From Burkholderiales bacterium (lineage in GTDB: Bacteria; Pseudomonadota; Gammaproteobacteria; Burkholderiales; SG8-41), in the NCBI GenBank assembly GCA_022841375.1, contig JALHRQ010000001.1, positions 62,001 to 126,000 of the forward strand: a stretch of 64,000 bases of DNA. The letters run 5' to 3'. Both the position numbers and the translations under genes were made by a program. Positions 1 to 64,000 of the stretch are shown here, piece by piece. The notes beneath the pieces are model-generated. The model ran no database searches. It saw only the letters and a program-made list of their open reading frames with translations, and had not been told where the DNA came from. Each line of letters opens with the position of its first letter. Position 1 is the stretch's first letter.

Positions 1-2
1 CG

Positions 3-3000
3 CTGCTGCCCGGACTGTGCGAAACCTGGTTCGTGTCGTACAACACGCCGCTGCAGTTCGAACGCCTGCTCGATTCGATCACTGCCGCCGACCCGGCGCT
101 GCTGCGCACCGCCCGCCGCGTGCTGATCAACAACTCCACTGACGCCGTCACCTTCGAACACTACGACGCGCTATGCGCGCGTTACGGCATCGAGCAGATC
201 CGCGAGGGCAACCGCGGCATCAACGGCGCGCGCATCCACGCCGCCGACCTGTTCCACCGCGGCGGCGGCCACGCCATGTTCTGGTTCGAGGACGACATGC
301 TGCTGGTCGGCGAGGACGAGTTGCCCGCCGCCTGCGAGAACGGCCTGTCTCGGCATGTGCATGAAGCCGGCGCCACTTGCCTCGCCGTGCAACAGCGCGA
401 GTTCGCCGATTACGTGAAATTCAGCTTCAGCGAGGTGTTCGGCGCGCACCATACCCAGTGGGGCTGGATCAACCTCAATGAACAGGCGCGTACACACTAT
501 TTCCCCGGCGCCATCGATGCCCCTCGGGCGAGCTTCAACCACATCCAGAGCCTGGCCCATGTGCCGTACGCCGTGGGCGAGGTCTATTACAGCAACTGGC
601 CGCAGGTGGTCACCCGCCGCGGCACCCGCAAGCTGTTTTTCGACGAGCGGCGCGAACCCTGCTACGAGCAGTACTGGACCGCGCGCTCCTTCGAGCTGCT
701 GCGCCTGGGTCACCTCAAGGCGGCGGTGCTGCTGGCCTCGCCGGTTCATCACCACCGTACCGAGGATTACGCACGGGTCGAGCGGGTCGAATACCAGCGT
801 CTGGAAGATGCCGCCAAGCCGATCACCCCGGCCGTCGCCGCGCCGCCGGCGCCGGCCCCTGCAGCACGGCGCGACTGGCCGCAGGAACCGGGCACGATTT
901 TCGTGTCCATCGCCAACTACCGCGACAGCGAAACCCCGCACACCATCCGCAGCCTGCTCTCCAATGCCTCCTGGCCCCGGCGCATCCGCATCGGCGTGTT
1001 TTCCCAGGTGGTGCCCGGCGACGATGACGACTGCCTGCCGCCGCAGGACCTTGCCGCCGGACAGCTGCGCGAAATCCGCTGCCATGCCAACGACAGCCTC
1101 GGCGCCTGCTGGGCGCGCAGCCGCATCCTCGAGGAACTGCTGCAGGGCGAGGAATACGTGCTGCAGATCGACAGCCACATGCGTTTCGAGCCGGGCTGGG
1201 ACGGCACGCTGCTCGACATGCTCCGCCGCTGCCCGACGCCGCAGGCAATGATCACCACCTATCCGCCGGCCTACGCGCCGCCGGCGGAACGGGGCAGCCC
1301 TGCGCTCAACCTGCTGGCCGCCGATGCCTTCAACGACATGGGCATCCTGATGGTGAAGCCGCGCGCCATCGACCCGCGCGAGCCGCTGACAGGGCCGCCG
1401 CCCTCCGCCTTCCTCAGCGCCAACCTGCTGTTCGGGCCGGCGGCGGCCTTTCGCGAAGTGCGCTATGACCCGCAGCTGTATTTCCACGGCGAGGAAATCT
1501 CGATGGCCGCGCGCTTCTGGACCCACGGCTGGGACCTCTACGCGCCGGACCGCTGCGTGATGTACCACGACTACAGCACCGACCGCGGCCGCCCGCGCCA
1601 CTGGGAGGACCGCCGCAACTGGGTGATGTTCAACATGCGCTCTTTTGCGCGGCTGCGCCACCTCTTCGGCATCGAGCACAGCCGCGACCCGGTGGTGCTG
1701 CGCGCAATCGATCAGTACGGCCTCGGCAGCGTGCGCAGCCTCGCCGACTACGAGGCCTACGCCGACGTCGACTTCAGGACCGCGCGCATCGGCAGCCGCG
1801 CCGCGGACGCGCGTTTTCCCGTTCCGCCTGCCGCACAGGCATTGCTCCGTCTGAAGCAGCAGCGCGCGCGCTACCTCGAGCGTCTGCCCGGCGAGGATAC
1901 CTACACGCCGGTACGCGAAACGCGCTGCGGCGAGGCGTCGACGCTGGCCGCCACCGACAAGCTGCGTCCGGCGCTGGCGAACTGGTTGCGCGAACACGGC
2001 ATCCGCCGTCTCGCCGATGCCGGCTGTGGCGACTTCAACTGGATGAGCGCGGTGGATCCGGGCGAACTGGAACTCTATGCCGGTTATGACCTGGTGCCCG
2101 AGATCATCGAGCGCAACCAGCGGCTCTACGGCGACCGCCGCGGGCACTTTTTCACGGTGGCCGACATCACGAAAACACCGATCGCCGCCTGCGACGCGAT
2201 CCTCTGCCGCCATGTGCTGGAACAACTGTCCGAAGAAGAGCGCCGCATTGCGCTGGCCAACTTCCTCGCCAGCGGCGCGCGCTGGCTGCTCACCTCGCTG
2301 CCGGTCGGCGACCTGCTCGCCCGGGAATCTGCCGCGGCAACCCCGGAACCTGCCGCTGTGCTGCCGGATGGCGATTCGGGTTTGACGGCATGGGATCTGG
2401 GACGCACCCGCACCCGTCCGCAAGCGCATCGTCACACCGACCACTCCGATCCCTGGATCAGCCATACCCCTGACCTGGTGAAACCACCCGTGACCGCAAC
2501 CGGCAGCGATAGCGACCTGCCGGATCATCGTTTCGCCATCCCCGTCCCGCCCCAGGGCCTGGACGCCCAGGCACGCATCTTCGTGTCCATTGCCAACTAC
2601 CGCGACAGCGAAACGCCGCACACCCTGCGTGACCTTTTCGCCAAGGCCGCGCACCCGGAACGCATCGTTGCGGGCGTCCTGTCACAGGTGGTGCCCGGCG
2701 AGGACGACGACTGCCTGCCGCCGCCGGACCTGCCTGCCGGACAGGTGCGCGAACTGCGCTGCCATCCGGCGGACAGCATGGGGGCGTGCTGGGCGCGCAG
2801 CCGCATCCTGTCCGAACTGCTCGGCGACGAGGAATACGTGCTGCAGATCGACAGCCACTCGCGTTTCGAGCCGGGCTGGGATGACCGGCTGATCGTCATG
2901 ATGCTGGCCTGCCCGACCCCGCGCGCGGTGTTGAGCAGCTACCCCAACGCCTACACCCCGCCCGACACGCTGTTCGCACCGTCGATCTCCACCATCGCCG

Positions 3001-4121
3001 CCGAGAAAATCAACGAAGTCGGCGTCCTCGGCCTGCGCGCCCGCACCCTGCAGCCGGAAGCGATCCCGCCGACGCCGCAACCCGGAGCCTTCATCAGCGC
3101 GGGCTGCCTGTTCGCGCCGGCGGCCGCGCTGCGCGAAGTGCCCTACGACCCCTATCTTTATTTCAACGGTGAGGAATTCTCGATGGCGGTGCGCCTGTGG
3201 ACCCACGGCTGGGATATCCATGCGCTGAACCTGCCCGTGATGTACCACGATTATGAAAACAAGCGCGGCCGGCACCGGCACTGGGACGACCACCAGCACT
3301 GGCCCGACCTTGACCGGCGTTGTTATGCGCGCCTGCGCCATCTCTTCGGCATCGAACAGAGCGACGATCCGGTCGCGCTGCGCGAAATCGACCGCTACGG
3401 GCTCGGCAAGCAGCGCACCCTGGCGGAATACGAGGAGTATGTCGACGTCCACTTTGCCTCCAGGCGCACCGGACCGCGCGCCACCCACGGCTATTTCCCG
3501 CCGCCGATGACCGACGAGGCCCGCAGCCGCCTGCGCCGCGCGCGGGCCGCCTACCTGATGCCGGACGCGACACCGGACCGGCTGTTTGCCGCCGAAACCC
3601 GCGACGGACCGCTGGCGGATCTCGCCGCCACGCGGGCGCTGCGCGCCGAACTTTTGGGCTGGCTCAAAAAAACGGGGGTGCGGCGGCTGGTGGATGCCGG
3701 CTGCGGCACCTTCCACTGGCTCGCACATGCCGACCTCGACATGCTCGAGAGTTACGTCGGCTGCGACATCCTGCCCGAGGTCATCGACGCCAACCAGCGC
3801 CTGCACGGCCATCGCGGTAATGTGTTGTTCGCATTGAAAGACGTGGTCTCTGCACCGCTGCCTGCCTGCGACGCCATCCTCTGCCGCAACCTGCTCTTCC
3901 TGATGCCGGCGGGTGACGGAATGGCGGCCATTGCGAACTTCCGCGCATCCGGTGCGCGCTGGCTGATCGCCAGCACCTGGCCGGGCTCCACTGAAGCTGA
4001 TCTTGAAGAAGTCGAGACGCTGACCGATCTGAGCATTGCGGCTACGGGGCTGGGACAGCCGGTGTCAATGCTGGCCGATACCGCAGGCATGTCCCTGGGC
4101 ATCTGGTCCTTGAAGGCCTGA
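3..4121 (+). CDS. Giant glycosyltransferase with two GlcNAc-transferase-like and two SAM-domain modules (5' end outside window)
   Basis: The frame is open to the left edge (it continues upstream of an in-frame GTG at 33), so the N terminus is missing. Counting from that GTG, residues 1-250 resemble the end of a family-2 glycosyltransferase (acidic FEDDM near 85). Residues ~287-580 and ~847-1150 are two copies of the domain of Skp1-type polypeptide GlcNAc-transferases (FVSIANYRDSETPHT, then LQIDSH as probable metal/donor site, then GEE). Each is followed by a Rossmann segment with DAGCG (~660 and ~1218) like class I SAM methyltransferases. A Pro/Ala linker lies at ~255-285. It is convergent with tpsA. 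Probably cytoplasmic glycan or protein glycosylation. The domain calls are fairly firm; the acceptor is unknown. Confidence 0.8.
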   Translation: MLPGLCETWFVSYNTPLQFERLLDSITAADPALLRTARRVLINNSTDAVTFEHYDALCARYGIEQIREGNRGINGARIHAADLFHRGGGHAMFWFEDDMLLVGEDELPAACENGLSRHVHEAGATCLAVQQREFADYVKFSFSEVFGAHHTQWGWINLNEQARTHYFPGAIDAPRASFNHIQSLAHVPYAVGEVYYSNWPQVVTRRGTRKLFFDERREPCYEQYWTARSFELLRLGHLKAAVLLASPVHHHRTEDYARVERVEYQRLEDAAKPITPAVAAPPAPAPAARRDWPQEPGTIFVSIANYRDSETPHTIRSLLSNASWPRRIRIGVFSQVVPGDDDDCLPPQDLAAGQLREIRCHANDSLGACWARSRILEELLQGEEYVLQIDSHMRFEPGWDGTLLDMLRRCPTPQAMITTYPPAYAPPAERGSPALNLLAADAFNDMGILMVKPRAIDPREPLTGPPPSAFLSANLLFGPAAAFREVRYDPQLYFHGEEISMAARFWTHGWDLYAPDRCVMYHDYSTDRGRPRHWEDRRNWVMFNMRSFARLRHLFGIEHSRDPVVLRAIDQYGLGSVRSLADYEAYADVDFRTARIGSRAADARFPVPPAAQALLRLKQQRARYLERLPGEDTYTPVRETRCGEASTLAATDKLRPALANWLREHGIRRLADAGCGDFNWMSAVDPGELELYAGYDLVPEIIERNQRLYGDRRGHFFTVADITKTPIAACDAILCRHVLEQLSEEERRIALANFLASGARWLLTSLPVGDLLARESAAATPEPAAVLPDGDSGLTAWDLGRTRTRPQAHRHTDHSDPWISHTPDLVKPPVTATGSDSDLPDHRFAIPVPPQGLDAQARIFVSIANYRDSETPHTLRDLFAKAAHPERIVAGVLSQVVPGEDDDCLPPPDLPAGQVRELRCHPADSMGACWARSRILSELLGDEEYVLQIDSHSRFEPGWDDRLIVMMLACPTPRAVLSSYPNAYTPPDTLFAPSISTIAAEKINEVGVLGLRARTLQPEAIPPTPQPGAFISAGCLFAPAAALREVPYDPYLYFNGEEFSMAVRLWTHGWDIHALNLPVMYHDYENKRGRHRHWDDHQHWPDLDRRCYARLRHLFGIEQSDDPVALREIDRYGLGKQRTLAEYEEYVDVHFASRRTGPRATHGYFPPPMTDEARSRLRRARAAYLMPDATPDRLFAAETRDGPLADLAATRALRAELLGWLKKTGVRRLVDAGCGTFHWLAHADLDMLESYVGCDILPEVIDANQRLHGHRGNVLFALKDVVSAPLPACDAILCRNLLFLMPAGDGMAAIANFRASGARWLIASTWPGSTEADLEEVETLTDLSIAATGLGQPVSMLADTAGMSLGIWSLKA

Positions 4122-4146
4122 GCGACGACAGGCTTAGCTTTGCATC

Positions 4147-4164
4147 GCGGTATGCACATACCGC
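4147..4164. terminator. Perfect 8-bp-arm palindrome between convergent genes
   Basis: GCGGTATG-CA-CATACCGC lies 26 bp after the glycosyltransferase stop, in the 158-bp gap to the tpsA stop. It can form a hairpin but no T-run follows on either strand. A terminator or RNA 3' end is a guess; it could also be a protein-binding dyad. Confidence 0.3.
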
Positions 4165-4279
4165 TGATCGACGGCCAGGAGCAGCGGAGCCCGGCCGGAA
4201 CGCAGCCACCATTCACGGGGATCCGCGGCCTTGTCCGGATGCCGCAGAAACGCGGCTCCGGACATTGCATAGTCCCGGC

Positions 4280-7200
4280 TCAGGCTGCTCTGGCTCGCCT
4301 CACGACCACCGGCACGATGACAGCCCTCGACCTACCTGTGGCATCCGTTCCCACGACGGCAATGAGATAAACCCCGGGCGGTGTGGAAGGCGGAACGGTC
4401 ACGCTGATATTCATCGATCCGTTGGCGTTCTGGGTGATGGTGGGCGTGGGCATCGGGATGTCAGCAGCGCCACTTGCCGGGAGCATCACCGCCGCCGCCG
4501 GTTTGCTGGGATCCAGCACCGGCTGATTGTCGGAGGCGGGAACACTGATCGGAACCGCCTCTCCCGGATTCGGCGTGGGGTTGCTTGTCCTTCCAGAGGT
4601 CGACGCTGGTGGCGGCGCATCCGTCGTCGTCGTCTGCGGCGTCGTTGTCGTTGTCACCGGCATCGATGTCGTTGTCGTCGGCATTGATGTCGTTGTCGTC
4701 GGCTTGTCCAATGTTTCAAGGGTCTGATTCACCACCTGGTCCCGTTGCAGCTGTACGATTGCAGAAGCCGAAGACAAGATCTTGGACGACACCGAGGTGC
4801 CGGTGACGGTGTAATTTGTGCTGCCGGTTCCGGCAAGGGCCAGCCCCGTGACCGGTGCATTCACATTGGTGGCGGTGCCGGCAACAGCGGTGGCGGTCCA
4901 GGTATTCGCCGACGGCGTTCCGGAGAAGGTGAACGGACCATCCACGTTATAGGGCTTGCCGTCGGTCGCGTCGCCCGTGCCCGGCGCAATCGCGTCTTGC
5001 AGCACGGGGGAGCCCGACAGGGCCGTCGGAATGGCGAACTGCTGGCCGACCGTGCCGCCGCTGAAACCAGGGGGGGCATTCAATTCTGACGGGACCCCGG
5101 TGATACCGAGCACGGACAGCGCCTTGGGCGTGATGGTGCTCGTGCTGTTGCCCTGACGGGTGATGCTGTAATTGTTGCCGCCGTTGCCGTCGCTGACGGT
5201 GGCGGCATCTAGGGTGACCGTCTTGTTGCCGGTGCCGGCGTTCCTGTCGGTGTAGGCAATGGTCGCCGCACTGACCGTGTCGCCGCTCACGCCAAGCAGG
5301 CCGGACAGTGTAGTAAGGTCTCCGGCAAGTGTCGTGTAGGTCAGGCCACCGTCGTAGGTTTTGCTGACATTCGGCGCGGTCAGCGTCACGGCTTTCTGAT
5401 TGATGGTGCTCGTGCTGTTGCCCTGGCGCGTGATGCTGTAATTGTTGCCGCTGTTGCCGTCACTGATCGTGGCGGCATCGAAGGTGACCGTCTTGTTGCC
5501 GGAGCCGGCATTCCTGTTGGCGTAGGCAATGGTCGCCGCGCTGACCGTGTCGCCTGACACGCCAAGCTGGCCGGACAGCGCAGTCAGGTCTCCGGCTATG
5601 GTCGCGTAGGTCAGGCCGCCGTCGTAGGTCTTGCTGACATTCGGCGCCGTCAGCGTCACGGTTTTCGGGGTGATGGTGCTGCTGCTGTTGCCCGCAAGCG
5701 TCACGTCGTAATTGTTGCCGCTGTTACCGTCGCTGATCGTGGCGGCATCAAAGGTAACCGTCTTGTTGCCGGAGCCGGCATTCCTGTTGGTGTAGGCAAT
5801 GGTCGCCGCACTGACCGTGTCGCCGCTCACGCCGAGCAGGCCGGACAGTGTGGTGAGGTCGCCAGCGAGTGTCGTGTAAGTCAGGCCACCGTCGTAGGTC
5901 TTGCTGACATTCGGTGCGGTCAGCGTCACGGTTTTCGGGGTGATGGTGCTGCTGCTGTTGCCTGCGAGGGTGACGTCGTAGTTGTTGCCGCTGTTGCCGT
6001 CGCTGATCGTTGCGGCATCAAAGGTGACTGTCTTGTTGCCGGAGCCGGCATTCCTGTTGGCGTAGGCAATGGTCGCTGCGCTGACCGTGTCGCCGGACAC
6101 GCCAAGCTGGCCGGACAATGTGGTCAGGTCGCCGGCGAGTGTCGTGTAGGTCAAGCCGCCGTCGTAGGTCCTGCTGACATTCGGTGCGGTCAGCGTCACG
6201 GTTTTCGGGGTGATGGTGCTGCTGCTGTTGCCCGCGAGGGTGATGTTGTAGTTGTTGCCGCTGTTGCCGTCGCTGATGGTGACCGCACCAAAGGTGACCG
6301 TCTTGTTGCCGGAGCCGGCATTCCTGTTGAGGTACGCGATGGTAGCCGCGCTGACCGTGTCGCCTGAAACGCCAAGCTGGCCAGACAATGTGGTCAGGTC
6401 GCCGGCGAGTGTCGTGTAGGTCAGGCCGCCGTCGTAGGTCTTGCTGACGTTCGGCGCGGTCAGCGTCACGGTTTTCGGATCAATGGTGGCTGAAACCGAA
6501 CCAGTCAGCGCGTAATTGCTGTCCGACAGCACCAGCGCATTGGTTACAAAACTGTTGTAAGTACCGGCATTGGCACTGGAAACCGTTGCCGTTCCGGAAA
6601 CCACGGTGGGCTCCGGATCACCGTTGACCATACCCGTCAGCGTATATGAGTGGGTATTGTTGAAAATGTTGGTACCGTCGTAGGTTTTGCTGGCGGCCGT
6701 ATCCAGGCTCGCGCTGACGGCAGCCGGGGTGATGACCAACGTGCCGTCGACGAACTGAACGCGGTAGCCATGCTGGTCGGAAGCCGAGGTAACACTGACG
6801 CCGCCAGGCGTGACCGTGTAGGTAGCGGCGTTGGTCGGGCTGGCCGTTGATGGCGTATAGGTGACTGTACCGGTGTAGGCGCCGCCCGGCGCCGTGGTCG
6901 GCGATACCGTGCTGGTGAAGGCCGTAAACGCGCTGCCCGTGTAGGCGGCCGACTTGTTGTCGGCAATGACAAAAATTGGCTGCAACAGCTGCTTCAACAA
7001 GGGATACTGGCCGCTGCGCAGTTCCCAGGCGACACTGGTGTCCCATGTGCCGAAGGTCGAAGGCGTCTGCATCTGGGTGGTGGTGCGTCCGACCAGCCCG
7101 CCCGGCACCGCATCCGCCGCACTGCCGCCCGAGGCTTGGCCGCTGGTGGTGGTGTCCCAGAAACTGTTGAAGATGAACGGCATCGGGAACGGCAAGGACA

Positions 7201-9448
7201 TCATTTCGCCAACAAAGCCGCCGATGTTGGTGCTGGTGCCGCTGCTCCGGGTCACCAAGCCGGTGGAGTAGCTGCTGCTGATGCTCGCCCCCGAGAACCC
7301 TACCAGGCCGCCCACGGCGTTTTTGCCGGTGACGTTGCCGCGGGCATAGCTGTCGGTCACCGCAGAACCCACGACACCTGCCAGACCGCCGATGCCCCCC
7401 CTGCCGGTCGACAAAGGATCTTCCATGAACATCGGGTCGTTCGCCTGGTTGCCACTGGTGGCGGTGACAGTGACATTGGCATAGCTGCCCTGAATCGGGC
7501 CCATGCTGTAGCCGGCGAGGCCGCCGATGCGACCGACATCACCGCCACCGGTGCCCTGCACCGTGCCGGTGGCATAGCTGTTGACCACGAAACCGTTGTT
7601 GGTGCCGACCAGCGCGCCGACGTTCTGCGAACCGGAAATGTTGACGCCGGTGACGCCGACGTTCTGGATCAGGCTGTTGCTCACGCCAAAGAGGCCGACA
7701 TCGACATCGGTGCCGGTATTGGTGTGGGTGAGTCCCGTCACCTTGTGGCCGAGGCCGTCGAACAAGCCTACGTAAGGGTCGGCGAAACTGCCAATCGGCG
7801 TCCACTCCCCAGAAGTGGCGACATCATTGCCGAGCACATAGTTGCGCGCCAGATTGGCGGCGATGTTCGCCAGTCCCGTGGCATCGTTGATCACGGTGTA
7901 GTTGACCGGTATGCCGTCGCTGCCGGCCTTGGTGCTGAAAGTGGTACTGGCGGCAAGATTGACCGGTGCGCTGACAGTGTAGATACCCGGCGGCATGTTC
8001 GCCTCGACATCAGACTGCGCGAATTCGAGCGCGAGGCTGCCGCCGGCGCCGTTGACGCTGACCGGCGCGTTGATATGCACATTGCGCCAAGCCGAGAGAG
8101 TCAGCTTCGTGTCGCTTGCCCAGGTGACGGCGTCGTTGACGAAGATGTCGCCGTTGCCGCTGGCATTGCCCGTGCCGCAGGTCGCATTGGTGCAGGAAAC
8201 CGCGGTATTGGCGGTCTGGATGGTGATGTTGCTGGAAACCAGTGCGGCGCCCAGTGCGGTACCGGTGATGTCGCCGTTGGCGGCGGCAATCGTGAAATCG
8301 TAGGGGTCGAGCAGCCACTGGCCGGTGGCACCGAAAGGCGCGCTGGTGTCGATGCGCGCACTGTCGGCAATCTTCAGACGGGTCGCGCTGGTTTCGATGA
8401 AGCCGCCGTCGCCTGATCGCGCACCGCCTTTAGCGCTGATCGTGCCGGAGATGTCGGCACGGCTTGCCGGGTTGGCGAGGTCAGCAATGACCAGCACCGT
8501 ACCGCCCTTGCCGTTGGCACCCGCATCCGCCTGGATGCTGCCGCTGTGCTCGACCGCACTGCTCGCCACCAGGCGCACCACGCCGCCGTCGGTGGTGATG
8601 CCTCCAGCCTGGATGGTTCCGGTATTGACCACTTTGCCGACGAGCGCATTGGCCGACTGCGAAGACAGGATCACCAGGCCTTCGTCAGCCTGGATCAGGC
8701 GCCGGTTCTCGACCAGGGTATTGATGCTGGCCTTGTCCACCTGCACGCCGACGAGGTTGCTGCCGGCAATGTTGAGGGTGACGGCGTCGCCCGCGGCCAG
8801 CGCCGCTGCGCCCTGGCTCGCCATGATCACGCCCTCATTGCGCACTTCCGGCGCCAGCAGCGCCACATACTTGCCGAACAGGTCGCCCTGGTTGACCACG
8901 CTGCCCGAGGCGCCGTCACGGTTAAACCGGTAGTGGCCAGACAGGAAGTCTTCGTTGCGGATGTTGAGCGCCGATGCGACGAGACCGCCGACATCGACGC
9001 GCGCGCCGGGACCGAACACCACGCCGCTGGGATTGAGCAGGAACACCTGGCCGTTGGCATTGAGGTTGCCGTAGATCGCAGACGGATCGGCGCCCAGCAC
9101 CCGGTTCAAGGCCACCGCGCCGGCATTCGGCTGCTGGAAATTCACCGTCGCGTTGGCGCCGATGTTGAAACTCTGCCAGTTGAGGATCGCCCGTTGCGAC
9201 GACTGCTGGATATTCATCGTTGCGCCCGCGGTCGCAATCGACGCCTGCCCGCCGACAATCTGGCCGCCCGTGGGCAATGTATTGGGTGCAGGCACCTGGG
9301 CATGGCTGCCGAACGAGGCCAGCGCACCGGCCAGCATGGCAATGGCCGGTCTGACACGGGAGGGTTTGCCGCGCGCATTGGCAAGTTCAGAAGTGACTAC
9401 CCAAACTTGACGGGTGTCGCTCCAGATCAGGCGGTAGGTCTTGTTCAT
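4280..9448 (-). CDS. TpsA-type filamentous-haemagglutinin-like exoprotein with YDG/MBG repeats
   Basis: 1722 residues, exported through the adjacent TpsB. The N terminus has the extended signal peptide region (MNKTYRLIWSDTRQVWVV) followed by a cleavable signal (ASFGSHAQ), then the TPS secretion domain (~50-310, with FLLNPSGVVFGPGA and the 'NPSG' turn). GLUG-like segments (GGLAG, VGGLVG) occupy ~590-740, then MBG/YDG-type modules. Residues ~990-1439 are five 90-residue repeats containing the YDGGLTY core. Residues ~1580-1630 form a Thr/Pro/Ser-rich, mucin-like stretch; a short beta-rich end follows. No C-terminal toxin module is seen. It starts 21 bp after the tpsB stop, so tpsB-tpsA is one operon. 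Likely surface adhesin or matrix protein; ligand unknown. Confidence 0.9.
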   Translation of the reverse strand: MNKTYRLIWSDTRQVWVVTSELANARGKPSRVRPAIAMLAGALASFGSHAQVPAPNTLPTGGQIVGGQASIATAGATMNIQQSSQRAILNWQSFNIGANATVNFQQPNAGAVALNRVLGADPSAIYGNLNANGQVFLLNPSGVVFGPGARVDVGGLVASALNIRNEDFLSGHYRFNRDGASGSVVNQGDLFGKYVALLAPEVRNEGVIMASQGAAALAAGDAVTLNIAGSNLVGVQVDKASINTLVENRRLIQADEGLVILSSQSANALVGKVVNTGTIQAGGITTDGGVVRLVASSAVEHSGSIQADAGANGKGGTVLVIADLANPASRADISGTISAKGGARSGDGGFIETSATRLKIADSARIDTSAPFGATGQWLLDPYDFTIAAANGDITGTALGAALVSSNITIQTANTAVSCTNATCGTGNASGNGDIFVNDAVTWASDTKLTLSAWRNVHINAPVSVNGAGGSLALEFAQSDVEANMPPGIYTVSAPVNLAASTTFSTKAGSDGIPVNYTVINDATGLANIAANLARNYVLGNDVATSGEWTPIGSFADPYVGLFDGLGHKVTGLTHTNTGTDVDVGLFGVSNSLIQNVGVTGVNISGSQNVGALVGTNNGFVVNSYATGTVQGTGGGDVGRIGGLAGYSMGPIQGSYANVTVTATSGNQANDPMFMEDPLSTGRGGIGGLAGVVGSAVTDSYARGNVTGKNAVGGLVGFSGASISSSYSTGLVTRSSGTSTNIGGFVGEMMSLPFPMPFIFNSFWDTTTSGQASGGSAADAVPGGLVGRTTTQMQTPSTFGTWDTSVAWELRSGQYPLLKQLLQPIFVIADNKSAAYTGSAFTAFTSTVSPTTAPGGAYTGTVTYTPSTASPTNAATYTVTPGGVSVTSASDQHGYRVQFVDGTLVITPAAVSASLDTAASKTYDGTNIFNNTHSYTLTGMVNGDPEPTVVSGTATVSSANAGTYNSFVTNALVLSDSNYALTGSVSATIDPKTVTLTAPNVSKTYDGGLTYTTLAGDLTTLSGQLGVSGDTVSAATIAYLNRNAGSGNKTVTFGAVTISDGNSGNNYNITLAGNSSSTITPKTVTLTAPNVSRTYDGGLTYTTLAGDLTTLSGQLGVSGDTVSAATIAYANRNAGSGNKTVTFDAATISDGNSGNNYDVTLAGNSSSTITPKTVTLTAPNVSKTYDGGLTYTTLAGDLTTLSGLLGVSGDTVSAATIAYTNRNAGSGNKTVTFDAATISDGNSGNNYDVTLAGNSSSTITPKTVTLTAPNVSKTYDGGLTYATIAGDLTALSGQLGVSGDTVSAATIAYANRNAGSGNKTVTFDAATISDGNSGNNYSITRQGNSTSTINQKAVTLTAPNVSKTYDGGLTYTTLAGDLTTLSGLLGVSGDTVSAATIAYTDRNAGTGNKTVTLDAATVSDGNGGNNYSITRQGNSTSTITPKALSVLGITGVPSELNAPPGFSGGTVGQQFAIPTALSGSPVLQDAIAPGTGDATDGKPYNVDGPFTFSGTPSANTWTATAVAGTATNVNAPVTGLALAGTGSTNYTVTGTSVSSKILSSASAIVQLQRDQVVNQTLETLDKPTTTTSMPTTTTSMPVTTTTTPQTTTTDAPPPASTSGRTSNPTPNPGEAVPISVPASDNQPVLDPSKPAAAVMLPASGAADIPMPTPTITQNANGSMNISVTVPPSTPPGVYLIAVVGTDATGRSRAVIVPVVVRRARAA
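4590..4710 (-). repeat. Low-complexity Thr-rich coding repeat in tpsA
   Basis: Short degenerate repeats of a GTCGTTGTCGTCGGCATTGA-like unit on the plus strand encode, on the minus strand, runs of TTTT separated by SMP and PQ. The product is a mucin-like, potentially O-glycosylated stalk. Such repeats are prone to slippage, so length may vary between strains. Confidence 0.7.
5131..6480 (-). repeat. Five tandem 270-bp repeats encoding YDG modules of TpsA
   Basis: Recognisable unit starts (TGATGGTGCT) occur at 5131, 5401, 5671, 5941 and 6211, exactly 270 bp apart, and the array ends near 6480. Each unit encodes 90 residues with the cores VSKTYDGGLTY, TTLSGQLGVSGDTVSAATIA and NRNAGSGNKTVTF. Units differ by scattered substitutions, with the first (5131) the most diverged, so copy number should be recombination-prone. 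Confidence 0.95.
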
Positions 9449-9469
9449 TCCGTATTCCCTGTCAAATGC

Positions 9470-11194
9470 TCAGAACTGCGCGTTGAGGCTGACCCACGCG
9501 CGGATACGCTCGTTTTTGCCGTCCGCATTGTTGCCATTTGCATCGCGTCCGGGATTGCTGGTGACCGGCGTCGCGACAATGACCGACAGCACCGCGCTGC
9601 GCCTCAGGAGCCAGTCCAGGCTCGCGCCGACCCCCGAAAGCGTGTAGCTGTTTTCCAGGCCCGGATTGCCGGCATTCCAGTTGGCCCAGGTTGTTTTGTT
9701 CAGCCGGATGCCGCCCGCGTCATAGAACAGGGTCGCCCTCGTGGCATCGCCCAGAGACCGGCGCAGATTGACGTTGAGCAGCCAGCCTTCGTCGCCGAGG
9801 GCTTCGCCGCCCGGATAGGCCCGGATGCCGGTCGGCCCGCCCAGGCTCATGCGTTCGGACGAGTCGAGATTCTGGCCGGCGAACTGGCCGCGCAGCGCCA
9901 CGATGTAACTCCACTGCGGGTTGAACTCGCCCTGATTGCCCAGGTTGAAAGCTAGTTTGGTGAAACCGCCGTTGACGCCGCGCGTGGCATTGTCTACGGC
10001 CAGCGCAGCAGCGTTGCGCTCGTCGCTTTCGCCGAAATTCAGGCTCGCACCGAAGTTGGTCTGGGTGTTCAGGACGCCCAGCAAGTGCAGCAGCGTACCG
10101 GAGACTCCCAAACTGGTCGTTCTGACTTCCCGATTACCGGTTTCGAACGCTCCGCTGAGGTCAACGAGTTTCTTGATGTCCTGGCTGGCCATCAGATACA
10201 GGGAACGCGTCGGAGTGCGCGCCAGCGGATAACTGGCGTAGATACCGTAGGTTCTGGCGCTGCCGCTCAGATCCAGGGACGCAAAATTGCTCTGAACCAG
10301 GCTGTAATCAAGGGAAGACACATTCGCGCCAACGCGCAAACCGCTGTTCCCCACAGCCAGGCTGTAATCCGCGCGTCCGTAGGTGACACCCTCGGATAAA
10401 TTGACCAGCAGGGTGGCCGCGTCGAAACTTCCAGTCGGATTGTTGAGGGTCAAGGAACCCTGTGCCTGGATTTCACCGCTGGCGCGGGAGCCGTAGTTAT
10501 TGATGCCGGCGCCCCCACTCCACAGCGGTTTGTCGGCGACAAGGACCACCACATCCGTCTCGGCCTCTTTTGCGCCTTGCTGCAGCGACGACTGCACCTG
10601 CACACCGGGCTGCTCGTTGAGGATGCTGATCGCGGATTCCAGTTGAAACACGCTGAAAAGGTCGCCTTTGGCCAGACGATGGTCAATGAATGCGGCGACG
10701 CGGCCCTCGTCGACGCGCTGCCCCTTTCTGTCGATCCTGAGATTGCCGCGCACGCCCTCGACAACTTTCATCTCGACGATGCCGTTCCGGACATCCTGGG
10801 TCGGCACCACGATCCGGGCCAGATAGCCTTTCTGGAGGTAGTAACCGGTCAGTTGATTGGCGAACGCTTCCAGCACCGCGAAATTGATCGTTTCGCCGAT
10901 AAAGGGGCTGACCTGGGACTGCAACTCGGCATCCGGTATCAGCGTTGCGCCACTGAAGCGAATGCCCTTGAGCAGGAAACTGGGGCCTGCGGGCGCTTTG
11001 ATGGCGGGAGAAGCTTTTGGCGCCAGACTCGGGGCGGTTGCCGGCCTTGCTGCCGGCGGCTTGGGTTGTTCCTGGAGCAGTCGCCCCGCATCGGGCGCGG
11101 TCTGCGCGTAAACCCCTGACATCGGCAGCATCGTGACGCACGACACCATCCATACAACCGCCGCGCGGCTGATACGTGTTGCTTGCAAAGCCAA
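9470..11194 (-). CDS. TpsB outer-membrane transporter (ShlB/FhaC/HecB family)
   Basis: 574 residues, the usual TpsB length. A signal peptide ends near AQTAPDAG (~30). A Pro-rich spacer precedes POTRA domains (from ~75, FLLKGIRFSGATLIPD, and ~165 on), followed by a 16-strand barrel region. The conserved lid-loop motif appears as GPTGIRAYPGG, corresponding to the VRGY/F motif of Omp85 proteins, and the chain ends in Phe (SLNAQF), typical of outer-membrane barrels. It recognises the TPS domain of its partner and exports it across the outer membrane. It is first gene of the tpsB-tpsA pair. Secure family call; the exported partner is inferred from adjacency. Confidence 0.93.
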   Translation of the reverse strand: MALQATRISRAAVVWMVSCVTMLPMSGVYAQTAPDAGRLLQEQPKPPAARPATAPSLAPKASPAIKAPAGPSFLLKGIRFSGATLIPDAELQSQVSPFIGETINFAVLEAFANQLTGYYLQKGYLARIVVPTQDVRNGIVEMKVVEGVRGNLRIDRKGQRVDEGRVAAFIDHRLAKGDLFSVFQLESAISILNEQPGVQVQSSLQQGAKEAETDVVVLVADKPLWSGGAGINNYGSRASGEIQAQGSLTLNNPTGSFDAATLLVNLSEGVTYGRADYSLAVGNSGLRVGANVSSLDYSLVQSNFASLDLSGSARTYGIYASYPLARTPTRSLYLMASQDIKKLVDLSGAFETGNREVRTTSLGVSGTLLHLLGVLNTQTNFGASLNFGESDERNAAALAVDNATRGVNGGFTKLAFNLGNQGEFNPQWSYIVALRGQFAGQNLDSSERMSLGGPTGIRAYPGGEALGDEGWLLNVNLRRSLGDATRATLFYDAGGIRLNKTTWANWNAGNPGLENSYTLSGVGASLDWLLRRSAVLSVIVATPVTSNPGRDANGNNADGKNERIRAWVSLNAQF

Positions 11195-11278
11195 TACCCC
11201 TGATCGTGAATGACAATCGCCTGCAAGAAACTTCAGCCGCGAGACAACTTGATTGTCAGTTTTGTTGTGGCCGCAATC

Positions 11279-11298
11279 TTGTCGTCATTTGGCGACAA
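11279..11298. promoter_or_regulatory. Inverted repeat upstream of tpsB
   Basis: TTGTCG-N8-CGACAA, about 85 bp upstream of the tpsB start, in the AT-richest part of the intergenic region. Candidate operator or transcript hairpin; no regulator in the window can be tied to it. Confidence 0.3.
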
Positions 11299-11581
11299 AG
11301 TCAATTAGAAGAACCCATTTTTCGGAAATCATTTTCCATTCGAGTCAAAGACCGAACCTAATCAGAGAACACAGATAATGGGGTCATCCACATGCGAAAA
11401 CCGGATATGAAAGCATTTGTTTCTGCAAAGTTTCCGCATCACCTCCAGTGTCAGAACCGACATGGTGTCAGCGGCAGCAAAGTTTCAGTAGTTGCCGGAT
11501 AAGCATCCAAGGATTGCCGTTCATGCCCTAGTGGCACACAGTTCACGATCCGTCACTGCGAGGCTTTCGAGCCGGACGGCT

Positions 11582-11740
11582 ACCAGCCGTTATGACCGTT
11601 GCTGGGCAACAGGATCGCGAACACCGCAGCCCAGACCAGCGCTGGCAGGCGGTGATAGACGAGAAACAAGGCGGCCGCGAGTTGCGGTACTGCCGTGATC
11701 GATCGGGTCAATACAGGATCGATAAGTATCAGTGGGTGCG
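11582..11740 (-). pseudogene. Decayed membrane-helix coding fragment, copy 1
   Basis: On the minus strand a frame without a convincing start reads ...AALFLVYHRLPALVWAAVFAILL... and stops just after NGHNGW. Positions 11616-11675 align without gaps to 13654-13713 (about 80% identical by eye), which encode FLAYHRMPALVWTVVFA. The hydrophobic YHR segment is reminiscent of the N-terminal membrane helix of FadE-type acyl-CoA dehydrogenases, but the rest of such a gene is absent. Relic status is well supported by the two-copy similarity; the FadE link is only a suggestion. Confidence 0.45.
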
Positions 11741-11818
11741 GGGTTTGGCATGAATCAGCGTATAAACCGGGGGAACGCCCACCACCACGACCGTCCTGCG
11801 TCGGCTGCGCTTAAGAGT

Positions 11819-13069
11819 TCAGGCGCCATTACGCCACAGCCCGATAATCCGCGGCAGATAGGCCTTGATCGACTGGTTCTTGCGCCATCGCGAGCTGCAC
11901 GAACGCGCCCGCTCGCTCAATGCAGCGATCTGTTGCACGGCACTAAGCAATGCATCCGACATTGCCGCCGGCGTCCATTCGGAAAAAATCTCGCCGGCGC
12001 CATGGCCCAGCACAAGCTGGTCGGCCATCCAGGTTCTGGCCGGCACCACCACTGGTAATCCATAGGCTAGCGCTTCGGCAAAAACACCCGAGGTACGGAT
12101 GGCGTAGCGCTGCCAGGAGTACGGCAGGAACACGAGGTCGGAGCGTCGAAGGTGATCCACGTAGCGTTCGGTTGACGACGGCCCGACCTGGATATCAAGT
12201 TGCGCGCCGGGCGCGCTGCGCCACAGCCGTTCACGCAAGGCATCCGCCTCACTGGCAACGCGCACCTGGATGAAAAATCGGATATCCGGAATTCGTGCAG
12301 CCACGCCGCTCAAGGCGTCGATCATCTGCAGGCTACCTTTTTCTTCGCGAAAATCTCCCATCACGCTGATAGTCAGCGGACGCCCGCCTGCCGCCAGCAT
12401 TGTCTGCATTTGCGCCGTATCATGGACGCAATAATTCATCAGCATCGGCGCCATGTGGCACGGCAGCTGAAAAGCGTGCTGCAGGAGATTGCGCAGCCTG
12501 GGCTCGGCAGTCGTCAGAATGATCTGTTGTTTCGGCAGCAAGGCGCGCAGGCGCCGGCCTGCATAGCGACTGAACATGAAATCCGCGCGTACATGGTCGC
12601 GGTCATGCTCGACTTGCCAACTGTAATGCGGCTGATGGAAATTGAACAATACGGCCGGACGATGCCCCATCGGCATGCTTTCCAGCCACAACGCCATGCC
12701 ATGTACTTCGTTGAGGGTTGCAAACGGTACGGCGAGAAGATCATCAGGACCAATTGCGGGATCATTGATAGCCCCGCATGCCTCACGGAAGGTTTCGCTC
12801 CATGCCATAAAATTGATCAACGGCTGGCTATGCTCCTCCGGTGTCTTGGTAAAACGCCCTGGCAGTCCGATTCGCGACACAATGTCCGCGGTGAGTTCAT
12901 AAACTCCGCGGGCGCCGGTCAGCCGCGCCACATCCGGCGTGATCGTGGCCGATGCATAAACCTGCAGGTCAACCGCCGCCTCGCGCGCGGCGGCAATCCA
13001 ACCTAAGGTTTCGTTGCACCAGTGTCCGGCGTAGTCGGACAGCATGTGTTGCAGCAGATGGATCCGCAT
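11819..13069 (-). CDS. Glycosyltransferase, GT-B fold (family 4-like)
   Basis: 416 residues from the ATG at 13069, chosen over an upstream start because AGAGGAA lies 4 bases before it and MRIHLLQHML is a typical N terminus. The C-terminal half shows the GT4 donor-binding layout: TISVMGDFREEKGS opens the second Rossmann domain, DLVFLPYSWQRYAIRTSGVFAEAL and YGLPVVVPA give the E-x7-E-like region near the nucleotide-sugar site. No membrane segment, so cytoplasmic. It stands alone between the tpsB upstream region and the CzcE-like gene. Probably adds a sugar to a surface glycan or protein; donor and acceptor cannot be read from sequence. Confidence 0.8.
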   Translation of the reverse strand: MRIHLLQHMLSDYAGHWCNETLGWIAAAREAAVDLQVYASATITPDVARLTGARGVYELTADIVSRIGLPGRFTKTPEEHSQPLINFMAWSETFREACGAINDPAIGPDDLLAVPFATLNEVHGMALWLESMPMGHRPAVLFNFHQPHYSWQVEHDRDHVRADFMFSRYAGRRLRALLPKQQIILTTAEPRLRNLLQHAFQLPCHMAPMLMNYCVHDTAQMQTMLAAGGRPLTISVMGDFREEKGSLQMIDALSGVAARIPDIRFFIQVRVASEADALRERLWRSAPGAQLDIQVGPSSTERYVDHLRRSDLVFLPYSWQRYAIRTSGVFAEALAYGLPVVVPARTWMADQLVLGHGAGEIFSEWTPAAMSDALLSAVQQIAALSERARSCSSRWRKNQSIKAYLPRIIGLWRNGA

Positions 13070-13250
13070 GCTTCCTCTGAAAAAATGTCTCGAAAAAACA
13101 TTACTCCGGCAGACACATTGCATGAATCGCTCGCGTCGCAGTTATTGTAACCGTCGCATTGTGTCCGCCTGGTCTGCGAGCATTCAGCATTCATTACAGC
13201 AGGAAACCATCCGAAGACACTGTGTCTTGGAAAATCGCGTGGGCAGCATA

Positions 13251-13278
13251 AAAAACCGCCCGAAGGCGGTTTTTTTCA
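13251..13278 (-). terminator. Rho-independent terminator after the CzcE-like gene
   Basis: ACCGCC-CGAA-GGCGGT stem flanked by A-run on one side and T7 on the other, 15 bp downstream of the minus-strand stop at 13293. It would work in both directions. Confidence 0.85.
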
Positions 13279-13292
13279 GCAAGCCCGGAACT

Positions 13293-13631
13293 TTAGATAT
13301 CGGGCATGTACAGCCGCGGGATCGCGACGTAGATCGTAATGCCCCGCCCCGGGGCCAGATTCGGCGCGATGTCGCCCAATTGGCCGGTGGCCCAGGACGG
13401 CGTATCAAAACGCCACACTACAGCCTCACCGCCCGGTGGCGCCGAAAAACGTACGGTCTCCCCGCTCTCGACATTGATCCAGCGCGTCTGCGGCGTGATC
13501 ACCACTTCACGCGTCACCTGGAGCGCATCACCGCGCACGCCCAGATCCGCGCCCGCAGGCGCAGTCACCGCAGTTGCGGCACAACCGGAAACCAGCGTTG
13601 TCCATACAGCCAACAGCAACATTTTTTTCAT
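13293..13631 (-). CDS. Small lipoprotein/periplasmic protein, CzcE-like
   Basis: 112 residues. MKKMLLLAVWTTLVSGC is a lipoprotein signal with the lipobox Cys at 17. The mature part reads TREVVITPQTRWINVESGETVRF, then VVWRFDT, the pattern of the CzcE family of periplasmic heavy-metal-binding proteins (conserved TRWxNVxxGETVxF and WxFDT). CzcE proteins bind copper at the cell envelope; the metal here is not determined, and few His/Cys ligands are visible. GGAGGT-CCG precedes the ATG. It is a single-gene unit ended by a hairpin at 13251. Family call moderate; role inferred. Confidence 0.65.
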   Translation of the reverse strand: MKKMLLLAVWTTLVSGCAATAVTAPAGADLGVRGDALQVTREVVITPQTRWINVESGETVRFSAPPGGEAVVWRFDTPSWATGQLGDIAPNLAPGRGITIYVAIPRLYMPDI

Positions 13632-13974
13632 CGGACCTCCGTTTCATTTCATCCGCAAACACCACAGTCCAGACCAGCGCCGGCATGCGGTGGTAGGCCA
13701 GGAACCGGGCCACGAAAAAACAGCTGGTAAAGTGATGATAACGTTCATCGTGACACCTCCATCGGGATGCGGTGTCGCCGAATTACAGGGCCGGATGTGC
13801 CTCGCGGATAAAAAGCAGGCTTGGCAAAACCGAATTCAGCATACACGCGGGGATGTGCAGCGACAACCGCAAAGAAACAGCAACTAATTGTTTTTCAATG
13901 CCCTTGCGATAGCGGCCATGCCAGGTGTCAGATCAGTTCAACAGTTCGTGCTCGCCTTTTCGCCGGGAGCGCAG
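13632..13974. other. 343-bp intergenic region
   Basis: Contains the truncated fragment at 13654-13750. The remainder (13751-13974) shows no gene or clear hairpin. It is downstream of the hydrolase stop and upstream of the CzcE-like gene, so a promoter for the latter may lie within the relic. Confidence 0.5.
13654..13750 (-). pseudogene. Decayed membrane-helix coding fragment, copy 2, with intact start region
   Basis: GGAGGTG precedes an ATG at 13750 reading MNVIITLPAVFS. If one T were added to the T-run near 13714, the frame would continue as FFVARFLAYHRMPALVWTVVFA and run into the ribosome-binding site of the lipoprotein gene. Positions 13654-13713 match 11616-11675. This looks like the truncated, frameshifted 5' end of a gene whose body is lost; similarity to FadE N-terminal helices is weak and tentative. 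Confidence 0.45.
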
Positions 13975-15129
13975 CTACCGGATTATCGTGTCCTCCAGCC
14001 ACTGTGCGATCAGTTCGGCGATGACCCGCTCCTTCATCCCGGGGGTTCGTCCCATGTGGCCACCCTCCGGATAGACTCGCACCGATTTCGGCACTCCGTG
14101 CTCCTGCAGGATGTAGACGTCATCGATCGGCGCCTGGTCATCGCGCTTGCCATTTACCGCCAGCAGCGGCGCGCAGGGGCCGTCAAGCAGGCCTTGGTCC
14201 TTGAGCGACAACTGGGGCGCCTGGGACAGGACTTCTTCAAGCGTACTCGCGCCAAGTACCCAGCTGCGCGCGTCCAGCAGGCTGGCCGGTCCCAGTAAAT
14301 AAGTCGATGCCGTCCTGGTCAGCGCCGGCTCCAGCCATGCACGCTGGAATCCGTGGTGAACATTACCGCCCTGGATGACCGCGGCACTGATGCGTGCTGA
14401 TTCGACATGGGCCAGCTTTGCCGCCCAATAACCGCCGAAACTGCCGCCCCAGACGCCGATGCGACTGCCGTCAACGTCATCACGGTTGGACAGCCAGTCG
14501 ATCGCCGCGGAAAAAGTGCGCTCGGCATCGGGCGTCATGTAACCCACGGGATTTTCGCCGGTGCCGGGCATATCCATCGTCAATGTCGCGAAACCATGGC
14601 CATGCAGGATTTCACTGTTGCGTTGACGGTCTTCCTTCCAGCCATCGACGCCGCCCCAGTGGATGACGACGGGCGGCCTGACACAACCCGCGGGCACCTG
14701 CAGGTAACCGGTTAGCCGCTGGCCGGCGCAAGGGAACTCGACAACCTGCAATGGTGGGTTGAAAGAACATGCCGCCTTGCGAAAACAGCGCAGCGAGTGT
14801 TGGTACGCCGCCATTTTTCCGGGAGTGCTCGCCACCGGATACCGCCCGGTGCGGCAATTGGCGTAGGCCAGAAACCAGGCTGCGCCTGCCGCTCCGGCGG
14901 CGGCACCCTGCTGCTGCAACGCATCGCCCCGCGCTTCGTGGCGCAGACCGATCGTGCACCACACCTCGGCCCAATGGTCACGATCAAGACTGGTCAGCGC
15001 AGCAGCAGCCTCTTGCGCATCTTCTGGCGTAATGTGTTCGAGTGGGCTGTTGCGACCGGCGCGGCGAAGGATCTCGGCCTTGACCTGCTCCAGCGAGCGT
15101 TCGCCGGACATGCGGGTGCGATCTGTCAC
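13975..15129 (-). CDS. Alpha/beta hydrolase, FrsA/DUF1100-like
   Basis: 384 residues. A helical N-terminal part (~1-120) precedes an alpha/beta-hydrolase core: strand PPVVIHWGGVDGWKED with the oxyanion region, nucleophile elbow GGSFGG (Ser near 219), and a C-terminal catalytic His in PEGGHMG; the acid is probably the Asp of GKRDDQAP. The layout resembles FrsA-type esterases and the C-C hydrolases that cleave vinylogous or beta-dicarbonyl bonds. It starts 4 bp after the ferredoxin stop and is the last gene of the TctABC-AraC-flavoprotein unit, suggesting it hydrolyses the imported or oxidised substrate. Fold secure; substrate unknown. Confidence 0.8.
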   Translation of the reverse strand: MTDRTRMSGERSLEQVKAEILRRAGRNSPLEHITPEDAQEAAAALTSLDRDHWAEVWCTIGLRHEARGDALQQQGAAAGAAGAAWFLAYANCRTGRYPVASTPGKMAAYQHSLRCFRKAACSFNPPLQVVEFPCAGQRLTGYLQVPAGCVRPPVVIHWGGVDGWKEDRQRNSEILHGHGFATLTMDMPGTGENPVGYMTPDAERTFSAAIDWLSNRDDVDGSRIGVWGGSFGGYWAAKLAHVESARISAAVIQGGNVHHGFQRAWLEPALTRTASTYLLGPASLLDARSWVLGASTLEEVLSQAPQLSLKDQGLLDGPCAPLLAVNGKRDDQAPIDDVYILQEHGVPKSVRVYPEGGHMGRTPGMKERVIAELIAQWLEDTIIR

Positions 15130-15133
15130 CGAG

Positions 15134-15412
15134 TTACTCGATCACTTTGCCGAGCAGGGACACCACGTCGGTCTGGTTGTGCACCATCTGCTCCGGAAAC
15201 ACCACGGTGATGGCATTGGTGGGGCAAATGGTCTGGCACAGTCCGCAATACCAGCACTCGTCGGGATATTTGATCACCGGCAGCGTCTGGCGGTTGTCTT
15301 CTTCCTTGTAGATCAGGTCGCCGGGGCAGATCCAGTCGCAGAGATTGCATTTGACGCAGGTTTCGGGATTGATGCGGATCGGATTAAAAACTGCCTTGTT
15401 CTCGGTTGTCAT
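15134..15412 (-). CDS. Ferredoxin-like protein with two [4Fe-4S] motifs
   Basis: 92 residues. Two complete CX2CX2CX3CP motifs (Cys 19/22/25/29 and 53/56/59/63) bind two [4Fe-4S] clusters; an extra loop with IYKEEDNRQTLP separates them, and a ~28-residue tail follows. The layout resembles the beta subunit of adenylylsulfate reductase but is much shorter. It starts 10 bp after the flavoprotein stop, so the two are very likely subunits of one oxidoreductase, the ferredoxin passing electrons to or from the FAD. Soluble, no signal peptide. Cluster binding secure; partner inferred from the operon. Confidence 0.9.
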   Translation of the reverse strand: MTTENKAVFNPIRINPETCVKCNLCDWICPGDLIYKEEDNRQTLPVIKYPDECWYCGLCQTICPTNAITVVFPEQMVHNQTDVVSLLGKVIE

Positions 15413-15422
15413 GATCTTCCTC

Positions 15423-17150
15423 TCACGCTGCCACTGCGGAGTTGCCGCGGCTGAATGCCGCAGACAGCGGTTGATCGGTCGACAGCGTACGCGTCACCGG
15501 CCCGTTCGCACCGCGTTCGACAATGACGAATTTGCGCCAGTTCACATCGTCGGTTTTCGGAAAATCCATGCGGAAATGCGAGGAACCGGTGCGGGTTTCC
15601 TGCCGCGCCAGTGACGCCGTGGCCATCATCTCGGCATTAATGCGGATGTTTTTGGCTTCATGCACGCGCATCAACCCGTGCAGGTCGTCGGCCTTCATCG
15701 TCGGCTCACGTTTCGCCAGTGCGCACAGCGTCTGCAACGCCAGTTTCAGTCCGCGCTCATTACGCCGCACGCCGACGTAATCACTGACCGTCTGGCGGGT
15801 GGTGTCTTCATGGGATTTCCACGGCAGTCCGTCCGGCTGCTGCAGATGAGCTTCGGACTGTGCGCGAATCTGCGCCAGCGCTTTCAGGTCGAGCGCGGGC
15901 AATGACCCGCTGCTGGCACGGATGCGCTGCACCACGCCCTCACCGGCAATATGGCCGAGCACCGCAGCGCCGGAAATGCCGCCGCTGACCGTAGCACAGT
16001 CACCTGCGGCAAACAGCGCCTCGACTGCCGTTTCTCCATTGGTATCGACCGCCAGGCCGCTGCCGCGGAAATACACGCCGCTGCGGCGTATGCTCAGTTC
16101 GGACACCGACACTTCAACCAGTTCCTCGCGGAAATTGACGCCCTTCTGCTGGTAATACGCCGGCAGCGTGTAGCGATCAACCTGCAGCGTGTGCTCCATG
16201 CGGTCGAGCATGTCCTGCGACAAATGCCTGCAGTCGAGATAGATCGGGCCGTTGCCGAGCAGGTATTCGTTGATCACGCCGTCCGCAATCACTGCGCGGC
16301 GGGCGTTTTCACCCTTCTTGTCATACTTGAACATGAAACGGTCGCCCGCCTTGTTGACGAAATACGCGCCAAGACTGACCAGCGCATTGAGGCCCTGACA
16401 GGAAAAACCCTTGGGCGTCAGCGTCGCCTCGACCGACTCCATGTTCGCCAGCGCCGCGCCGGCGTGATAACCCATCGCCTGCGCATCGCCGGTGTTGTAG
16501 GGGATATGCCACGAATCAAACGCCAGGCCCGAGGCATTTTGCGAAATCCGGTTGACGTCGCCTGCAGCCAGCACCACGGCCTTGGCGCGGATCACCGTCC
16601 ACTCGCCGCTGCGGAAATTGAAGGCCACGGCGCCGTAGGCGCGGTTGTCTTTCACCAGCAACTGCACCACCATCGTGCGCATCAGCACCGTCGCCTTGCC
16701 CTTGCGCACGCGCTCTCCCAGATGCTTTTTGAAATCGGTGCCGTCGAAATTGATGTGGTAGGTGCCGGGCAGGCCGAACGAGCGCAGCCGGTAATAGTCC
16801 CCGGTCTGGCGGTCCCTGAAATCGACGCCCAGCGATTCGATCTTGCGGAAAATGCGCGGCATCTCATGGATGACCCGCCCCGCCACCGCCATGTCGACAA
16901 TGCCGTCGGTCAGTTCCGGCACATGTTTGATCAGGAACTCCGGGGTATCCCACTCCGGGCCGGAATCCATGATCGTCAGGTAGTGGTCGACACCGCAACC
17001 GATGCTGCCGCAATGGTCGAGTACCTTGCCCTTTTCGCAAATGACCACTTTCAGGCCGGCTTCCAGCGCCGGGATCGCCGCCATGCTGCCGGCAACGCCG
17101 CCACCGACCACCAGCACATCGGTTTCGATCTGGATGAATTCCTTGCTCAT
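15423..17150 (-). CDS. FAD-dependent oxidoreductase, AprA/fumarate-reductase-like flavoprotein
   Basis: 575 residues. The N-terminal dinucleotide-binding motif VLVVGGGVAGSMAA is followed by ICEKG; the second FAD contact is ALFAAGDCATVSGG (~385). A C-terminal helical domain (DLHGLMRVHEAKNI...) matches the fumarate-reductase superfamily. The SHTxAEGG segment carrying the covalent FAD His in FrdA is absent; instead HCGSIGCGVDHY follows, as in the AprA-like branch. With the adjacent ferredoxin it forms a probable two-subunit enzyme. The nearest promoter space is the 179-bp gap holding the 17-bp repeats. Its clustering with a carboxylate-type transporter and hydrolase suggests catabolism of an organic acid; APS reduction is less likely since no sulfate genes adjoin. 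Confidence 0.85.
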   Translation of the reverse strand: MSKEFIQIETDVLVVGGGVAGSMAAIPALEAGLKVVICEKGKVLDHCGSIGCGVDHYLTIMDSGPEWDTPEFLIKHVPELTDGIVDMAVAGRVIHEMPRIFRKIESLGVDFRDRQTGDYYRLRSFGLPGTYHINFDGTDFKKHLGERVRKGKATVLMRTMVVQLLVKDNRAYGAVAFNFRSGEWTVIRAKAVVLAAGDVNRISQNASGLAFDSWHIPYNTGDAQAMGYHAGAALANMESVEATLTPKGFSCQGLNALVSLGAYFVNKAGDRFMFKYDKKGENARRAVIADGVINEYLLGNGPIYLDCRHLSQDMLDRMEHTLQVDRYTLPAYYQQKGVNFREELVEVSVSELSIRRSGVYFRGSGLAVDTNGETAVEALFAAGDCATVSGGISGAAVLGHIAGEGVVQRIRASSGSLPALDLKALAQIRAQSEAHLQQPDGLPWKSHEDTTRQTVSDYVGVRRNERGLKLALQTLCALAKREPTMKADDLHGLMRVHEAKNIRINAEMMATASLARQETRTGSSHFRMDFPKTDDVNWRKFVIVERGANGPVTRTLSTDQPLSAAFSRGNSAVAA

Positions 17151-17251
17151 TGCGCTTGCACCTCAGGTTATTCACTGCAACGGCAATGCTAAGGTTGACC
17201 CCGGCCCGGCACCAGTGACAGGTTGGTGTTTTTTCAGGACTTTCCTACTGT

Positions 17252-17340
17252 TTGGCCGCAATTACTCCTTGGCCGCAATTACTCCTTGGCCGCAGTTACT
17301 CCTTGGCCGCATTTACGCTTTGGCCGCATCTACTCTTTGG
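17252..17340. repeat. 17-bp tandem repeat, five units
   Basis: Units start at 17252, 17269, 17286, 17303 and 17320; consensus TTGGCCGCAATTACTCC, followed by a partial TTGG. The first two are identical, and divergence rises toward the araC end. The last unit encodes the final residues and stop of the AraC-family regulator, so the array seems to have grown out of that coding end into the region upstream of the flavoprotein gene (start 17150). May be an operator array or a simple slippage repeat. Confidence 0.95.
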
Positions 17341-18226
17341 CATTACGCAGCCGGAACTGCCGCGGCGCAGTCGCATAACGCTGTCGAAAACGGCGGGAAA
17401 AATAGGCTTCATCCTCAAAACCCACTGCTTGCGCCACCTCGTTGATGCGCAGCGTGGTGTGAGTCAGCAGTTCGCAGGCCTTTTCCATGCGCCGTTCAGT
17501 GACCAGGTCGACAAAGGTTTTGCCGGTTTCCTTTTTGATCAGGTGTGCGAGGTAGTTCGGTGACAGATCTGCCGCGGCAGCCGCATCCGTCAGTTGTATG
17601 CGTTGTGCAAGATGTTCGCGCACATGACGCATCACCCGCGCCAGCGCATCGCGACGGCTGGTGCGTTGGGCCTGTTTTGCCGACATTCCGAGCAACGCAC
17701 GCTCATGGCGCCGGCACACCGTGCCCAGCAACAGCAGCAGGTGGCCGCGGATGATCTCCAGAGAACCGTAACGGCGGCGCGCATTTTCCGCCTGCATGCA
17801 GCGGCAGGCTTCGGTGACCACAGCGAGGTCCTTACCGGTCAGCGAAAAATCCAGGAATTCCTGGAACAGGAACGGTGCGAGTTCCGGTGCGCGGGCCAGC
17901 GGCACGTCTTCGAGATCCAGCGGATCGACATCCAGTTCGGGCCGCAGGAAATGCAGGTTGAAGCTGAGGATGAAAAACCGCGAGCGCGGCGGATGCGGAA
18001 TGCGGTGCACCCGGTATGGCAATACAAAACTCAGATCGCCGGGCCCCAGCGGCCGCGCGGCCGCGGCAATGTGCTGCGTGGTCCGCCCGGCAAGATTAAG
18101 CTGGATCTGGAAATACTCGTGGCGGTGCGCCTCGGCAATGCGGGTGACGCTTTTTTCGTCGCGGATCGCAAAATCGGGACTGACGGCGCGATCCGCCATC
18201 GAATAGGTGCGGATCGCGCGCGTCAT
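17330..18226 (-). CDS. AraC-family transcriptional regulator
   Basis: 298 residues. An N-terminal cupin-like sensor domain (HRHEYFQIQLNLAG, LGPGDLSFVLPYRVHRIPHP) is joined to a C-terminal double helix-turn-helix (~195-292; LTDAAAAADLSPNYLAHLIKKETG, then INEVAQAVGFEDEAYFSRRF), ending RQFRLRNAKE. It starts 4 bp after the TctC stop, so it is cotranscribed with the transporter and lies directly upstream of the flavoprotein. It probably senses the transported compound and controls this unit. The 17-bp repeats overlapping its stop codon are a candidate binding site. Family secure; ligand unknown. Confidence 0.93.
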   Translation of the reverse strand: MTRAIRTYSMADRAVSPDFAIRDEKSVTRIAEAHRHEYFQIQLNLAGRTTQHIAAAARPLGPGDLSFVLPYRVHRIPHPPRSRFFILSFNLHFLRPELDVDPLDLEDVPLARAPELAPFLFQEFLDFSLTGKDLAVVTEACRCMQAENARRRYGSLEIIRGHLLLLLGTVCRRHERALLGMSAKQAQRTSRRDALARVMRHVREHLAQRIQLTDAAAAADLSPNYLAHLIKKETGKTFVDLVTERRMEKACELLTHTTLRINEVAQAVGFEDEAYFSRRFRQRYATAPRQFRLRNAKE

Positions 18227-18230
18227 GCCT

Positions 18231-19253
18231 TTACTGAATGTCTTTCACCGCTGCCTTGAGGATCGACTCCAGGTTGGCGCTGGCTTTCGCCAGTTCTGCG
18301 ACCTGCTTCTGCTGCAACGCGCCTTCAAGTGGCGCCACCGGACGCTCGCCCTTTTTGCTTTCCGCCAGCAGATCAGGATCTTTGAGCGCCGCAGTCACCA
18401 CAGCCCGGAAAGCCGCGACCGCCTGCGGATCCATGTTGGGCGGACCGATGTAGCTGCGATGCGTTTCGAGGATGGTTGCCATGGCCTGCACCGTAGCCCG
18501 CTTTGCCGCAGGCGCGATGGCTGTAACCACCGGGATGCCCGGGTAATCCGGGGAAGGCAGCGAGGTCACCATCAGGATCGGGTTTTTGTCGCCGGAACGG
18601 ATAGGGCCAAGCGATTCACTCCAGCCGGTAATGTGGCCATCACCATCGCCCTTGATCACGGCGAGTGAGGTATCAGCGTTGCCCTCGTATCCGGTCACCG
18701 CCTTGACTTTGAAGCCCAGCGCGTCGCCCAATACCGCCATCGTGTAGAAATCCTCGTCCGTTCCCTGCGAGGGGAAAACAAAAGGCCGTTTCAGCTTCTG
18801 CACGTCCTGGATCGACTTGATCGCCGACTTGCCGCCAACGGTCAGCACCCGTGGTTCGCTGGTGACGCGACCCAGATAACTGAACTTGACCGGATCGAAA
18901 GCCTGGGCTCCGGCACTGCCGGCCAGCGGGGCCAGGATCAGGGTCGAGACATTGCCGAAAAAAAGTTCGAGGCCGTTGGGCTTGACCCGCCAGACATGGT
19001 TGGCCGCCTTGAGCCCGCCGCCGCCCGGCATCAAAACGATGCGCACTTCCTTGGCGCCGCTGTGCTTCAGCAGGTACGGCTGCAGCATGCGCGCATACCG
19101 CGTATGGCCACCGGCAGCCCCGCCGGCGACATTGATGATAATGACCTTGTCCTTGTAAAAACCGGCAGCCTGGGCCAGCGCACGGCCTGCTCCGCCCATC
19201 ACCAGCGGCGCCATGGCGCCGGCAAGCATCAGTTTTCTGCGTGTTGTTTTCAT
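18231..19253 (-). CDS. TctC/Bug-type periplasmic substrate-binding protein
   Basis: 340 residues. A Tat-like or Sec signal (MKTTRRKLMLAGAMAPLVMGGAGRALAQA) precedes a TctC-family fold; VIIINVAGGAAGGHTRYARMLQPYL and the MPGGGGLKAANHVWRVKPNG region correspond to the ligand-loop segments of Bug receptors. The first Gly-rich loop deviates from the usual VPxxPGGxxD. It captures a ligand, generally a carboxylate, for the TctAB permease encoded just upstream (42 bp). A leading RR in the signal leaves Tat export possible. Operon context firm; ligand unknown. Confidence 0.88.
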   Translation of the reverse strand: MKTTRRKLMLAGAMAPLVMGGAGRALAQAAGFYKDKVIIINVAGGAAGGHTRYARMLQPYLLKHSGAKEVRIVLMPGGGGLKAANHVWRVKPNGLELFFGNVSTLILAPLAGSAGAQAFDPVKFSYLGRVTSEPRVLTVGGKSAIKSIQDVQKLKRPFVFPSQGTDEDFYTMAVLGDALGFKVKAVTGYEGNADTSLAVIKGDGDGHITGWSESLGPIRSGDKNPILMVTSLPSPDYPGIPVVTAIAPAAKRATVQAMATILETHRSYIGPPNMDPQAVAAFRAVVTAALKDPDLLAESKKGERPVAPLEGALQQKQVAELAKASANLESILKAAVKDIQ

Positions 19254-19295
19254 TACGTTGCCTCCTCCGGATTTACATTGATGATTACACCCGAC

Positions 19296-19805
19296 TTAAC
19301 TGAACAGCGGCGCCAGCAAACCGTGATACATCTGCATTTGCAGCGCCACCACGAACAACAGGTACATTGAACCGGTCAACAATCCGGCGTAAAGCAGGCT
19401 CTGCCACGGCCTGCAATAACCCGTCAGCAGGAAATAACCCGCGGTAAACAGGAACGCGGTTGGCATCAAGCCCAGAATGAATACCATCGCCACCAGTATG
19501 GCCACCATGCCATACGCGCCGGATTCGCTGCGCCATGCCGATTTTTTCTGCGTTATCCGTTCAAGCGGGGCTTCAACCGCAGGCATTTCAGGCGCCTCAA
19601 CCGAAATCATGTCGATCTGCAGTTCCTCGGTAGAGCCGAAGTTGTGCCATACAAGCTGGATCAGCGTCAGCACGATGCCCGCAACCGCCAAAGGCAAGGG
19701 GATCATCCGCGCCCGCGGACCGAAGTCCTGGCATAGCCAAATGATGCCGATGAACACCGCCAGCAGCAGCACGGAAGCTACATTCTCCTGGGCATGTCGA
19801 CTCAT
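19296..19805 (-). CDS. TctB-type small membrane subunit
   Basis: 169 residues with four hydrophobic segments (about 10-28, 38-56, 100-122 and 130-160). Short, poorly conserved four-helix proteins of this length encoded between TctA and TctC are TctB. The start overlaps the tctA stop as ATGA, indicating translational coupling. With TctA it forms the inner-membrane part of a sodium- or proton-driven tripartite tricarboxylate-type transporter. The central loop (~60-90) is acidic and cytoplasmic or periplasmic. The identification rests on position and topology as much as on motif. Confidence 0.85.
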   Translation of the reverse strand: MSRHAQENVASVLLLAVFIGIIWLCQDFGPRARMIPLPLAVAGIVLTLIQLVWHNFGSTEELQIDMISVEAPEMPAVEAPLERITQKKSAWRSESGAYGMVAILVAMVFILGLMPTAFLFTAGYFLLTGYCRPWQSLLYAGLLTGSMYLLFVVALQMQMYHGLLAPLFS

Positions 19806-21307
19806 GGCGCAGTCACTCCGGATGCAAGCTGCCGCTTCTTTCTCCGCCAGTTACGGATAAAAGGCAGGGCCGCAGTAATCAGGACAAACATCAGCATTGC
19901 CAGCGCAATCGGCCGATCAAGCAGGAAATCATTGCCGTACAGGGTCATCGAAATATGCAGGTTGCGCTCGATCATCACCGCCAGCACCATGCCAATGACG
20001 AAATTCGCGCGCGAGTACCGGTACTTGTCCATCAGGTAACCGACTACGCCGAATACCGCAGCCACGATCACGTCCTCGATGTGGCCGCGCGTTGCGTAGG
20101 CACCGACAAAACAGACCGACAATACGATCGGCACCATCAGATTGGCCTGCAACGAGGGCAGACGCGCCAGCCACGGCGTGATGCCGAGGCCGATGATCGT
20201 CACTGCGATATTGGCAATGACGATGATCCACACCATGCTGAACACCAGGTCGAGGTTTTTGGTCAGCATGTCCGGACCCGGCACCACGCCCAAACCCATG
20301 AAAGCCACCAGCAGGATCGCCATGCTCTCGCCGCCAGGAATGCCAAAGGCCAGTGTCGGCATCAATCCGCCACCCTCATTGGCGCCCATGGTCGCATCGG
20401 GTGCAATTACACCCTCAACTGCCCCTTTGCCGAACCGTTCCGGCGTTTTTGAGGTCTGCACCGCCTGCGCATAGGCGGCCAGTCCGGCGACGGTGGCACC
20501 GACACCCGGCAGCACACCGATCCACAGACCCAGAATGCTGGAACGCACCACCAGCCAGCGGTGCGTGATAGCGTCCTTGATACCCTCCATCACCGTGCTT
20601 TCTTCCTTCACCAGCGTGCGGTCGACAATCGGCACGCCCTTGATCGTCAGCTTCATCATTTCTGAAACCGCGAAAAGTCCGATCATGGCCACTGGAAACG
20701 AGATGCCGTCCATCAGGAAATCGCTGCCGAAAGTAAAGCGCGGAGTGGCGGTCACCACATCCATGCCGACGAATGCCACCAGCACGCCGAGCACGCTTGC
20801 GGTCAGGCCTTTCATCAACGAGCCCTCACCGAAGGTGGCTATCACCGTAAGCCCCCACAATGCCATGATCAGATATTCGCTGGGACCAAGAGCCAGAATG
20901 ACCGGACGGATCAGTGGAATACACAGCGCCAAAAAGAACGCGCCGATAATTCCGCCGAACAGGGCGCCAGTGGCCGATGCCGCGAGCGCACGCTTGGCCT
21001 GGCCTTTTTTGGTCATCGGGTAACCGTCGAAGCACAGCGCAAGCCCTTTCGCCGAACCGGGCACGCTGTACAGGATGCTGGTCACCGAATCGCCCCAGAT
21101 CGTCGCGATGTGTGCGCCGAGCAGCAGCGCCAGCGTCGCCGCAGTCTCGAAACCATAGGTAAACGGCAGCAGCAGCGCCATCGCCACCACACCGCCCAGA
21201 CCGGGCAGGATGCCGATCACCAGACCGTAAATGACGCCGAGGAACAAAAACAACACGGCCTGCGGGGTGAGCAAGGCCAACAGACCTGCGGAAATAGCAT
21301 CAATCAT
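19802..21307 (-). CDS. TctA-type large membrane subunit of tripartite tricarboxylate transporter
   Basis: 501 residues from the ATG at 21307 (MIDAISAGLLALLTP); a longer frame upstream is not supported. About 11-12 membrane segments. It carries the diagnostic motifs GVIYGLVIGILPGLGG near the N terminus and GVLPGVGATVAGLAAYAQA (~255), the inverted-repeat PG(L/V)G loops of TctA, and the conserved FGIPGGESMAILL. It is the first gene of the minus-strand unit and is coupled to tctB by a 4-bp overlap. It uses the TctC receptor to import an organic acid. Very secure. Confidence 0.95.
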   Translation of the reverse strand: MIDAISAGLLALLTPQAVLFLFLGVIYGLVIGILPGLGGVVAMALLLPFTYGFETAATLALLLGAHIATIWGDSVTSILYSVPGSAKGLALCFDGYPMTKKGQAKRALAASATGALFGGIIGAFFLALCIPLIRPVILALGPSEYLIMALWGLTVIATFGEGSLMKGLTASVLGVLVAFVGMDVVTATPRFTFGSDFLMDGISFPVAMIGLFAVSEMMKLTIKGVPIVDRTLVKEESTVMEGIKDAITHRWLVVRSSILGLWIGVLPGVGATVAGLAAYAQAVQTSKTPERFGKGAVEGVIAPDATMGANEGGGLMPTLAFGIPGGESMAILLVAFMGLGVVPGPDMLTKNLDLVFSMVWIIVIANIAVTIIGLGITPWLARLPSLQANLMVPIVLSVCFVGAYATRGHIEDVIVAAVFGVVGYLMDKYRYSRANFVIGMVLAVMIERNLHISMTLYGNDFLLDRPIALAMLMFVLITAALPFIRNWRRKKRQLASGVTAP

Positions 21308-21524
21308 GCGTATGCTCCGCTGCGTTCGCGTACCATGCGTAGTGAACAGCTGCCATGACCCAAATTCCTCCTTCGCTGTGGTTGCGGCCACCGCGCTGCT
21401 TTGACATCGCAGTCTTTAGGCAACCGAGGCGGCACTTTACCGCAATCTGTTGCGAAGCGGCCACTTCCCGCGCTACCGGATCAGCGCAGCACTAAATCAG
21501 TGCGCCTGCAATTTTGCCTCCGCT

Positions 21525-22022
21525 TCACAACAGGGCCGGTCGATTAACCAGTTCGTCCACATTGTCGGAGGCGCCAGGAAAATTTACAGCGAGCAGACGG
21601 GTGATGCGCCTGATGCCTTCAAGCAGACCGGCTTCGAACTGTCCGGCGCGGAATGACTGCTCTATCACCAGACAGATGGCTTCCCATTCCCCCTGCGTTA
21701 CCCGCGCGTTGATGCCGCGATCCGCGACGATCTCGATATCCCGATCCGCCCAGTTTATGTACAACAGCACGCCGCTGTTTTCTGCGGTATCCCAGACCCG
21801 CAGTTGCGAAAACACTTCCTCTGCGCGCGCGCGCGGACTTTGACCGCGCCACAAGGATTCCAGATCAAGACCGGCCTCCACGGCAACACAAAGCTCGCCA
21901 CGATGGGTTCGTTCGCTTTCCCTGACTGCCTCTTCGACACGGCGCATCACCGCCGGCGGAAACGTCCGGCGCGCGAGCCAGGGCGGCAACAGGAGATGCC
22001 TGAATAACCGTTTGATGTTCAT
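21525..22022 (-). CDS. TPM-domain protein, small paralogue
   Basis: 165 residues from the ATG at 22022, chosen because the preceding gene ends TGA-G-ATG. After a short basic, amphipathic start (MNIKRLFRHLLLPPWLARRTFP) comes a TPM domain (~30-150: RGELCVAVEAGLD, SGVLLYINWADRDIEIVADRGIN). No cleavable signal peptide or terminal anchor is evident. TPM domains occur in thylakoid phosphatase-like and YgcG proteins; enzymatic activity is not established for bacterial members. Together with the next two genes it forms a lemA-ygcG-TPM unit. Domain fairly sure. Confidence 0.8.
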   Translation of the reverse strand: MNIKRLFRHLLLPPWLARRTFPPAVMRRVEEAVRESERTHRGELCVAVEAGLDLESLWRGQSPRARAEEVFSQLRVWDTAENSGVLLYINWADRDIEIVADRGINARVTQGEWEAICLVIEQSFRAGQFEAGLLEGIRRITRLLAVNFPGASDNVDELVNRPALL

Positions 22023-22023
22023 C

Positions 22024-22896
22024 TCACCAGCTCCCTGATGCGCCGCCGCCACCGGAACTGCCGCCGCCACCGCCGAATCCTCCGCCGCCACCGAAGCCGC
22101 CACCGCCACCGGAAGACCAGGAACCGCCGCCACTGCCCCATGACCGCCCCGTAGCACCCCCGGCCAGTGAAATGACAAAAATGATCACAGCGGCGATCAG
22201 ACCGGCAAACAGGCTGGCGAACAGCATGCCCATACCCACCCCGACCGCGAGACTGATCAGGCCGGCGGCAGGAACACGACCGGTCAAGGGTCGCAGCATT
22301 CGTGTCAGCGGATTGGCAAAAATGAACGCGGCAAACAGCAGCATCGGATCAAACGGCAGCGATGATGAATTGGACGGCCCCTGCTGAACCGGAGGCGGCA
22401 ATGGTTCACCCCCTGCCACGCGCAGGATGCGCGACACCCCGGCGTCAATGCCCGCGGCAAAATCACCACGCTTCAGATGCGGCACGATGTCGTCGCTGAT
22501 GATGCGTTTTGCGGTCGCATCATTGAGCGCGCCTTCCAGGCCGTAACCGACCTCGATGCGCAGTTTGCGATCATTCTTGGCGATGACCAGCAGCACACCG
22601 TCATCCACACCCTTGCGGCCGAGTTTCCATTGCTCGAATGCGCGCACCGCGTATTCCTCGATCGATTCCGGTTGCACGCTTGGCACCATCAGCACGGCGA
22701 TCTGCGCCCCCTTCTGCTTTTCAAAATCCGCGAGGCGCTGCTCGAGCTGCGCCACCTTCTGCGCGGACAGCGTGCCGGTGAGATCGGTGACCCGCGCCTT
22801 CAGCGCCGGAACGTCCACGCCGGCGGCGGCCGCATGCAGGGCAAAGCCCAGCAGTGCGGCAACCATCCACGCGCGCCACTGCATCAGGTGATGCAT
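22024..22896 (-). CDS. YgcG-family TPM-domain membrane protein
   Basis: 290 residues. Signal peptide (MHHLMQWRAWMVAALLGFALHAAAA), then VPALKARVTDLTGTLSAQKVAQLEQ leading the periplasmic TPM domain (~30-170; KGAQIAVLMVPS, RKLRIEVGYGLEGALND). Two or three hydrophobic segments (~190-250) anchor it, and the tail is a Gly/Ser-rich low-complexity stretch ending in GASGSW, typical of YgcG proteins. It starts 3 bp after the lemA stop. LemA and YgcG commonly sit together at the envelope; their joint role is unclear. Family call secure. Confidence 0.9.
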   Translation of the reverse strand: MHHLMQWRAWMVAALLGFALHAAAAGVDVPALKARVTDLTGTLSAQKVAQLEQRLADFEKQKGAQIAVLMVPSVQPESIEEYAVRAFEQWKLGRKGVDDGVLLVIAKNDRKLRIEVGYGLEGALNDATAKRIISDDIVPHLKRGDFAAGIDAGVSRILRVAGGEPLPPPVQQGPSNSSSLPFDPMLLFAAFIFANPLTRMLRPLTGRVPAAGLISLAVGVGMGMLFASLFAGLIAAVIIFVISLAGGATGRSWGSGGGSWSSGGGGGFGGGGGFGGGGGSSGGGGASGSW

Positions 22897-22899
22897 GGA

Positions 22900-23565
22900 T
22901 TATTTGGTGGCAGGAACCGTGTATTCGTTGGCCGGGCTGGACGGCACGGCGGGCGTAGCGGGTGCAGGCGCAGCAGGCTTGCCGAAATCGACCTTCGGCG
23001 ACTTGCTGATTTCTTTTTCGTTCTCGACGGTGAACTGCGCCTTTTCCTTCATGCCGAACAACATTGCCGTGAGGTTGCTCGGGAAAGAACGGACGATGAT
23101 GTTGTATTCACGAACCGAATCAATGTAACGCTTGCGCGCTACGGCGATCCGGTTTTCGGTGCCTTCAAGCTGCGCCTGCAGATCGCGGAAATTGGCGTCG
23201 GATTTGAGTTGCGGATAATTCTCGGCGACCACCAGCAGCCGCGACAGCGCGGACGACAGCTCGCCCTGCGCCTGGCTGAAACGCGCAAAAGCCTGCGGGT
23301 CGTTGACCAATTCCGGCGTCGCCTGTATCGAGCCGACTTTGGATCGCGCATTGGTCACACCGAGCAGAACGTCTTTTTCCTGTGCCGCAAAGCCCTTCAC
23401 GGTCTCCACCAGATTGGGAATCAGGTCGGCACGGCGCTGATACTGGTTAACGACCTCGGCCCAGCTGGCCTTGATCTGTTCGTCGGTGGCTTGCAGCGAG
23501 TTATAGCCGCAGCCGCCGGCAAATAAGGAAAATATCAATAAAATCAAGACGTTAATTTTTTTCAC
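22900..23565 (-). CDS. lemA: LemA family protein
   Basis: 221 residues. A hydrophobic signal with a possible lipobox (LFAGGC, Cys 19) precedes the conserved LemA start NSLQATDEQIKASWAEVVNQYQRRADLIPNLV split over residues ~22-53, then a long alpha-helical bundle (ENYPQLKSDANFRDLQAQLEGTENRI). The Ala/Pro-rich tail is variable. It is the first gene of the lemA-ygcG-TPM unit. LemA proteins are membrane-anchored helical proteins of uncertain function, frequently linked to TPM proteins as here. Family call secure. Confidence 0.93.
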   Translation of the reverse strand: MKKINVLILLIFSLFAGGCGYNSLQATDEQIKASWAEVVNQYQRRADLIPNLVETVKGFAAQEKDVLLGVTNARSKVGSIQATPELVNDPQAFARFSQAQGELSSALSRLLVVAENYPQLKSDANFRDLQAQLEGTENRIAVARKRYIDSVREYNIIVRSFPSNLTAMLFGMKEKAQFTVENEKEISKSPKVDFGKPAAPAPATPAVPSSPANEYTVPATK

Positions 23566-23597
23566 CGACAGACTCCTCAGGCAGGGTAAACATTACA

Positions 23598-24383
23598 TCA
23601 GGTGGCGGCGGATTGAGCCGATTGCAAGCTTTGCATCGTGGTCACGGCAAAACAAAGATCTTCCCAGGCCTTGGCCTTGTCGGGCAGCGTGCGCAGGAGG
23701 TACGCCGGATGATAAGTCACGATCAACGGAATGCCGCGGCAATCGTGTACAACGCCGCGCAGACTGGCGATGCTGGCATCGCGCCCGAGCAGGTTCACCG
23801 CAGCGACCTTGCCCAACGCGATGATCAGCCTGGGCTGGATCAGTTCGATCTGTCGCTTTAAATACGGCGAGCAGGCTCCTGCTTCAGCGGGCTGGGGATT
23901 GCGGTTGCCCGGCGGGCGGCATTTGACGATGTTGGTGATATAAACATTCGCACCGCGTTTGATCCGGATGGCCGCGAGCATGTTGTCGAGCAGTTTTCCG
24001 GCCTGGCCGACGAACGGCTCCCCCAGCGCATCCTCATCCGCGCCGGGTCCCTCGCCGACGATGAGCCAGTCGGCACGCTCGTCACCGACGCCAAACACCG
24101 TGTTATTGCGCGTCTTATGCAGGCCGCAGGCAGTGCATTCGGCAACACAGGACTTCAGCGCAGGCCAATCCACAGCGGCTACGGTGGCTGCAGTGCGGGA
24201 GGAAGCTGCAATTGGAATCGGTTGCGGCTCTGCTGCAGTCAATATTTGAGCCAGCGGCGCGCCAGAGTCTACAACCGGTTCTAACACCCCTGGTGCCGCG
24301 GCAGCCGCGCGCAGCCGCCACAACGGGCTGATGCCCATTTCGCGCAGCATTTCCTCGCGACGCCGGTCAACACCCTCGGTCAT
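23598..24383 (-). CDS. Type 4/5-like [4Fe-4S] uracil-DNA glycosylase
   Basis: 261 residues. A variable N-terminal tail (~1-90) precedes the glycosylase domain. CTACGLHKTRN, KCRPPGNRNP and the later CSPYL supply the four cluster cysteines; GEGPGADEDALGEPFVGQAGKLLD is the uracil-binding/catalytic motif A region and VTYHPAYLL motif B, as in family 4 enzymes. It removes uracil from DNA in base-excision repair. ATG overlaps the rimI stop (ATGA), giving the usual tsaB-rimI-udg order of betaproteobacteria. Family 4 is favoured by the EPFVG motif. Confidence 0.92.
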   Translation of the reverse strand: MTEGVDRRREEMLREMGISPLWRLRAAAAAPGVLEPVVDSGAPLAQILTAAEPQPIPIAASSRTAATVAAVDWPALKSCVAECTACGLHKTRNNTVFGVGDERADWLIVGEGPGADEDALGEPFVGQAGKLLDNMLAAIRIKRGANVYITNIVKCRPPGNRNPQPAEAGACSPYLKRQIELIQPRLIIALGKVAAVNLLGRDASIASLRGVVHDCRGIPLIVTYHPAYLLRTLPDKAKAWEDLCFAVTTMQSLQSAQSAAT

Positions 24384-24844
24384 GCCAGTTTCCTCTCCAT
24401 CGTTACCGCATCCTCGCGCCCCTGATGCGCGGGATAGTACGCCTTGCGGATGCCGATCTCGGCAAAACCGTGACGGGCATACAACGCCCGCCCTGCCTGA
24501 TTGGACGCGCGCACCTCAAGATACAGGGTCACAGCGCCGCAGTCGCGCGCGAGTTGCAGCATGGCACGCAACAGCTCGCGGCCCAACCCGCGGCGCTGCA
24601 GCGCCGCGGCGATGCTCAAGTTGAGCAGATGCGCTTCGCCGGCGGCCACCATGGTTACGGCATAACCGATGACCGCACCGCGCTGTTCCAACACCTGGCA
24701 CTGGTAACCCGATGCCAGCGAATCGGCAAAATTGCCGCGCGTCCACGGGTGGGTGTAGACCGACTGCTCGATCGCCTCCACGGCATCGAGGTCGGCCTCG
24801 GTCATCAGCCGCAGCCGCGGCAGCGTTTCGAGTTGCGCGCTCAT
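24380..24844 (-). CDS. rimI: Ribosomal protein bS18 N-alpha-acetyltransferase RimI
   Basis: 154 residues from the ATG at 24844, which overlaps the tsaB stop as ATGA; the long upstream extension in this frame lies inside tsaB and is discarded. GNAT fold with the acetyl-CoA loop QRRGLGRELL (~80) and the RimI signature EVRASNQAGRALYARHGFAEIGIRKAYY near the C terminus. It acetylates the N-terminal Ala of ribosomal protein S18. Adjacent tsaB and udg are its common neighbours. Secure. Confidence 0.93.
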   Translation of the reverse strand: MSAQLETLPRLRLMTEADLDAVEAIEQSVYTHPWTRGNFADSLASGYQCQVLEQRGAVIGYAVTMVAAGEAHLLNLSIAAALQRRGLGRELLRAMLQLARDCGAVTLYLEVRASNQAGRALYARHGFAEIGIRKAYYPAHQGREDAVTMERKLA

Positions 24845-25512
24845 CGCTCTGCCGTTTTCAGCGCGACCTTGTCGCGGATGTACAACGGTGCGGCTTGGTC
24901 CGCCGTCCGGCCGAGCCCCGCTGCAAACACCGGTGCTGCCAGGCGCGCAATATTCCCGGCATGCGGATAAATATCCGGCCGCACGGTCACCAGCGCATTG
25001 CCCAGCCGTTGCCGCAGCACTTCGCCGTAGACTGCAAAACCGCTGCCGCAACCGGTCCAGCCATCACCGTCGGCAAGCGGCACCGCAACCGGCGCGCACA
25101 CGCGCGGCGCCGATAGCTCACGCCAAACGCCGTTCTGCTGTTCATAGGCAGCGTGATAAACCTCCTGCATCCGCGCATCCAGGCAGCAGATCACCCGAGG
25201 AGCATCACAAGATGCCGCCATTGCCTGCAAGGTGCCGATGCCCGCCACCGGCAGTTCGGATGCAAAAGCCAGCCCCTGCGCCACTGCGCAGGCGATGCGC
25301 AGTCCGGTAAACGACCCCGGCCCTTCGCCATATGCAATGCCATCCAGCGCCTGCAACTTCATTCCCGCCTCGGCCAATACGGCATCCACCATTTCCATCA
25401 ATAATGTCGAATGCGTCTGACCGGCTGCGGCAGAACGTTCCACGCATAAACCGCTGCGCCACAATGCGGCACTGCAATAATCGGTCGAGGTATCGAGGGC
25501 GAGGATATTCAT
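24841..25512 (-). CDS. tsaB: tRNA threonylcarbamoyladenosine protein TsaB
   Basis: 223 residues from the ATG at 25512 (MNILALDTSTDYCSAAL). Typical TsaB features: ILALDTST, HSTLLMEMVDAVL, the GEGPGSFTGLRIACA motif and the C-terminal AAPLYIRD. TsaB is an inactive paralogue of TsaD and scaffolds the TsaBDE complex that makes t6A37 on ANN-decoding tRNAs. First gene of tsaB-rimI-udg, divergent from the small membrane protein at 25643, leaving 130 bp for two promoters. Secure. Confidence 0.95.
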   Translation of the reverse strand: MNILALDTSTDYCSAALWRSGLCVERSAAAGQTHSTLLMEMVDAVLAEAGMKLQALDGIAYGEGPGSFTGLRIACAVAQGLAFASELPVAGIGTLQAMAASCDAPRVICCLDARMQEVYHAAYEQQNGVWRELSAPRVCAPVAVPLADGDGWTGCGSGFAVYGEVLRQRLGNALVTVRPDIYPHAGNIARLAAPVFAAGLGRTADQAAPLYIRDKVALKTAER

Positions 25513-25642
25513 TGGCAACACGGCTACGGAGAGTGTCGGATTGTAGCTCAGGCCAGGCGGCCTCCACCCTGCAGCGGGTGCGTTATACTGTGCAGGACAG
25601 GCTTCAAATCAACGACAAAAATCAAGGCGTTACACACCATTC

Positions 25643-25960
25643 ATGAGAGCGCTTTTTAACTTGCTGGGTTCATTGCTGGTCGGCGGACTGATTCTGCTCG
25701 GCATCGGCGGCGTTGCTTACCATCTGTTCCGCGAGGATGGCTGGCTGTCGAAGGGGCTTGGCGCGTTGTGGGAAGCCCATTACGAAGCACCGTTCATGAC
25801 GCTGACGCTGCTGATCGCCGGATTTCTGGTGTTCAAGGCACTGCACTCCGCCCAGATCGGCGGCAAGCGCGAAAGCAAAATACCGGATTTCGTATTGTTC
25901 TCGTTTATCGCCATCGGCATTTTTTTCTTCGGCCGCTGGTTGACCACCGGGCAAATCTGA
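25643..25960 (+). CDS. Small inner-membrane protein, unknown function
   Basis: 105 residues with three hydrophobic segments (about 8-27, 52-68 and 84-98). The first is LLGSLLVGGLILLGIGGVAY and the last VLFSFIAIGIFFFGR. The loop SAQIGGKRESKIPD between helices 2 and 3 is basic. I do not recognise the family. A TATACT -10-like hexamer lies at 25584-25589 and the codon use matches its neighbours, so it is likely real. It precedes ridA by 70 bp in the same direction and could be cotranscribed with it. Confidence 0.65.
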   Translation: MRALFNLLGSLLVGGLILLGIGGVAYHLFREDGWLSKGLGALWEAHYEAPFMTLTLLIAGFLVFKALHSAQIGGKRESKIPDFVLFSFIAIGIFFFGRWLTTGQI

Positions 25961-26030
25961 TCGTCCGCGGCGGACGTCGAACTTCTTTTGCGCTTCCTTT
26001 TTTGCGTCACCACTTCCCCGGAGCAAACCC

Positions 26031-26381
26031 ATGAGTGATATCCAGCGTTTCAACAGCGACTCGCGCCTGTCGCGCGCAGTCATCCACGGCAATACCGTTT
26101 ATCTCGCCGGTCTTACGGCCGACGACCGCAGCAAGGGCATGCGCGAACAGACCGCTGAAATCCTCGCCAAAATCGATGCACTGCTGAAAACCGCCGGCAC
26201 CGACAAAACGCGCCTGCTGACAGCGACGATCTGGATCACCGATATGCGCGCAAAAGCGCAGATGGACGAAGCGTGGATTGCCTGGGTGGATGCCAAGAAT
26301 GTTCCGGCACGTGCCTGCGTCGAAGCGCGCTTGGGCACGCCGGACACCCTGGTCGAAATCATGGTGCAGGCAGCAAAATAA
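26031..26381 (+). CDS. RidA/YjgF family protein
   Basis: 116 residues covering the whole RidA fold: RAVIHGNTVYLAGLTADD at the start, QTAEILAKIDALLKTAG in the middle, and the C-terminal VPARACVEARLGTPDTLVEIMVQA, where Arg of ARACVEA and the Glu of LVEIMV match the imine-binding residues of RidA. Family members deaminate reactive enamines/imines such as 2-aminoacrylate. Followed by a strong bidirectional terminator at 26411. Family sure; whether it is the housekeeping RidA or a paralogue (Rid1-7) is not. Confidence 0.9.
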   Translation: MSDIQRFNSDSRLSRAVIHGNTVYLAGLTADDRSKGMREQTAEILAKIDALLKTAGTDKTRLLTATIWITDMRAKAQMDEAWIAWVDAKNVPARACVEARLGTPDTLVEIMVQAAK

Positions 26382-26410
26382 CGACGCGGCATACAACGAC
26401 TTCTGACGTT

Positions 26411-26447
26411 AAAACAAAAGCGGCGCCAGATGCGCCGCTTTTGTTTT
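26411..26447. terminator. Bidirectional terminator between ridA and the DGQHR gene
   Basis: Perfect 16-bp arms (AAAACAAAAGCGGCGC and its complement) around a 5-base loop; each arm ends in an A- or T-rich run, so it terminates transcription arriving from both convergent genes. Confidence 0.93.
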
Positions 26448-26461
26448 TTAACCGGAATACT

Positions 26462-27598
26462 TCAGGTTTTGGTCGCGCGCGCCTTGGTCTTGATTTCAAT
26501 GCCGGCCCAGCGCGCGAGGTCGCGATGGATGCGGCTCACCCGTTCGGTCTGCCCTTTGGCCGGGAAGCGCTCGTAAAAACCGTCCCCCTTGAACTGGGCG
26601 CGATGTTCCGCCCACGCTGACAATCGTTCTTCCCAGCGTTTGATGCGACCCTGCGCGGGTTCGGCATCGGCGCGCGCGAGATCGGCGCAAACCCGGATCA
26701 TCGCTTTCAGCGTCACCGGCCGGGTGATCTGGTAGCTGTCATGTCCCCAGGCATCACCCCACACCTTGTGCGCGGCTTTGAGGAAATCGCGGATGATTTC
26801 GTAAAACCGTTCGCTTTCACGATACAGGTTGCTGGTGCGGCTGATCTTGCGCCAGTCGGCGCTGATCCAGCGATGCAGCTCATTGAACAGTTCTGCCTGC
26901 AGTATCCATTTGTCCTTCTGGCTGCGACCGCCAAGGCGGTTGATGCGGTATTGCAGCGGACTGTCGTCTTCGGAATACAGATCCTCGACCATGCGCGCGG
27001 CGAAGCGCTTGTCGGGATCGGCCCATGACACGCGTTCATACAGATCGACCAGATGACTCTTGTTGATGCGTGTCGGCGTCGAATTAATGATGACGAACAT
27101 CTCGGCGGCAAAATCCTCGCTGCGGCCATCAAAAATGATGCAGGGCACGTTGATTGAAGCGGCTTCCGCCGGGTGCTCCATCAGATAAAACTTCAGCGCC
27201 GCCAGGCGATGCTGGCCGTCGATGATCAGATATTTTGAAGCCGGTTCCGCCAGATGACCGATCGAATCCTGTCCCGGCAGGCAGGTGAAGCGCAATTCGT
27301 CGGAAGTGAACAGCAATACAGTGCCTGGAATCGGCGGCTGGCTGACCGCCATTTCGTAAAAATTGCGCAGTTGGCGAACCTTGGCCTTAGACATCTGGCG
27401 CTGAAACGCCTCGTCGGTACGCTCGACGCGCGAAATGAACTGGGCAATCTCATCCTGCTGGGGCAGGCTCTGCGGCGTTATTTCCTCGCCTTCGCCATAA
27501 AACCGGCTGATGAAGCGAACGCGCTCCAGCACTTCCTTGGCCGGATAGCTCGCGAAGTAGAACAGACCGTCTTTTTGTCTGATGCGCGTTGCCAGCAT
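26462..27598 (-). CDS. Orphan DGQHR-domain (DndB-like) protein
   Basis: 378 residues. The diagnostic motif is YLIIDGQHRLAALKFYL (~137), with an acidic region and the segment AEMFVIINSTPTRINKSHLVDLYE that follows it in DndB/DGQHR proteins. No signal or membrane segment. DndB regulates DNA phosphorothioation and DGQHR proteins are frequent in defence islands, but no dnd, dpt or restriction gene is visible within tens of kilobases here. AGG lies 5 bases before the ATG. The upstream 320 bp include an AT-rich stretch that may bind a regulator. Domain call sure; function unknown. Confidence 0.85.
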   Translation of the reverse strand: MLATRIRQKDGLFYFASYPAKEVLERVRFISRFYGEGEEITPQSLPQQDEIAQFISRVERTDEAFQRQMSKAKVRQLRNFYEMAVSQPPIPGTVLLFTSDELRFTCLPGQDSIGHLAEPASKYLIIDGQHRLAALKFYLMEHPAEAASINVPCIIFDGRSEDFAAEMFVIINSTPTRINKSHLVDLYERVSWADPDKRFAARMVEDLYSEDDSPLQYRINRLGGRSQKDKWILQAELFNELHRWISADWRKISRTSNLYRESERFYEIIRDFLKAAHKVWGDAWGHDSYQITRPVTLKAMIRVCADLARADAEPAQGRIKRWEERLSAWAEHRAQFKGDGFYERFPAKGQTERVSRIHRDLARWAGIEIKTKARATKT

Positions 27599-27920
27599 GG
27601 TGCCTGATCCCCTTTGGTTTTGTTGTAAGTCCTTGGCTAGTCGCGGAATTTCCCTTGCCGCGCAGGTGCCGGGTGGATTGCGGATGTCATTCTAGCGTTC
27701 GCAACTGCCTAAAAGCGAGGCACACCAAGGTCAGTCGCAGGGGTATAAAAAGTATATGTTTAAAAACAATATGTTACATTGATTCTTCAAAACAGCCTCT
27801 TAATGAATTTCGCGATATGCGAACCGGTCCGGCGAACTGAAATCCCCGTCTGTCATCAAAAACGCAAAAAAACCGGCCGCCCTGGCGGGCGCGGCCGGTG
27901 TTGTGCTGCGGCTTAATCAA
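27599..27920. other. 322-bp intergenic region upstream of the DGQHR gene
   Basis: No gene. It contains an AT-rich patch at 27743-27792, including the palindrome TGTTT-AA-AAACA (27757-27768), and a terminator hairpin at 27867-27900 serving the next gene. Confidence 0.5.
27867..27900 (-). terminator. Terminator of the cysteine-repeat protein gene
   Basis: ACCGGCCGC (27873-27881) pairs with GCGGCCGGT (27892-27900); on the minus strand the stem is followed by T7. It lies 20 bp beyond the stop at 27921. Confidence 0.9.
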
Positions 27921-28457
27921 TCAGGTGCGCGGCTGCGCCGGAGCACCCGGACCCTGCGGCCGGCATTTCGACGGGTCGGCCTGGCACTGGGCACGGCGTT
28001 CCTCGCCCTTTGCTTTCATTTCAGCGCAGCGCTGCGGATTCTCAGCGCACATTTTGTCGTGATGCGCCTTGCGTTCCTGCTGGCATTTCGCCGGATCCGC
28101 CTGACATTGCGCCCGACGCTCGTCGGCCTTGGCCTTCATTTCCTTGCAGCGCTGCGGATTGTCGGCACACATTTTTTCACGATGTGCCTTACGCTCCTGC
28201 TGGCATTTCGCCGGATCGGCCTTGCACTGGGCGCGGCGTTCCTCGGCTTTGGCTTTCATTTCCTTGCAGCGCTCCGGATTTTCGGCACACATTTTTTCAC
28301 GATGTGCCTTGCGCTCCTGCTGGCACTTGGCCGGATCACCCTTGCACGCCTCGTGATGCGGTCCGCGGGGACCTTCTCCGGCCTTCGCGCCATCCGCCGC
28401 AAACGCCGGCATTGCCAACATCGCGCCCACCAACAACATCAGTCGCATATTCATCAT
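27921..28457 (-). CDS. Secreted cysteine-repeat protein (3+ copies of a 40-residue CX6C unit)
   Basis: 178 residues from the ATG at 28457 (AAGGA 7 bases before). A signal peptide (MNMRLMLLVGAMLAMPAFA) is followed by a charged repetitive mature chain: three full 40-residue units plus the start of a fourth. Each unit is CX6C-X11-CX6C, and each CX6C has the form C-x2-(D/N)-P-x2-C, so the basic module is ~20 residues used seven times. Between cysteines it is Lys/Arg/Glu/Gln-rich and helical, e.g. QQERKAHREKM. Cys spaced i,i+7 would lie on one helix face, suggesting disulfide-stapled helical hairpins or metal binding in the periplasm. I do not recognise the family. Next upstream is another small secreted protein. 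Confidence 0.85.
   Translation of the reverse strand: MMNMRLMLLVGAMLAMPAFAADGAKAGEGPRGPHHEACKGDPAKCQQERKAHREKMCAENPERCKEMKAKAEERRAQCKADPAKCQQERKAHREKMCADNPQRCKEMKAKADERRAQCQADPAKCQQERKAHHDKMCAENPQRCAEMKAKGEERRAQCQADPSKCRPQGPGAPAQPRT
27960..28348 (-). repeat. 120-bp tandem repeats coding the cysteine units
   Basis: The string TGCTGGCATTTCGCCGGAT recurs at about 28078 and 28198, with a diverged copy at 28318 and exact 120-bp spacing. Three full units and a partial fourth; close similarity implies recent expansion. Confidence 0.9.
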
Positions 28458-28478
28458 CAAATCCTTTTCAAATATCGT

Positions 28479-28742
28479 TTAACGTTCGCGGCGCGGCTGA
28501 TAAATCTCCCGTCGCGCCTTGTCGAGATCACGATGCAATTCACGGCGCTCGTCGTCCGACAAGCGCTGCGGCCGCTGTTGCCGCTCCGGCGGCGGCATTT
28601 CGCGCTGCCGCTGCGGCCCGCGCTCCGCGCGTTCCGGCCGGCCCTGGCCCTGGACGGACAGCATGTCGCGCCACGGACCGGCGATCGCCGGTCCCGACTG
28701 CAGCACCACCCACCCCAGAACAATGACCAGCCAGACTTTCAT
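28479..28742 (-). CDS. Small secreted charged protein, unknown
   Basis: 87 residues. A signal peptide (MKVWLVIVLGWVVLQSGPAIA) is followed by a Pro/Arg/Gln-rich stretch (~30-58) and a helical end LSDDERRELHRDLDKARREI. GGGAG lies 8 bases before the ATG. The helix pattern recalls periplasmic Spy/CpxP-like chaperones and DUF3106-type proteins but is too short to place. It is 22 bp upstream of the cysteine-repeat gene and probably cotranscribed, with the OmpR/EnvZ pair divergent upstream. No family recognised. Confidence 0.75.
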   Translation of the reverse strand: MKVWLVIVLGWVVLQSGPAIAGPWRDMLSVQGQGRPERAERGPQRQREMPPPERQQRPQRLSDDERRELHRDLDKARREIYQPRRER

Positions 28743-29154
28743 GCACCAAGCTCCCTATGATTGCTGCCACCCGCGATTCACGCCGGCACTCAAGTGTTGA
28801 TTGTAACTGTGACGGCCCGCAGGCTGCATTCGCCTTACAGACCACCACTTCGTCGCCGGTGTTCCTGCCGTCCTTCCGTGCCGGTATGTCTGATCATCAT
28901 GACCTCCATGCTGCGGGTTATGCCGGAGTTTTCCGGCGATGCTCCATCGGAGCGTTGAGATCATCATCGGCGAGACCTGTAACCAGACTGTTTCCACCTG
29001 CAGCCATTGTGTAAGCAAGTGTTGCCGGCCCCCGGCACCTGTAACGCGTCGATTGCTGATGCTAAGCCCCGTGCAGCCGGCAACCCCCGGGTAATTTGTA
29101 AGACTTTGTTGCCGGGCCATGGCCGGATGCCGCTGAACTGGCTAGGATTGCGCC
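28743..29154. promoter_or_regulatory. 412-bp divergent control region with five TGTAA boxes
   Basis: TGTAAC occurs at 28802, 28978 and 29040, and TGTAAG at 29010 and 29097. The 29010 and 29097 copies extend to TGTAAG-N4-TGTTGCCGG. The 28978/29010/29040 copies are spaced 32 and 30 bp, close to three helical turns. GTAAC is the core of OmpR boxes, and the region feeds an OmpR-type regulator on one side and the secreted pair on the other. No coding sequence was seen. Confidence 0.4.
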
Positions 29155-29880
29155 ATGAACCAGACCAAAACCCGGATTCTTGTCGTTGACGACGATGTGC
29201 GCCTGCGCGACCTGCTCAACCGCTACCTCACCGAGCAGGGTTATGCCGTACGGGTGGTGGCCGATGCGGTGGAAATGAACCGCTATCTGGCCCGTGAACG
29301 CCACGATTTGATGATTCTCGACCTGATGCTGCCCGGCGAGGATGGCCTGTCGATCTGCCGCCGGTTGCGCGGCGGCGGCGAAACCCTGCCCATCATCATG
29401 CTCACCGCCAAGGGCGATGACGTCGACCGCATCGTCGGGCTGGAAATCGGCGCTGACGACTATCTGCCCAAACCCTTCAACCCGCGCGAACTGGTCGCGC
29501 GCATTCAGGCGGTATTACGTCGCCAGCCGCCGCCGGCCCCGCCCGGCGCGCCCGGGGGTGCAGCACAGGTCATCGAGTTCGGCGAATTCCGCCTGAATCT
29601 GGGCACCCGCACGCTGTCGCGCAACGGCGAAGATCAGGCGCTGACCACCGGGGAATTTGCGCTGCTCAAAGTACTGGTTGAACACCCGCGCACGCCGCTG
29701 TCGCGGGACAAGCTGATGGAACTGGCCCGCGGCCGCGAGTTCGGCGCCTTCGACCGCTCGATCGACGTGCAGGTCTCGCGCCTGCGCAAGATCATCGAAC
29801 CCGATCCGGCCAAACCCGCCTTCATCCAGACCGTCTGGGGATTCGGCTACGTGTTCATTCCGGACGGCAAGGCGCAATGA
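29155..29880 (+). CDS. ompR: OmpR-family response regulator
   Basis: 241 residues. Receiver domain (~6-120) with the acidic pair DDD near 12-14, phospho-acceptor Asp ~56 in MILDLMLPGEDGL, Thr in MLTAKG and Lys in YLPKPFNPREL. A Pro/Ala linker precedes the winged-helix output domain (~140-240; LTTGEFALLKVLVEHP, SRDKLMELARGREFGAFDRSIDVQVSRLRKIIEPD, PAFIQTVWGFGYVF). Recognition-helix residues match OmpR rather than PhoB. It overlaps the kinase gene by ATGA. Controls genes in response to envelope or osmotic cues; likely targets include the divergent secreted pair. Confidence 0.9.
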   Translation: MNQTKTRILVVDDDVRLRDLLNRYLTEQGYAVRVVADAVEMNRYLARERHDLMILDLMLPGEDGLSICRRLRGGGETLPIIMLTAKGDDVDRIVGLEIGADDYLPKPFNPRELVARIQAVLRRQPPPAPPGAPGGAAQVIEFGEFRLNLGTRTLSRNGEDQALTTGEFALLKVLVEHPRTPLSRDKLMELARGREFGAFDRSIDVQVSRLRKIIEPDPAKPAFIQTVWGFGYVFIPDGKAQ

Positions 29881-31181
29881 CCTTGTGGCCGCGCACGCTG
29901 CTGTGGCGCAGCGTGCTGTTGATTGCCGGACTGCTGGTCGTCGCCCATCTGGCATGGCTGCAGATTTTCCGCGCTTCAGAAATCGAGCCGCGCGCGCTGC
30001 AGGCTGCGCAACAGGTGATCAGCGTCGTCAACCTGACGCGCGCCGCGCTGGTCACCGCCGACCCCGGCCGGCGATACGCACTGCTCGATGAACTCGCGCA
30101 GCGCGAAGGCATCCAGATCTATGCCGGCGATCCTGATGAAGCCGTGCCCGCGCTGCCCAACCGGCCTTTTCTGCGCATCATGGCGGCACAATTGCGCGAA
30201 CGATTGGGTGAACAGACGCGGATGACGCTGGAGCGCGAAGGCATCGCCGGCTTGTGGGTGAGTTTTCGCATCGATACCGACGAATACTGGGTGTCGCTGC
30301 CGCGCGGGCGCATTGAACGCAATGAACCGCTGCGCTGGATAGGCTGGGGCGCACTGGTGCTCGCACTGGCCGTCATCGGTGCATTTATGGTGGTCGCCCG
30401 CATCAATCGGCCGCTGCGTGAACTGACGCGTGCCGCTGAACTGCTGGGACGGGGGGGCACGCCGACCCGCGTCACCGAAGCCGGCCCCGTGGAAATCCGC
30501 ACCCTTGCCCGCGCTTTCAATCAGATGGCCGCCGACATCCAGCGCCAGGATGAGGAACGCGCGCTGCTGCTGGCCGGCGTATCACACGACCTGCGCACGC
30601 CGCTGTCACGCATCCGCCTCGCGCTGGAAATGCTCGATGACCGCGGCGCCGCCGATCTCAAAGCGGGAGTAGCCCAGGATATCGGCGACATCGATACCGC
30701 GATCGGCCAGTTCCTCGATTTTGCGCGCCCCATCGACGCTGAACAGGTGATGAACCAAGCCGATCTCAACACGCTGGCCGAAGCCGTGGTCGGGCGTTAC
30801 ACGCGCCACGGCCGCAACGTTGTTTTGCGCACCGGCACGCCTGCGCCGCAAGCCCTGCGCGCGCAGGCATTTCAGCGGCTGCTCGCCAACCTGATCGACA
30901 ATGCACTCCACCACGCCAGCGGCACGGTCGAAGTGGCCACTGCCCGCGAAGGCCCCCTCAATGTGATCGAAGTGCTTGATCGCGGGCCGGGCATACCGCC
31001 CGAAGATGCCGCGCGCATGCTGCAGCCGTTCACCCGCATGAACAGCGCGCGTTCCACCAGCGGCACCGGCCTGGGACTGGCGATTGTCGACCGCATCACC
31101 CGATTGCACGGGGGTCAGGTGCTACTGCTGCCGCGTGAAGGCGGCGGCCTGCGCGCCCGCGTCGAACTGCCCGTTGCTTAA
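29877..31181 (+). CDS. envZ: EnvZ-like sensor histidine kinase
   Basis: 434 residues. Two membrane helices (~11-30 and ~156-176) flank a ~125-residue periplasmic domain; a HAMP domain follows (INRPLRELTRAAELLGRG). The H-box is AGVSHDLRTPLSRIRLALEM, His near 239, the EnvZ-type sequence. N-box DNALHHASG, G1 DRGPGIPPED, F-box MLQPFTRMNSARSTSGTGLGLAIVDRI complete the ATPase. It phosphorylates and dephosphorylates the upstream regulator. Its stop overlaps by 4 bp the stop of the convergent cNMP-binding gene. Family secure; stimulus unknown. Confidence 0.92.
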   Translation: MTLWPRTLLWRSVLLIAGLLVVAHLAWLQIFRASEIEPRALQAAQQVISVVNLTRAALVTADPGRRYALLDELAQREGIQIYAGDPDEAVPALPNRPFLRIMAAQLRERLGEQTRMTLEREGIAGLWVSFRIDTDEYWVSLPRGRIERNEPLRWIGWGALVLALAVIGAFMVVARINRPLRELTRAAELLGRGGTPTRVTEAGPVEIRTLARAFNQMAADIQRQDEERALLLAGVSHDLRTPLSRIRLALEMLDDRGAADLKAGVAQDIGDIDTAIGQFLDFARPIDAEQVMNQADLNTLAEAVVGRYTRHGRNVVLRTGTPAPQALRAQAFQRLLANLIDNALHHASGTVEVATAREGPLNVIEVLDRGPGIPPEDAARMLQPFTRMNSARSTSGTGLGLAIVDRITRLHGGQVLLLPREGGGLRARVELPVA

Positions 31182-31657
31182 CGGCGCAAGCGGAATGAGG
31201 TGTTGCGCAGCCTGATCGACAGCACACGCGCCATGGCGAACAGGAAATCGCGGGCCAGTTCGGGCTCCGTTTCACCAAACTCGCTGAAATGCTCGTAAGG
31301 CAGCAGCAGCAGCGTACCGTCGGCGACAGCCCAGACATTCGCCGAACGCGGCTGACTGTCGAAAAAGGATTGTTCACCGAGAATGCTGCCGGTGCTGATG
31401 CGTGCCAGCGACGTCATGCTGACGCCGTCCACCCGGGTCACCCCCACTTCGAGCATGCCTGCGGCAACCAGGTACAGCGTGCGGTCGGCTGCGCCGCGCT
31501 GGATCACCACCTCGCTGGCGCGAAAATGGCGTTGCGTGGTGCGCGACAGCAGTTTGCTCCAATGGGCCTCGTCCCAGTGCGGCAGCGCGAGCACATCCGG
31601 GGCTTCGCGCGTGGGCTCCAGGCGCCTGAAGACTTCAACCCAGTCAATCTCGCTCAT
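31178..31657 (-). CDS. Orphan cyclic-nucleotide-binding-domain protein
   Basis: 159 residues from the ATG at 31657 (AGGA 7 bases upstream). A single cNMP-binding beta-barrel (~45-140): FRASEVVIQRGAADRTLYLVAAGMLEV, then GSILGEQSFFDSQPRSANVWAV, the phosphate-binding cassette, with the usual Glu and Arg (GEQSFF, PRSA). No helix-turn-helix or enzymatic domain follows; it ends in a basic helix. Thus it is a standalone sensor rather than a Crp/Fnr regulator. It is convergent and overlapping with envZ. Ligand and partner unknown. Confidence 0.85.
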   Translation of the reverse strand: MSEIDWVEVFRRLEPTREAPDVLALPHWDEAHWSKLLSRTTQRHFRASEVVIQRGAADRTLYLVAAGMLEVGVTRVDGVSMTSLARISTGSILGEQSFFDSQPRSANVWAVADGTLLLLPYEHFSEFGETEPELARDFLFAMARVLSIRLRNTSFRLRR

Positions 31658-31742
31658 CACGTTTCCTGACGCAGCATGAAGACCATTGAATTATAAGGCC
31701 GGTCCGGTCTGCCGCGCGCGGCAGGCGCGACGGCCGGGATGC

Positions 31743-32246
31743 TTAATCGACGATCCGGCCGGCAGCAGCAACCACTTGACTGATCAGGACCACCGCTTCG
31801 GCAACAATGCCTTCTCCACGACCGACAAAACCCAGCTTCTCGGCGGTCTTGGCCTTGATGTTGACAACGTCGACGTGCACGCCGAGATCGGCGGCAATGT
31901 TGGCACGCATCGCGGGGATGTGCGGCGCCATTTTTGGCACCTGGGCAATGATCGTCGCATCGATATTGACCACTGCAATATGGCGTTCCTGCAGCAGCCG
32001 CACCACCGCGCGCAGCAGTTCACGACTGTCGATGCCCTTGTAGCGCGGATCGGTGTCCGGAAAATGTTTGCCGATATCGCCCAGACCGGCCGCGCCGATC
32101 AAGGCATCGCACAGCGCATGCAGCAGCACATCGGCGTCGGAATGGCCGGCGAGACCGCGATCAAACGGAATGTGTACGCCGCCGATGATCAGCGGCCGTC
32201 CTTCGACCAGTGCATGTACGTCGAAACCCTGTCCGATGCGCATCAT
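31743..32246 (-). CDS. ispF: 2-C-methyl-D-erythritol 2,4-cyclodiphosphate synthase
   Basis: 167 residues from the ATG at 32246, fused to the ispD stop as TGATG. Complete Isp[13 protein letters not shown] with metal-binding Asp and His, [36 protein letters not shown], and the C-terminal [17 protein letters not shown]. It converts CDP-ME 2-phosphate to MEcPP with loss of CMP, the fifth step of the non-mevalonate isoprenoid pathway. It trimerises in the cytoplasm. Cotranscribed and translationally coupled with ispD. Secure. Confidence 0.97.
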
Positions 32247-32995
32247 CACTTTCCTGCTTTTCCCAGTATGAGTTCAGCGAGCGCCAAGTCTTCAGGATAG
32301 GTCACCTTGAAGTTGGTGGCGCTGCCCTGCACCAGGCGCGGCCTCACCCCGGTCTGTTCGACGGCGCTGGATTCATCGGTAACCGCCACGATATCAGCGC
32401 GGCGCAGCGCCTCGATCAGCACGCGGTAACGGAACATCTGCGGCGTCTGCGCACGCCACAGTTGATCGCGGCCTTCCGTCTGCACCGCTTCGCGTGCCGC
32501 GTTGGCGCGCTTCAGTGTGTCGGCCACGGGCACCGCCAGCAATCCGCCAACCTCGCTGTCGCCCACCTCGGCCATCAATCGATCAATATCCGGAGCGCTC
32601 AGACAAGGTCGCGCCGCATCATGCACCAGCACCCAATCGTTGCCGTCAATCGCGTCGTTAGCCGCAAGCAGGCCGTTGAATACGCTGGCTGCACGCGTCT
32701 CGCCGCCGCAATACAAGGCACTGAGTTTGGTCTCGCAACCGCGCCAGTCACAGCGGTTGAACTGCGCGTCGCCCGGTGTGAGCACGACAAAAACCGCCTC
32801 AATCCGCGGATGCGCGCACAAGCGATGAACTGCATGTTCGATCAGCGGACGGCCGGCCAGCGGCGCATATTGTTTCGGCGCCCCGGCGCCCATGCGCGAT
32901 CCGCTGCCGGCGGCAGGGATCAGCGCCACATAACGTGCAGTTGCGGTCTTACCGGGGCTGGCAGTCATCGACGAAGTGTCATGGATGTCATGCAT
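32246..32995 (-). CDS. ispD: 2-C-methyl-D-erythritol 4-phosphate cytidylyltransferase
   Basis: 249 residues. CTP-binding loop [46 protein letters not shown], and the C-terminal [15 protein letters not shown] are typical of IspD. It transfers CMP from CTP to MEP, the third step of the MEP pathway. The first ~18 residues are non-conserved, so the real start may be the in-frame ATG at 32968 ([13 protein letters not shown]). Coupled to ispF, the common betaproteobacterial arrangement. Divergent from the AMMECR1-like gene. Secure. Confidence 0.96.
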
Positions 32996-33051
32996 TTACA
33001 CCGAAGTAGTCTCGTAATTTGCTGATTTTATTGGCATTATAGCAGCGTGTT

Positions 33052-33678
33052 GTGACAGCAAGACGGACACATCATTCACTCACCCCACCCGACATCGAGC
33101 ATCCGCCAGTCGTGAATACCGAAACCGGCCGCACCCTGATCACCATTGCACGAAATGCCATCGCGTACCGGCTGGGCCTGGCTGCGTCTTCCGGCGCATT
33201 CGATGCCGACTGGCTGCGCGCGACGGGCGCGACCCACGTGACACTGTTGCGCGAAGGCAAACTGCGCGGCGACACCGGGACGTTGCAAGCCCATCGCAGT
33301 ATTGCCGAAGATGTGACGGCCAATGCAGTAGCCGCGGCCTGCAGCGATCTGCGCTTCGCGCCATTGACCCGCGAGGAATTCCCGCAGACTCAGATCGAGA
33401 TCTGTCTGCTTTCCGCAATCGAAACGCTGCGGACCGCAAACGAAGCGGCTGTTATGGCGCAACTGCGTCCCGGCACTGATGGCGTCATCCTGGAATACGG
33501 AAGACATCGCAGCAGTTTCCTGCCGCAGATGTGGGAACAGTCGGCCAATGCCGGGGAGTTTCTGGCACAACTCAAATATAAAGCCGGACTGCCGCCCGAT
33601 TTCTGGAATCCCGAAATCAGCATCGCCAGATACACCGTCAGCAAATGGCAGGAAAACGAAACGAATCCCCGAAAATGA
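33052..33678 (+). CDS. AMMECR1-domain protein (AmmeMemoRadiSam system protein A-like)
   Basis: 208 residues from a GTG at 33052; a second GTG at 33112 (VNTETGRTLITIARNAI) is an equally plausible start. AMMECR1 domain throughout: VTLLREGKLRGDTGTL, AVAAACSDLRFAPLTREEF, QIEICLLS, DGVILEYGRHRSSFLPQMWEQ. The usual LRGCxG motif reads LRGDTG here, so the conserved Cys is missing. Partners MEMO1 and the radical-SAM AmmeMemo protein are not in the window. Function of AMMECR1 is not settled. Domain sure, role unknown. Confidence 0.85.
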   Translation: MTARRTHHSLTPPDIEHPPVVNTETGRTLITIARNAIAYRLGLAASSGAFDADWLRATGATHVTLLREGKLRGDTGTLQAHRSIAEDVTANAVAAACSDLRFAPLTREEFPQTQIEICLLSAIETLRTANEAAVMAQLRPGTDGVILEYGRHRSSFLPQMWEQSANAGEFLAQLKYKAGLPPDFWNPEISIARYTVSKWQENETNPRK

Positions 33679-33867
33679 ATTTCAGGGGAATCTGCCGCAA
33701 CTCAATTCACCTGTTCAAGACATGATGAATCCCGATATGAAAGTAATGTTAAATGTCAAATGCCTTCCCGAATGACCTTGATTAAACATCGAAATCGGCT
33801 ATTCTGAATTAGCAAAAAAACAATAAACACCTGCTGCATCAACTTCGATGAAACATGATCAACAAAC

Positions 33868-36800
33868 ATGGCGGAAGACCCCCACCCCGAATCGGGGCGC
33901 ATACTGATGCATAGCTGGAAACTGCCTGTATTCGCCACACTGGCCTACATTCTGGCCGGTTCGTCCTGGATACTGTTCGGCAATTTCCTGACCACTACAC
34001 TGTATCCGAATGATGCCGCGCCACAGTTCGAACTGATCAAGGGACTGATCTTTGTCGGCATTACCGGCACCGTCCTGTTCATCGCCCTGACCTACCTGGA
34101 TCGCCGCACCAATGACAATCTGATCGCCGGCGACCTCGGCGTTGAATTCGACCGGTCCCTGATTAGCGGTGATTTCGTCGTCCGCTGGTTGCCGGCACTG
34201 GTGGTTGTCTTGTACAGCATTCTTTTCATCATCATCGCAGCGGCACTGTGGTCGGTTCGTGACCATACCCTGCAAAACGGCTTGCGCTCAGCCCTCGCCT
34301 TGCAAAAAGCACACGCCGCTCTGACCAGCAGTTCGCTGGGTGTCATCAACTTCACGTTGAGTGACATTGCCGAGGACATCATTCAAAGAAGAATGTCGAA
34401 CCCCGCCGAGGAACTGCGGGCGCATATTCCAAATTTTGTGTCATCGGTCAACAGCATCGGTATCACCGACGCGACCGGCAAAGTCACCGCCCACACCGAT
34501 TCCAACGCGACCAAACTCGACTTGTCATCCCGGGACTATTTTCTGTTCCACCGCAACAATCCGAACAGCGGGTTTCATCTCACGGCGCCGTTCCGTGGCG
34601 AAGCCTCGGGGCGTTGGGTGATTGTCGCCAGCCGGCCTGTCCGCACCGCCTCCGGTGAGTTCATGGGCATCGTCGCCGCGGTCATCGACCCCGCAATTTT
34701 CGGTGTCTATTGGCGGCAGACCACTGACGCCGGCACCACGCTGTCCATCTATGATTCAAATGACACGCTGATGCTGCGTAGTCCCTTTCATGAAAATGCG
34801 GTAGGCAAATCGAACGGGCACGCGCTGTCCACCATATTGCTTGACCAGGCTGCGAGCCCGAAAACTTTCCGTGCAGAAAGTCTGATCGACGGCGAAAACC
34901 GCATCTATGCGGTCGGTGTTGTTCCGGAATATCCCCAACTGCGCCTGCTGGTCGGACTTTCCGAATTGCAATTGCTCAAAAGCTGGCACACTTTCGCTGT
35001 TGTCAGCCTGGCGATATACCTGCTGATCGCCAGCGGCCTGACCGCACTGACCTTTGTCCTGCTGCGACAGTTGCGCGAACGTCTGGTGCTGCAACGAAAG
35101 GCTGCCCAACTCGCGCGTTACCCTCTGCAGAACCGCAATCCCGTGCTGACGGTGACCTCGGCCGGTAAGAAGATGTTCATGAACAAGGCTGCGCGACAAC
35201 TCTACGAAACTTCCAAAGGCCCCGTCGCCGAACAGCTGGAGCAGCAACTGAAATCAATGGCTGCGGAGACCACCCCGGGCCTCAGCGAATTTACCCTCGG
35301 CACCCAAATCTGGTCAGCTTCCTACGTGCCGCATGCACCTGATTACTGCGACATCTACCTTACGGATGTTTCCGCCACACGCTTGGGTGAAAACCTGCTG
35401 CAGCTGTTTTTTGATTTGCCGTTCATCGGCATGGCGATCACCTCGGCGAAATCCAAGCACTGGCTGCGCGTGAATGACCAGCTATGCGAAATCCTCGGCT
35501 ACAGCCGGATACAACTGCAGGAAAAAACCTGGGCGGAACTGACCCATCCGGATGACCTGGCCGCGGACGTCGCCGAATTTGATCGCGTGATGCGCGACGT
35601 AAGCGATGGTTATTCGCTGGACAAACGCTTCATCCGCGCTGACGGCGCCGTTGTTGAAGCGGTCATCGACGTAAAGGCCGTCCGGCGCCCAGATCGCTCC
35701 GTCGAATATTTTCTGGCAACAATCCAGGACATTACCGAACGCAAACATGCAGAACGCCGGTTGCGCGAACAGCGCAACCTTTACGCAGCACTGACCGCCA
35801 CCAACGAGTCGATGATGCGCCTGCGCGAGCGTGGCCAGCTGTTCCATCGGGTGTGCGAAGTGGCGGTCGAGCGTGCCGGATTGGAGTTCGCGTGGATAGG
35901 CCTGGTCGACACGGCGCAGGGGGTTGTTGTTCCGGTCGCAAGGCACGGCGATGGTGGTGATTACATCGACAACGCACGTATCAGCACCAATCCGGACGTT
36001 CCCGAAGGCCGCGGTCCGACAGGACGCATGATTGCGTCCGGCGAGCACCAGATCGTCAACGACATTTTCGCCGATCCGACGATGTTGCCATGGCATAAAG
36101 CAGCCCGTCATTCAAAACTGTCTGCAATGGCGGTATTTCCGATCCGCCAGGATGCCGCCATCATTGCGGTGCTGTATCTGTATTCGCGGGATACTGGTTT
36201 TTTCAGCAATGACATCACCAAACTGATCGACGAAATGGTCGCCAACCTGTCTTTCGCTCTCGACAAACTGAATAACGAAGCGCATCGGTCACAAGTGGTC
36301 GCCGAACTGGAGCGCGTCGAATCGCGACTGCAGCACGCGCTGCAGGGCGGCGAGCACGGGGTCTGGGAATGGAACGCACAGAACAACGAGGTGTATTTCT
36401 CCCCCGTATGGAAGGTGATGCTCGGATACACCGATGCGGAAATCGGCAACTCGTTTACCGAATGGGAATCTCGCGTACACCCCGATGACCTGCCTGCAAC
36501 CCTGAGGGAGTTGCAGCGTTTTTCCAGCGGGGAAACCGCAACCTACACGGCCGAGTACCGTCTGCGCTGCAAGGATGGTGTCCACAAATGGATACTAGAC
36601 CGCGGCAAGGCCATCACCCGCACCGCCGACGGCAAACCCCAGCAGGCCATCGGCACCCACACCGACATCACCGCGGAACGCAATATCCGCGAACAACTGG
36701 GTGAAAGTGAAGCGAAGTTCAAGGGGCTCGTGGAACAGACCCTCGTCGGCATTTATATTGCCGACGACAAGGAAATCATTTACGCCAACCCGCGCATGTG

Positions 36801-37671
36801 CGACATCTTCGGCTACCGTGTCGACGAGATGATCGGCAAACCCTTTCACCAGCTGATCATTGAAGAGGACCTGCACCTCGTAACTGAAAATCTGCGCCTG
36901 CGGCTTTCCAAGAAAGTGGACACATTGCGCTATGAATTCCGCGGCAGGCGCAGGGATGGCGCCATCATCTCTGTTGGCGTACACGGATCGCAGGCCATTA
37001 TCCGCGGCCGCAATGTCGTTGTCGGCGTGCTGCAGGACATCACCGAACGCCACCTGAATGAAGAACGCGTACGTGAATATGTAGCCCGCCTTGAAAAATC
37101 CATCATGTCCACCGTGGGGGCCATTTCGCACATGGTCGACCTGCGCGACCCTTACACCTCGGGCCACGAGCGCCGTGTCGGTGAACTGGCCGCAGCAATC
37201 GGCAGCGAACTCGGCCTCACTGAACACCAGATTACCGGCCTGCGCGTCGCCGGCGGTGTTCACGATGTTGGCAAGATTGCAGTACCCGCGGAAATCCTTT
37301 CAAAACCGACACGTTTGTCGGCAGCGGAATTCGCCATCGTCAAGACTCATGCCCAGCAGGGCTATGAAATCCTCCAGAACATCGACTTTCCGTGGCCCAT
37401 CGCGCAAACCGTCTGGCAGCACCACGAACGTCTGGACGGCAGCGGCTATCCGCGGGGCCTGCGCGGAGATGATATCTGTCTGGAGGCGCGCATCCTGGCG
37501 GTCGCCGACGTCGTCGAATCGATGAGCACACACCGTCCTTACCGCCCAGCCATGGGCATTGAAGCCGCCCTTGCCGAAGTACAGGCCAAAACGGGCGTGC
37601 TGTACGACTCCACCGTTGTTACCGCCTGCATCAGACTGTTCCGCGAAAAGGATTACCAGTTCACGGAATAG
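33868..37671 (+). CDS. Multi-sensor PAS/GAF/HD-GYP cyclic-di-GMP phosphodiesterase
   Basis: 1267 residues. Three membrane helices near the N terminus (~19-40, 59-78, 107-130), a periplasmic Cache-like sensor (~135-375, with SRDYFLFHRNNPNSG and GRWVIVASRPV) and a fourth helix (~380-402). Cytoplasmic order: degenerate PAS (~415-510), PAS (~512-632), GAF (~650-805), PAS (~818-938), PAS (~945-1065), HD-GYP (~1070-1260). The HD site is HDVGK (~1130) and the GYP motif HHERLDGSGYP (~1184), both intact, so hydrolysis of cyclic di-GMP is expected. No GGDEF domain. Stands alone between AMMECR1 and BT1-like genes. Confidence 0.92.
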   Translation: MAEDPHPESGRILMHSWKLPVFATLAYILAGSSWILFGNFLTTTLYPNDAAPQFELIKGLIFVGITGTVLFIALTYLDRRTNDNLIAGDLGVEFDRSLISGDFVVRWLPALVVVLYSILFIIIAAALWSVRDHTLQNGLRSALALQKAHAALTSSSLGVINFTLSDIAEDIIQRRMSNPAEELRAHIPNFVSSVNSIGITDATGKVTAHTDSNATKLDLSSRDYFLFHRNNPNSGFHLTAPFRGEASGRWVIVASRPVRTASGEFMGIVAAVIDPAIFGVYWRQTTDAGTTLSIYDSNDTLMLRSPFHENAVGKSNGHALSTILLDQAASPKTFRAESLIDGENRIYAVGVVPEYPQLRLLVGLSELQLLKSWHTFAVVSLAIYLLIASGLTALTFVLLRQLRERLVLQRKAAQLARYPLQNRNPVLTVTSAGKKMFMNKAARQLYETSKGPVAEQLEQQLKSMAAETTPGLSEFTLGTQIWSASYVPHAPDYCDIYLTDVSATRLGENLLQLFFDLPFIGMAITSAKSKHWLRVNDQLCEILGYSRIQLQEKTWAELTHPDDLAADVAEFDRVMRDVSDGYSLDKRFIRADGAVVEAVIDVKAVRRPDRSVEYFLATIQDITERKHAERRLREQRNLYAALTATNESMMRLRERGQLFHRVCEVAVERAGLEFAWIGLVDTAQGVVVPVARHGDGGDYIDNARISTNPDVPEGRGPTGRMIASGEHQIVNDIFADPTMLPWHKAARHSKLSAMAVFPIRQDAAIIAVLYLYSRDTGFFSNDITKLIDEMVANLSFALDKLNNEAHRSQVVAELERVESRLQHALQGGEHGVWEWNAQNNEVYFSPVWKVMLGYTDAEIGNSFTEWESRVHPDDLPATLRELQRFSSGETATYTAEYRLRCKDGVHKWILDRGKAITRTADGKPQQAIGTHTDITAERNIREQLGESEAKFKGLVEQTLVGIYIADDKEIIYANPRMCDIFGYRVDEMIGKPFHQLIIEEDLHLVTENLRLRLSKKVDTLRYEFRGRRRDGAIISVGVHGSQAIIRGRNVVVGVLQDITERHLNEERVREYVARLEKSIMSTVGAISHMVDLRDPYTSGHERRVGELAAAIGSELGLTEHQITGLRVAGGVHDVGKIAVPAEILSKPTRLSAAEFAIVKTHAQQGYEILQNIDFPWPIAQTVWQHHERLDGSGYPRGLRGDDICLEARILAVADVVESMSTHRPYRPAMGIEAALAEVQAKTGVLYDSTVVTACIRLFREKDYQFTE

Positions 37672-37731
37672 ACCATCTGGCAGACCTCGCGCCTTATGTT
37701 TAAAATAACAATAAAAACAAAGGGTTAATAA

Positions 37732-39351
37732 ATGCACGCGATCGCTCAGTGGCTTGACCGCAACATCCTCGAACTCGGTCGCGAGATGCGCCTGTCCTAT
37801 CTGCCGCCATTGATGGTGTACATGGCGGCCGGCATTTCCGGTCTCACCGGCATCGTCGGCACCTTTTTCGTCAAGGATTATCTCGGACTGACCGCCGCCT
37901 TTCTCGCTGCACTCGGCTTCTGGGCGGGCGTGCCATGGGCATTGAAAATGCCACTGGGCCACTTCGTCGACCTGATCTGGCGCTGGAAAAGCATCATGGT
38001 ATTTGTCGGCGCCGCCATGATTGCCGCAAGCCTGCTGATCATGGTCGGCTTGCTTACGGATCGTGATTCCATGAGCGCGATGCTCCCGCCGGGGGCATGG
38101 TATGTGGCCAGCGTGCTGCTCGGCGCCGTCGGCTACGTGGTGCAGGATGTCGTCGCCGACGCCATGACCGTCGAGGCCGTGCCGCATGTCGATGCGCAGG
38201 GACAGCCCGTCGATGCCGCAAAACGCAAGCTGATGAACACCACCATGCAGACACTCGGGCGCGTCGCCATCATCGGCGGCGGCGTGCTGGTGGCGCTGAT
38301 CAACCTCTATGTCTTCAGCGGCGTACATGCGTTGACCGAAGACCAGAAAGTCGACATCTACCGCCGCATTTATCTGACGGCGCTGTGTATTCCGGCGATT
38401 TCGGTGGCCGGCGTGTTATTCGCCATGGTGTTGCGGCGGCGTGATGCGCAACGCCTGCGCGCGCAAGGCCGCACCGCCGCTGAAATCAACATGCTGCTCG
38501 GCGGACAGCAGGAAAAAACACCGGCGAACTGGTGGATCCTCGGCGGCAGCGCAGCGTTTGTCGCGTTTACACTGGGTATGGGTTTCAGCGGCCTCCCGTT
38601 CAACCAGGAAATCATATTCGCCGGATCTTTCGGCATCATCGCCTTCCTGCTGCTGCGGCTGACGCGTGAACTGGAGCCGGAAGCGCGCAATACGCTGCTC
38701 GGTACCGTCATCGTCATTTTCGTGTTCCGTGCGATCCCCGGACCCGGTGAAGGTGTCACCTGGTGGTTCATTGATGAACTGAAGTTCGACCAGCAGTTCA
38801 TTTCAGTGCTGTCACTGATCGGTTCGGTGCTGACGCTGTTCGGCATGTTCGTGTTCCGCCGCTTCATGGCCGACCACTCTATCGCCTACGTGGTCGGTTT
38901 CCTGACCGTGCTCGGCGGAGTGCTGTCGCTGCCTTACGTCGGCATGGTATTCGGCCTGCATCAGTGGACGTCTGCGGCCACCGGCGGCGTGGTCGATGCG
39001 CGTTTCATCGCACTTGTGAATACCGCGCTCGAATCCCCGCTGGGGCAGATTGCGATGATCCCGATGCTGGCGTGGATCGCCAACTCGGCGCCCGCCCACC
39101 TCAAAGCCACCTACTTCGCCGTGATGGCCTCGTTCACCAATCTCGCATTGTCCGCCTCGTCACTGGGCACCAAATACCTCAACCAAATCTACGTGGTGTC
39201 GCGCGAGGTCAAAGACAAGGGGGGCGCCGTCACCGTCCCGGCCGACTACAGCCAGCTGGGTGAACTCCTGATCGTGCAACTGATCATAGCCATAAGCATC
39301 CCGTTTACAGCCATCGCCGTCATCCGTATTCTGCGATTGCGCAGTGCCTGA
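37732..39351 (+). CDS. BT1/MFS-type membrane transporter
   Basis: 539 residues with about 12-14 membrane segments. The N-terminal half shows PWALKMPLGHFVDLIWRWKS and GAVGYVVQDVVADAMTVEAVP, close to the PWxxKPxxGxxxD and DxxxDxxxVE signatures of the folate-biopterin (BT1) transporter family in the major facilitator superfamily. Larger cytoplasmic loops occur at ~150-170 and ~230-260. It overlaps the next gene by 8 bp if that gene starts at its GTG. Substrate cannot be assigned; folate/pterin transport is a family guess only. Confidence 0.75.
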   Translation: MHAIAQWLDRNILELGREMRLSYLPPLMVYMAAGISGLTGIVGTFFVKDYLGLTAAFLAALGFWAGVPWALKMPLGHFVDLIWRWKSIMVFVGAAMIAASLLIMVGLLTDRDSMSAMLPPGAWYVASVLLGAVGYVVQDVVADAMTVEAVPHVDAQGQPVDAAKRKLMNTTMQTLGRVAIIGGGVLVALINLYVFSGVHALTEDQKVDIYRRIYLTALCIPAISVAGVLFAMVLRRRDAQRLRAQGRTAAEINMLLGGQQEKTPANWWILGGSAAFVAFTLGMGFSGLPFNQEIIFAGSFGIIAFLLLRLTRELEPEARNTLLGTVIVIFVFRAIPGPGEGVTWWFIDELKFDQQFISVLSLIGSVLTLFGMFVFRRFMADHSIAYVVGFLTVLGGVLSLPYVGMVFGLHQWTSAATGGVVDARFIALVNTALESPLGQIAMIPMLAWIANSAPAHLKATYFAVMASFTNLALSASSLGTKYLNQIYVVSREVKDKGGAVTVPADYSQLGELLIVQLIIAISIPFTAIAVIRILRLRSA

Positions 39352-39928
39352 ACAACAGCCGCCGGCAACCATGGACCTGAATGAACTCACCATCACCGAC
39401 ACCCGCACCACGGATTTGATCCTGCGGGCCGTCGCGTTTGCCGCGCACAAACACCGCGATCAACGGCGCAAGGACAAGGAAGCCTCGCCCTACATCAACC
39501 ATCCGATCGAACTCGCGCATGTGCTGTGGGATGAAGGTGCAGTGCGTGACCCGCTGGTCATTGCCGCCGCACTGCTCCACGACACGCTGGAAGACACCGA
39601 AACTTCGTGGCAGGAACTGCGCGGCGAATTCGGCGAAGAGATCGCCGACATCGTGCTTGAAGTCACCGACACGCAATGGATCAAAAAGGAAGTGCGCAAG
39701 CGCCTGCAGGTGGCCAAAGCCCGGCATTCCAGCGAAAGGGCGCGACTGGTCAAACTCGCCGACAAGATCTGCAATGTCCGCGACCTTGGCACCCGCGCGC
39801 CAGCCAACTGGTCGCTGGAACGCAAACGTCAGTATTACGAATGGGCCAGGGAAGTGGTCGACCGCCTTCGCGGCACCCACCTTGAACTGGAACGCCGCTT
39901 TGATGAAGTCTACGCCTTGAAACCCTGA
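39344..39928 (+). CDS. Small HD-domain protein, SpoT-hydrolase/MESH1-like
   Basis: 194 residues from the GTG at 39344, or 185 from the ATG at 39371 (MDLNELTITDTRTTD). A single HD_4 domain: AVAFAAHKHRDQRRKDKEASPYINHPIELA, AAALLHDTLEDTETS (HD), VKLADKICNVRDL. These match the ppGpp-hydrolase half of RelA/SpoT and the metazoan MESH1. There is no synthetase or TGS/ACT domain, so it is a small alarmone hydrolase candidate; NADPH phosphatase activity is known for MESH1. It overlaps the preceding transporter gene, implying coupling. Activity inferred. Confidence 0.85.
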   Translation: MPEQQPPATMDLNELTITDTRTTDLILRAVAFAAHKHRDQRRKDKEASPYINHPIELAHVLWDEGAVRDPLVIAAALLHDTLEDTETSWQELRGEFGEEIADIVLEVTDTQWIKKEVRKRLQVAKARHSSERARLVKLADKICNVRDLGTRAPANWSLERKRQYYEWAREVVDRLRGTHLELERRFDEVYALKP

Positions 39929-39990
39929 CCCCTTCATGGCGCGGAGTGTGCGATATTCGTGTTTTCCGTCCACCGAAAACCCGCGACACC

Positions 39991-41070
39991 ATGAAAATTA
40001 CCCACGCCAGCACCACCCTTGTCGCATTACCGCAGATCGAACCCTTGGCCGACGGCCCGACCACGCCGGGCTCGAAAAACTTTGTTGCGCTGAAACTCGG
40101 TACCGACCAGGGTGTTGAAGGCATCGGCTTCACCTTTTTCGGCGGCTCGCTCGATAAAGCCCTGCTTGCAGCTGTGCAATTGTTCGCCGATCTGACCATC
40201 GGTGAAGACCCGCTGCGCATCGAGTACATCGTCGGCAAGCTGCGCGCCTCCACTCCGGCCGGACCCGCCGGCATCGCAACACTGGCGCTGTCGGCAGTCG
40301 ACATCGCGTTGTGGGACATCAAGGGCAAGGTGCACAACCAGCCGGTCGGCAAACTCGCCGGGGGCCACCGCAACCGCATCGACACCTACGCCAGCGGCGC
40401 ACTGATGCGGCATTTTCCGCTGGCGCATCTCGAAAAAGCCGCAGTGCTGCTGAAGGAGCGCGGCTTCAAACAGATGAAAACGCAACTCGCCCTGCCCGGC
40501 GACACCAACCAGGTGAAGGAAGTCGAACATATCCGTACCATCCGCGAAGCCGTCGGTTATGAAATCGAGCTGATGTGCGACATCAACCAGCGCTGGGATG
40601 TGCGCCAGGCCATTTCCATCGGCAAACAGATCGACCCGTATCGCCTGTTCTGGCTGGAGGACGTCACCGCGCCCGACGACTTTGATGGTCTTGCGCGAGT
40701 CGCTGATGCGCTGGATACCCCCATCGCCTGCGGCGAGTACCTCTACGGCATCGCTCCGTTCCGCCAGTTGCTGGAAGCGCGTTCGGTCGACATCGTGATG
40801 ATCGACGTGCTGCGCGCCGGCGGCATCACACAATGGCTCAAGATCGCCGGTATGGCCGAAGCCTTCAACATTCCGGTGGTCAGCCATCTGGCCCCGGAAA
40901 TTCATGTGCATCTGGTATCCGCAATTCCCAACGGACTGACTGTGGAATACATGCCCTGGTCTTTCGGGCTGTTCCGTGAAGTACCGCAGCCGAAAGACGG
41001 CATGCTCACCGTGCCGCAAAAGCCGGGGCTGGGACTGGAGTTCGATCCCAAGACCGTCAAGTTCAGCTGA
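39991..41070 (+). CDS. Mandelate-racemase/enolase-superfamily enzyme
   Basis: 359 residues from the ATG at 39991 (MKITHASTTLVALP). Capping domain (~1-120, ALSAVDIALWDIKGK) and (beta/alpha)7 barrel. Metal ligands are visible as Asp in MCDINQRW, Glu in FWLEDV and Glu in CGEYLYG; the His-Asp dyad is SHLAPE and VMIDVLRAGG. The Lys-x-Lys motif of strand 2 reads KTQ (FKQMKTQ), so the usual second catalytic Lys is Gln, as in some sugar-acid dehydratase branches. Likely a dehydratase of an acid sugar or other carboxylate. It ends at a terminator shared with the convergent Bug gene. Confidence 0.88.
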   Translation: MKITHASTTLVALPQIEPLADGPTTPGSKNFVALKLGTDQGVEGIGFTFFGGSLDKALLAAVQLFADLTIGEDPLRIEYIVGKLRASTPAGPAGIATLALSAVDIALWDIKGKVHNQPVGKLAGGHRNRIDTYASGALMRHFPLAHLEKAAVLLKERGFKQMKTQLALPGDTNQVKEVEHIRTIREAVGYEIELMCDINQRWDVRQAISIGKQIDPYRLFWLEDVTAPDDFDGLARVADALDTPIACGEYLYGIAPFRQLLEARSVDIVMIDVLRAGGITQWLKIAGMAEAFNIPVVSHLAPEIHVHLVSAIPNGLTVEYMPWSFGLFREVPQPKDGMLTVPQKPGLGLEFDPKTVKFS

Positions 41071-41092
41071 TCGCGGTCAGCAGCAGACAAAA

Positions 41093-41118
41093 AAAGGGGC
41101 GGATGATTCCGCCCCTTT
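41093..41118. terminator. Bidirectional terminator
   Basis: AAAGGGGCGGA-TGAT-TCCGCCCCTTT, perfect 11-bp arms, A-run before and T-rich after. It separates the enolase-superfamily gene from the convergent Bug gene. Confidence 0.92.
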
Positions 41119-41150
41119 ATATTTCCGGCATGCGCCGGCTGCGGTGAAGA

Positions 41151-42134
41151 TCAGAACTTCGCGCCGCTGCGTTTAACGACGTCGGCCCATTTTTTCATGT
41201 CTTCGAGCATGAACTGACGGAAGACCTCGGGCGAATTGGTCACCGGCTCGGATCCGTTGGCATCGGCAATCTTGGCAAATTCAGCCGATTTTACGTAGGC
41301 CGCAATGTCGGTATGGATCTTGGTCAGGATCGGCTTCGGCAGTTTCGCCGGAGCAGCCACGCCATACCAGCCAACGACTTCGAAGCCCGGCAGCACTTCA
41401 GTCATCGCGGGAATATCCGGCGCCGCGGCCAGACGTTTGGCATTGCTCACGGCGATGCCGCGCAGCTTGCCGGATCGCACATGCGTAAACGCGCCGGCCA
41501 GCCCCATGAAGTTGTAATGGTATTCGCCGCTGATCAGGCCAACGGCAGCCGGACCCGTGCCCTTGTAAGGAATGTGCTGGCTTTTGATGCCGGCCATCAG
41601 ATTGTAGAGTTCGCCGGCAAGGTGACCACCGCTGCCGATGCCGGCGGAGCCGAAGTTGATCGGATCCTTGGTGGTCTTGGTCCACTGCACAAAATCCTTG
41701 GCGGTTTTTGCCGGATGCGAGGGATTGACCACCAGCAGCAGACCCGCCGCCGTCATCTGGGTGATCGGCGTGAAGTCATTGACCGGGTGATACGGCAGTT
41801 TGGGAATGATTGCTGCATTCACGGTGTGCTGGTGATACGGAATGAACAACGTGTAACCGTCCGGCAGCGAATCCTTGGTGATCTCGGCACCGTTGACGCC
41901 CGAAGCGCTGCCGCGATTGTCGACAATCACCTGCTGATTCCAGGCCTTGTTCAGATTCGACGCCAGCAGCCGGGCGAGGAAATCGGTGGTGCCGCCGGGT
42001 GCAGCGGGCGTGATGATCCTGACCGGACGGGTCGGGTAATTGTCTGCTGCCGTTGCCACAGCCGCCGGCATCGCCAGCCCCAGCGCTACCAACATCAGCG
42101 GCGCGCTCTTGGTAAATAGGCAAATACGCTGCAT
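41151..42134 (-). CDS. Bug-family (TctC-like) periplasmic substrate-binding protein
   Basis: 327 residues. AGGAGG lies 5 bases before the ATG. Signal peptide ending AVATAAD, then NYPTRPVRIITPAAPGGTTDFLARLLA, the Bug ligand loop, with VIVDNRGSASGVNGAEITKDSLPDGY split around ~55-80 and the second loop HIPYKGTGPAAVGLISGE (~175). The fold is a Venus flytrap binding carboxylates through backbone contacts. No TctAB genes adjoin it, as for most Bug proteins. Next to an enolase-superfamily enzyme, it may capture that enzyme's substrate. Ligand unknown. Confidence 0.93.
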   Translation of the reverse strand: MQRICLFTKSAPLMLVALGLAMPAAVATAADNYPTRPVRIITPAAPGGTTDFLARLLASNLNKAWNQQVIVDNRGSASGVNGAEITKDSLPDGYTLFIPYHQHTVNAAIIPKLPYHPVNDFTPITQMTAAGLLLVVNPSHPAKTAKDFVQWTKTTKDPINFGSAGIGSGGHLAGELYNLMAGIKSQHIPYKGTGPAAVGLISGEYHYNFMGLAGAFTHVRSGKLRGIAVSNAKRLAAAPDIPAMTEVLPGFEVVGWYGVAAPAKLPKPILTKIHTDIAAYVKSAEFAKIADANGSEPVTNSPEVFRQFMLEDMKKWADVVKRSGAKF

Positions 42135-42482
42135 TGTTTCCTCCTGTTTTTACGTTATGACCCGGAAGAATACCGCACTGTGGACATCAGTGCACCGCTT
42201 AGGCATCATTGACCCCGATACTGAGCCGCGTACAGCAATCGCGGCCGACAATAACAGCACGAGGCGGAGGTCGCGAGTCGGTAAATCAGCTGGAGTAACC
42301 TGGTGCCATAAACGCACCCTCCCGCCAGGCATAAGCCGTATCGCGGCATTGATCACCACATTCATTCAGGACATCACAAGCCGAACCGCGCACTGCATCC
42401 CGGCGCACAATTCCGGGACAGGCCGCGTGGTCACGAGCAAGCATCGAAGCCATTAACCCTCACCAACCGCTGGAGATTCATC
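42135..42482. other. 348-bp divergent intergenic region between two Bug genes
   Basis: No coding sequence, hairpin or recognisable operator was found. It must hold the promoters of both divergent receptor genes; GGAG precedes the plus-strand ATG by 8 bases. Confidence 0.5.
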
Positions 42483-43448
42483 ATGAACAAAAAAGTATTC
42501 ACAACAGCCGCTCTGTGCCTGCTTGGCGCCACCGCCGGTTTTGCACAGGCTCAGACTTACCCGGCCAAAACCGTGCGCATCATCGTGCCCTTCGCGCCCG
42601 GTGGCGGCTCCGACTTCATTGCCCGTGCCGTTGCGCCGTCGCTGTCGAAAGCCATGGGTCAGCAGTTCGTCGTCGACAACCGTCCGGGCGCCGGCAGCAC
42701 GCTGGGCAGTGAAATCGCACTGAAATCGCCGGCCGACGGTTACACCCTGCTGCTGATTTCCGGCAGCTACACGACTTCACCCAGTCTCTACAAAAACCTC
42801 AAATATGATCCCCTGAACGACATGGCCTCGGTGGTCCAGACCGAAAACGGCCCCTATGTCGTCACCGTGCACCCTTCGCTGCCGGCCAAGGACGTCAAAC
42901 AACTGGTGGCGATCGCCAAATCCAAACCGGGCCAGCTCAACTACGCCAGCACCGGCAACGGCGGCATCACCCACCTGTCCGCCGAACTGTTCGCGATGCG
43001 CACCGGCATCAAGATCACCCACATCCCGTACAAGGGTACCGGCCCCGGCGTCATCGATACCATTGCCGGCCACACCCAGATGATGATTGCGGCGGTATCC
43101 GCGGTGGTCGGACACATGCAGAGCGGCCGCCTGAAAGGCCTCGCCGTATCCTCGCCCAAGCGTCTGCCGGCGCTGCCCGCCATTCCAACAGTGATGGAAT
43201 CCGGCTACAACTACCAGGTCAACAACTGGCACGGCATCATCGCCCCCAAGGGCACGCCCAAAGCCGTCATTGACAAGCTGAACAGCGAAGTCAACAAAGC
43301 CATCAAAGACCCGGATTTCGCCAAACGCATCGCGCTGGACGGCCTCGAGCCGGCGGGTGGCACACCCGAGGAGTTCTACACCCTGCTCAAACGCGAAGTT
43401 GTCGAGTGGGGCGAGGTCGTCAAGGCCGCCAACGTCAAAGCAGACTGA
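42483..43448 (+). CDS. Bug-family (TctC-like) periplasmic substrate-binding protein
   Basis: 321 residues. Signal peptide ends at GFAQAQ; the mature chain opens TYPAKTVRIIVPFAPGGGSDFIARAVA, with VVDNRPGAGSTLGSEIALKSPADGY and THIPYKGTGPGVIDTIAG (~175), all canonical Bug motifs. Sequence differs clearly from the divergent neighbour at 41151, so they are separate paralogues rather than a fresh duplication. No permease genes adjoin. Ends at a strong terminator (43489). Ligand not predictable; carboxylates, phenylpropanoids and amino acids are known for the family. Confidence 0.93.
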   Translation: MNKKVFTTAALCLLGATAGFAQAQTYPAKTVRIIVPFAPGGGSDFIARAVAPSLSKAMGQQFVVDNRPGAGSTLGSEIALKSPADGYTLLLISGSYTTSPSLYKNLKYDPLNDMASVVQTENGPYVVTVHPSLPAKDVKQLVAIAKSKPGQLNYASTGNGGITHLSAELFAMRTGIKITHIPYKGTGPGVIDTIAGHTQMMIAAVSAVVGHMQSGRLKGLAVSSPKRLPALPAIPTVMESGYNYQVNNWHGIIAPKGTPKAVIDKLNSEVNKAIKDPDFAKRIALDGLEPAGGTPEEFYTLLKREVVEWGEVVKAANVKAD

Positions 43449-43488
43449 TCGGTCCTTCACTCAGGCACCGTTACAATAGCGGCACCCA

Positions 43489-43525
43489 CGGCCTCGCGGG
43501 CCATCCCGCGGGGCCGTTTTGTTTT
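43489..43525 (+). terminator. Terminator after the second Bug gene
   Basis: CGGCCTCGCGGG pairs with CCCGCGGGGCCG (one G-T pair) around a CCAT loop, followed by TTTTGTTTT. Confidence 0.9.
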
Positions 43526-43565
43526 GCATGGCCATCATCCCTGAACGACCCGGCATCCCTGCACC

Positions 43566-45473
43566 ATGATCCAGTTTCGTAATCTCACCCTGGTCCGCGG
43601 CGCGCGCGAACTGATCGCCGACGCCAGCGTACAAATCCATCCCGGCTGGCGTGTCGGCCTGACCGGCGCCAACGGCAGCGGCAAATCCAGTGTGTTCGCG
43701 CTTCTGCGCGGTGAACTGCAGGCCGAACACGGCGACTGCGACATACCCGCGACATGGCGCATCGCCACGGTCGCCCAGGAAACGCCGGCGCTCGACACCC
43801 CCGCCATCGATCATGTGCTCGACGGCGACACCGAATTGCGCGCGCTCGAACGGGAAATGGCCAGCGCCGAAACCGCCCACGCCGGCGAAAAAATCGCCGA
43901 ACTGCATGCCCGGCTGGACGATATCGGCGGTTACAGCGCAAAGGCCCGCGCCGCGTCACTGCTCGCCGGACTCGGCTTTGCCGAAGCGGAAATCGAGCGC
44001 CCCGTACGGGAGTTCTCCGGCGGTTGGCGCATGCGGCTCAATCTGGCGCAGGCGCTGATTGCCCGCGCCGACCTGCTGCTGCTCGATGAACCCACCAACC
44101 ATCTCGATCTCGACGCGGTAGTCTGGCTGGAACAATGGCTGGCCGGATTCAAGGGCACGCTGGTCGTGGTTTCGCATGACCGCGACTTTCTCGACGGCTG
44201 CGTCACGCACATCGCCAATATCCAGTCCGCAAAGCTTACGCTGTACACCGGCAACTATTCAGCATTCGAAGAAACACGGGCCGCACAACTCGCCGCGCAA
44301 CAGGCCACTTACGAGAAACAGACCCGCGTCATTGCGCACATGGAATCGTTTATTGCGCGCTTCCGCGCCAAGGCGACCAAAGCAAAACAGGCGCAAAGCC
44401 GGCTCAAGGCATTGGGGCGCATGGAGCGCATTGCGGCCGCGCATGTCGACACGCCCTTTGAGTTCACCTTTCCACAGCCCGAGCGATCACCTAATACATT
44501 GATTTATTTGAATAAAATTTCAGTGTCCTATGGCGACCGCGCGGTGCTGCGCGATATCGAAATGACCCTGGCCCCGGGTGCACGCATCGGTCTGCTCGGC
44601 CCCAACGGTGCCGGCAAATCAACGCTGGTCAAACTGCTCGCCGGCGAACTGCAGCCATCATCCGGCCAACGCAGCGAAGGCCGCGGCCTTGTCATCGGCT
44701 ACTTCGCGCAGCACCAACTGGAACAATTACGCCCCGATGAATCACCGCTGCAGCATCTGTTGCGGCTGGAGCCACAGACCCGCGAGCAGGAACTGCGCGA
44801 CTACCTCGGTGGTTTCGATTTCCGTGGTGCCATGGCTGACCGTCCCGTAGCGCCGTTCTCGGGCGGTGAGAAATCAAGACTGGCGCTGGCCCTGCTGGTG
44901 CGCCACAAACCCAATCTGCTGCTGCTCGACGAACCGACCAACCACCTTGACCTTGAAATGCGCCAGGCACTGACCGCAGCGCTCGCCGAATATGAGGGCA
45001 GCCTGGTGCTGGTGTCGCACGACCGCGCGCTGCTGCGTACGGTATGCGACGATTTTCTGCTGGTGACCGACGGCGGCATCCAGGAATTTGACGGTGCGAT
45101 CGAAGATTACATCGCGTGGCTCGCCGCCCGCCGTACGGCAAACGCCGGTGCAGGCAATGCTGCAGCAACACAGGACAAGGCGGCACGGCGCGAAGCACGC
45201 GAATCCGCCGCGGCAGATCGCCAGACAAGGCTGGCGGCACGGCGCCCCCTGCTCAAGGAGACGGCAAAACTGGAACAGGAGATTGCGCATTGGCAACTTG
45301 AGAAACAGCGGATCGACGGACAACTGGCCGACCCGGCGTTTTATGCCGATCCGGATCCGGAAAAGCTGCGCCAACTGAATATGCGACAGCAGGAACTCGC
45401 CGCCGTCATTGATGCCGCGGAACACCGCTGGCTGGAAGCGCAGGCCGAACTAGAAATAATCGGCGATGCATAA
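43566..45473 (+). CDS. yheS: ABC-F family ATPase YheS
   Basis: 635 residues. Two ABC domains: Walker A GANGSGKSS (~38) and GPNGAGKSTL (~345), signatures REFSGGWRMR and PFSGGEKSR, Walker B LLLLDEPTNHLDLD and LLLLDEPTNHLDLE. The inter-domain linker (~235-300) is charged and helical (FIARFRAKATKAKQAQSRLKAL), the P-site tRNA interaction motif of ABC-F proteins; a coiled-coil tail ends the chain. MIQFRNLTLVRG and WRIATVAQETPALD favour YheS over Uup. ABC-F proteins act on the ribosome and are not transporters. No membrane domain. Confidence 0.93.
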   Translation: MIQFRNLTLVRGARELIADASVQIHPGWRVGLTGANGSGKSSVFALLRGELQAEHGDCDIPATWRIATVAQETPALDTPAIDHVLDGDTELRALEREMASAETAHAGEKIAELHARLDDIGGYSAKARAASLLAGLGFAEAEIERPVREFSGGWRMRLNLAQALIARADLLLLDEPTNHLDLDAVVWLEQWLAGFKGTLVVVSHDRDFLDGCVTHIANIQSAKLTLYTGNYSAFEETRAAQLAAQQATYEKQTRVIAHMESFIARFRAKATKAKQAQSRLKALGRMERIAAAHVDTPFEFTFPQPERSPNTLIYLNKISVSYGDRAVLRDIEMTLAPGARIGLLGPNGAGKSTLVKLLAGELQPSSGQRSEGRGLVIGYFAQHQLEQLRPDESPLQHLLRLEPQTREQELRDYLGGFDFRGAMADRPVAPFSGGEKSRLALALLVRHKPNLLLLDEPTNHLDLEMRQALTAALAEYEGSLVLVSHDRALLRTVCDDFLLVTDGGIQEFDGAIEDYIAWLAARRTANAGAGNAAATQDKAARREARESAAADRQTRLAARRPLLKETAKLEQEIAHWQLEKQRIDGQLADPAFYADPDPEKLRQLNMRQQELAAVIDAAEHRWLEAQAELEIIGDA

Positions 45474-45502
45474 GGGCAAAGCCCGAAGCCGCTGCAGCCC
45501 TG

Positions 45503-46246
45503 CTACCGGGTAATAACAACCTTCTGGTAAAGGCCGCCAAAAAAGGTGCGTTTGCCGATGTGTGCAGGCTTTACCGATGACGGCAACCATTCGGAAATTT
45601 CCCTGCGCCACAGATCCATCGCAAACGGCTCCAGCCAGGTGAGGATGGGCATCATCAGATAGCGGAAAGGATTCATCCAGTGCGGTCGATGGTAATCAAC
45701 AAAAACGACCTTGCCGCCGGGTTTGACCACACGCAGGGCCTCGGCCACCGTGCGCGCCCGCACCGCCTCGGGCATTTCATGCAGCAGGAAAAACAAAACG
45801 ACGTAGTCGTAACTGGCATCGGTAAACGCCAGATCACCGGAATCCTGATGATGCACGGCGACCCGCGGATGGCCGTTGATCTTGCGCTTCAGATTGTCGA
45901 TCTGCACCGGCGCCACATCCGCCACATCCAGCGTACCCTGCGCCCCCAACTGGCGGGCGAGCATTTCGGTGAAGTCGCCGTAGACACAAGCCACCTGCAG
46001 CACTTTGCCGGTGATCGGCACATGCAATTCACGGAAGGCCGCATCACGCAGCCGGTTGTAATTGCCCCACAGGATCAGATTGACCAGCCATTGCCGCTCG
46101 AACACGCGCACCGCATTGGGGTGTACGTAAGCCCACCAGTAGGTCTGTTCGAGATAACGCGGCATGGGTACCGGCGCCTTCAGCGCCGGCGCAGACACAG
46201 CGACACCCTCCCCGTCGATACGGCGGGCGGCAACTGCTTTTGTCAT
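45503..46246 (-). CDS. rquA: Rhodoquinone biosynthesis methyltransferase-like protein RquA
   Basis: 247 residues. Class I SAM fold, but the usual DxGxGxG motif is replaced by VACVYGDFTEML (~83), the hallmark of RquA; the N-terminal RYLEQTYWWAYVHPNAVRVFERQ (split here at ~30-52) and HEMPEAVRARTVAEALRVVKPGG (~150) also match. RquA is required to convert ubiquinone to rhodoquinone, a low-potential quinone. The gene begins one base after the frdD stop (TGA-G-ATG) and is the last of the frdABCD-rquA unit, exactly where a rhodoquinol-using fumarate reductase would want it. Strong call from sequence and context. Confidence 0.93.
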   Translation of the reverse strand: MTKAVAARRIDGEGVAVSAPALKAPVPMPRYLEQTYWWAYVHPNAVRVFERQWLVNLILWGNYNRLRDAAFRELHVPITGKVLQVACVYGDFTEMLARQLGAQGTLDVADVAPVQIDNLKRKINGHPRVAVHHQDSGDLAFTDASYDYVVLFFLLHEMPEAVRARTVAEALRVVKPGGKVVFVDYHRPHWMNPFRYLMMPILTWLEPFAMDLWRREISEWLPSSVKPAHIGKRTFFGGLYQKVVITR

Positions 46247-46247
46247 C

Positions 46248-46589
46248 TCAGATCCTCAACAGGAAATAAGCAGCGGCCAGCGTACCCGCGGCAGCGGCCA
46301 GATAAACCGCGACAGCAACGGCACCGTCCGCACGCACACCAAAGTCATGGAGCGTGACACGCAAGCGGTGCGCGGCATGCCACATCATCAGCAAGAGTAT
46401 ACCGAACAGCACCAGCTTGCCCATCCAGTGGCCGGCAAAAGCCCGAAGATTGTCATAGGCCAGCAGCTCGGGCATCACGCCAAAAACCGGCAACAGCGTT
46501 AACAGAACCAGCGCTGGCGTCAGAAACGCCGTCACCGTACCGCCGGCGGCAAACAATCCCCAGACTATCGGTTTGTTGGATTTGGCCAT
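46248..46589 (-). CDS. frdD: Fumarate reductase membrane anchor subunit D
   Basis: 113 residues from the ATG at 46589; the longer frame upstream is inside frdC. Three membrane helices (~12-34, ~55-75, ~90-112) with KPIVWGLFAAGGTVTAFLTP at the start and the conserved HxxHxLR-type MMWHAAHRLRVTLHDFG. Length is close to E. coli FrdD (119). With FrdC it forms the heme-less quinol-binding anchor. It starts one base after the frdC stop and ends one base before rquA. Secure from order and sequence. Confidence 0.93.
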   Translation of the reverse strand: MAKSNKPIVWGLFAAGGTVTAFLTPALVLLTLLPVFGVMPELLAYDNLRAFAGHWMGKLVLFGILLLMMWHAAHRLRVTLHDFGVRADGAVAVAVYLAAAAGTLAAAYFLLRI

Positions 46590-46590
46590 A

Positions 46591-46989
46591 TCAGAATGCT
46601 CCCGCCAGATACAGCACTGCGACAGTCGCAACCAGCCACGCCGCATAATGCGCGCCGATGATCACCGCCCCCGGCAGAAACTGCTCTCCGATCTGCACCG
46701 GCATCGCCTTGGGTGTGACATTGAACCAGGACGTCGAGTGATAGATGGCAAACGCGAGAATGACCAGCTGCAACACAATCCCGGCCGGTCCGGTCAGGTT
46801 GTGCAGGAAAGCCTCCCAGGCTTCGCGTCCTTCGGACAGTCGCTTCAGCGCTACCAGCAGGATCAGCGCATGCAGGCCGATGAACACACAGGTGACTTCA
46901 CGCGCCATATAACGCCGGTAACGCGGGTTGCCTAAAAACCAGCCGTAGCGGGACACCTCACGTACATAGGGTTTGCCGTTCGCGCTCAT
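46591..46989 (-). CDS. frdC: Fumarate reductase membrane anchor subunit C
   Basis: 132 residues from the ATG at 46989, overlapping the frdB stop as ATGA; E. coli FrdC has 131. KPYVREVSRYGWFLGNPRYRRYMAREVTCVF (split ~7-37) is the conserved N terminus, including the Arg and Glu residues lining the quinol site in E. coli. Three membrane helices follow; FAIYHSTSWFNVTPKAMPV is the second loop. Holds FrdAB to the inner membrane and binds quinol. Secure. Confidence 0.95.
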   Translation of the reverse strand: MSANGKPYVREVSRYGWFLGNPRYRRYMAREVTCVFIGLHALILLVALKRLSEGREAWEAFLHNLTGPAGIVLQLVILAFAIYHSTSWFNVTPKAMPVQIGEQFLPGAVIIGAHYAAWLVATVAVLYLAGAF

Positions 46990-47729
46990 TTTTTGCTCCA
47001 AGGCATCGCGTGTTCCTTGTACCAGTCGACCGTGCTCTTGATCTTGATCTGTTGCAGCGCCCCTGCCGGATCAACATGCTCGGGACAGACTTCGGAACAG
47101 GCGCCGACGAACGAACACTCCCAGACGCCCTCGTTGGAAGCGATTTCCTGCTGCCGCTCTTCGCGCCCGCCGTCACGCGAATCTTCGTTGTAACGATGCG
47201 CCAGTGAAATCGCCGCCGGGCCGATGAACTTGGGCACCAGGCCGTATTCAGGACAAGCTGCGTAACAAAGCATGCAGTTGATGCACAGCGTGTACTGCTT
47301 GTAGCGCTTCAGTTCCGCGGGACTCTGCCGGAACTCTCCGGCCTCCACCGGCTGGTCCTCTTTCGGAATCAGGTACGGTTTGACGCGCTTCAGCTTGGTG
47401 ACAAAGTCATCTATTACTGTCACCAGGTCGCGCTGAATCGGGAAATGAGCCAGCGGCTCGACGCGGATCACGCCCTCGTATTCGCGCAAAAACGCCTTGC
47501 ATGCGAGTTTCGGTTCACCGTTGATCATCATGCCGCAGCTGCCGCAAACGGCCATGTGGCAGGACCAGCGGTAACTCAGCGTAGGATCGATGGATTCCTT
47601 GACGTGATTCAGCGCATCGAGCACCACCCACTCGTTCATGCAGGGCACGCTGTAGCGCTGGAACCGCGGCTCGGTATCGGTTTCCGGATTGAAGCGCAGC
47701 ACCTCCAACTCGACGATGCGTTCGCTCAT
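46986..47729 (-). CDS. frdB: Fumarate reductase iron-sulfur subunit
   Basis: 247 residues. N-terminal [2Fe-2S] domain with CHMAVCGSCGMMINGEPKLAC, then the [4Fe-4S] motif CINCMLCYAACP and the [3Fe-4S] motif CSFVGACSEVCPEHVDP. The sequence FIGPAAISLAHRYNEDSRD is nearly the E. coli FrdB sequence, favouring a FrdABCD-type enzyme over succinate dehydrogenase. It carries electrons from quinol in FrdCD to FAD in FrdA. ATG overlaps the frdA stop, and its own stop overlaps frdC, giving tight translational coupling. Secure. Confidence 0.97.
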   Translation of the reverse strand: MSERIVELEVLRFNPETDTEPRFQRYSVPCMNEWVVLDALNHVKESIDPTLSYRWSCHMAVCGSCGMMINGEPKLACKAFLREYEGVIRVEPLAHFPIQRDLVTVIDDFVTKLKRVKPYLIPKEDQPVEAGEFRQSPAELKRYKQYTLCINCMLCYAACPEYGLVPKFIGPAAISLAHRYNEDSRDGGREERQQEIASNEGVWECSFVGACSEVCPEHVDPAGALQQIKIKSTVDWYKEHAMPWSKK

Positions 47730-49501
47730 TTCTGTTCTCCCGCGCTTTTTTCCCCCGAATAGTCGCGCACGCCGGGCGGCGAACGGGTGATCACCACGTC
47801 GGAATAACCGATCTCCGGAGGACCGTCGCTGCGATAACGGGCCAGGGTGTGGCGCAGATACTTGTCGTCATCGCGAGCCGTAAAATCAAGCCGCTGGTGG
47901 GCGCCGCGCGATTCACGCCGCTCCAGCGCGCTGACCGTCACCGCTTCGGCGCAATCGAGCATCGCCCCCAGCTCCAGCGCCTGCAGCAGGTCGGTGTTGT
48001 AGACATTGGTCTTGTCATGCAATTCGATGCCGGCATAACGCTGGCGCAATGAGGCCAATGTGGCGCAGGCTTTTTCAAGACCTTCGCCGCTGCGATAGAT
48101 TCCGGCATTCTCCTCCATCGTTGCCATCATTTCCTTGCGCACGCCGGCAATGGTTTCTGTGCCGTCGGTGCGATTGAACAGTTCGCGCAGCCGCGCCTGG
48201 GCGGCATCTGCGCCGGCAGTGATTGCCACCTCGTTCGCCGTACCCGTGCCGCCATCCAGATGTTCCATCGCGCTCAGCGCGGCGCGCCGGCCGAACACCA
48301 GCAATTCGGTCAATGAATTGGAACCCAGCCGGTTGGCGCCGTTGATGCTGACACAGGCGCACTCGCCGGCCGCATACAACCCTTTTACCGAAGTCGCTGC
48401 GTTGATGTCGGTATCGATGCCGCCCATCATGTAATGCACCACCGGTCGCACCGGCACCGGATCGGTCACCGGATCAACGCCGAGGTAACTGGTCGCCATG
48501 TCGCGCACCAGCGGCAGGCGCTCGTTTATTTTTTTCTCGCCGAGGTGGCGCAGGTCGAGCATCATGCAGTCGCCCCAGCGGGTCGGCACCATGTTGCCTT
48601 TTTTCTGTTCATGCCAGAACGCCTGGCTGACGCGGTCGCGCGGTCCGAGCTCCATGGTTTTCAGCACCGGCTGACCCACCGGCGTCTCCGGCCCCATGCC
48701 ATAGTCCTGCAGGAAACGGCGTCCGTTTTTATTGACCAGGATGCCGCCTTCGCCGCGGCAGGCCTCGGTCAGCAAGGTACCGGTGTTCGGCAATCCGGTC
48801 GGGTGGTACTGCACGAACTCCATGTCCTTCAGCGGCACGCCGGCGCGATAGGCCAGCGCCATGCCGTCGCCGGTCTTGATCGCACCGTTGGTGGTGAACG
48901 GGAACATGCGCCCGGCGCCGCCGCTGGCGATGATCACCGCATTGGCGCGGAAAAATTTCATCTGCCCGCTGCGCATCTCGATCGCGGTGAAACCGCGGCA
49001 GCGCCCGTCTTCGATCACCAGATCGGTGACGTAATACTCGTCAAAGCGTTCGATCGACGGATACTTCAGAGAAGTCTGGAACAGCGTGTGCAAAATATGA
49101 AAGCCGGACTTGTCGGCGGCAAACCATGTACGCTGTTTTTTCATGCCGCCGAACGGGCGCACCGCCACCGAACCGTTGGGCTCGCGACTCCACGGACAGC
49201 CCCAATGTTCGAGCTGCAGCAATTCCTTGGGCGCTTCGCGGATGAAATAGTCCACCGCATCCTGGTCCGACAACCAATCGCCGCCGCCGACCGTATCGTG
49301 GAAATGATGGTCCATACTGTCGTCGGATTTGATCACCCCCGCCGCACCACCCTCGGCCGCGCAGGTGTGGCTGCGCATCGGGTAGACCTTGGAGACAAGG
49401 GCGATTTTCAGCGAAGGGCGCGCTTCAGCGAGCGCAATGGCTGCCCGTATCCCCGCACCGCCAGCGCCCAGAACGGCAACATCTGTTTTTATTGTTTCCA
49501 C
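47726..49501 (-). CDS. frdA: Fumarate reductase flavoprotein subunit
   Basis: 591 residues from the GTG at 49501 (VETIKTDVAVLGAGG), preferred because GGAG lies 8 bases upstream and E. coli FrdA (602) begins at the same place; a 93-residue upstream extension is non-conserved. FAD motif GAGGAGIRAAIA, covalent-FAD His 45 in MRSHTCAAEGG, HPTGLPNTG, RGEGGILVN and HYMMGGIDTD active-site regions all present. Reduces fumarate to succinate on the cytoplasmic face, using quinol electrons. First gene of frdABCD-rquA; a possible FNR-type box lies ~90 bp upstream. Secure. Confidence 0.97.
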   Translation of the reverse strand: METIKTDVAVLGAGGAGIRAAIALAEARPSLKIALVSKVYPMRSHTCAAEGGAAGVIKSDDSMDHHFHDTVGGGDWLSDQDAVDYFIREAPKELLQLEHWGCPWSREPNGSVAVRPFGGMKKQRTWFAADKSGFHILHTLFQTSLKYPSIERFDEYYVTDLVIEDGRCRGFTAIEMRSGQMKFFRANAVIIASGGAGRMFPFTTNGAIKTGDGMALAYRAGVPLKDMEFVQYHPTGLPNTGTLLTEACRGEGGILVNKNGRRFLQDYGMGPETPVGQPVLKTMELGPRDRVSQAFWHEQKKGNMVPTRWGDCMMLDLRHLGEKKINERLPLVRDMATSYLGVDPVTDPVPVRPVVHYMMGGIDTDINAATSVKGLYAAGECACVSINGANRLGSNSLTELLVFGRRAALSAMEHLDGGTGTANEVAITAGADAAQARLRELFNRTDGTETIAGVRKEMMATMEENAGIYRSGEGLEKACATLASLRQRYAGIELHDKTNVYNTDLLQALELGAMLDCAEAVTVSALERRESRGAHQRLDFTARDDDKYLRHTLARYRSDGPPEIGYSDVVITRSPPGVRDYSGEKSAGEQK

Positions 49502-49588
49502 CAAATCCGCTCCCGAGTTTGCCGGCAACCTCAAACCAGGGCCGCCAACGATTAATAAGCAGGTTAAGCGACGCCGGATGCCCTGTGT

Positions 49589-49602
49589 TTGACCTAGATT
49601 AA
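49589..49602 (-). promoter_or_regulatory. Candidate FNR/ANR box upstream of frdA
   Basis: TTGAC-CTAG-ATTAA, two 4-of-5 matches to TTGAT-N4-ATCAA, centred 94 bp upstream of the frdA GTG. Placing it at -41.5 puts a weak TAACCT -10 at about 49561-49566 (minus strand). Suggestive only. Confidence 0.35.
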
Positions 49603-49725
49603 GTCTTGGTGAAGCCTGTTCCACCCGCCTCAGCAACCGACCCGACCCCGTTATACTTGAGCGCTGCCCGGCCCTGCCGGATGGACGGCGCCAGACTACC
49701 ACCATTATCTGAAAGACCAATAACG

Positions 49726-50625
49726 ATGAGTTCCGCACCAATTCGACTGGGTTTGCTGGGTTTCGGCGAAGCCGCTGCACGCCTGGCCATGGATTTTTCG
49801 CAGGCCGGTTTTAACAACATCACCGCTTACAGCCGCAGCGGCGCCAAAGCCCAGCCGGGCGACCCGGTTTATCAACGCGCCGAAGCGGCGGGCGTCAAAC
49901 TCGCAAAAAGCGTCGGCACGCTGGCCAAAAAATCCGACATCATCATTGCACTCACCCCGGGCAAGGCCGCAGTCCCCGCGCTGAAAAAAATCCTTAAGTA
50001 TCTTCGCCCCGAGCATCTTTATATCGACGCCAGCAGCAACTCGGCGCACAACATGGAACAGGCGGCAGCGCTGATCGGCAACAGCGCACGGTTCGTCGAT
50101 GCCTCGGTGATGGGTCCGGTGGACATCATGGGATTGAAAGTGCCGTTCGTCGCCAGCGGTCCGCATGCGGAAGAGTTCCGCGACCGGATGACGCCGTGTG
50201 GCATGGTCATCACCGTCGTCGGCAGCAATCCGGGCGATGCCAGCGCGATGAAGCTGATCCGCAGCGTGCTGATGAAAGGGCTGGCGATGCTGTTGCTTGA
50301 AACCATGGAAGCCGCGCACCGCCGCAACATTCTCGATGCCGTGATCGAGGACTCGTCGGTCACTTTCAACGACATTCCGTTCCAGAAAATCATCAAACGC
50401 TACATCGGCGGTACCGCCGTACACTGCGAAAGGCGCATTCACGAGATGAAGGAATGCCTGGAATTGCTGCAGGACATGGGCTCAACCGACCGCGCCACCA
50501 AAAGCACCATTTCCATGCTGCGCGACATGGTCAAGATGGGCATGCCGCAGAAATTCACCGCTGAACCCGAATCCATCCATCCGGTCATCGACGCGCTGAT
50601 CGCTGCGCGCGACCAGGCGAAATAA
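49726..50625 (+). CDS. NAD(P)-dependent 6PGDH-like oxidoreductase with DUF1932 domain
   Basis: 299 residues from the ATG at 49726. Rossmann N terminus IRLGLLGFGEAAARLAMDFSQAG, then SKSVGTLAKKSDIIIALTPGKA as in beta-hydroxyacid dehydrogenases. The C-terminal helical half is DUF1932 (MKLIRSVLMKGLAMLLLETMEAA..., MLRDMVKMGMPQ). Members related to L-threonate dehydrogenase oxidise small hydroxy acids; the conserved catalytic Lys position is not clear here. Divergent from frdA, sharing 224 bp. Fold sure, substrate unknown. Confidence 0.85.
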   Translation: MSSAPIRLGLLGFGEAAARLAMDFSQAGFNNITAYSRSGAKAQPGDPVYQRAEAAGVKLAKSVGTLAKKSDIIIALTPGKAAVPALKKILKYLRPEHLYIDASSNSAHNMEQAAALIGNSARFVDASVMGPVDIMGLKVPFVASGPHAEEFRDRMTPCGMVITVVGSNPGDASAMKLIRSVLMKGLAMLLLETMEAAHRRNILDAVIEDSSVTFNDIPFQKIIKRYIGGTAVHCERRIHEMKECLELLQDMGSTDRATKSTISMLRDMVKMGMPQKFTAEPESIHPVIDALIAARDQAK

Positions 50626-50650
50626 AACCGGCCCCGATCAGGCGCACCGC

Positions 50651-51577
50651 ATGGCCCATACCCACGCGCACGACCATCACGGCCACGGAAATGACCACGG
50701 CGGCAACGGCCATGGCCGCGCCTTCGCCATCGGCATTGCGCTCAATCTCGGCTTTGTCATGATTGAAGCCTGGTACGGTTTCCAGACTGGTTCGCTGGCG
50801 CTGCTCGCTGATGCCGCTCACAACCTCGGCGACGTCGGCGGACTGCTGCTGGCATGGATGGCCTATGCCGCGGCAAAGCTGCGGCCCAGCGAGCGCAAGA
50901 CTTACGGCTGGCAACGCGGCTCCATTCTGGCCAGCTTCATTAACGCCGCCATCCTGCTGGTCGCCATGGGCTCCCTGGGCTGGGAAGCCGTGCAGCGGCT
51001 GCAACAGCCGTCGCCGATCGCCGCCGGCACGGTAATGATCGTCGCCGCCATCGGCGTGCTGATCAATGCCGCGACAGCGATGCTGTTCATGTCCGGCGGC
51101 AAAACGGATCTGAACATCCGTGGCGCCTTCCTGCACATGGCCGCCGATGCGCTGGTTTCAGTGGGCGTCATCATCGCCGGCGCGCTTTACCTGTGGCAGG
51201 GCTGGGCATGGATCGATCCGTTGACCGGCATCATCATTGCCATCGTGGTGATTTTCGGCACCTGGTCGCTGTTCCGCCAGTCGCTGCACCTGCTGTTTGA
51301 CGGCGTGCCCGAACACATCAGCGTGGCCGAAGTGCGCCAGTCGCTCGGCGCCATTACCGGCGTCGCCTCGGTGCATGATCTGCATGTCTGGGCGATGAGC
51401 ACTTCCGAACCCGCACTGACAGCGCATCTGGTGGTGCGCGGCGAACGTTCGGGTGACGGCATCCTGCGCGACGCCCAGGTCGCGCTGCATCAACGCTTCG
51501 GCATCCACCATGTCACGCTGCAGCTGGAAGCCGAACCCTGCGCTGATCACTGCGCCGCCGAACCCGCATCTCACTGA
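50651..51577 (+). CDS. Cation diffusion facilitator metal exporter (CzcD/ZitB-like)
   Basis: 308 residues. A His/Asp-rich cytoplasmic N terminus (MAHTHAHDHHGHGNDHGGNGHG) precedes six membrane helices; helix 2 has LLADAAHNLGDVGGLL and helix 5 HMAADALVSVGVI, giving the H-x3-D and H-x3-D zinc site of CDF proteins, with C-terminal cytoplasmic domain ending VTLQLEAEPCADHC. It exports Zn2+ or similar divalent ions against protons. The next small gene begins 3 bp downstream. Metal preference (Zn/Co/Cd) is inferred from the HxxxD site. Confidence 0.95.
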   Translation: MAHTHAHDHHGHGNDHGGNGHGRAFAIGIALNLGFVMIEAWYGFQTGSLALLADAAHNLGDVGGLLLAWMAYAAAKLRPSERKTYGWQRGSILASFINAAILLVAMGSLGWEAVQRLQQPSPIAAGTVMIVAAIGVLINAATAMLFMSGGKTDLNIRGAFLHMAADALVSVGVIIAGALYLWQGWAWIDPLTGIIIAIVVIFGTWSLFRQSLHLLFDGVPEHISVAEVRQSLGAITGVASVHDLHVWAMSTSEPALTAHLVVRGERSGDGILRDAQVALHQRFGIHHVTLQLEAEPCADHCAAEPASH

Positions 51578-51580
51578 AGC

Positions 51581-51865
51581 ATGCCTGACCGCCAGCGGCT
51601 CTTGTCCGCGCTGATTGCACTGGGGTATCTATCATTCATGTGGCGAGGCGAAGGTTGGTCCGGCGCATTGGCATTGCTGGTCCCGCTGGCGCTTCCCATG
51701 GGCTTGATCTGGTACGCCGGCAGCATCAGCCGCATCAAGGTCGGGGGCTGGATGCGCAACCGCATCGACTGTCCGACCCCACCGCTCGCCATTCGTACTC
51801 TGGGCTGGGTATTGCTGCTGATACCACTGATGATCGCCGCGGCGCAGCGGCTGCGTACACTCTGA
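51581..51865 (+). CDS. Small membrane protein, unknown
   Basis: 94 residues with two or three hydrophobic segments (about 6-20, 27-46 and 73-88). The middle loop SISRIKVGGWMRNRIDCPTPP is basic and probably cytoplasmic. No family recognised. It starts 3 bp after the CDF exporter stop and 20 bp precede the EamA gene, so it belongs to a compact three-gene plus-strand group. Likely real because of the tight spacing and GC-rich codon use; function not assignable. Confidence 0.65.
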   Translation: MPDRQRLLSALIALGYLSFMWRGEGWSGALALLVPLALPMGLIWYAGSISRIKVGGWMRNRIDCPTPPLAIRTLGWVLLLIPLMIAAAQRLRTL

Positions 51866-51885
51866 GCCGCGGATAAATTCTTCCC

Positions 51886-52731
51886 ATGACTCTTGATGTC
51901 ATGTTTGCCGTGTTGTTCGGCGCCCTGCTTCATGCCTGCTGGAACGCACTGATCAGCGGCAGCACCGATCGCACGCTCGACACCGTGCTGGTGGTCGCCG
52001 GCGCCGCCGTGATCGCTGCCTGTGCCCTGCCTTTTGCGCCATTGCCGGCACCGGCAAGCTGGCCGTTCCTGATCGCATCCGGCGTGATTCATGTGGTTTA
52101 TTTCATTCTTGTCGCACAGTCATACCGCCACGGCGAGCTGAGTTTTGCCTACCCGATCATGCGCGGCTCGGCGCCGGTGATATCAGCCATCGCTGCAGCC
52201 CTGCTGCTGGCGGAATCACCCTCAGCCGGCGGCTGGCTGGGAGTGCTGCTGATCAGCGGCGGCGTCATGCTGCTCGCCGCTGATTCCTGGCGCAACGGCG
52301 CATTTCAGGGTCGCGCCGCATTGTTCGCCCTCGCTACCGCCGCGATCATTGTCGTCTACACGCTGGTCGACGGCATCGGTGCCCGGTTATCGCAACAGGC
52401 CGCAGCCTATACCGGTTGGGTGTTTGTGCTGACCGCAGTGCCGCTGGTCGCACTGTTTCTCGTGCGCAGCGGCCGTGCCACCCGTGGTTATTTCAAGCTG
52501 CACTGGCGTCGCGGGCTGATCGGCGGCGGCTGCACGCTGGGCTCCTACGGGCTTGCGTTATGGGCGATGACCCAAGCACCGATTGCGCTGGTTGCAGCAT
52601 TGCGCGAAACCTCGGTGATTTTCGGCGCATTGATCGCCGCAGCGCTGCTGGGCGAACGCCTGAGTAGAGTGCGCTGGGCGGCCATCATCGTGGTAACCGC
52701 AGGCGCTGTCGTCATCAAAATCGTGCAATAG
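51886..52731 (+). CDS. EamA/DMT superfamily permease
   Basis: 281 residues with ten predicted membrane helices in two EamA repeats. First repeat: GALLHACWNALIS, VYFILVAQSYRHGELSFAYPIMRGSAPVISAIAA, with the characteristic ALxxxxxxxYPI/xAPxxxA pattern. Second repeat: LWAMTQAPIALVAALRETSVIFGALIAAALLGERLS. Drug/metabolite transporters of this type move small metabolites or amino acids; no substrate is deducible. A 65-bp gap follows to the next gene. Family sure. Confidence 0.92.
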   Translation: MTLDVMFAVLFGALLHACWNALISGSTDRTLDTVLVVAGAAVIAACALPFAPLPAPASWPFLIASGVIHVVYFILVAQSYRHGELSFAYPIMRGSAPVISAIAAALLLAESPSAGGWLGVLLISGGVMLLAADSWRNGAFQGRAALFALATAAIIVVYTLVDGIGARLSQQAAAYTGWVFVLTAVPLVALFLVRSGRATRGYFKLHWRRGLIGGGCTLGSYGLALWAMTQAPIALVAALRETSVIFGALIAAALLGERLSRVRWAAIIVVTAGAVVIKIVQ

Positions 52732-52796
52732 TGCACTGTCGCTGAACCACGTCTTCGTCAGGGTGTCTTAAATAGATCAATTACCGGACCTTCGCC

Positions 52797-53216
52797 ATGA
52801 CCCGCACTCTGGACTCCGTCACAATTCGCCGCTGGATGCTGGCATCGCTGCTGGCGATGGGTTGCATCGCCGCCATACCGCAAGCCAGGGCGCAAATGAC
52901 CGGCAACTTCGGAACCGATATCGTGATGATTGAATCCGCATTGTCGGCAACGCAGTCCGCCGCCGCCAAAAGCGATGTCGCCGGCGCGCGCGTCAACATG
53001 GAAGAGCTTTATCGCCTGTGGCGCCAATTCCGCCAGAAAAATATTGATGGCCGTCCGAATGATTTGCAGTTCGCACCGAACATGCTGAAAGCGGAAGAAC
53101 GCCTGTTCGCAGCATCAACGCTGGTTGACCAGGAAAAACTCCCGGCTGCGCGCGCCGAGCTCAACGCTGCGCAGATCCAGATCCAGGGCCTGCGTCCACA
53201 AGCGCCGGGGAAATAA
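52797..53216 (+). CDS. Small periplasmic helical protein, unknown
   Basis: 139 residues. A signal peptide (RRWMLASLLAMGCIAAIPQARAQ; cleavage ~33) precedes a ~106-residue all-helical chain: DIVMIESALSATQSAAAKSDVAGARVNMEEL..., then MLKAEERLFAASTLVDQEKLPAARAELNAAQIQI. Repeated alanine and charged heptads suggest a helical hairpin, and the AAxxxDxxGARxxxxEL pattern recalls TPR-like or YfaZ-type repeats, but I cannot place it. No Cys in the mature part. Upstream EamA and downstream hydrolase are unrelated, so it is probably a single-gene unit. Confidence 0.7.
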   Translation: MTRTLDSVTIRRWMLASLLAMGCIAAIPQARAQMTGNFGTDIVMIESALSATQSAAAKSDVAGARVNMEELYRLWRQFRQKNIDGRPNDLQFAPNMLKAEERLFAASTLVDQEKLPAARAELNAAQIQIQGLRPQAPGK

Positions 53217-53238
53217 TTTAACTGATTGTTTCTATTGC

Positions 53239-54159
53239 TTATTTTTTATTCGCCATGATGGGAAGCGAATAACCGTTGCGATGCATGAATACATCAAAGG
53301 CTGTCGTCCAGATTGGCCGGCCGTCCGCAGAACTGAACAGGTCATGACCATCCCGCCCGAATGGCGGCTGCATCACCAGCGTGCCCGGGGCACCGGCCGC
53401 TTCGAATGCACGAAACCAGTTGCGCACATGGTCCGGCGAAAAATAACGATCGTTCTCGGCGTAATGCCATAACACCGGCACGCGGATGGTCTGCGCGAAA
53501 CGGCTGATCGCGCTTTTCAAATTTTCGGCATCACAAGGTTCACCGGGATGGGACTCCGGACGCCCGCCGCGACCGCCGGAAAAAGTAATCACCGCTACCA
53601 CACCCGCAGGCTGCCTGCTGGCTGCGGCCATCGCCGCAAAACCGCCCGCAGACTGTCCCGCCAGAACGATTTGCCGCGGATCCACCCACGGCAATCTTGC
53701 AACAAAGGCCGTCGTCGCCATGACATCCATCGCCGCCTGCTCGCCCGCCGCGTAATAATCGGGGGCGGCGCAGCGGCCATAATTCTCCGCCCAGGGGCCG
53801 CCGGTCAATCCATAACCGCGCCGCATCGGCACCACCACCGCATAGCCGCGGATGACGAACTCCTGCACGCGGTCGAGCACGCGATAACGACCCATTTTCT
53901 CGCGCTCACTCGCGCTGGCAGGACTGCCGTGATTGAGTATGACCAGTGGAAACGCCCCGTCGCCCTGCGGACGATAGCTGGTTGCGACCAGTGCCGCCCA
54001 GCGCGCCTCGGAGGGCAGCGGAATGCGCAGAGTCTCTTCACGCAACGCCACATCGTATTCATCGGCTTGGCCGGTGGCCGCGCAAGGCGCAGCGGCGGCA
54101 AACAACGCCGCAAACAACAGCTTGCGCCCGCCCGACCTCAGTCTGAAGCCCCACGTCAT
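53239..54159 (-). CDS. Secreted alpha/beta hydrolase (dienelactone-hydrolase/S9-like)
   Basis: 306 residues. Signal peptide ends around CAATGQ. The core shows VILNHGSPASASERE with oxyanion region HGSP, nucleophile elbow GQSAGGFAAMA (Ser near 174) and a C-terminal His in FGRDGHDLF, with the acid probably in YAENDRYF. Arg/Gly-rich strand RRGYGLTGG is typical of the S9/BAAT-clan esterases. Exported, so it should act on extracellular esters or peptides. It sits 14 bp after the TauD-like gene stop and may be cotranscribed. Substrate unknown. Confidence 0.85.
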   Translation of the reverse strand: MTWGFRLRSGGRKLLFAALFAAAAPCAATGQADEYDVALREETLRIPLPSEARWAALVATSYRPQGDGAFPLVILNHGSPASASEREKMGRYRVLDRVQEFVIRGYAVVVPMRRGYGLTGGPWAENYGRCAAPDYYAAGEQAAMDVMATTAFVARLPWVDPRQIVLAGQSAGGFAAMAAASRQPAGVVAVITFSGGRGGRPESHPGEPCDAENLKSAISRFAQTIRVPVLWHYAENDRYFSPDHVRNWFRAFEAAGAPGTLVMQPPFGRDGHDLFSSADGRPIWTTAFDVFMHRNGYSLPIMANKK

Positions 54160-54173
54160 CGCATCTCTCCGGA

Positions 54174-55259
54174 TCAGCCGTCGTTAAGCCGCATACCCAG
54201 TGCAGCGGCCTGCCGGGTTTCAAAAGCCTTGCGCGCGGCGTCGTGCTGCTGACCGATGATACCCCCGCGCACCGTGCGCGGGCCGACGGCCTTGAACAAC
54301 ACGCGCCAGCTTTCCGGCAAACGGTCGCCGTCGGCGGGTGCCAGCCACAACCGGAACAGCAGGCGTTTTTGCGCCGGGTCGTCGTAATCCCGGAAATCGG
54401 TGCGCGAATGCAGCGTGACATGACTGTTGATGATCTGCAGGTCGCCCGGCTGCAGCCACATCGAATGCGCAAGGTCGGCACGGCGCACCAGCGCATCGAA
54501 GGCCTCCAGTGCATCCCACTGTTTTTGCGACAACTGCGGCACACCTTCGATTTTCTGCGCCGAGGTCACGCGGTTGCGGTTCCATTTGCTGCACAGCCTG
54601 CCGTCCACCGAATCGAATACCGGATGCGGATACGACGGCGCTTCGTCCGGCGCCTGCTCGCCCTGGCGGCTGAAATGAATGGGTTCATGCAGCAGGTCGG
54701 CCAGATGTGGATGTTCCTTGCGCATCGCATGCCAGGCAGCGACCGAACTGGTGGTGATGCTCATGCCGCCCTCTGCCGCCTTGTTATAGCAACTCAGCAC
54801 CACGACGTCGGTGGAGTCGGTGTGAAAGTCGAGCTCGGCGTTCGAGTTGTAGCCGCGGCCGGTGCCGGTGCGGTACGCATTGCCGGCATCACGCACCGCG
54901 GAAATGTAATGGCTTGCCTTGCCCTGCGGGCGGCCGACCCCGAAATGCAGACCAATGCCCCAGGTCAGCAGTTCAAAATCCTTTTCATCGAGGCCTTCGC
55001 GCGGCAGGCCGCGCACCAGCGCGACGCCGCGGCCGTGCTGCATTTCGGCAAACGCGGCACGCAACACCGGCTCTGCTGAACCAAGATCAAAATCGTCGCG
55101 GGAATATTCAAAATGTGATTTATCGGGATGGATCGCCTTGGTCAGCGCCGCGACCAGATCGCAGCGCGCGCGGTCGTCCAGCGTGAACTCCCAGCGCCGG
55201 TCGGCGTCGAGTTGCGCCGCATTCCACGCGGCCGGCGTATCAAAACGGCTGAGGGACAT
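54174..55259 (-). CDS. TauD/TfdA-family Fe(II)/2-oxoglutarate dioxygenase
   Basis: 361 residues from the ATG at 55259. The iron-binding HxD is FHTDSTDVV (~148) and the distal His is in NSHVTLHSRTDF (~290), followed by the 2-oxoglutarate Arg in KRLLFRLWL. The N-terminal ~80 residues (WNAAQLDADRRWEFTLDDRARCDL) form an extra domain seen in gamma-butyrobetaine-hydroxylase-like members. It would hydroxylate a small organic acid, amine or sulfonate, releasing succinate and CO2. Just upstream of the secreted hydrolase. Family sure; substrate unknown. Confidence 0.9.
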   Translation of the reverse strand: MSLSRFDTPAAWNAAQLDADRRWEFTLDDRARCDLVAALTKAIHPDKSHFEYSRDDFDLGSAEPVLRAAFAEMQHGRGVALVRGLPREGLDEKDFELLTWGIGLHFGVGRPQGKASHYISAVRDAGNAYRTGTGRGYNSNAELDFHTDSTDVVVLSCYNKAAEGGMSITTSSVAAWHAMRKEHPHLADLLHEPIHFSRQGEQAPDEAPSYPHPVFDSVDGRLCSKWNRNRVTSAQKIEGVPQLSQKQWDALEAFDALVRRADLAHSMWLQPGDLQIINSHVTLHSRTDFRDYDDPAQKRLLFRLWLAPADGDRLPESWRVLFKAVGPRTVRGGIIGQQHDAARKAFETRQAAALGMRLNDG

Positions 55260-55339
55260 CACAAACCCCGGATATCAGGTTAAAAATAATGAAAACATCA
55301 TCATGCAGGCGCGCACTGATTTCATTACTGCAGTCTGCG

Positions 55340-56200
55340 CTAACGGACGATCAGCACCGGCGTGCGGGCCGCGGCAATGGTTTTCTGGACCACCGAACCG
55401 AGCAGCAAACCGCTCACGGTGGTGCGGCCATGCGAACCCATGATGATCAGGCTGCAGTCATTGCGCTGCGCGTGCGCGGCAATCTGCGCACCGGGCTCGC
55501 CGGTCGCCCGCACTTCCTGCCACTCGATGCGAGCGCGCTTGAGCAAACGCCGCGGGCCGTCCATCGAGCGATCGAACTCGGCATCATGCGCCCCCGCGAC
55601 CACCTTGCGCCCGGCCGTCGGCAGATTGTTCGGCAACTGCGGGCTGACATGCAGCAATGTAATGCCGGCATCCGCCGCGAGCTGCGCGCGATGGCGCAGC
55701 AGATAAGTCACCGCATGCCGCGTATGCGTGCTGCCGTCGGTCGCCACCAGCACGTTACCGCGGCCGCTGACGCCGCCGTTTTTGATCAGCAGCAGTGGTA
55801 CGCCGCAGCCGGCGATGACGCCCTGCGTGGTCGAACCGAGCAGCAGCGCCTTCGCGGCGCCCATGCCGTGCGTACCCATGACCACCAGATCGAACTTTCC
55901 GGATTCGGCATAGCGCGAAATCTCTACCGCGGGATAACCCGTGCCGCGCAGGATGCGGTGCGGCACGCTGAGGCTGTCCAGCAACTGCCGCACCGGCTCC
56001 ACCACTTCTTCGGTCAGATCACGGTAATAGGTGTTGAGGATGCTGCGGTCCACCGCGGCGGCGGCATGCGGCGGCACGCGGTAGCACACGTGCAGTACCT
56101 GCAGATCACCTTTGCGCGCTTCCATCGCCAGACGATCAGCGACATAACGAACGGCCACCAGCGACGTACGGCTGCCATCAACGGCAAGGAGAATTTGCAT
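55340..56200 (-). CDS. Tandem universal stress protein (two UspA domains)
   Basis: 286 residues. Two UspA domains, ~1-140 and ~147-286. ATP-binding motifs G-x2-G-x9-G-S are intact in both: MGTHGMGAAKALLLGSTTQGVI and MGSHGRTTVSGLLLGSVVQKTI. Each begins with the LLAVDGS or VLVATDGS strand. Cytoplasmic, ATP-dependent stress-response protein; the paired form resembles E. coli UspE. Nineteen bp after the bicupin-rubredoxin gene stop, same direction, so the two are likely cotranscribed, suggesting the fusion enzyme is part of a stress response. Family secure. Confidence 0.93.
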   Translation of the reverse strand: MQILLAVDGSRTSLVAVRYVADRLAMEARKGDLQVLHVCYRVPPHAAAAVDRSILNTYYRDLTEEVVEPVRQLLDSLSVPHRILRGTGYPAVEISRYAESGKFDLVVMGTHGMGAAKALLLGSTTQGVIAGCGVPLLLIKNGGVSGRGNVLVATDGSTHTRHAVTYLLRHRAQLAADAGITLLHVSPQLPNNLPTAGRKVVAGAHDAEFDRSMDGPRRLLKRARIEWQEVRATGEPGAQIAAHAQRNDCSLIIMGSHGRTTVSGLLLGSVVQKTIAAARTPVLIVR

Positions 56201-56218
56201 GCCGTGTTATTGCGGGCT

Positions 56219-57157
56219 TCAGCCCACCTGCGCCATCTGGAACTCGCCCTTGCTCGCCGAGCAGTCCGGGCAATACCAGGTTTCGGGGACGTCTTCCCAG
56301 GGCGTGCCCGGCGCAATGCCTTCGTCCGGCATGCCCTTGGCTTCGTCGTAAACGAAAGCGCAAAGCATGCATTGCCAGACACGCGTGCCCGGCGCACTTT
56401 TCGCGACCTGGGGCTTTGCGGTCGCCGCCTGCGCATTTGCGCCGTTGCGGGGAAAATTCAATACCAGCATGTCCAGTCCTTCCTGGCCTGCAGCCAGTTC
56501 CAGGCGGCCCTCTTCCGGTTTTACGAAAGCCACCGTCAGCGCCTTGTATTCCTTGCCCTGATAAATCAGGCTGCCACGAACCACAATCAGATACTGGCCG
56601 TTGGTGTCCGCAGGATCCGGCGCCATCGCACGGGCGTTAGGCGCCACGCTCATCGAGTGGCTGGAGAGGCCCTGCTCATCCTTGATCTCGTTGAAGTCAT
56701 GCAGAGCCGCGCCGGCGTTAACAACTTCAAATTTCGGCGCTTCGGTGACCTGGAAAGGATGACGGTTGTTGACCGCATCCAGCTTGGCGCGTTTCTCCGG
56801 ATCATCCAGATACTGCGCACCGCCGTCCCTGTGCGCGCGCAACGTCAGAAAACCCATGCCTTCACCGAACAGGATCGGGCCATAGGGGGTGTGAGCGCGC
56901 GAGTAATGCACCGCGTTGACCGACAACTGATGTTTGCCCATCAAACCGTCGCCGCTGACGATGACCTGATACTGATCATTGTCGTGGAAATGCGGCTTGA
57001 TCACCCGGCCGGGCGTGCCTTCCACCAGGAAGGCCTGCGGCGTCGCCGGATTCTGCGGATCGGGATCGATAAAACCAGTCCGCCATGCGATCCCGGTCGG
57101 GACCTGACGTTCCGTGCGGGCGGCTTTGACGTCTTCGTATGCGGTGATCTGCGGCAT
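56219..57157 (-). CDS. Bicupin fused to rubredoxin
   Basis: 312 residues from the ATG at 57157 (MPQITAYEDVKAAR). First cupin (~45-110) with HFHDNDQYQVIVSGDG, giving two His plus polar ligands of a metal site; a second, degraded cupin (~190-245) has YLIVVRGSLIYQGKEY. A linker rich in Ala (NGANAQAATAKPQVAKSAP) leads to a complete C-terminal rubredoxin (~255-306): CMLCAFVYDEAKGMPDEGI, PGTPWEDVPETWYCPDC, with four Cys binding iron. The cupin probably carries out a metal-dependent reaction using rubredoxin electrons. Cotranscription with the UspA gene suggests stress. Not a described family as far as I know. Confidence 0.82.
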   Translation of the reverse strand: MPQITAYEDVKAARTERQVPTGIAWRTGFIDPDPQNPATPQAFLVEGTPGRVIKPHFHDNDQYQVIVSGDGLMGKHQLSVNAVHYSRAHTPYGPILFGEGMGFLTLRAHRDGGAQYLDDPEKRAKLDAVNNRHPFQVTEAPKFEVVNAGAALHDFNEIKDEQGLSSHSMSVAPNARAMAPDPADTNGQYLIVVRGSLIYQGKEYKALTVAFVKPEEGRLELAAGQEGLDMLVLNFPRNGANAQAATAKPQVAKSAPGTRVWQCMLCAFVYDEAKGMPDEGIAPGTPWEDVPETWYCPDCSASKGEFQMAQVG

Positions 57158-57334
57158 GGTGCTCTCAACCAAAAACCAGTGAGCCCCAATTATAGGCGTG
57201 CCGGCCGCAGCGTGGTCTGCGCGACCTCAGCATATGGACTGGCGCCGCCGGCACTGCCGCGGTCACGTCGTCTTCAGCGGAAAGCGGTGCTGCCGTAGCC
57301 CGTGAACCCGGTTAGCCCGCCAGAAAACCTTTCC

Positions 57335-58198
57335 CTATTTCAACGCATTCACCGGAATGCGCAGATAGGAAACGCCGTTGTCATCGGGCGGCGGCAGTCG
57401 TCCGCCGCGCACATTGACCTGAATCGACGGCAGGATCAGCGTCGGCATCTCAAGCGTCGCATCGCGCGCCTGACGCATGCGAATAAACTCTTCTTCACCG
57501 ATGCCGTCATGCACATGAATGTTGGCAGCACGCTGCTCGCCGACAGTCGTTTTCCACTGCGCCTCACGCGACTCCGGGGGATAGTCATGGCAAACATAGA
57601 TCACGGTTTGCGCCGGCATATCAAGCAGGCGCCGGATCGATTGATACAACTGGCGCGCATCGCCACCGGGAAAATCCGCGCGAGCCGTGCCGACATCGGG
57701 CATGAACAGCGTATCGCCGACGAACATGGCATCGCCAATTTGATAGGCCATGTCGGCTGGCGTGTGCCCCGGCACCAGCAGTGCATTTGCTTCAAGCTCG
57801 CCGATATGGAACACCTCACCATCTGAAAACAGATGATCGAACTGGCTGCCGTCCGGCAGGAAGGTACGTTCCAGGTTGAACAGTTTTTTGAACACCGCCT
57901 GTACTTCGCGGATACGCGCGCCAATGGCAATGCGCCCGCCCGCCTGCTGCTGGATATGGCGGGCGCCGGACAGGTGGTCGGCATGGGCATGGGTTTCCAG
58001 TATCCAGTCCACCTGCAGGCCGCGCTGCCGGATGAAATCAAGCACCTTGTCCGCGGACGCGGTGGTGGTGCGTCCCGACTTGAAATCAAAGTCGAGTACC
58101 GGATCGATCACCGCCGCCCGGGCAGTCGCGGGGTCGGCGACCACATAACTCACCGTGGAAGTTTTCGGATCGAAAAAAGCCTGGATTTGTGCGGCCAT
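57335..58198 (-). CDS. blh: Persulfide dioxygenase-like beta-lactamase hydrolase Blh
   Basis: 287 residues from the ATG at 58198 (AAGGAAG 5 bases upstream). Metallo-beta-lactamase fold: THAHADHLSGARHI (metal His/Asp), VPGHTPADMAY, VGDTLFMPDVGTARADFPGG and the C-terminal VCHDYPP. These match the ETHE1/Blh branch that oxidises glutathione persulfide to sulfite. It is divergent from bigR across an AT-rich gap, the arrangement of the BigR-controlled operon of Xylella and Agrobacterium. Functions in hydrogen sulfide detoxification with the genes downstream of bigR. Secure family, activity inferred. Confidence 0.9.
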   Translation of the reverse strand: MAAQIQAFFDPKTSTVSYVVADPATARAAVIDPVLDFDFKSGRTTTASADKVLDFIRQRGLQVDWILETHAHADHLSGARHIQQQAGGRIAIGARIREVQAVFKKLFNLERTFLPDGSQFDHLFSDGEVFHIGELEANALLVPGHTPADMAYQIGDAMFVGDTLFMPDVGTARADFPGGDARQLYQSIRRLLDMPAQTVIYVCHDYPPESREAQWKTTVGEQRAANIHVHDGIGEEEFIRMRQARDATLEMPTLILPSIQVNVRGGRLPPPDDNGVSYLRIPVNALK

Positions 58199-58210
58199 GT
58201 TTGCTTCCTT

Positions 58211-58280
58211 CATAATTACTATATTTACTAATATTATATTTTATAGTATATTATTGTCAACTAATATTGTGAAAGCTTCA
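58211..58280. promoter_or_regulatory. AT-rich blh-bigR operator/promoter region
   Basis: About 80% AT in a GC-rich genome. It contains imperfect inverted repeats, e.g. ATAATTACTATA (58212-58223) against TATAGTATATTAT (58242-58254), and TAATAT (58229) against ATATTA (58248), plus -10-like TATA elements on both strands. The gap is 82 bp in all, so one dimer site could repress both genes. BigR sites in other species are AT-rich palindromes of this sort. Confidence 0.6.
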
Positions 58281-58625
58281 ATGAACACGGTCAAACCAAT
58301 CATCGAGCCCGAGGCACTGCGTGGTGCAGCGCAGGAAGCGGTCGGCGCGCTCAAGATCCTCGCCAACCGTGAGCGCCTGCTGCTGCTGTGCCAGATCTCC
58401 AGAGGCCGGAGCTGCGTCAGCGAGCTTGAGCAAGCGCTCGACATCCATCAGCCGACGCTCTCCCAGCAACTCGGGGTGCTGCGCCGCGACGGCGTTGTCG
58501 ACACCGAACGCGACGGCAAGAACATCTACTACACCATCCGCGATCCGCGGATGATGGACATCCTCGAAACGTTGTACCGGATTTATTGTCCACAGAAGCA
58601 GCAAAAGAAACAGGGAAAACGCTGA
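58281..58625 (+). CDS. bigR: ArsR-family repressor BigR
   Basis: 114 residues from the ATG at 58281; a longer frame reading through the AT-rich operator is rejected. Winged helix: EAVGALKILANRERLLLLCQIS, LEQALDIHQPTLSQQLGVLRRDGVVDTERDGKNIYYTIRD. The Cys residues at LLLCQIS and the RGRSCVSELE correspond to the sulfide-sensing pair that forms a disulfide or polysulfide link in BigR/SqrR. It represses blh and the downstream YeeE genes until sulfide arrives. It overlaps the next gene as TGATG. Secure. Confidence 0.92.
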   Translation: MNTVKPIIEPEALRGAAQEAVGALKILANRERLLLLCQISRGRSCVSELEQALDIHQPTLSQQLGVLRRDGVVDTERDGKNIYYTIRDPRMMDILETLYRIYCPQKQQKKQGKR

Positions 58626-59059
58626 TGATGATCGACTGGAACGCCTTCACCCCGTGGTCCTCGCTGACCGGCGGCCTGCTGATCGGGATCGCCGCGGCAG
58701 CATTGGCACTATTCAATGGCCGCATTGCCGGCATCAGCGGCGTTCTCGGCGGCCTGCTGCGCCTGCCCAAGGGCGACAGCGGCTGGCGCGCCGCATTCGT
58801 GCTGGGCTTGATCGGCGCACCGCTGTTCTACGCGCTGGCATTCACTCTCCCCCGCCCCGAAATCGATGCCGGTTACGGCAGCCTGATCCTCGCCGGCCTG
58901 CTGGTCGGCATCGGCACGCGCTACGGCGCCGGCTGCACCAGCGGCCACGGCGTCTGCGGGTTGTCCCGGCTGTCGCCACGCTCAACGGTGGCTACCCTGG
59001 CCTTCATGGGCGCGGGTTTCGCCACGGTTTATGTATTGCGCCACCTGATTGGAAACTGA
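58625..59059 (+). CDS. YeeE/YedE family membrane protein, first half
   Basis: 144 residues from the ATG at 58625, overlapping the bigR stop. Four membrane helices; [30 protein letters not shown] and [28 protein letters not shown] carry the conserved GxxxGCTSGHGxCG motif of YeeE/YedE (TsuA-like) proteins, whose Cys coordinates or relays thiosulfate. It pairs with the next gene as two halves of one transporter (PmpA/PmpB-type). Probably exports sulfite or imports thiosulfate in sulfide detoxification. Family secure; direction and substrate inferred. Confidence 0.9.
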
Positions 59060-59068
59060 GGATCGACC

Positions 59069-59524
59069 ATGTATATATTCACCGCCCTTCTCTCCGGACT
59101 CATCTTCGGCTTTGGCCTGATCCTATCCGGCATGGCCAACCCGGCCAAGGTGCTGGGTTTCCTTGACCTTGCCGGCCCATGGGATCCATCGCTCGCCCTG
59201 GTCATGGTCGGCGCCATATTCATCGGCCTGTTCGCCTTTTTTATTGCCTACCGGCGCACCGTATCCATACTCGGCGGCACCATGCATCTGCCGAATGCGG
59301 GCACGATCGATCGTCGGCTGGTGGCCGGCAGCCTGCTGTTCGGCGTCGGCTGGGGCGTGGCCGGGTTCTGCCCCGGTCCCGCACTGGTCGCCCTCGGCAT
59401 GGGGGAAATCAAGGCGCTGGTATTTACCGCCGCCATGCTCGCCGGCATGGCGATTTTTGAACAGCTTGAACAGGGCAGGTCTGCGGGTCAGCAACCCCCT
59501 GCGAAGGACAGAAAATCGCAATGA
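59069..59524 (+). CDS. YeeE/YedE family membrane protein, second half
   Basis: 151 residues. Helices with LSGLIFGFGLILSGMANPAKVLGFLDLAGPWDPSL and later FGVGWGVAGFCPGPALVALGMG; the FCPGPA motif supplies the Cys matching the partner's CTSGHG. It starts 9 bp after its partner and overlaps the DUF599 gene by ATGA. A charged tail (EQLEQGRSAGQQPPAKDRKSQ) is cytoplasmic. Together the two form a complete YeeE-like unit normally made as one polypeptide in TsuA. Secure. Confidence 0.9.
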   Translation: MYIFTALLSGLIFGFGLILSGMANPAKVLGFLDLAGPWDPSLALVMVGAIFIGLFAFFIAYRRTVSILGGTMHLPNAGTIDRRLVAGSLLFGVGWGVAGFCPGPALVALGMGEIKALVFTAAMLAGMAIFEQLEQGRSAGQQPPAKDRKSQ

Positions 59525-60174
59525 ACAATCTGTCGATCTGGCTGGCCGTGCTCACCACGGTCGCCATGTTACTGGTCTACGAGATCGCACAGTTCATCCT
59601 GAGTCAGCGCAACCCGACAATCATTGCCAGAACCGCCCATGCGCACCTGCGGGAACAATGGTTCGAAGCCATCTCCCGGCAGCCCAACTCGGAAATTCTC
59701 GCCGTCCAGGCGCTGCGCAATTCGCTGATGTCAACCACGGTGATGGCTTCAACCGCAGTGCTTGGATTAATGGGCACCGTGACGCTGGCGGCGCCATCGC
59801 TGAACGCGACCTTCAACCACACCGCTACCGGACTGCCGCTACTCACGCCAAAAATGGTGATCGAACTCGTGCTGCTGGCTTTGCTGTTTGCGTCGCTGAT
59901 CGCTTCAGCGATGTCGATCCGCTACTACAGTCACGTCAGCTTCATCAGTTCAATCCCGGTCGGCTCCGCCGAACGCCAACGCTGGATGCCCGTCGGTCGC
60001 GTCTACGTGCGCCGCGCCGGCATCATGTACAGCTGGGCCTTGCGCCACCTGATTCTCGTCGCACCGCTGCTCGCCAGTCTGCTGCATCCGCTGGCGGGCC
60101 CGCTGGTGTCGGCCGTGGTCATTGCGCTGCTCTACACGCTGGATCGTTTCGACCAGAAGCTGCAGCAGCCATAA
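59521..60174 (+). CDS. DUF599 family membrane protein
   Basis: 217 residues with four or five membrane helices. Conserved features of DUF599: YEIAQFILSQRNPTIIARTAHAHLREQWFEAIS near the N terminus, ILAVQALRNSLMSTTVMASTAVLGLMG, and SHVSFISSIP followed by RAGIMYSWALRHLILVAPLL. Biochemical function is unknown. It overlaps the second YeeE gene by ATGA, so it belongs to the BigR operon and may be linked to sulfur handling or to repair of membrane stress. Not a usual bigR neighbour that I know, hence noteworthy. Confidence 0.85.
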   Translation: MNNLSIWLAVLTTVAMLLVYEIAQFILSQRNPTIIARTAHAHLREQWFEAISRQPNSEILAVQALRNSLMSTTVMASTAVLGLMGTVTLAAPSLNATFNHTATGLPLLTPKMVIELVLLALLFASLIASAMSIRYYSHVSFISSIPVGSAERQRWMPVGRVYVRRAGIMYSWALRHLILVAPLLASLLHPLAGPLVSAVVIALLYTLDRFDQKLQQP

Positions 60175-60214
60175 TCCCACGCACCAGACGGGTCATCGAC
60201 CCGGCGCAACGTCT

Positions 60215-61072
60215 TCAGGCCCCGGGCGGAATGACGATGGTCGAATCCTCGCGGTTGCCCCATTCCCCCCAGGCCGACACGTAGTTGCGTACGTTCGGAT
60301 AACCCAGCGATTTCAGCGCAATGAAGGTGCTCGCCGAGCGGTAACCACCGTGGCAAACGGGAATCACGATCTTGTCCGGCGTGACACCGCGCGATTCATA
60401 CAAGGCACGAATTTCATCCGGCTTGAGGAAAGCCCCATGCGCATCCAGATGCTCGCGCCAGAAAATATGCACCGCGCCCGGTATCGTGCCGACACGCCGC
60501 GCGCGTTTTTCGGTGCCGCGATATTCACCCTCGCGACGCACATCGACGAGGGCATAGTCGGGATTGTTGATCGCTTTTTGCACCTCAAAGCGCGTCGCCA
60601 GCAGATCCCAATTCAGCGTACCGCGGAACGGCGGCGGTGTCGGCGGCACCTGGGTCGGGTCCATCGGCGGCGGCGCTTCGTTCAGGCGCACCATCTTCTG
60701 CCCCGCTGTAATCCAAGCATGGGTGCCGCCATCGAGAATCCGCACATCCGGATGCCCCAGCACCGCGAGCAGCCACACTGCCCGCGCCGCGCGTTCGCCG
60801 GACTCGTGGTCATAAATCACCACCGGCCGGTCGACGCGCACGCCGCGCGAACCGAACAGCACGCGGAAAATCGTGAGGAAGGAATTCAGCGGCGCTTCGG
60901 AGGAGTCGTTGAGGCTGACGCCGTAGATATCGACGTGGGTGCTGCCGGCGATGTGACCGACGGCGAAGTCTTCAGCGGGGCGGAGATCGACCAGCGTGAC
61001 GTCGGACAGGCGGGAGGCCAGTTCGGGGGCGGTGATCAGATAGTGGGGATCGGAGAATTTTGTGGATAACAT
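60215..61072 (-). CDS. Tandem-rhodanese sulfurtransferase (SseA-like)
   Basis: 285 residues. Two rhodanese domains. The N-terminal one has VIYDHESGERAARAVW, without the active Cys; the C-terminal one has VCHGGYRSASTFIAL (Cys near 239) at the loop, so only the second is catalytic, as in thiosulfate sulfurtransferases. CRGGxR-like loop with a Gly-Gly-Tyr-Arg pattern favours thiosulfate or persulfide as donor. Convergent with the DUF599 gene. It fits the sulfide/persulfide neighbourhood but is not part of the BigR-controlled transcript. Family secure. Confidence 0.92.
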   Translation of the reverse strand: MLSTKFSDPHYLITAPELASRLSDVTLVDLRPAEDFAVGHIAGSTHVDIYGVSLNDSSEAPLNSFLTIFRVLFGSRGVRVDRPVVIYDHESGERAARAVWLLAVLGHPDVRILDGGTHAWITAGQKMVRLNEAPPPMDPTQVPPTPPPFRGTLNWDLLATRFEVQKAINNPDYALVDVRREGEYRGTEKRARRVGTIPGAVHIFWREHLDAHGAFLKPDEIRALYESRGVTPDKIVIPVCHGGYRSASTFIALKSLGYPNVRNYVSAWGEWGNREDSTIVIPPGA

Positions 61073-61196
61073 GTCGCGCTTAAATCGCTTTAAGAAGTAG
61101 CCAGTAAGGAGCGAAGCGTATTACGGGAACCCAATCCCGTCTGCACATCTGCAGTCATTTCACATAACCAGCGCTGAACAAAAACAAGGCCGCATT

Positions 61197-61225
61197 TTGA
61201 CGTCATAACGTTGTAACGTTATACT
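61197..61225 (+). promoter_or_regulatory. Sigma-70 promoter with embedded operator for the toxin-antitoxin pair
   Basis: -35 TTGACG (61197-61202) and -10 TATACT (61220-61225) with a 17-bp spacer. A perfect inverted repeat ATAACGTT-GT-AACGTTAT (61205-61222) fills the spacer and part of the -10, so antitoxin binding would block RNA polymerase, giving conditional autoregulation. Confidence 0.8.
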
Positions 61226-61249
61226 GTCATTATCTTCAGGAGCCTCTCC

Positions 61250-61483
61250 ATGAGCGATTTATCCAAAAGATCAACGATTTACTTCGATCCGGCGATTCAC
61301 CAGGCACTGCGCCTGCGAGCCGCCAGCACTCAGGTTTCGGTATCGGAACTGGTGGACGAGGCGGTCAAACTGATGATGCGCGAAGATCAGGAAGATCTGG
61401 CCGCATTTACGCAACGCGCAACCGAACCTGAAATGACCTACGAAGCCCTGCTCGCCGACCTGAAAGCGAATGGCAAGTTATAA
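61250..61483 (+). CDS. Ribbon-helix-helix antitoxin
   Basis: 77 residues. The N-terminal beta-strand and two helices SKRSTIYFDPAIHQALRLRAASTQVSVSELVDEAVKLMM form a ribbon-helix-helix DNA-binding domain; the flexible C terminus EDLAAFTQRATEPEMTYEALLADLKANGKL would wrap the toxin. AGGAG lies 7 bases before ATG. It overlaps the toxin gene by 14 bp and should repress the promoter described at 61197. CopG/RHH antitoxin of a RelE-type pair. Family secure; specificity not. Confidence 0.9.
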   Translation: MSDLSKRSTIYFDPAIHQALRLRAASTQVSVSELVDEAVKLMMREDQEDLAAFTQRATEPEMTYEALLADLKANGKL

Positions 61484-61742
61484 GGTCTACACGGTCACCT
61501 TCAAGCAATCGGTGGCCAAGGACCTGCGTGCCATTCCCAATGCGGATGTCAGGCGCATTCTCGATCGCATCAACACCCTCGCCGAAAATCCTCGCGGCGA
61601 AGGCTGCGTGAAGCTTGCAGGACAGGAACGCTACCGCATGCGACAAGGTATTTACCGTATCGTTTATGAAATCCACGACGACCGGCTGGTCGTCATCGTG
61701 GTCAAGATCGGGCATCGATCAAGCGTTTACGAAACGCGCTGA
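61470..61742 (+). CDS. RelE/ParE superfamily toxin
   Basis: 90 residues. YTVTFKQSVAKDLRAIPNADVRRILDRINTLAENPRGEGCVKLAGQERYRMRQGIYRIVYEIHDDRLVVIVVKIGHRSSVYE is the full RelE-like fold (residues quoted across the chain: FKQSVAKDLRAI at the start, KLAGQERYRMRQGIYRIVYE mid-chain). The basic RYRMRQGIYR region matches mRNA-interferase RelE rather than gyrase-targeting ParE. Overlaps the antitoxin by 14 bp, the normal order. It would inhibit translation when free. Family secure; target inferred. Confidence 0.9.
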   Translation: MASYKVYTVTFKQSVAKDLRAIPNADVRRILDRINTLAENPRGEGCVKLAGQERYRMRQGIYRIVYEIHDDRLVVIVVKIGHRSSVYETR

Positions 61743-61759
61743 GCTATCCGCGTTACAAA

Positions 61760-62872
61760 TCACTTGATTGCCTCCAATCTAACCACCCCCCCCTCCCGCT
61801 CATCCGTCAGCAGATAAACCAACCCATCCGGCCCCACCCGCACATCGCGGATACGCCCGATCTGCCCTTTGAGCAACCGCTCCTCACGCACCACCTTCTC
61901 GCCGTTCAGTTCCAGCCGCACCAGCATCTCATCGCGCAACGCGCCGATCAGGATGTTGCCTTTCCAGTTCGGAAATTTGTCTCCGTTATAGAAAGCCATA
62001 CCCGACGGCGCAATCGACGGCACCCAGACATGAAGCGGCTGCTCCATGCCGGCTTTGGCATTGCCTTCGCCGATCTTGGTGCCGATGCCGTAATTGACGC
62101 CGTAGCTGATCACCGGCCAGCCGTAGTTGCGGCCGGCGCGCATCACGTTGATTTCATCGCCGCCCTGCGGCCCGTGTTCATGGGTCCACAGCTCGCCGGT
62201 CTGCGGATGGAATGCCGCGCCCTGCATGTTGCGGTTGCCCAGCGTGAACTTTTCAGGTTTTGCGCTGGCGCGGTTGACGAAGGGATTGTCGGCGGGCACG
62301 CGACCGTCATCGTGCAGCCGGATCACAGAGCCGGCATGATCATCGAGATTTTGCGCACGCGGCATGTCGCCGCGGTCGCCGAGGGTCAGATAAACAAGAC
62401 CTTTGCCGTCAAACACGATGCGCCCGCCGAAATGATGGCCGGTGCGCGTTTTCGGTTCCATGCTGAACAGTACCTGCACGCTGGTCATGCGATAGCCATC
62501 GAGTTTTCCGCGCGCCAGCACTGTGCCCCATCCGCCCGGGCCGGGGGCGTTGTAGGCCCAGTAGATCCAGCCGTTCTGCGCGTATTGCGGATGCAGCGCG
62601 ACGTCGAACAGGCCGCCCTGGCCGGTGGCGACAATCTCGGGCAGGCCTTCGACTGGCTTCGGGTCGAGCTTGAAATCCTTGCTGACGATGCGCAGCCGAC
62701 CTTGGCGTTCGGTCACCAGCATGCGTCCGTCGGGCAGGAAGGTGATGGACCACGGGTTCTGCAGGCCGCGCACGAGGGTGACCACGCGGAAGGCGTGTTT
62801 TTCGGATTGGATGATTTGGGCCGATGCCGGCAGCGTCGTCATCAGCACCATGGCCAACAATGCCATCGTCAT
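61760..62872 (-). CDS. PQQ-dependent sugar dehydrogenase (GSDH family), secreted
   Basis: 370 residues from the ATG at 62872 or 364 from 62866 (MALLAMVLMTTLPASAQ). Signal peptide ending ASA. Six-bladed propeller: FRVVTLVRGLQNPWSITFLPDGRMLVTERQG, GGLFDVALHPQY, LTLGDRG, RNMQGAAFHPQTGELWTHEHGPQGGDEINV with the catalytic His-pair region, and GLVYLLTDERE near the end. It oxidises aldoses in the periplasm, PQQ supplied externally. The alternative start at 62872 lies inside a REP-like palindrome. Family secure; substrate not. Confidence 0.9.
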   Translation of the reverse strand: MTMALLAMVLMTTLPASAQIIQSEKHAFRVVTLVRGLQNPWSITFLPDGRMLVTERQGRLRIVSKDFKLDPKPVEGLPEIVATGQGGLFDVALHPQYAQNGWIYWAYNAPGPGGWGTVLARGKLDGYRMTSVQVLFSMEPKTRTGHHFGGRIVFDGKGLVYLTLGDRGDMPRAQNLDDHAGSVIRLHDDGRVPADNPFVNRASAKPEKFTLGNRNMQGAAFHPQTGELWTHEHGPQGGDEINVMRAGRNYGWPVISYGVNYGIGTKIGEGNAKAGMEQPLHVWVPSIAPSGMAFYNGDKFPNWKGNILIGALRDEMLVRLELNGEKVVREERLLKGQIGRIRDVRVGPDGLVYLLTDEREGGVVRLEAIK

Positions 62873-63110
62873 TCCGGCGCGCCCTAAAAGAAGTCCCCTT
62901 GGGGGGAAAGCCAGAATCCAGATGCCTTTGAAAGCGCTAAACATGCAGCTCGGTGGCAACCCCTCACCCCCGCCCTGCTTCGCTTCAAGTGTGCCCTTGT
63001 CTCCCCGCAAGCGGGGAGAGGGGGTTTCGGCTTTGAAGCTCACACTGTCCATGACACGCAACAGGACTGGACACGCAGTGACTGGATTCCGGCTTGCGCC
63101 GGAATGACGA
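62867..63110. repeat. REP-like palindrome cluster between the dehydrogenase and mfd
   Basis: Perfect hairpins: ATTCCGGC-TTGC-GCCGGAAT (63086-63105) and CTCCCCGC-AA-GCGGGGAG (63001-63018). A third, interrupted copy of the first unit begins ATTCCGGCGC at 62871 and resumes GAATCCAG near 62914, with the inserted CCCCTTGGGG palindrome between. Such CTGGATTCCGGC...GGAATGACG units are common intergenic repeats. The 320-bp gap holds no other gene. Confidence 0.8.
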
Positions 63111-63160
63111 ACGGGGAAGGTCATGCGCAAACGCTCCAGAGGGTAATAAACCGGCGCGTT

Positions 63161-63166
63161 TATAAT
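63161..63166 (+). promoter_or_regulatory. Candidate -10 of mfd
   Basis: TATAAT, 27 bp upstream of the mfd ATG; the -35 position is poor. The promoter call rests on the perfect hexamer only. Confidence 0.4.
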
Positions 63167-63192
63167 AGCGCCCTTTTCAGAAGCAACATTTG

Positions 63193-64000
63193 ATGCACCC
63201 AGAAAAGCTGCCCGCACCCGGGCAGCGCACCAGCACCGCCCTGCTGCACGGTTCCAGCGACGCCCCCCTGTTGGCTGAACTGGCTGCCCGCGCTCGTCCG
63301 CTGCTGGTGCTGACGGAGTCGGCATGGCAGGCGCAGCGCCTGTTGCAGGAGATCCCGTTCTTTGCGCCGCAGCTGCGGGTGCACATGCTGCCCGACTGGG
63401 AAACGCTGCCCTACGACCATTTCTCGCCGCACCACGATCTGGTGTCGGAACGACTCGCAACGCTGTGCCAGATGGTGCGCGGCGACTTCGATATCGCGCT
63501 GGTGCCGGTAACCACGGCGCTGTATCGCATGGCGCCGGTGGATTTCATTACCGCCAATACCTTCTATTTCCGCCAGGGCGCGAAACTCGGCGCCAACGCG
63601 CTGCGCCATCAGTTGACGCTCGCCGGCTACAACCATGTCACCCAGGTCATCGCACCCGGTGAATACAGTTTCCGCGGCGGACTGATCGACCTGTATCCGA
63701 TGGGCAGCCCGCTGCCCTACCGCATCGACCTGTTCGACGAAGTGATCGATTCGATCCGCAGCTTTGATGTCGACAGTCAGCGTTCCATCATGAAAGTGCC
63801 GGAGGTGCGTCTGCTGCCGGCGCGCGAATTCCCGATGGACGAAGCCGCGCGCACCGCGTTCCGTCAGCGTTTCCGCGAGCGTTTTGAAGGCGACCCCTCG
63901 CGCAGCCAGGTCTACAAGGATGTGTCCAAGGGCATCCCCACCGCGGGTGTTGAATATTTTCTGCCGGTGTTTTTTGACAGCACCGCGCTGGTCACCGATT
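63193..64000 (+). CDS. mfd: Transcription-repair coupling factor Mfd (3' end outside window)
   Basis: First ~269 residues from the ATG at 63193; open to the right edge. LHGSSDAPLLAELAARARPLLVLTESAWQAQRLLQEIPFF, HMLPDWETLPYDHFSPHHDLVSERLATL and VIAPGEYSFRGGLIDLYPMGSPLPYRIDLFDEVIDSIRSFD match the UvrB-homology N-terminal module of Mfd (residues quoted across ~17-200). The helicase and RNA-polymerase-interacting domains lie beyond the edge. It releases stalled RNA polymerase and recruits UvrA. Secure. Confidence 0.95.
   Translation, partial: MHPEKLPAPGQRTSTALLHGSSDAPLLAELAARARPLLVLTESAWQAQRLLQEIPFFAPQLRVHMLPDWETLPYDHFSPHHDLVSERLATLCQMVRGDFDIALVPVTTALYRMAPVDFITANTFYFRQGAKLGANALRHQLTLAGYNHVTQVIAPGEYSFRGGLIDLYPMGSPLPYRIDLFDEVIDSIRSFDVDSQRSIMKVPEVRLLPAREFPMDEAARTAFRQRFRERFEGDPSRSQVYKDVSKGIPTAGVEYFLPVFFDSTALVTD

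Follow-up and report, generated by a model that had tools for sequence, protein, structure and literature searches.

A putative frdABCD-rquA operon for rhodoquinol:fumarate respiration in a Burkholderiales bacterium

Which quinol feeds a fumarate reductase (FRD) of the E. coli type when the last gene of its operon codes for an enzyme of quinone conversion? The question is raised by a locus in the window analyzed here, a stretch of 64,000 nucleotides from a Burkholderiales bacterium (assembly GCA_022841375.1, contig JALHRQ010000001.1, positions 62,001 to 126,000). Our reading, to which a probability of roughly 0.8 is given from the sequence, is that frdABCD-rquA would be an operon for anaerobic rhodoquinol:fumarate respiration, in which the FRD and the quinone-converting enzyme are made together.

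Gene layout, assignments and candidate control site

The five genes lie on the minus strand in the order frdA-B-C-D-rquA, and each junction is either an overlap or a one-base gap. The gene of the flavoprotein subunit, frdA (47726..49501, 591 aa), runs from a GTG at 49501 to the TGA at 47726. It shares an ATGA overlap with frdB (46986..47729, 247 aa), for the iron-sulfur subunit, as does the latter with frdC (46591..46989, 132 aa). The membrane anchors are encoded by frdC and frdD (46248..46589, 113 aa), with one base between them, and another single base separates frdD from rquA (45503..46246, 247 aa), coding for RquA1, a rhodoquinone synthase by homology. This is the final gene of the operon, and a convergent gene comes next. 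Both the coordinates and the family models confirmed the run of five genes from 49501 to 45503 proposed in a preliminary description of this DNA. The interval given there, 46248-49501, excludes rquA, which its text places correctly. A single transcript would presumably cover the five genes, and from frdA up to the rquA start the minus strand showed no terminator-like site; the four terminator-like sites and one promoter-like site of the region are not above the count in shuffles.

Concerning the FRD subunits, three exceeded NCBIfam cut-offs: FrdA that of TIGR01176 (936 bits, cut-off 932.7) and also that of NF006686, FrdB that of NF009051 (361.7 bits, cut-off 333), and FrdD that of NF003977 (90.1 bits, cut-off 60), with 101.4 bits for PF02313 (cut-off 25). 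FrdC scored 124.1 bits with Pfam PF02300 (cut-off 24.2), and 88.5 and 81.6 bits with two NCBIfam FrdC models whose cut-offs are 143 and 234, respectively. The nearest solved structure was in the four cases that of E. coli FRD, 1kf6 (FrdA versus chain 1kf6_A, E 1.4e-239). The assignment to the E. coli type, also made beforehand, stands.

RquA1 reached 323.8 bits with NF038261 (cut-off 175). Its residues 85-93, VACVYGDFT, are located at SAM motif I, as had been noticed from the letters, and the protein combines the altered motif (ACVYG or AHVYG) with both aspartates of the SAM pocket. These are Asp110 and Asp135, spaced as D118 and D143 of the Rhodospirillum rubrum enzyme and present, respectively, in 122/122 and 117/122 aligned RquA rows. 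According to the report on R. rubrum RquA, the enzyme replaces a methoxy group of ubiquinone by an amino group taken from SAM, which gives rhodoquinone (PMC9814641).

Upstream of frdA there is an FNR/CRP-type palindrome, TTAATCTAGGTCAA (49589..49602, minus strand), a candidate site for anaerobic control that begins 101 bases before the frdA start. It is a consensus match only, with two mismatches to TTGATNNNNATCAA, which we take to be the FNR consensus. Comparable sites were seen at -98, -99 and -100 in three rows belonging to this genus; outside the genus they are weak and their positions differ. FNR-like sites with up to two mismatches were found, at varying positions, in 13 of 39 relatives versus 3.3 expected from simple shuffles that preserved base composition only, the rows compared being related to each other. 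For FNR control of frdABCD-rquA this candidate site is only suggestive.

Recurrence of the linkage and co-divergence of the partners

When the 80 best RquA matches, out of at least 534 confirmed, were inspected, frdD was found directly upstream of rquA in 49 of the 77 informative loci, a proportion that is no rate for RquA overall because the loci were picked by similarity to this RquA. The other three had too short an upstream sequence, and a locus was counted as linked when an FrdD match on the same strand ended at most 900 bases upstream of rquA. Among the 28 non-linked loci of these best 80, frd genes flanked rquA only in L125, on the opposite strand. Within the genus, rquA came directly downstream of frd in the seven FrdD-bearing genomes whose locus was read. 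The linkage recurs in Burkholderiales and in Competibacteraceae. In an order-wide sample of 30 RquA loci (L009-L038), taken from 30 of the 36 genomes above the cut-off, frdD was directly upstream of rquA in three (L009, L010 and L011), rquA directly preceded frdA in one (L016), an sdh-like A-B pair lay upstream of rquA in two (L021 and L022), and none of these arrangements was present within about 1.5 kb in 24. The frd genes of G338 and G075 are far from rquA.

The recurrence of the frdABCD-rquA order in many relatives rules out a chance arrangement; by the same token the arrangement is informative, not unique, and the idea of uniqueness was rejected, given the 49 linked loci among the best 80 matches. 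The coupling had been described beforehand as unusually direct. This has to be qualified. The order of the genes is common among the closest RquA relatives; an exact one-base junction between frdD and rquA was seen in 4 of 48 measurable loci, all of them in rows matching this genus; moreover, Stairs et al. suggested already in 2018 operons of rquA with respiratory complexes, their text placing rquA up to 15 genes away from such complexes, complex II included (PMC5953543). No description of frdABCD-rquA as a named operon was found in the one open-access library searched.

A tree of FRDs was built by a quick method, with SH-aLRT support only and midpoint rooting, after removing same-genome duplicates. 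The partial rows L053 and L062 were omitted, as was L138/G617, whose FrdB is truncated, and 57 of 59 linked loci were kept, 54 of them distinct, as some genomes had been reached twice (e.g. L042/L046). All 57 linked FRDs fell in one clade, together with four unlinked ones. The rows linked to frd group together in the RquA tree but do not form one clade, with ten changes, at least five of them forced. The distances among RquA proteins and among FRDs were correlated (Mantel r 0.83, with 0/999 permutations as high, n=52); L144 and L145 were left out of the 54 rows because their RquA is under other locus ids.

The residues of the quinone site, which we take to be FrdB K228, FrdC R28 and E29, and FrdD W15 and R82 (E. 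coli numbering, with Met for FrdD), are all retained in the FRD of the window when aligned to 1kf6, and also in the 57 linked FRDs except for one E29R and two gaps in FrdB. Considering 448 alignment columns, 28 have a residue that 95% or more of the linked rows share and that occurs in no more than 10% of 14 others, E. coli included, and these diagnostic columns comprise FrdB T205S, FrdC A32C and FrdD G19A. Their enrichment at the quinone site as taken here is weak (3/11 versus 25/437, Fisher p 0.026). The FRD clade with its quinone-site changes is new here. As a universal signature of rhodoquinol the changes are unsupported: another RquA-bearing FRD lineage (G273, G338, G075 and L125, four rows) keeps T205, A/S32 and G19, and has F206A instead.

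Quinone supply and alternative explanations

The genome, 99.05% complete in 66 contigs, was searched with one marker gene for each menaquinone pathway. MenD was above the cut-off in 0/21 relatives, this genome included, and gave here no match at E 1e-40, with seven genomes, E. coli among them, exceeding the cut-off as control; MqnC was found in 0/22 genomes at E 1e-10. The predicted absence of menaquinone genes is thus borne out by these markers. UbiU (563.6 bits), UbiV (421.8 bits) and UbiT (128.9 bits) are each above the cut-off, and there is a separate sdhCDAB set, with SdhA at 940.2 bits and SdhC and SdhD above the cut-off. Among ten RquA-bearing genomes of the 22 with FRD, including G617, slightly below the cut-off, five have no U32 (UbiU/V-type) protein, so an oxygen-independent supply of ubiquinone is not general.

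A scheme can be proposed in which scarcity of oxygen, possibly sensed via FNR, would lead to FrdABCD and RquA being made from one message. UbiU, UbiV and UbiT, whose genes are present, would supply ubiquinone without oxygen, and RquA would convert it to rhodoquinone by putting an amino group from SAM in place of a methoxy group. NADH dehydrogenase or another dehydrogenase would presumably reduce rhodoquinone to rhodoquinol, and FrdABCD, judging from homology and linkage, would oxidize the latter at its membrane quinone site and reduce fumarate to succinate. The separate SdhCDAB, present as genes, would serve the aerobic TCA cycle. The use of rhodoquinol as donor, already put forward in the preliminary description, gains support from the lack of MenD and MqnC, from the presence of ubiU, ubiV and ubiT, and from the tracking of RquA and FRD distances; on these grounds we infer it, and consider the inference a good one.

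An FRD that used ubiquinone, either to oxidize succinate or to reduce fumarate weakly, would leave rquA to serve other anaerobic chains and would reduce the operon to a common need under anoxia. It could draw on the fact that both RquA and MenD are missing from 9 of the 22 sampled FrdD genomes, three of which (G331, G257 and G280) fall within the rquA-linked FRD clade, so that an E. coli-type FRD is possible without a known gene for a low-potential quinone. We regard it as unlikely, however, in view of the separate, normal sdhCDAB, of the correlated distances and the linkage recurring in two groups, and of thermodynamics, which favors a low-potential quinol for fumarate, the value given for rhodoquinone being -63 mV (PMC5953543).

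Other alternatives concern the synthase. The genome encodes, outside the operon, a second RquA, RquA2 (C10), a full family member with 284 bits (cut-off 175), and of the seven frd-bearing genomes of the genus, the two searched genome-wide for RquA, G000 and G213, both carry it. It could be thought that RquA2 is the main rhodoquinone synthase and the operon copy a secondary one or a chance capture, and yet rquA1 is beside frd in every one of the seven genus loci read, and RquA2 of G000, the genome studied, carries Asn where the R. rubrum enzyme has D143, a position that is Asp in RquA1 and in the RquA2 of G213. This makes a leading role of RquA2 improbable, even more so than ubiquinone use by the FRD. 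In R. rubrum, D118 and D143 were mutated only jointly, as a double mutant, in the work reported (PMC9814641). Least probable, to the point of being scarcely credible, is that RquA1 yields, in place of rhodoquinone, a related aminoquinone: homology does not fix the product, and the genome also codes for an RquA-like protein that is more distant (103.9-114.5 bits, under the NF038261 cut-off of 175), but RquA1 has the top RquA score in the order and phylum samples and retains the conserved residues checked, and RquA-dependent rhodoquinone synthesis has been confirmed experimentally in 15 species, as stated by Chobert et al. (PMC11707229).

Concerning RquA2 itself, its origin as a recent duplicate of RquA1 was rejected (55% identity, separate tree branches), and a link to an upstream molybdoenzyme operon was dropped, since a small cold-shock-like gene intervenes in G213. 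Because of this second RquA, the loss of rquA1 alone may leave rhodoquinone. In the data of Stairs et al., none of 182 organisms had Group A and Group B RquA together (PMC5953543); two unlike RquAs, each of which may belong to either group, occur here in one genome. No description of two full RquAs in one bacterium was found in the one open-access library searched, and the second, unlinked RquA in the same genome is new here.

Comparison with known systems

With the menaquinol:fumarate reductase of E. coli (1kf6, 1l0v) the present FRD shares the four subunits and the quinone-site residues listed above; it differs in the 28 diagnostic columns and in a genome where menaquinone genes were not found. 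The RquA systems described for R. rubrum and protists (PMC5953543, PMC9814641) have the same enzyme family, conserved residues and proposed use, while the locus studied here has an E. coli-type, four-subunit FRD as partner, the one-base spacing, and a linkage traced through a defined FRD clade. Closest in gene content is Ca. Thiosymbion oneisti, with frdABCD and rquA, no menaquinone, and a replacement by rhodoquinone likewise suggested; the adjacency of the genes is not given in the text available (PMC8269255).

The frdABCD-rquA locus offers a clean genomic case for matching quinone type with fumarate reductase, and Competibacteraceae and relatives of Rhodoferax are among the group concerned. 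The diagnostic residues are testable with regard to how a complex II enzyme might suit rhodoquinol over menaquinol, a matter relevant also to parasitic worms, given their dependence on rhodoquinone (PMC6656428).

More tentative, and held by us with somewhat less than even confidence, is the view that frdABCD-rquA may be a coherent, inherited cassette of a distinct FRD lineage tuned to rhodoquinol, whose quinone-site changes FrdB T205S, FrdC A32C and FrdD G19A are nearly fixed, and that FRDs may have been paired repeatedly on the chromosome with a gene making their own quinol, so that the operon would reveal the quinone. The pairings include rquA downstream of frd in the present clade, rquA upstream of frd in G273, a divergent UbiE-like gene adjoining frd in G736, where neither RquA nor MenD gave a match, and menBCE downstream of frd in G769. 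The last of these (L163), new here, mirrors our locus in a menaquinone genome: downstream of frdABCD, in the same orientation, lie genes for making its quinone, which is menaquinone instead of rhodoquinone and takes many genes instead of one. It hints at a general rule, which a survey of genomes could check. In G769, MenB, MenC, MenD and MenH were above the cut-off, and MenE slightly below it (328.6 versus 330.15).

The frdABCD-rquA operon and its products

The preliminary description had proposed an operon in which a rhodoquinol-dependent fumarate reductase (FRD) of the E. coli type is coupled to the synthesis of its quinone. The gene arrangement was borne out by the coordinates. Five genes follow each other on the minus strand, overlapping or one base apart: frdA (49501-47726; GTG start, 591 aa), frdB (47729-46986) and frdC (46989-46591), the latter two with ATGA overlaps with the preceding gene, and frdD (46589-46248) and rquA (46246-45503), each one base after its predecessor. 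The next reading frame upstream of frdA is divergent (49606-50625, plus), and the gene downstream of rquA, encoding an ABC-F type ATPase (43566-45473, plus; NF000355 487.4 bits versus a cut-off of 380), is convergent, so rquA is the final gene of the operon. A consensus scan of the operon region gave four terminator-like sites and one promoter-like site, a count not exceeding that of shuffled sequence; on the minus strand no terminator-like site preceded the interior of rquA, and the lone promoter-like site was within frdD. Farther away, the frames at 41151-42134 (minus) and 42483-43448 (plus) resemble, by eye, genes of tripartite-tricarboxylate solute-binding (Bug) proteins.

The NCBIfam cut-offs were passed by FrdA (936 bits versus 932.7), FrdB (361.7 versus 333), FrdD (90.1 versus 60) and RquA1, the product of this rquA (323.8 versus 175, model NF038261). 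FrdC was below both NCBIfam FrdC models and was recognized by Pfam (124.1 bits versus 24.2). The closest solved structure for each of the four Frd subunits was E. coli FRD, while the solved relatives nearest to RquA1 were methyltransferases (best E 2.8e-8). The presence of VACVYGDFT at motif I of RquA1 was confirmed. Asp110 and Asp135 of RquA1 show the same spacing as D118 and D143 of R. rubrum RquA, the joint loss of which is reported to abolish rhodoquinone synthesis (PMC9814641); among the aligned RquA rows they are conserved in 122/122 and 117/122, respectively.

Quinone and respiratory genes of the own and related genomes

The genome holding the operon (4.08 Mb, 66 contigs, 99.05% complete) was searched for menaquinone genes with a single marker per pathway. 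MenD gave no match at E ≤ 1e-40 in it and only weaker, below-cut-off matches in 21 relatives, own genome included; none of 22 genomes had an MqnC match at E ≤ 1e-10. In the controls, seven genomes, E. coli among them, were over the cut-off for MenD and two for MqnC. Neighbouring ubiU, ubiV and ubiT, all with products over cut-off, are present, ubiU being adjoined by an FNR-like TTGACCTACATCAA. There is also a separate sdhCDAB (SdhA, SdhC and SdhD over cut-off; SdhB frame 32% identical to FrdB), adjoined by frames resembling citrate synthase and SucA. Therefore, this cell is predicted to have O2-independent ubiquinone synthesis and an aerobic-type complex II, with no sign of menaquinone. Such a ubiquinone supply is not common to all genomes with FrdD and RquA: no U32 protein was found in five of ten (G213, G042, G075, G113, G273), the ten including G617, with an RquA slightly below cut-off (173.4 bits).

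When FrdD was searched regardless of RquA, it appeared in 13/399 genomes of the order sample and 10/369 of the class sample, making 22 genomes. RquA reached the cut-off in nine of these (in G113, in two pieces) and just missed it in one, G617; MenD was present in three. Since nine had neither (G331, G152, G257, G280, G308, G337, G555, G666 and G736, all lacking MqnC too), an E. coli-type FRD alone does not imply a known low-potential quinone. In G736 (L190, C13:160000-174000) frdABCD is near an FNR gene and about 5 kb from a pair of U32 proteins; its divergent neighbour encodes a UbiE-like methyltransferase that scored 132.8 bits, short of the cut-off of 158.35. Given this setting, a novel quinone is conceivable there. 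In G769 (L163, contig C1) menB, menC and menE come after frdABCD and share its strand, with menH, menD and isochorismate synthase on the other side of frd, beyond an opposite-strand gene. Of these menaquinone gene products, all were over cut-off except MenE (328.6 versus 330.15). This frdABCD-menBCE arrangement, with FRD within a menaquinone gene cluster, is the menaquinone counterpart of frdABCD-rquA.

Linkage and joint divergence of rquA and frd

Stairs et al. place rquA near respiratory complexes, complex II included, and suggest operons (PMC5953543), and Chobert et al. find RquA chiefly in Betaproteobacteria, usually accompanying the O2-independent ubiquinone pathway (73/84) and rarely menaquinone (5) (PMC11707229). 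The present locus agrees with both, and the operon linkage of rquA to complex II was already proposed by Stairs et al.; what is added here is the FRD clade with its Q-site leads, the presence of two RquAs in one genome and the menaquinone counterpart.

Within the genus, FrdD occurred in 6/13 genomes, own included, with rquA directly after frdD in all six (L039-L044); the same holds for a seventh genus genome, G213 (L010). At least 534 relatives were obtained when a collection of 84,980 species was searched with 14 aligned RquAs. Among the best 80 of these, frdD was directly upstream of rquA on the same strand (FrdD match ending ≤900 bases upstream, "linked") at 49 of the 77 loci with enough upstream sequence, FrdA being also present at 46 of the 49. 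Their titles include Competibacteraceae, Contendobacter and Rhodoferax, and numerous MAGs are labelled "uncultured beta proteobacterium"; 14 of the 28 unlinked loci are titled Rhodoferax and four other Comamonadaceae. The distance from the frdD stop to the farthest possible rquA start ranged from -4 to 328 bases at 48 measurable loci, and was one base at four (L046-L049); in FrdB-C-D these four match genomes of the genus exactly or almost exactly. L125 is titled Bordetella parapertussis. In the order sample, RquA was over cut-off in 36/399 genomes; at the 30 RquA loci examined, frdD was directly upstream at three, an sdh-like A-B pair upstream at two, and rquA directly before frdA at one. The latter, reverse order is seen in G273 (C1, L016/L155), with an FRD outside the linked clade, and G338 and G075 have rquA and frd far apart.

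In the tree of FrdB+C+D (74 rows), a branch with SH-aLRT 100 set all 57 linked FRDs apart from 13 others, among which were the three from MenD genomes. Four unlinked FRDs fell on the linked side: that of G113, with its split RquA match, and those of G280, G331 and G257, which have no RquA. RquA and FrdBCD distances were correlated over 52 linked loci (Mantel r 0.83, 0/999 permutations as high). The agreement of both trees is imperfect: linked rows do cluster in the tree of RquA, yet 10 changes are needed there, at least five of them forced, and L054, L069 and L080, which are with Competibacteraceae by FRD, are placed near Rhodoferax by RquA. The L054 label, Synechococcaceae cyanobacterium, looks doubtful, as both its frd and its rquA fall among Contendobacter rows. 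The G113 match (C25, L159) extends over two reading frames, from a broken gene or an assembly error.

The quinone-site (Q-site) residues known from E. coli are conserved in this FRD. In 28 of 448 comparable columns a residue common to ≥95% of linked rows occurred in ≤10% of the 14 other rows; FrdB T205S, FrdC A32C and FrdD G19A are included. Such columns are only weakly enriched at the Q site (p 0.026). The three changes are not shared by the second FRD lineage with RquA, which has FrdB F206A in 4/4, and of the RquA-lacking members of the linked clade G331 and G257 have Thr205 and G280 Ser. The three changes are leads, not a signature.

Additional RquA-like proteins

RquA2, a second RquA of the own genome (G000:C10, L150:8617-9522; 284 bits, 55% identical to RquA1), is away from frd and branches apart from RquA1 in the RquA tree; a full RquA2 is also found in G213 (C28, L152:8707-9432). 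The genome-wide search covered these two of the seven frd-bearing genus genomes. The equivalent of D143 is Asn in G000 and Asp in G213. Downstream of RquA2 come a START-type gene (Pfam Polyketide_cyc) and then a putative lipoprotein of 490 aa that has no Pfam match; upstream is a SoeABC-like molybdoenzyme operon. The split RquA of G113 is close to a frame resembling, by eye, this lipoprotein gene. Two RquAs over cut-off occurred in 2/36 RquA genomes of the order sample (G000, G213) and, in the phylum sample (398 genomes), only in the own genome (1/61); G971 of that sample has one over and one under.

A third RquA-like protein (263 aa; G000:C3, L151:8452-9240), with an N-terminus hydrophobic by eye, scored 114.5 bits with NF038261, below cut-off, whereas most other matches reached just 50-60 bits. 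It was found in 2/399 order genomes, the other being G338 (C107, L153:8269-9057), both with RquA and FRD, and is possibly a new quinone-modifying enzyme.
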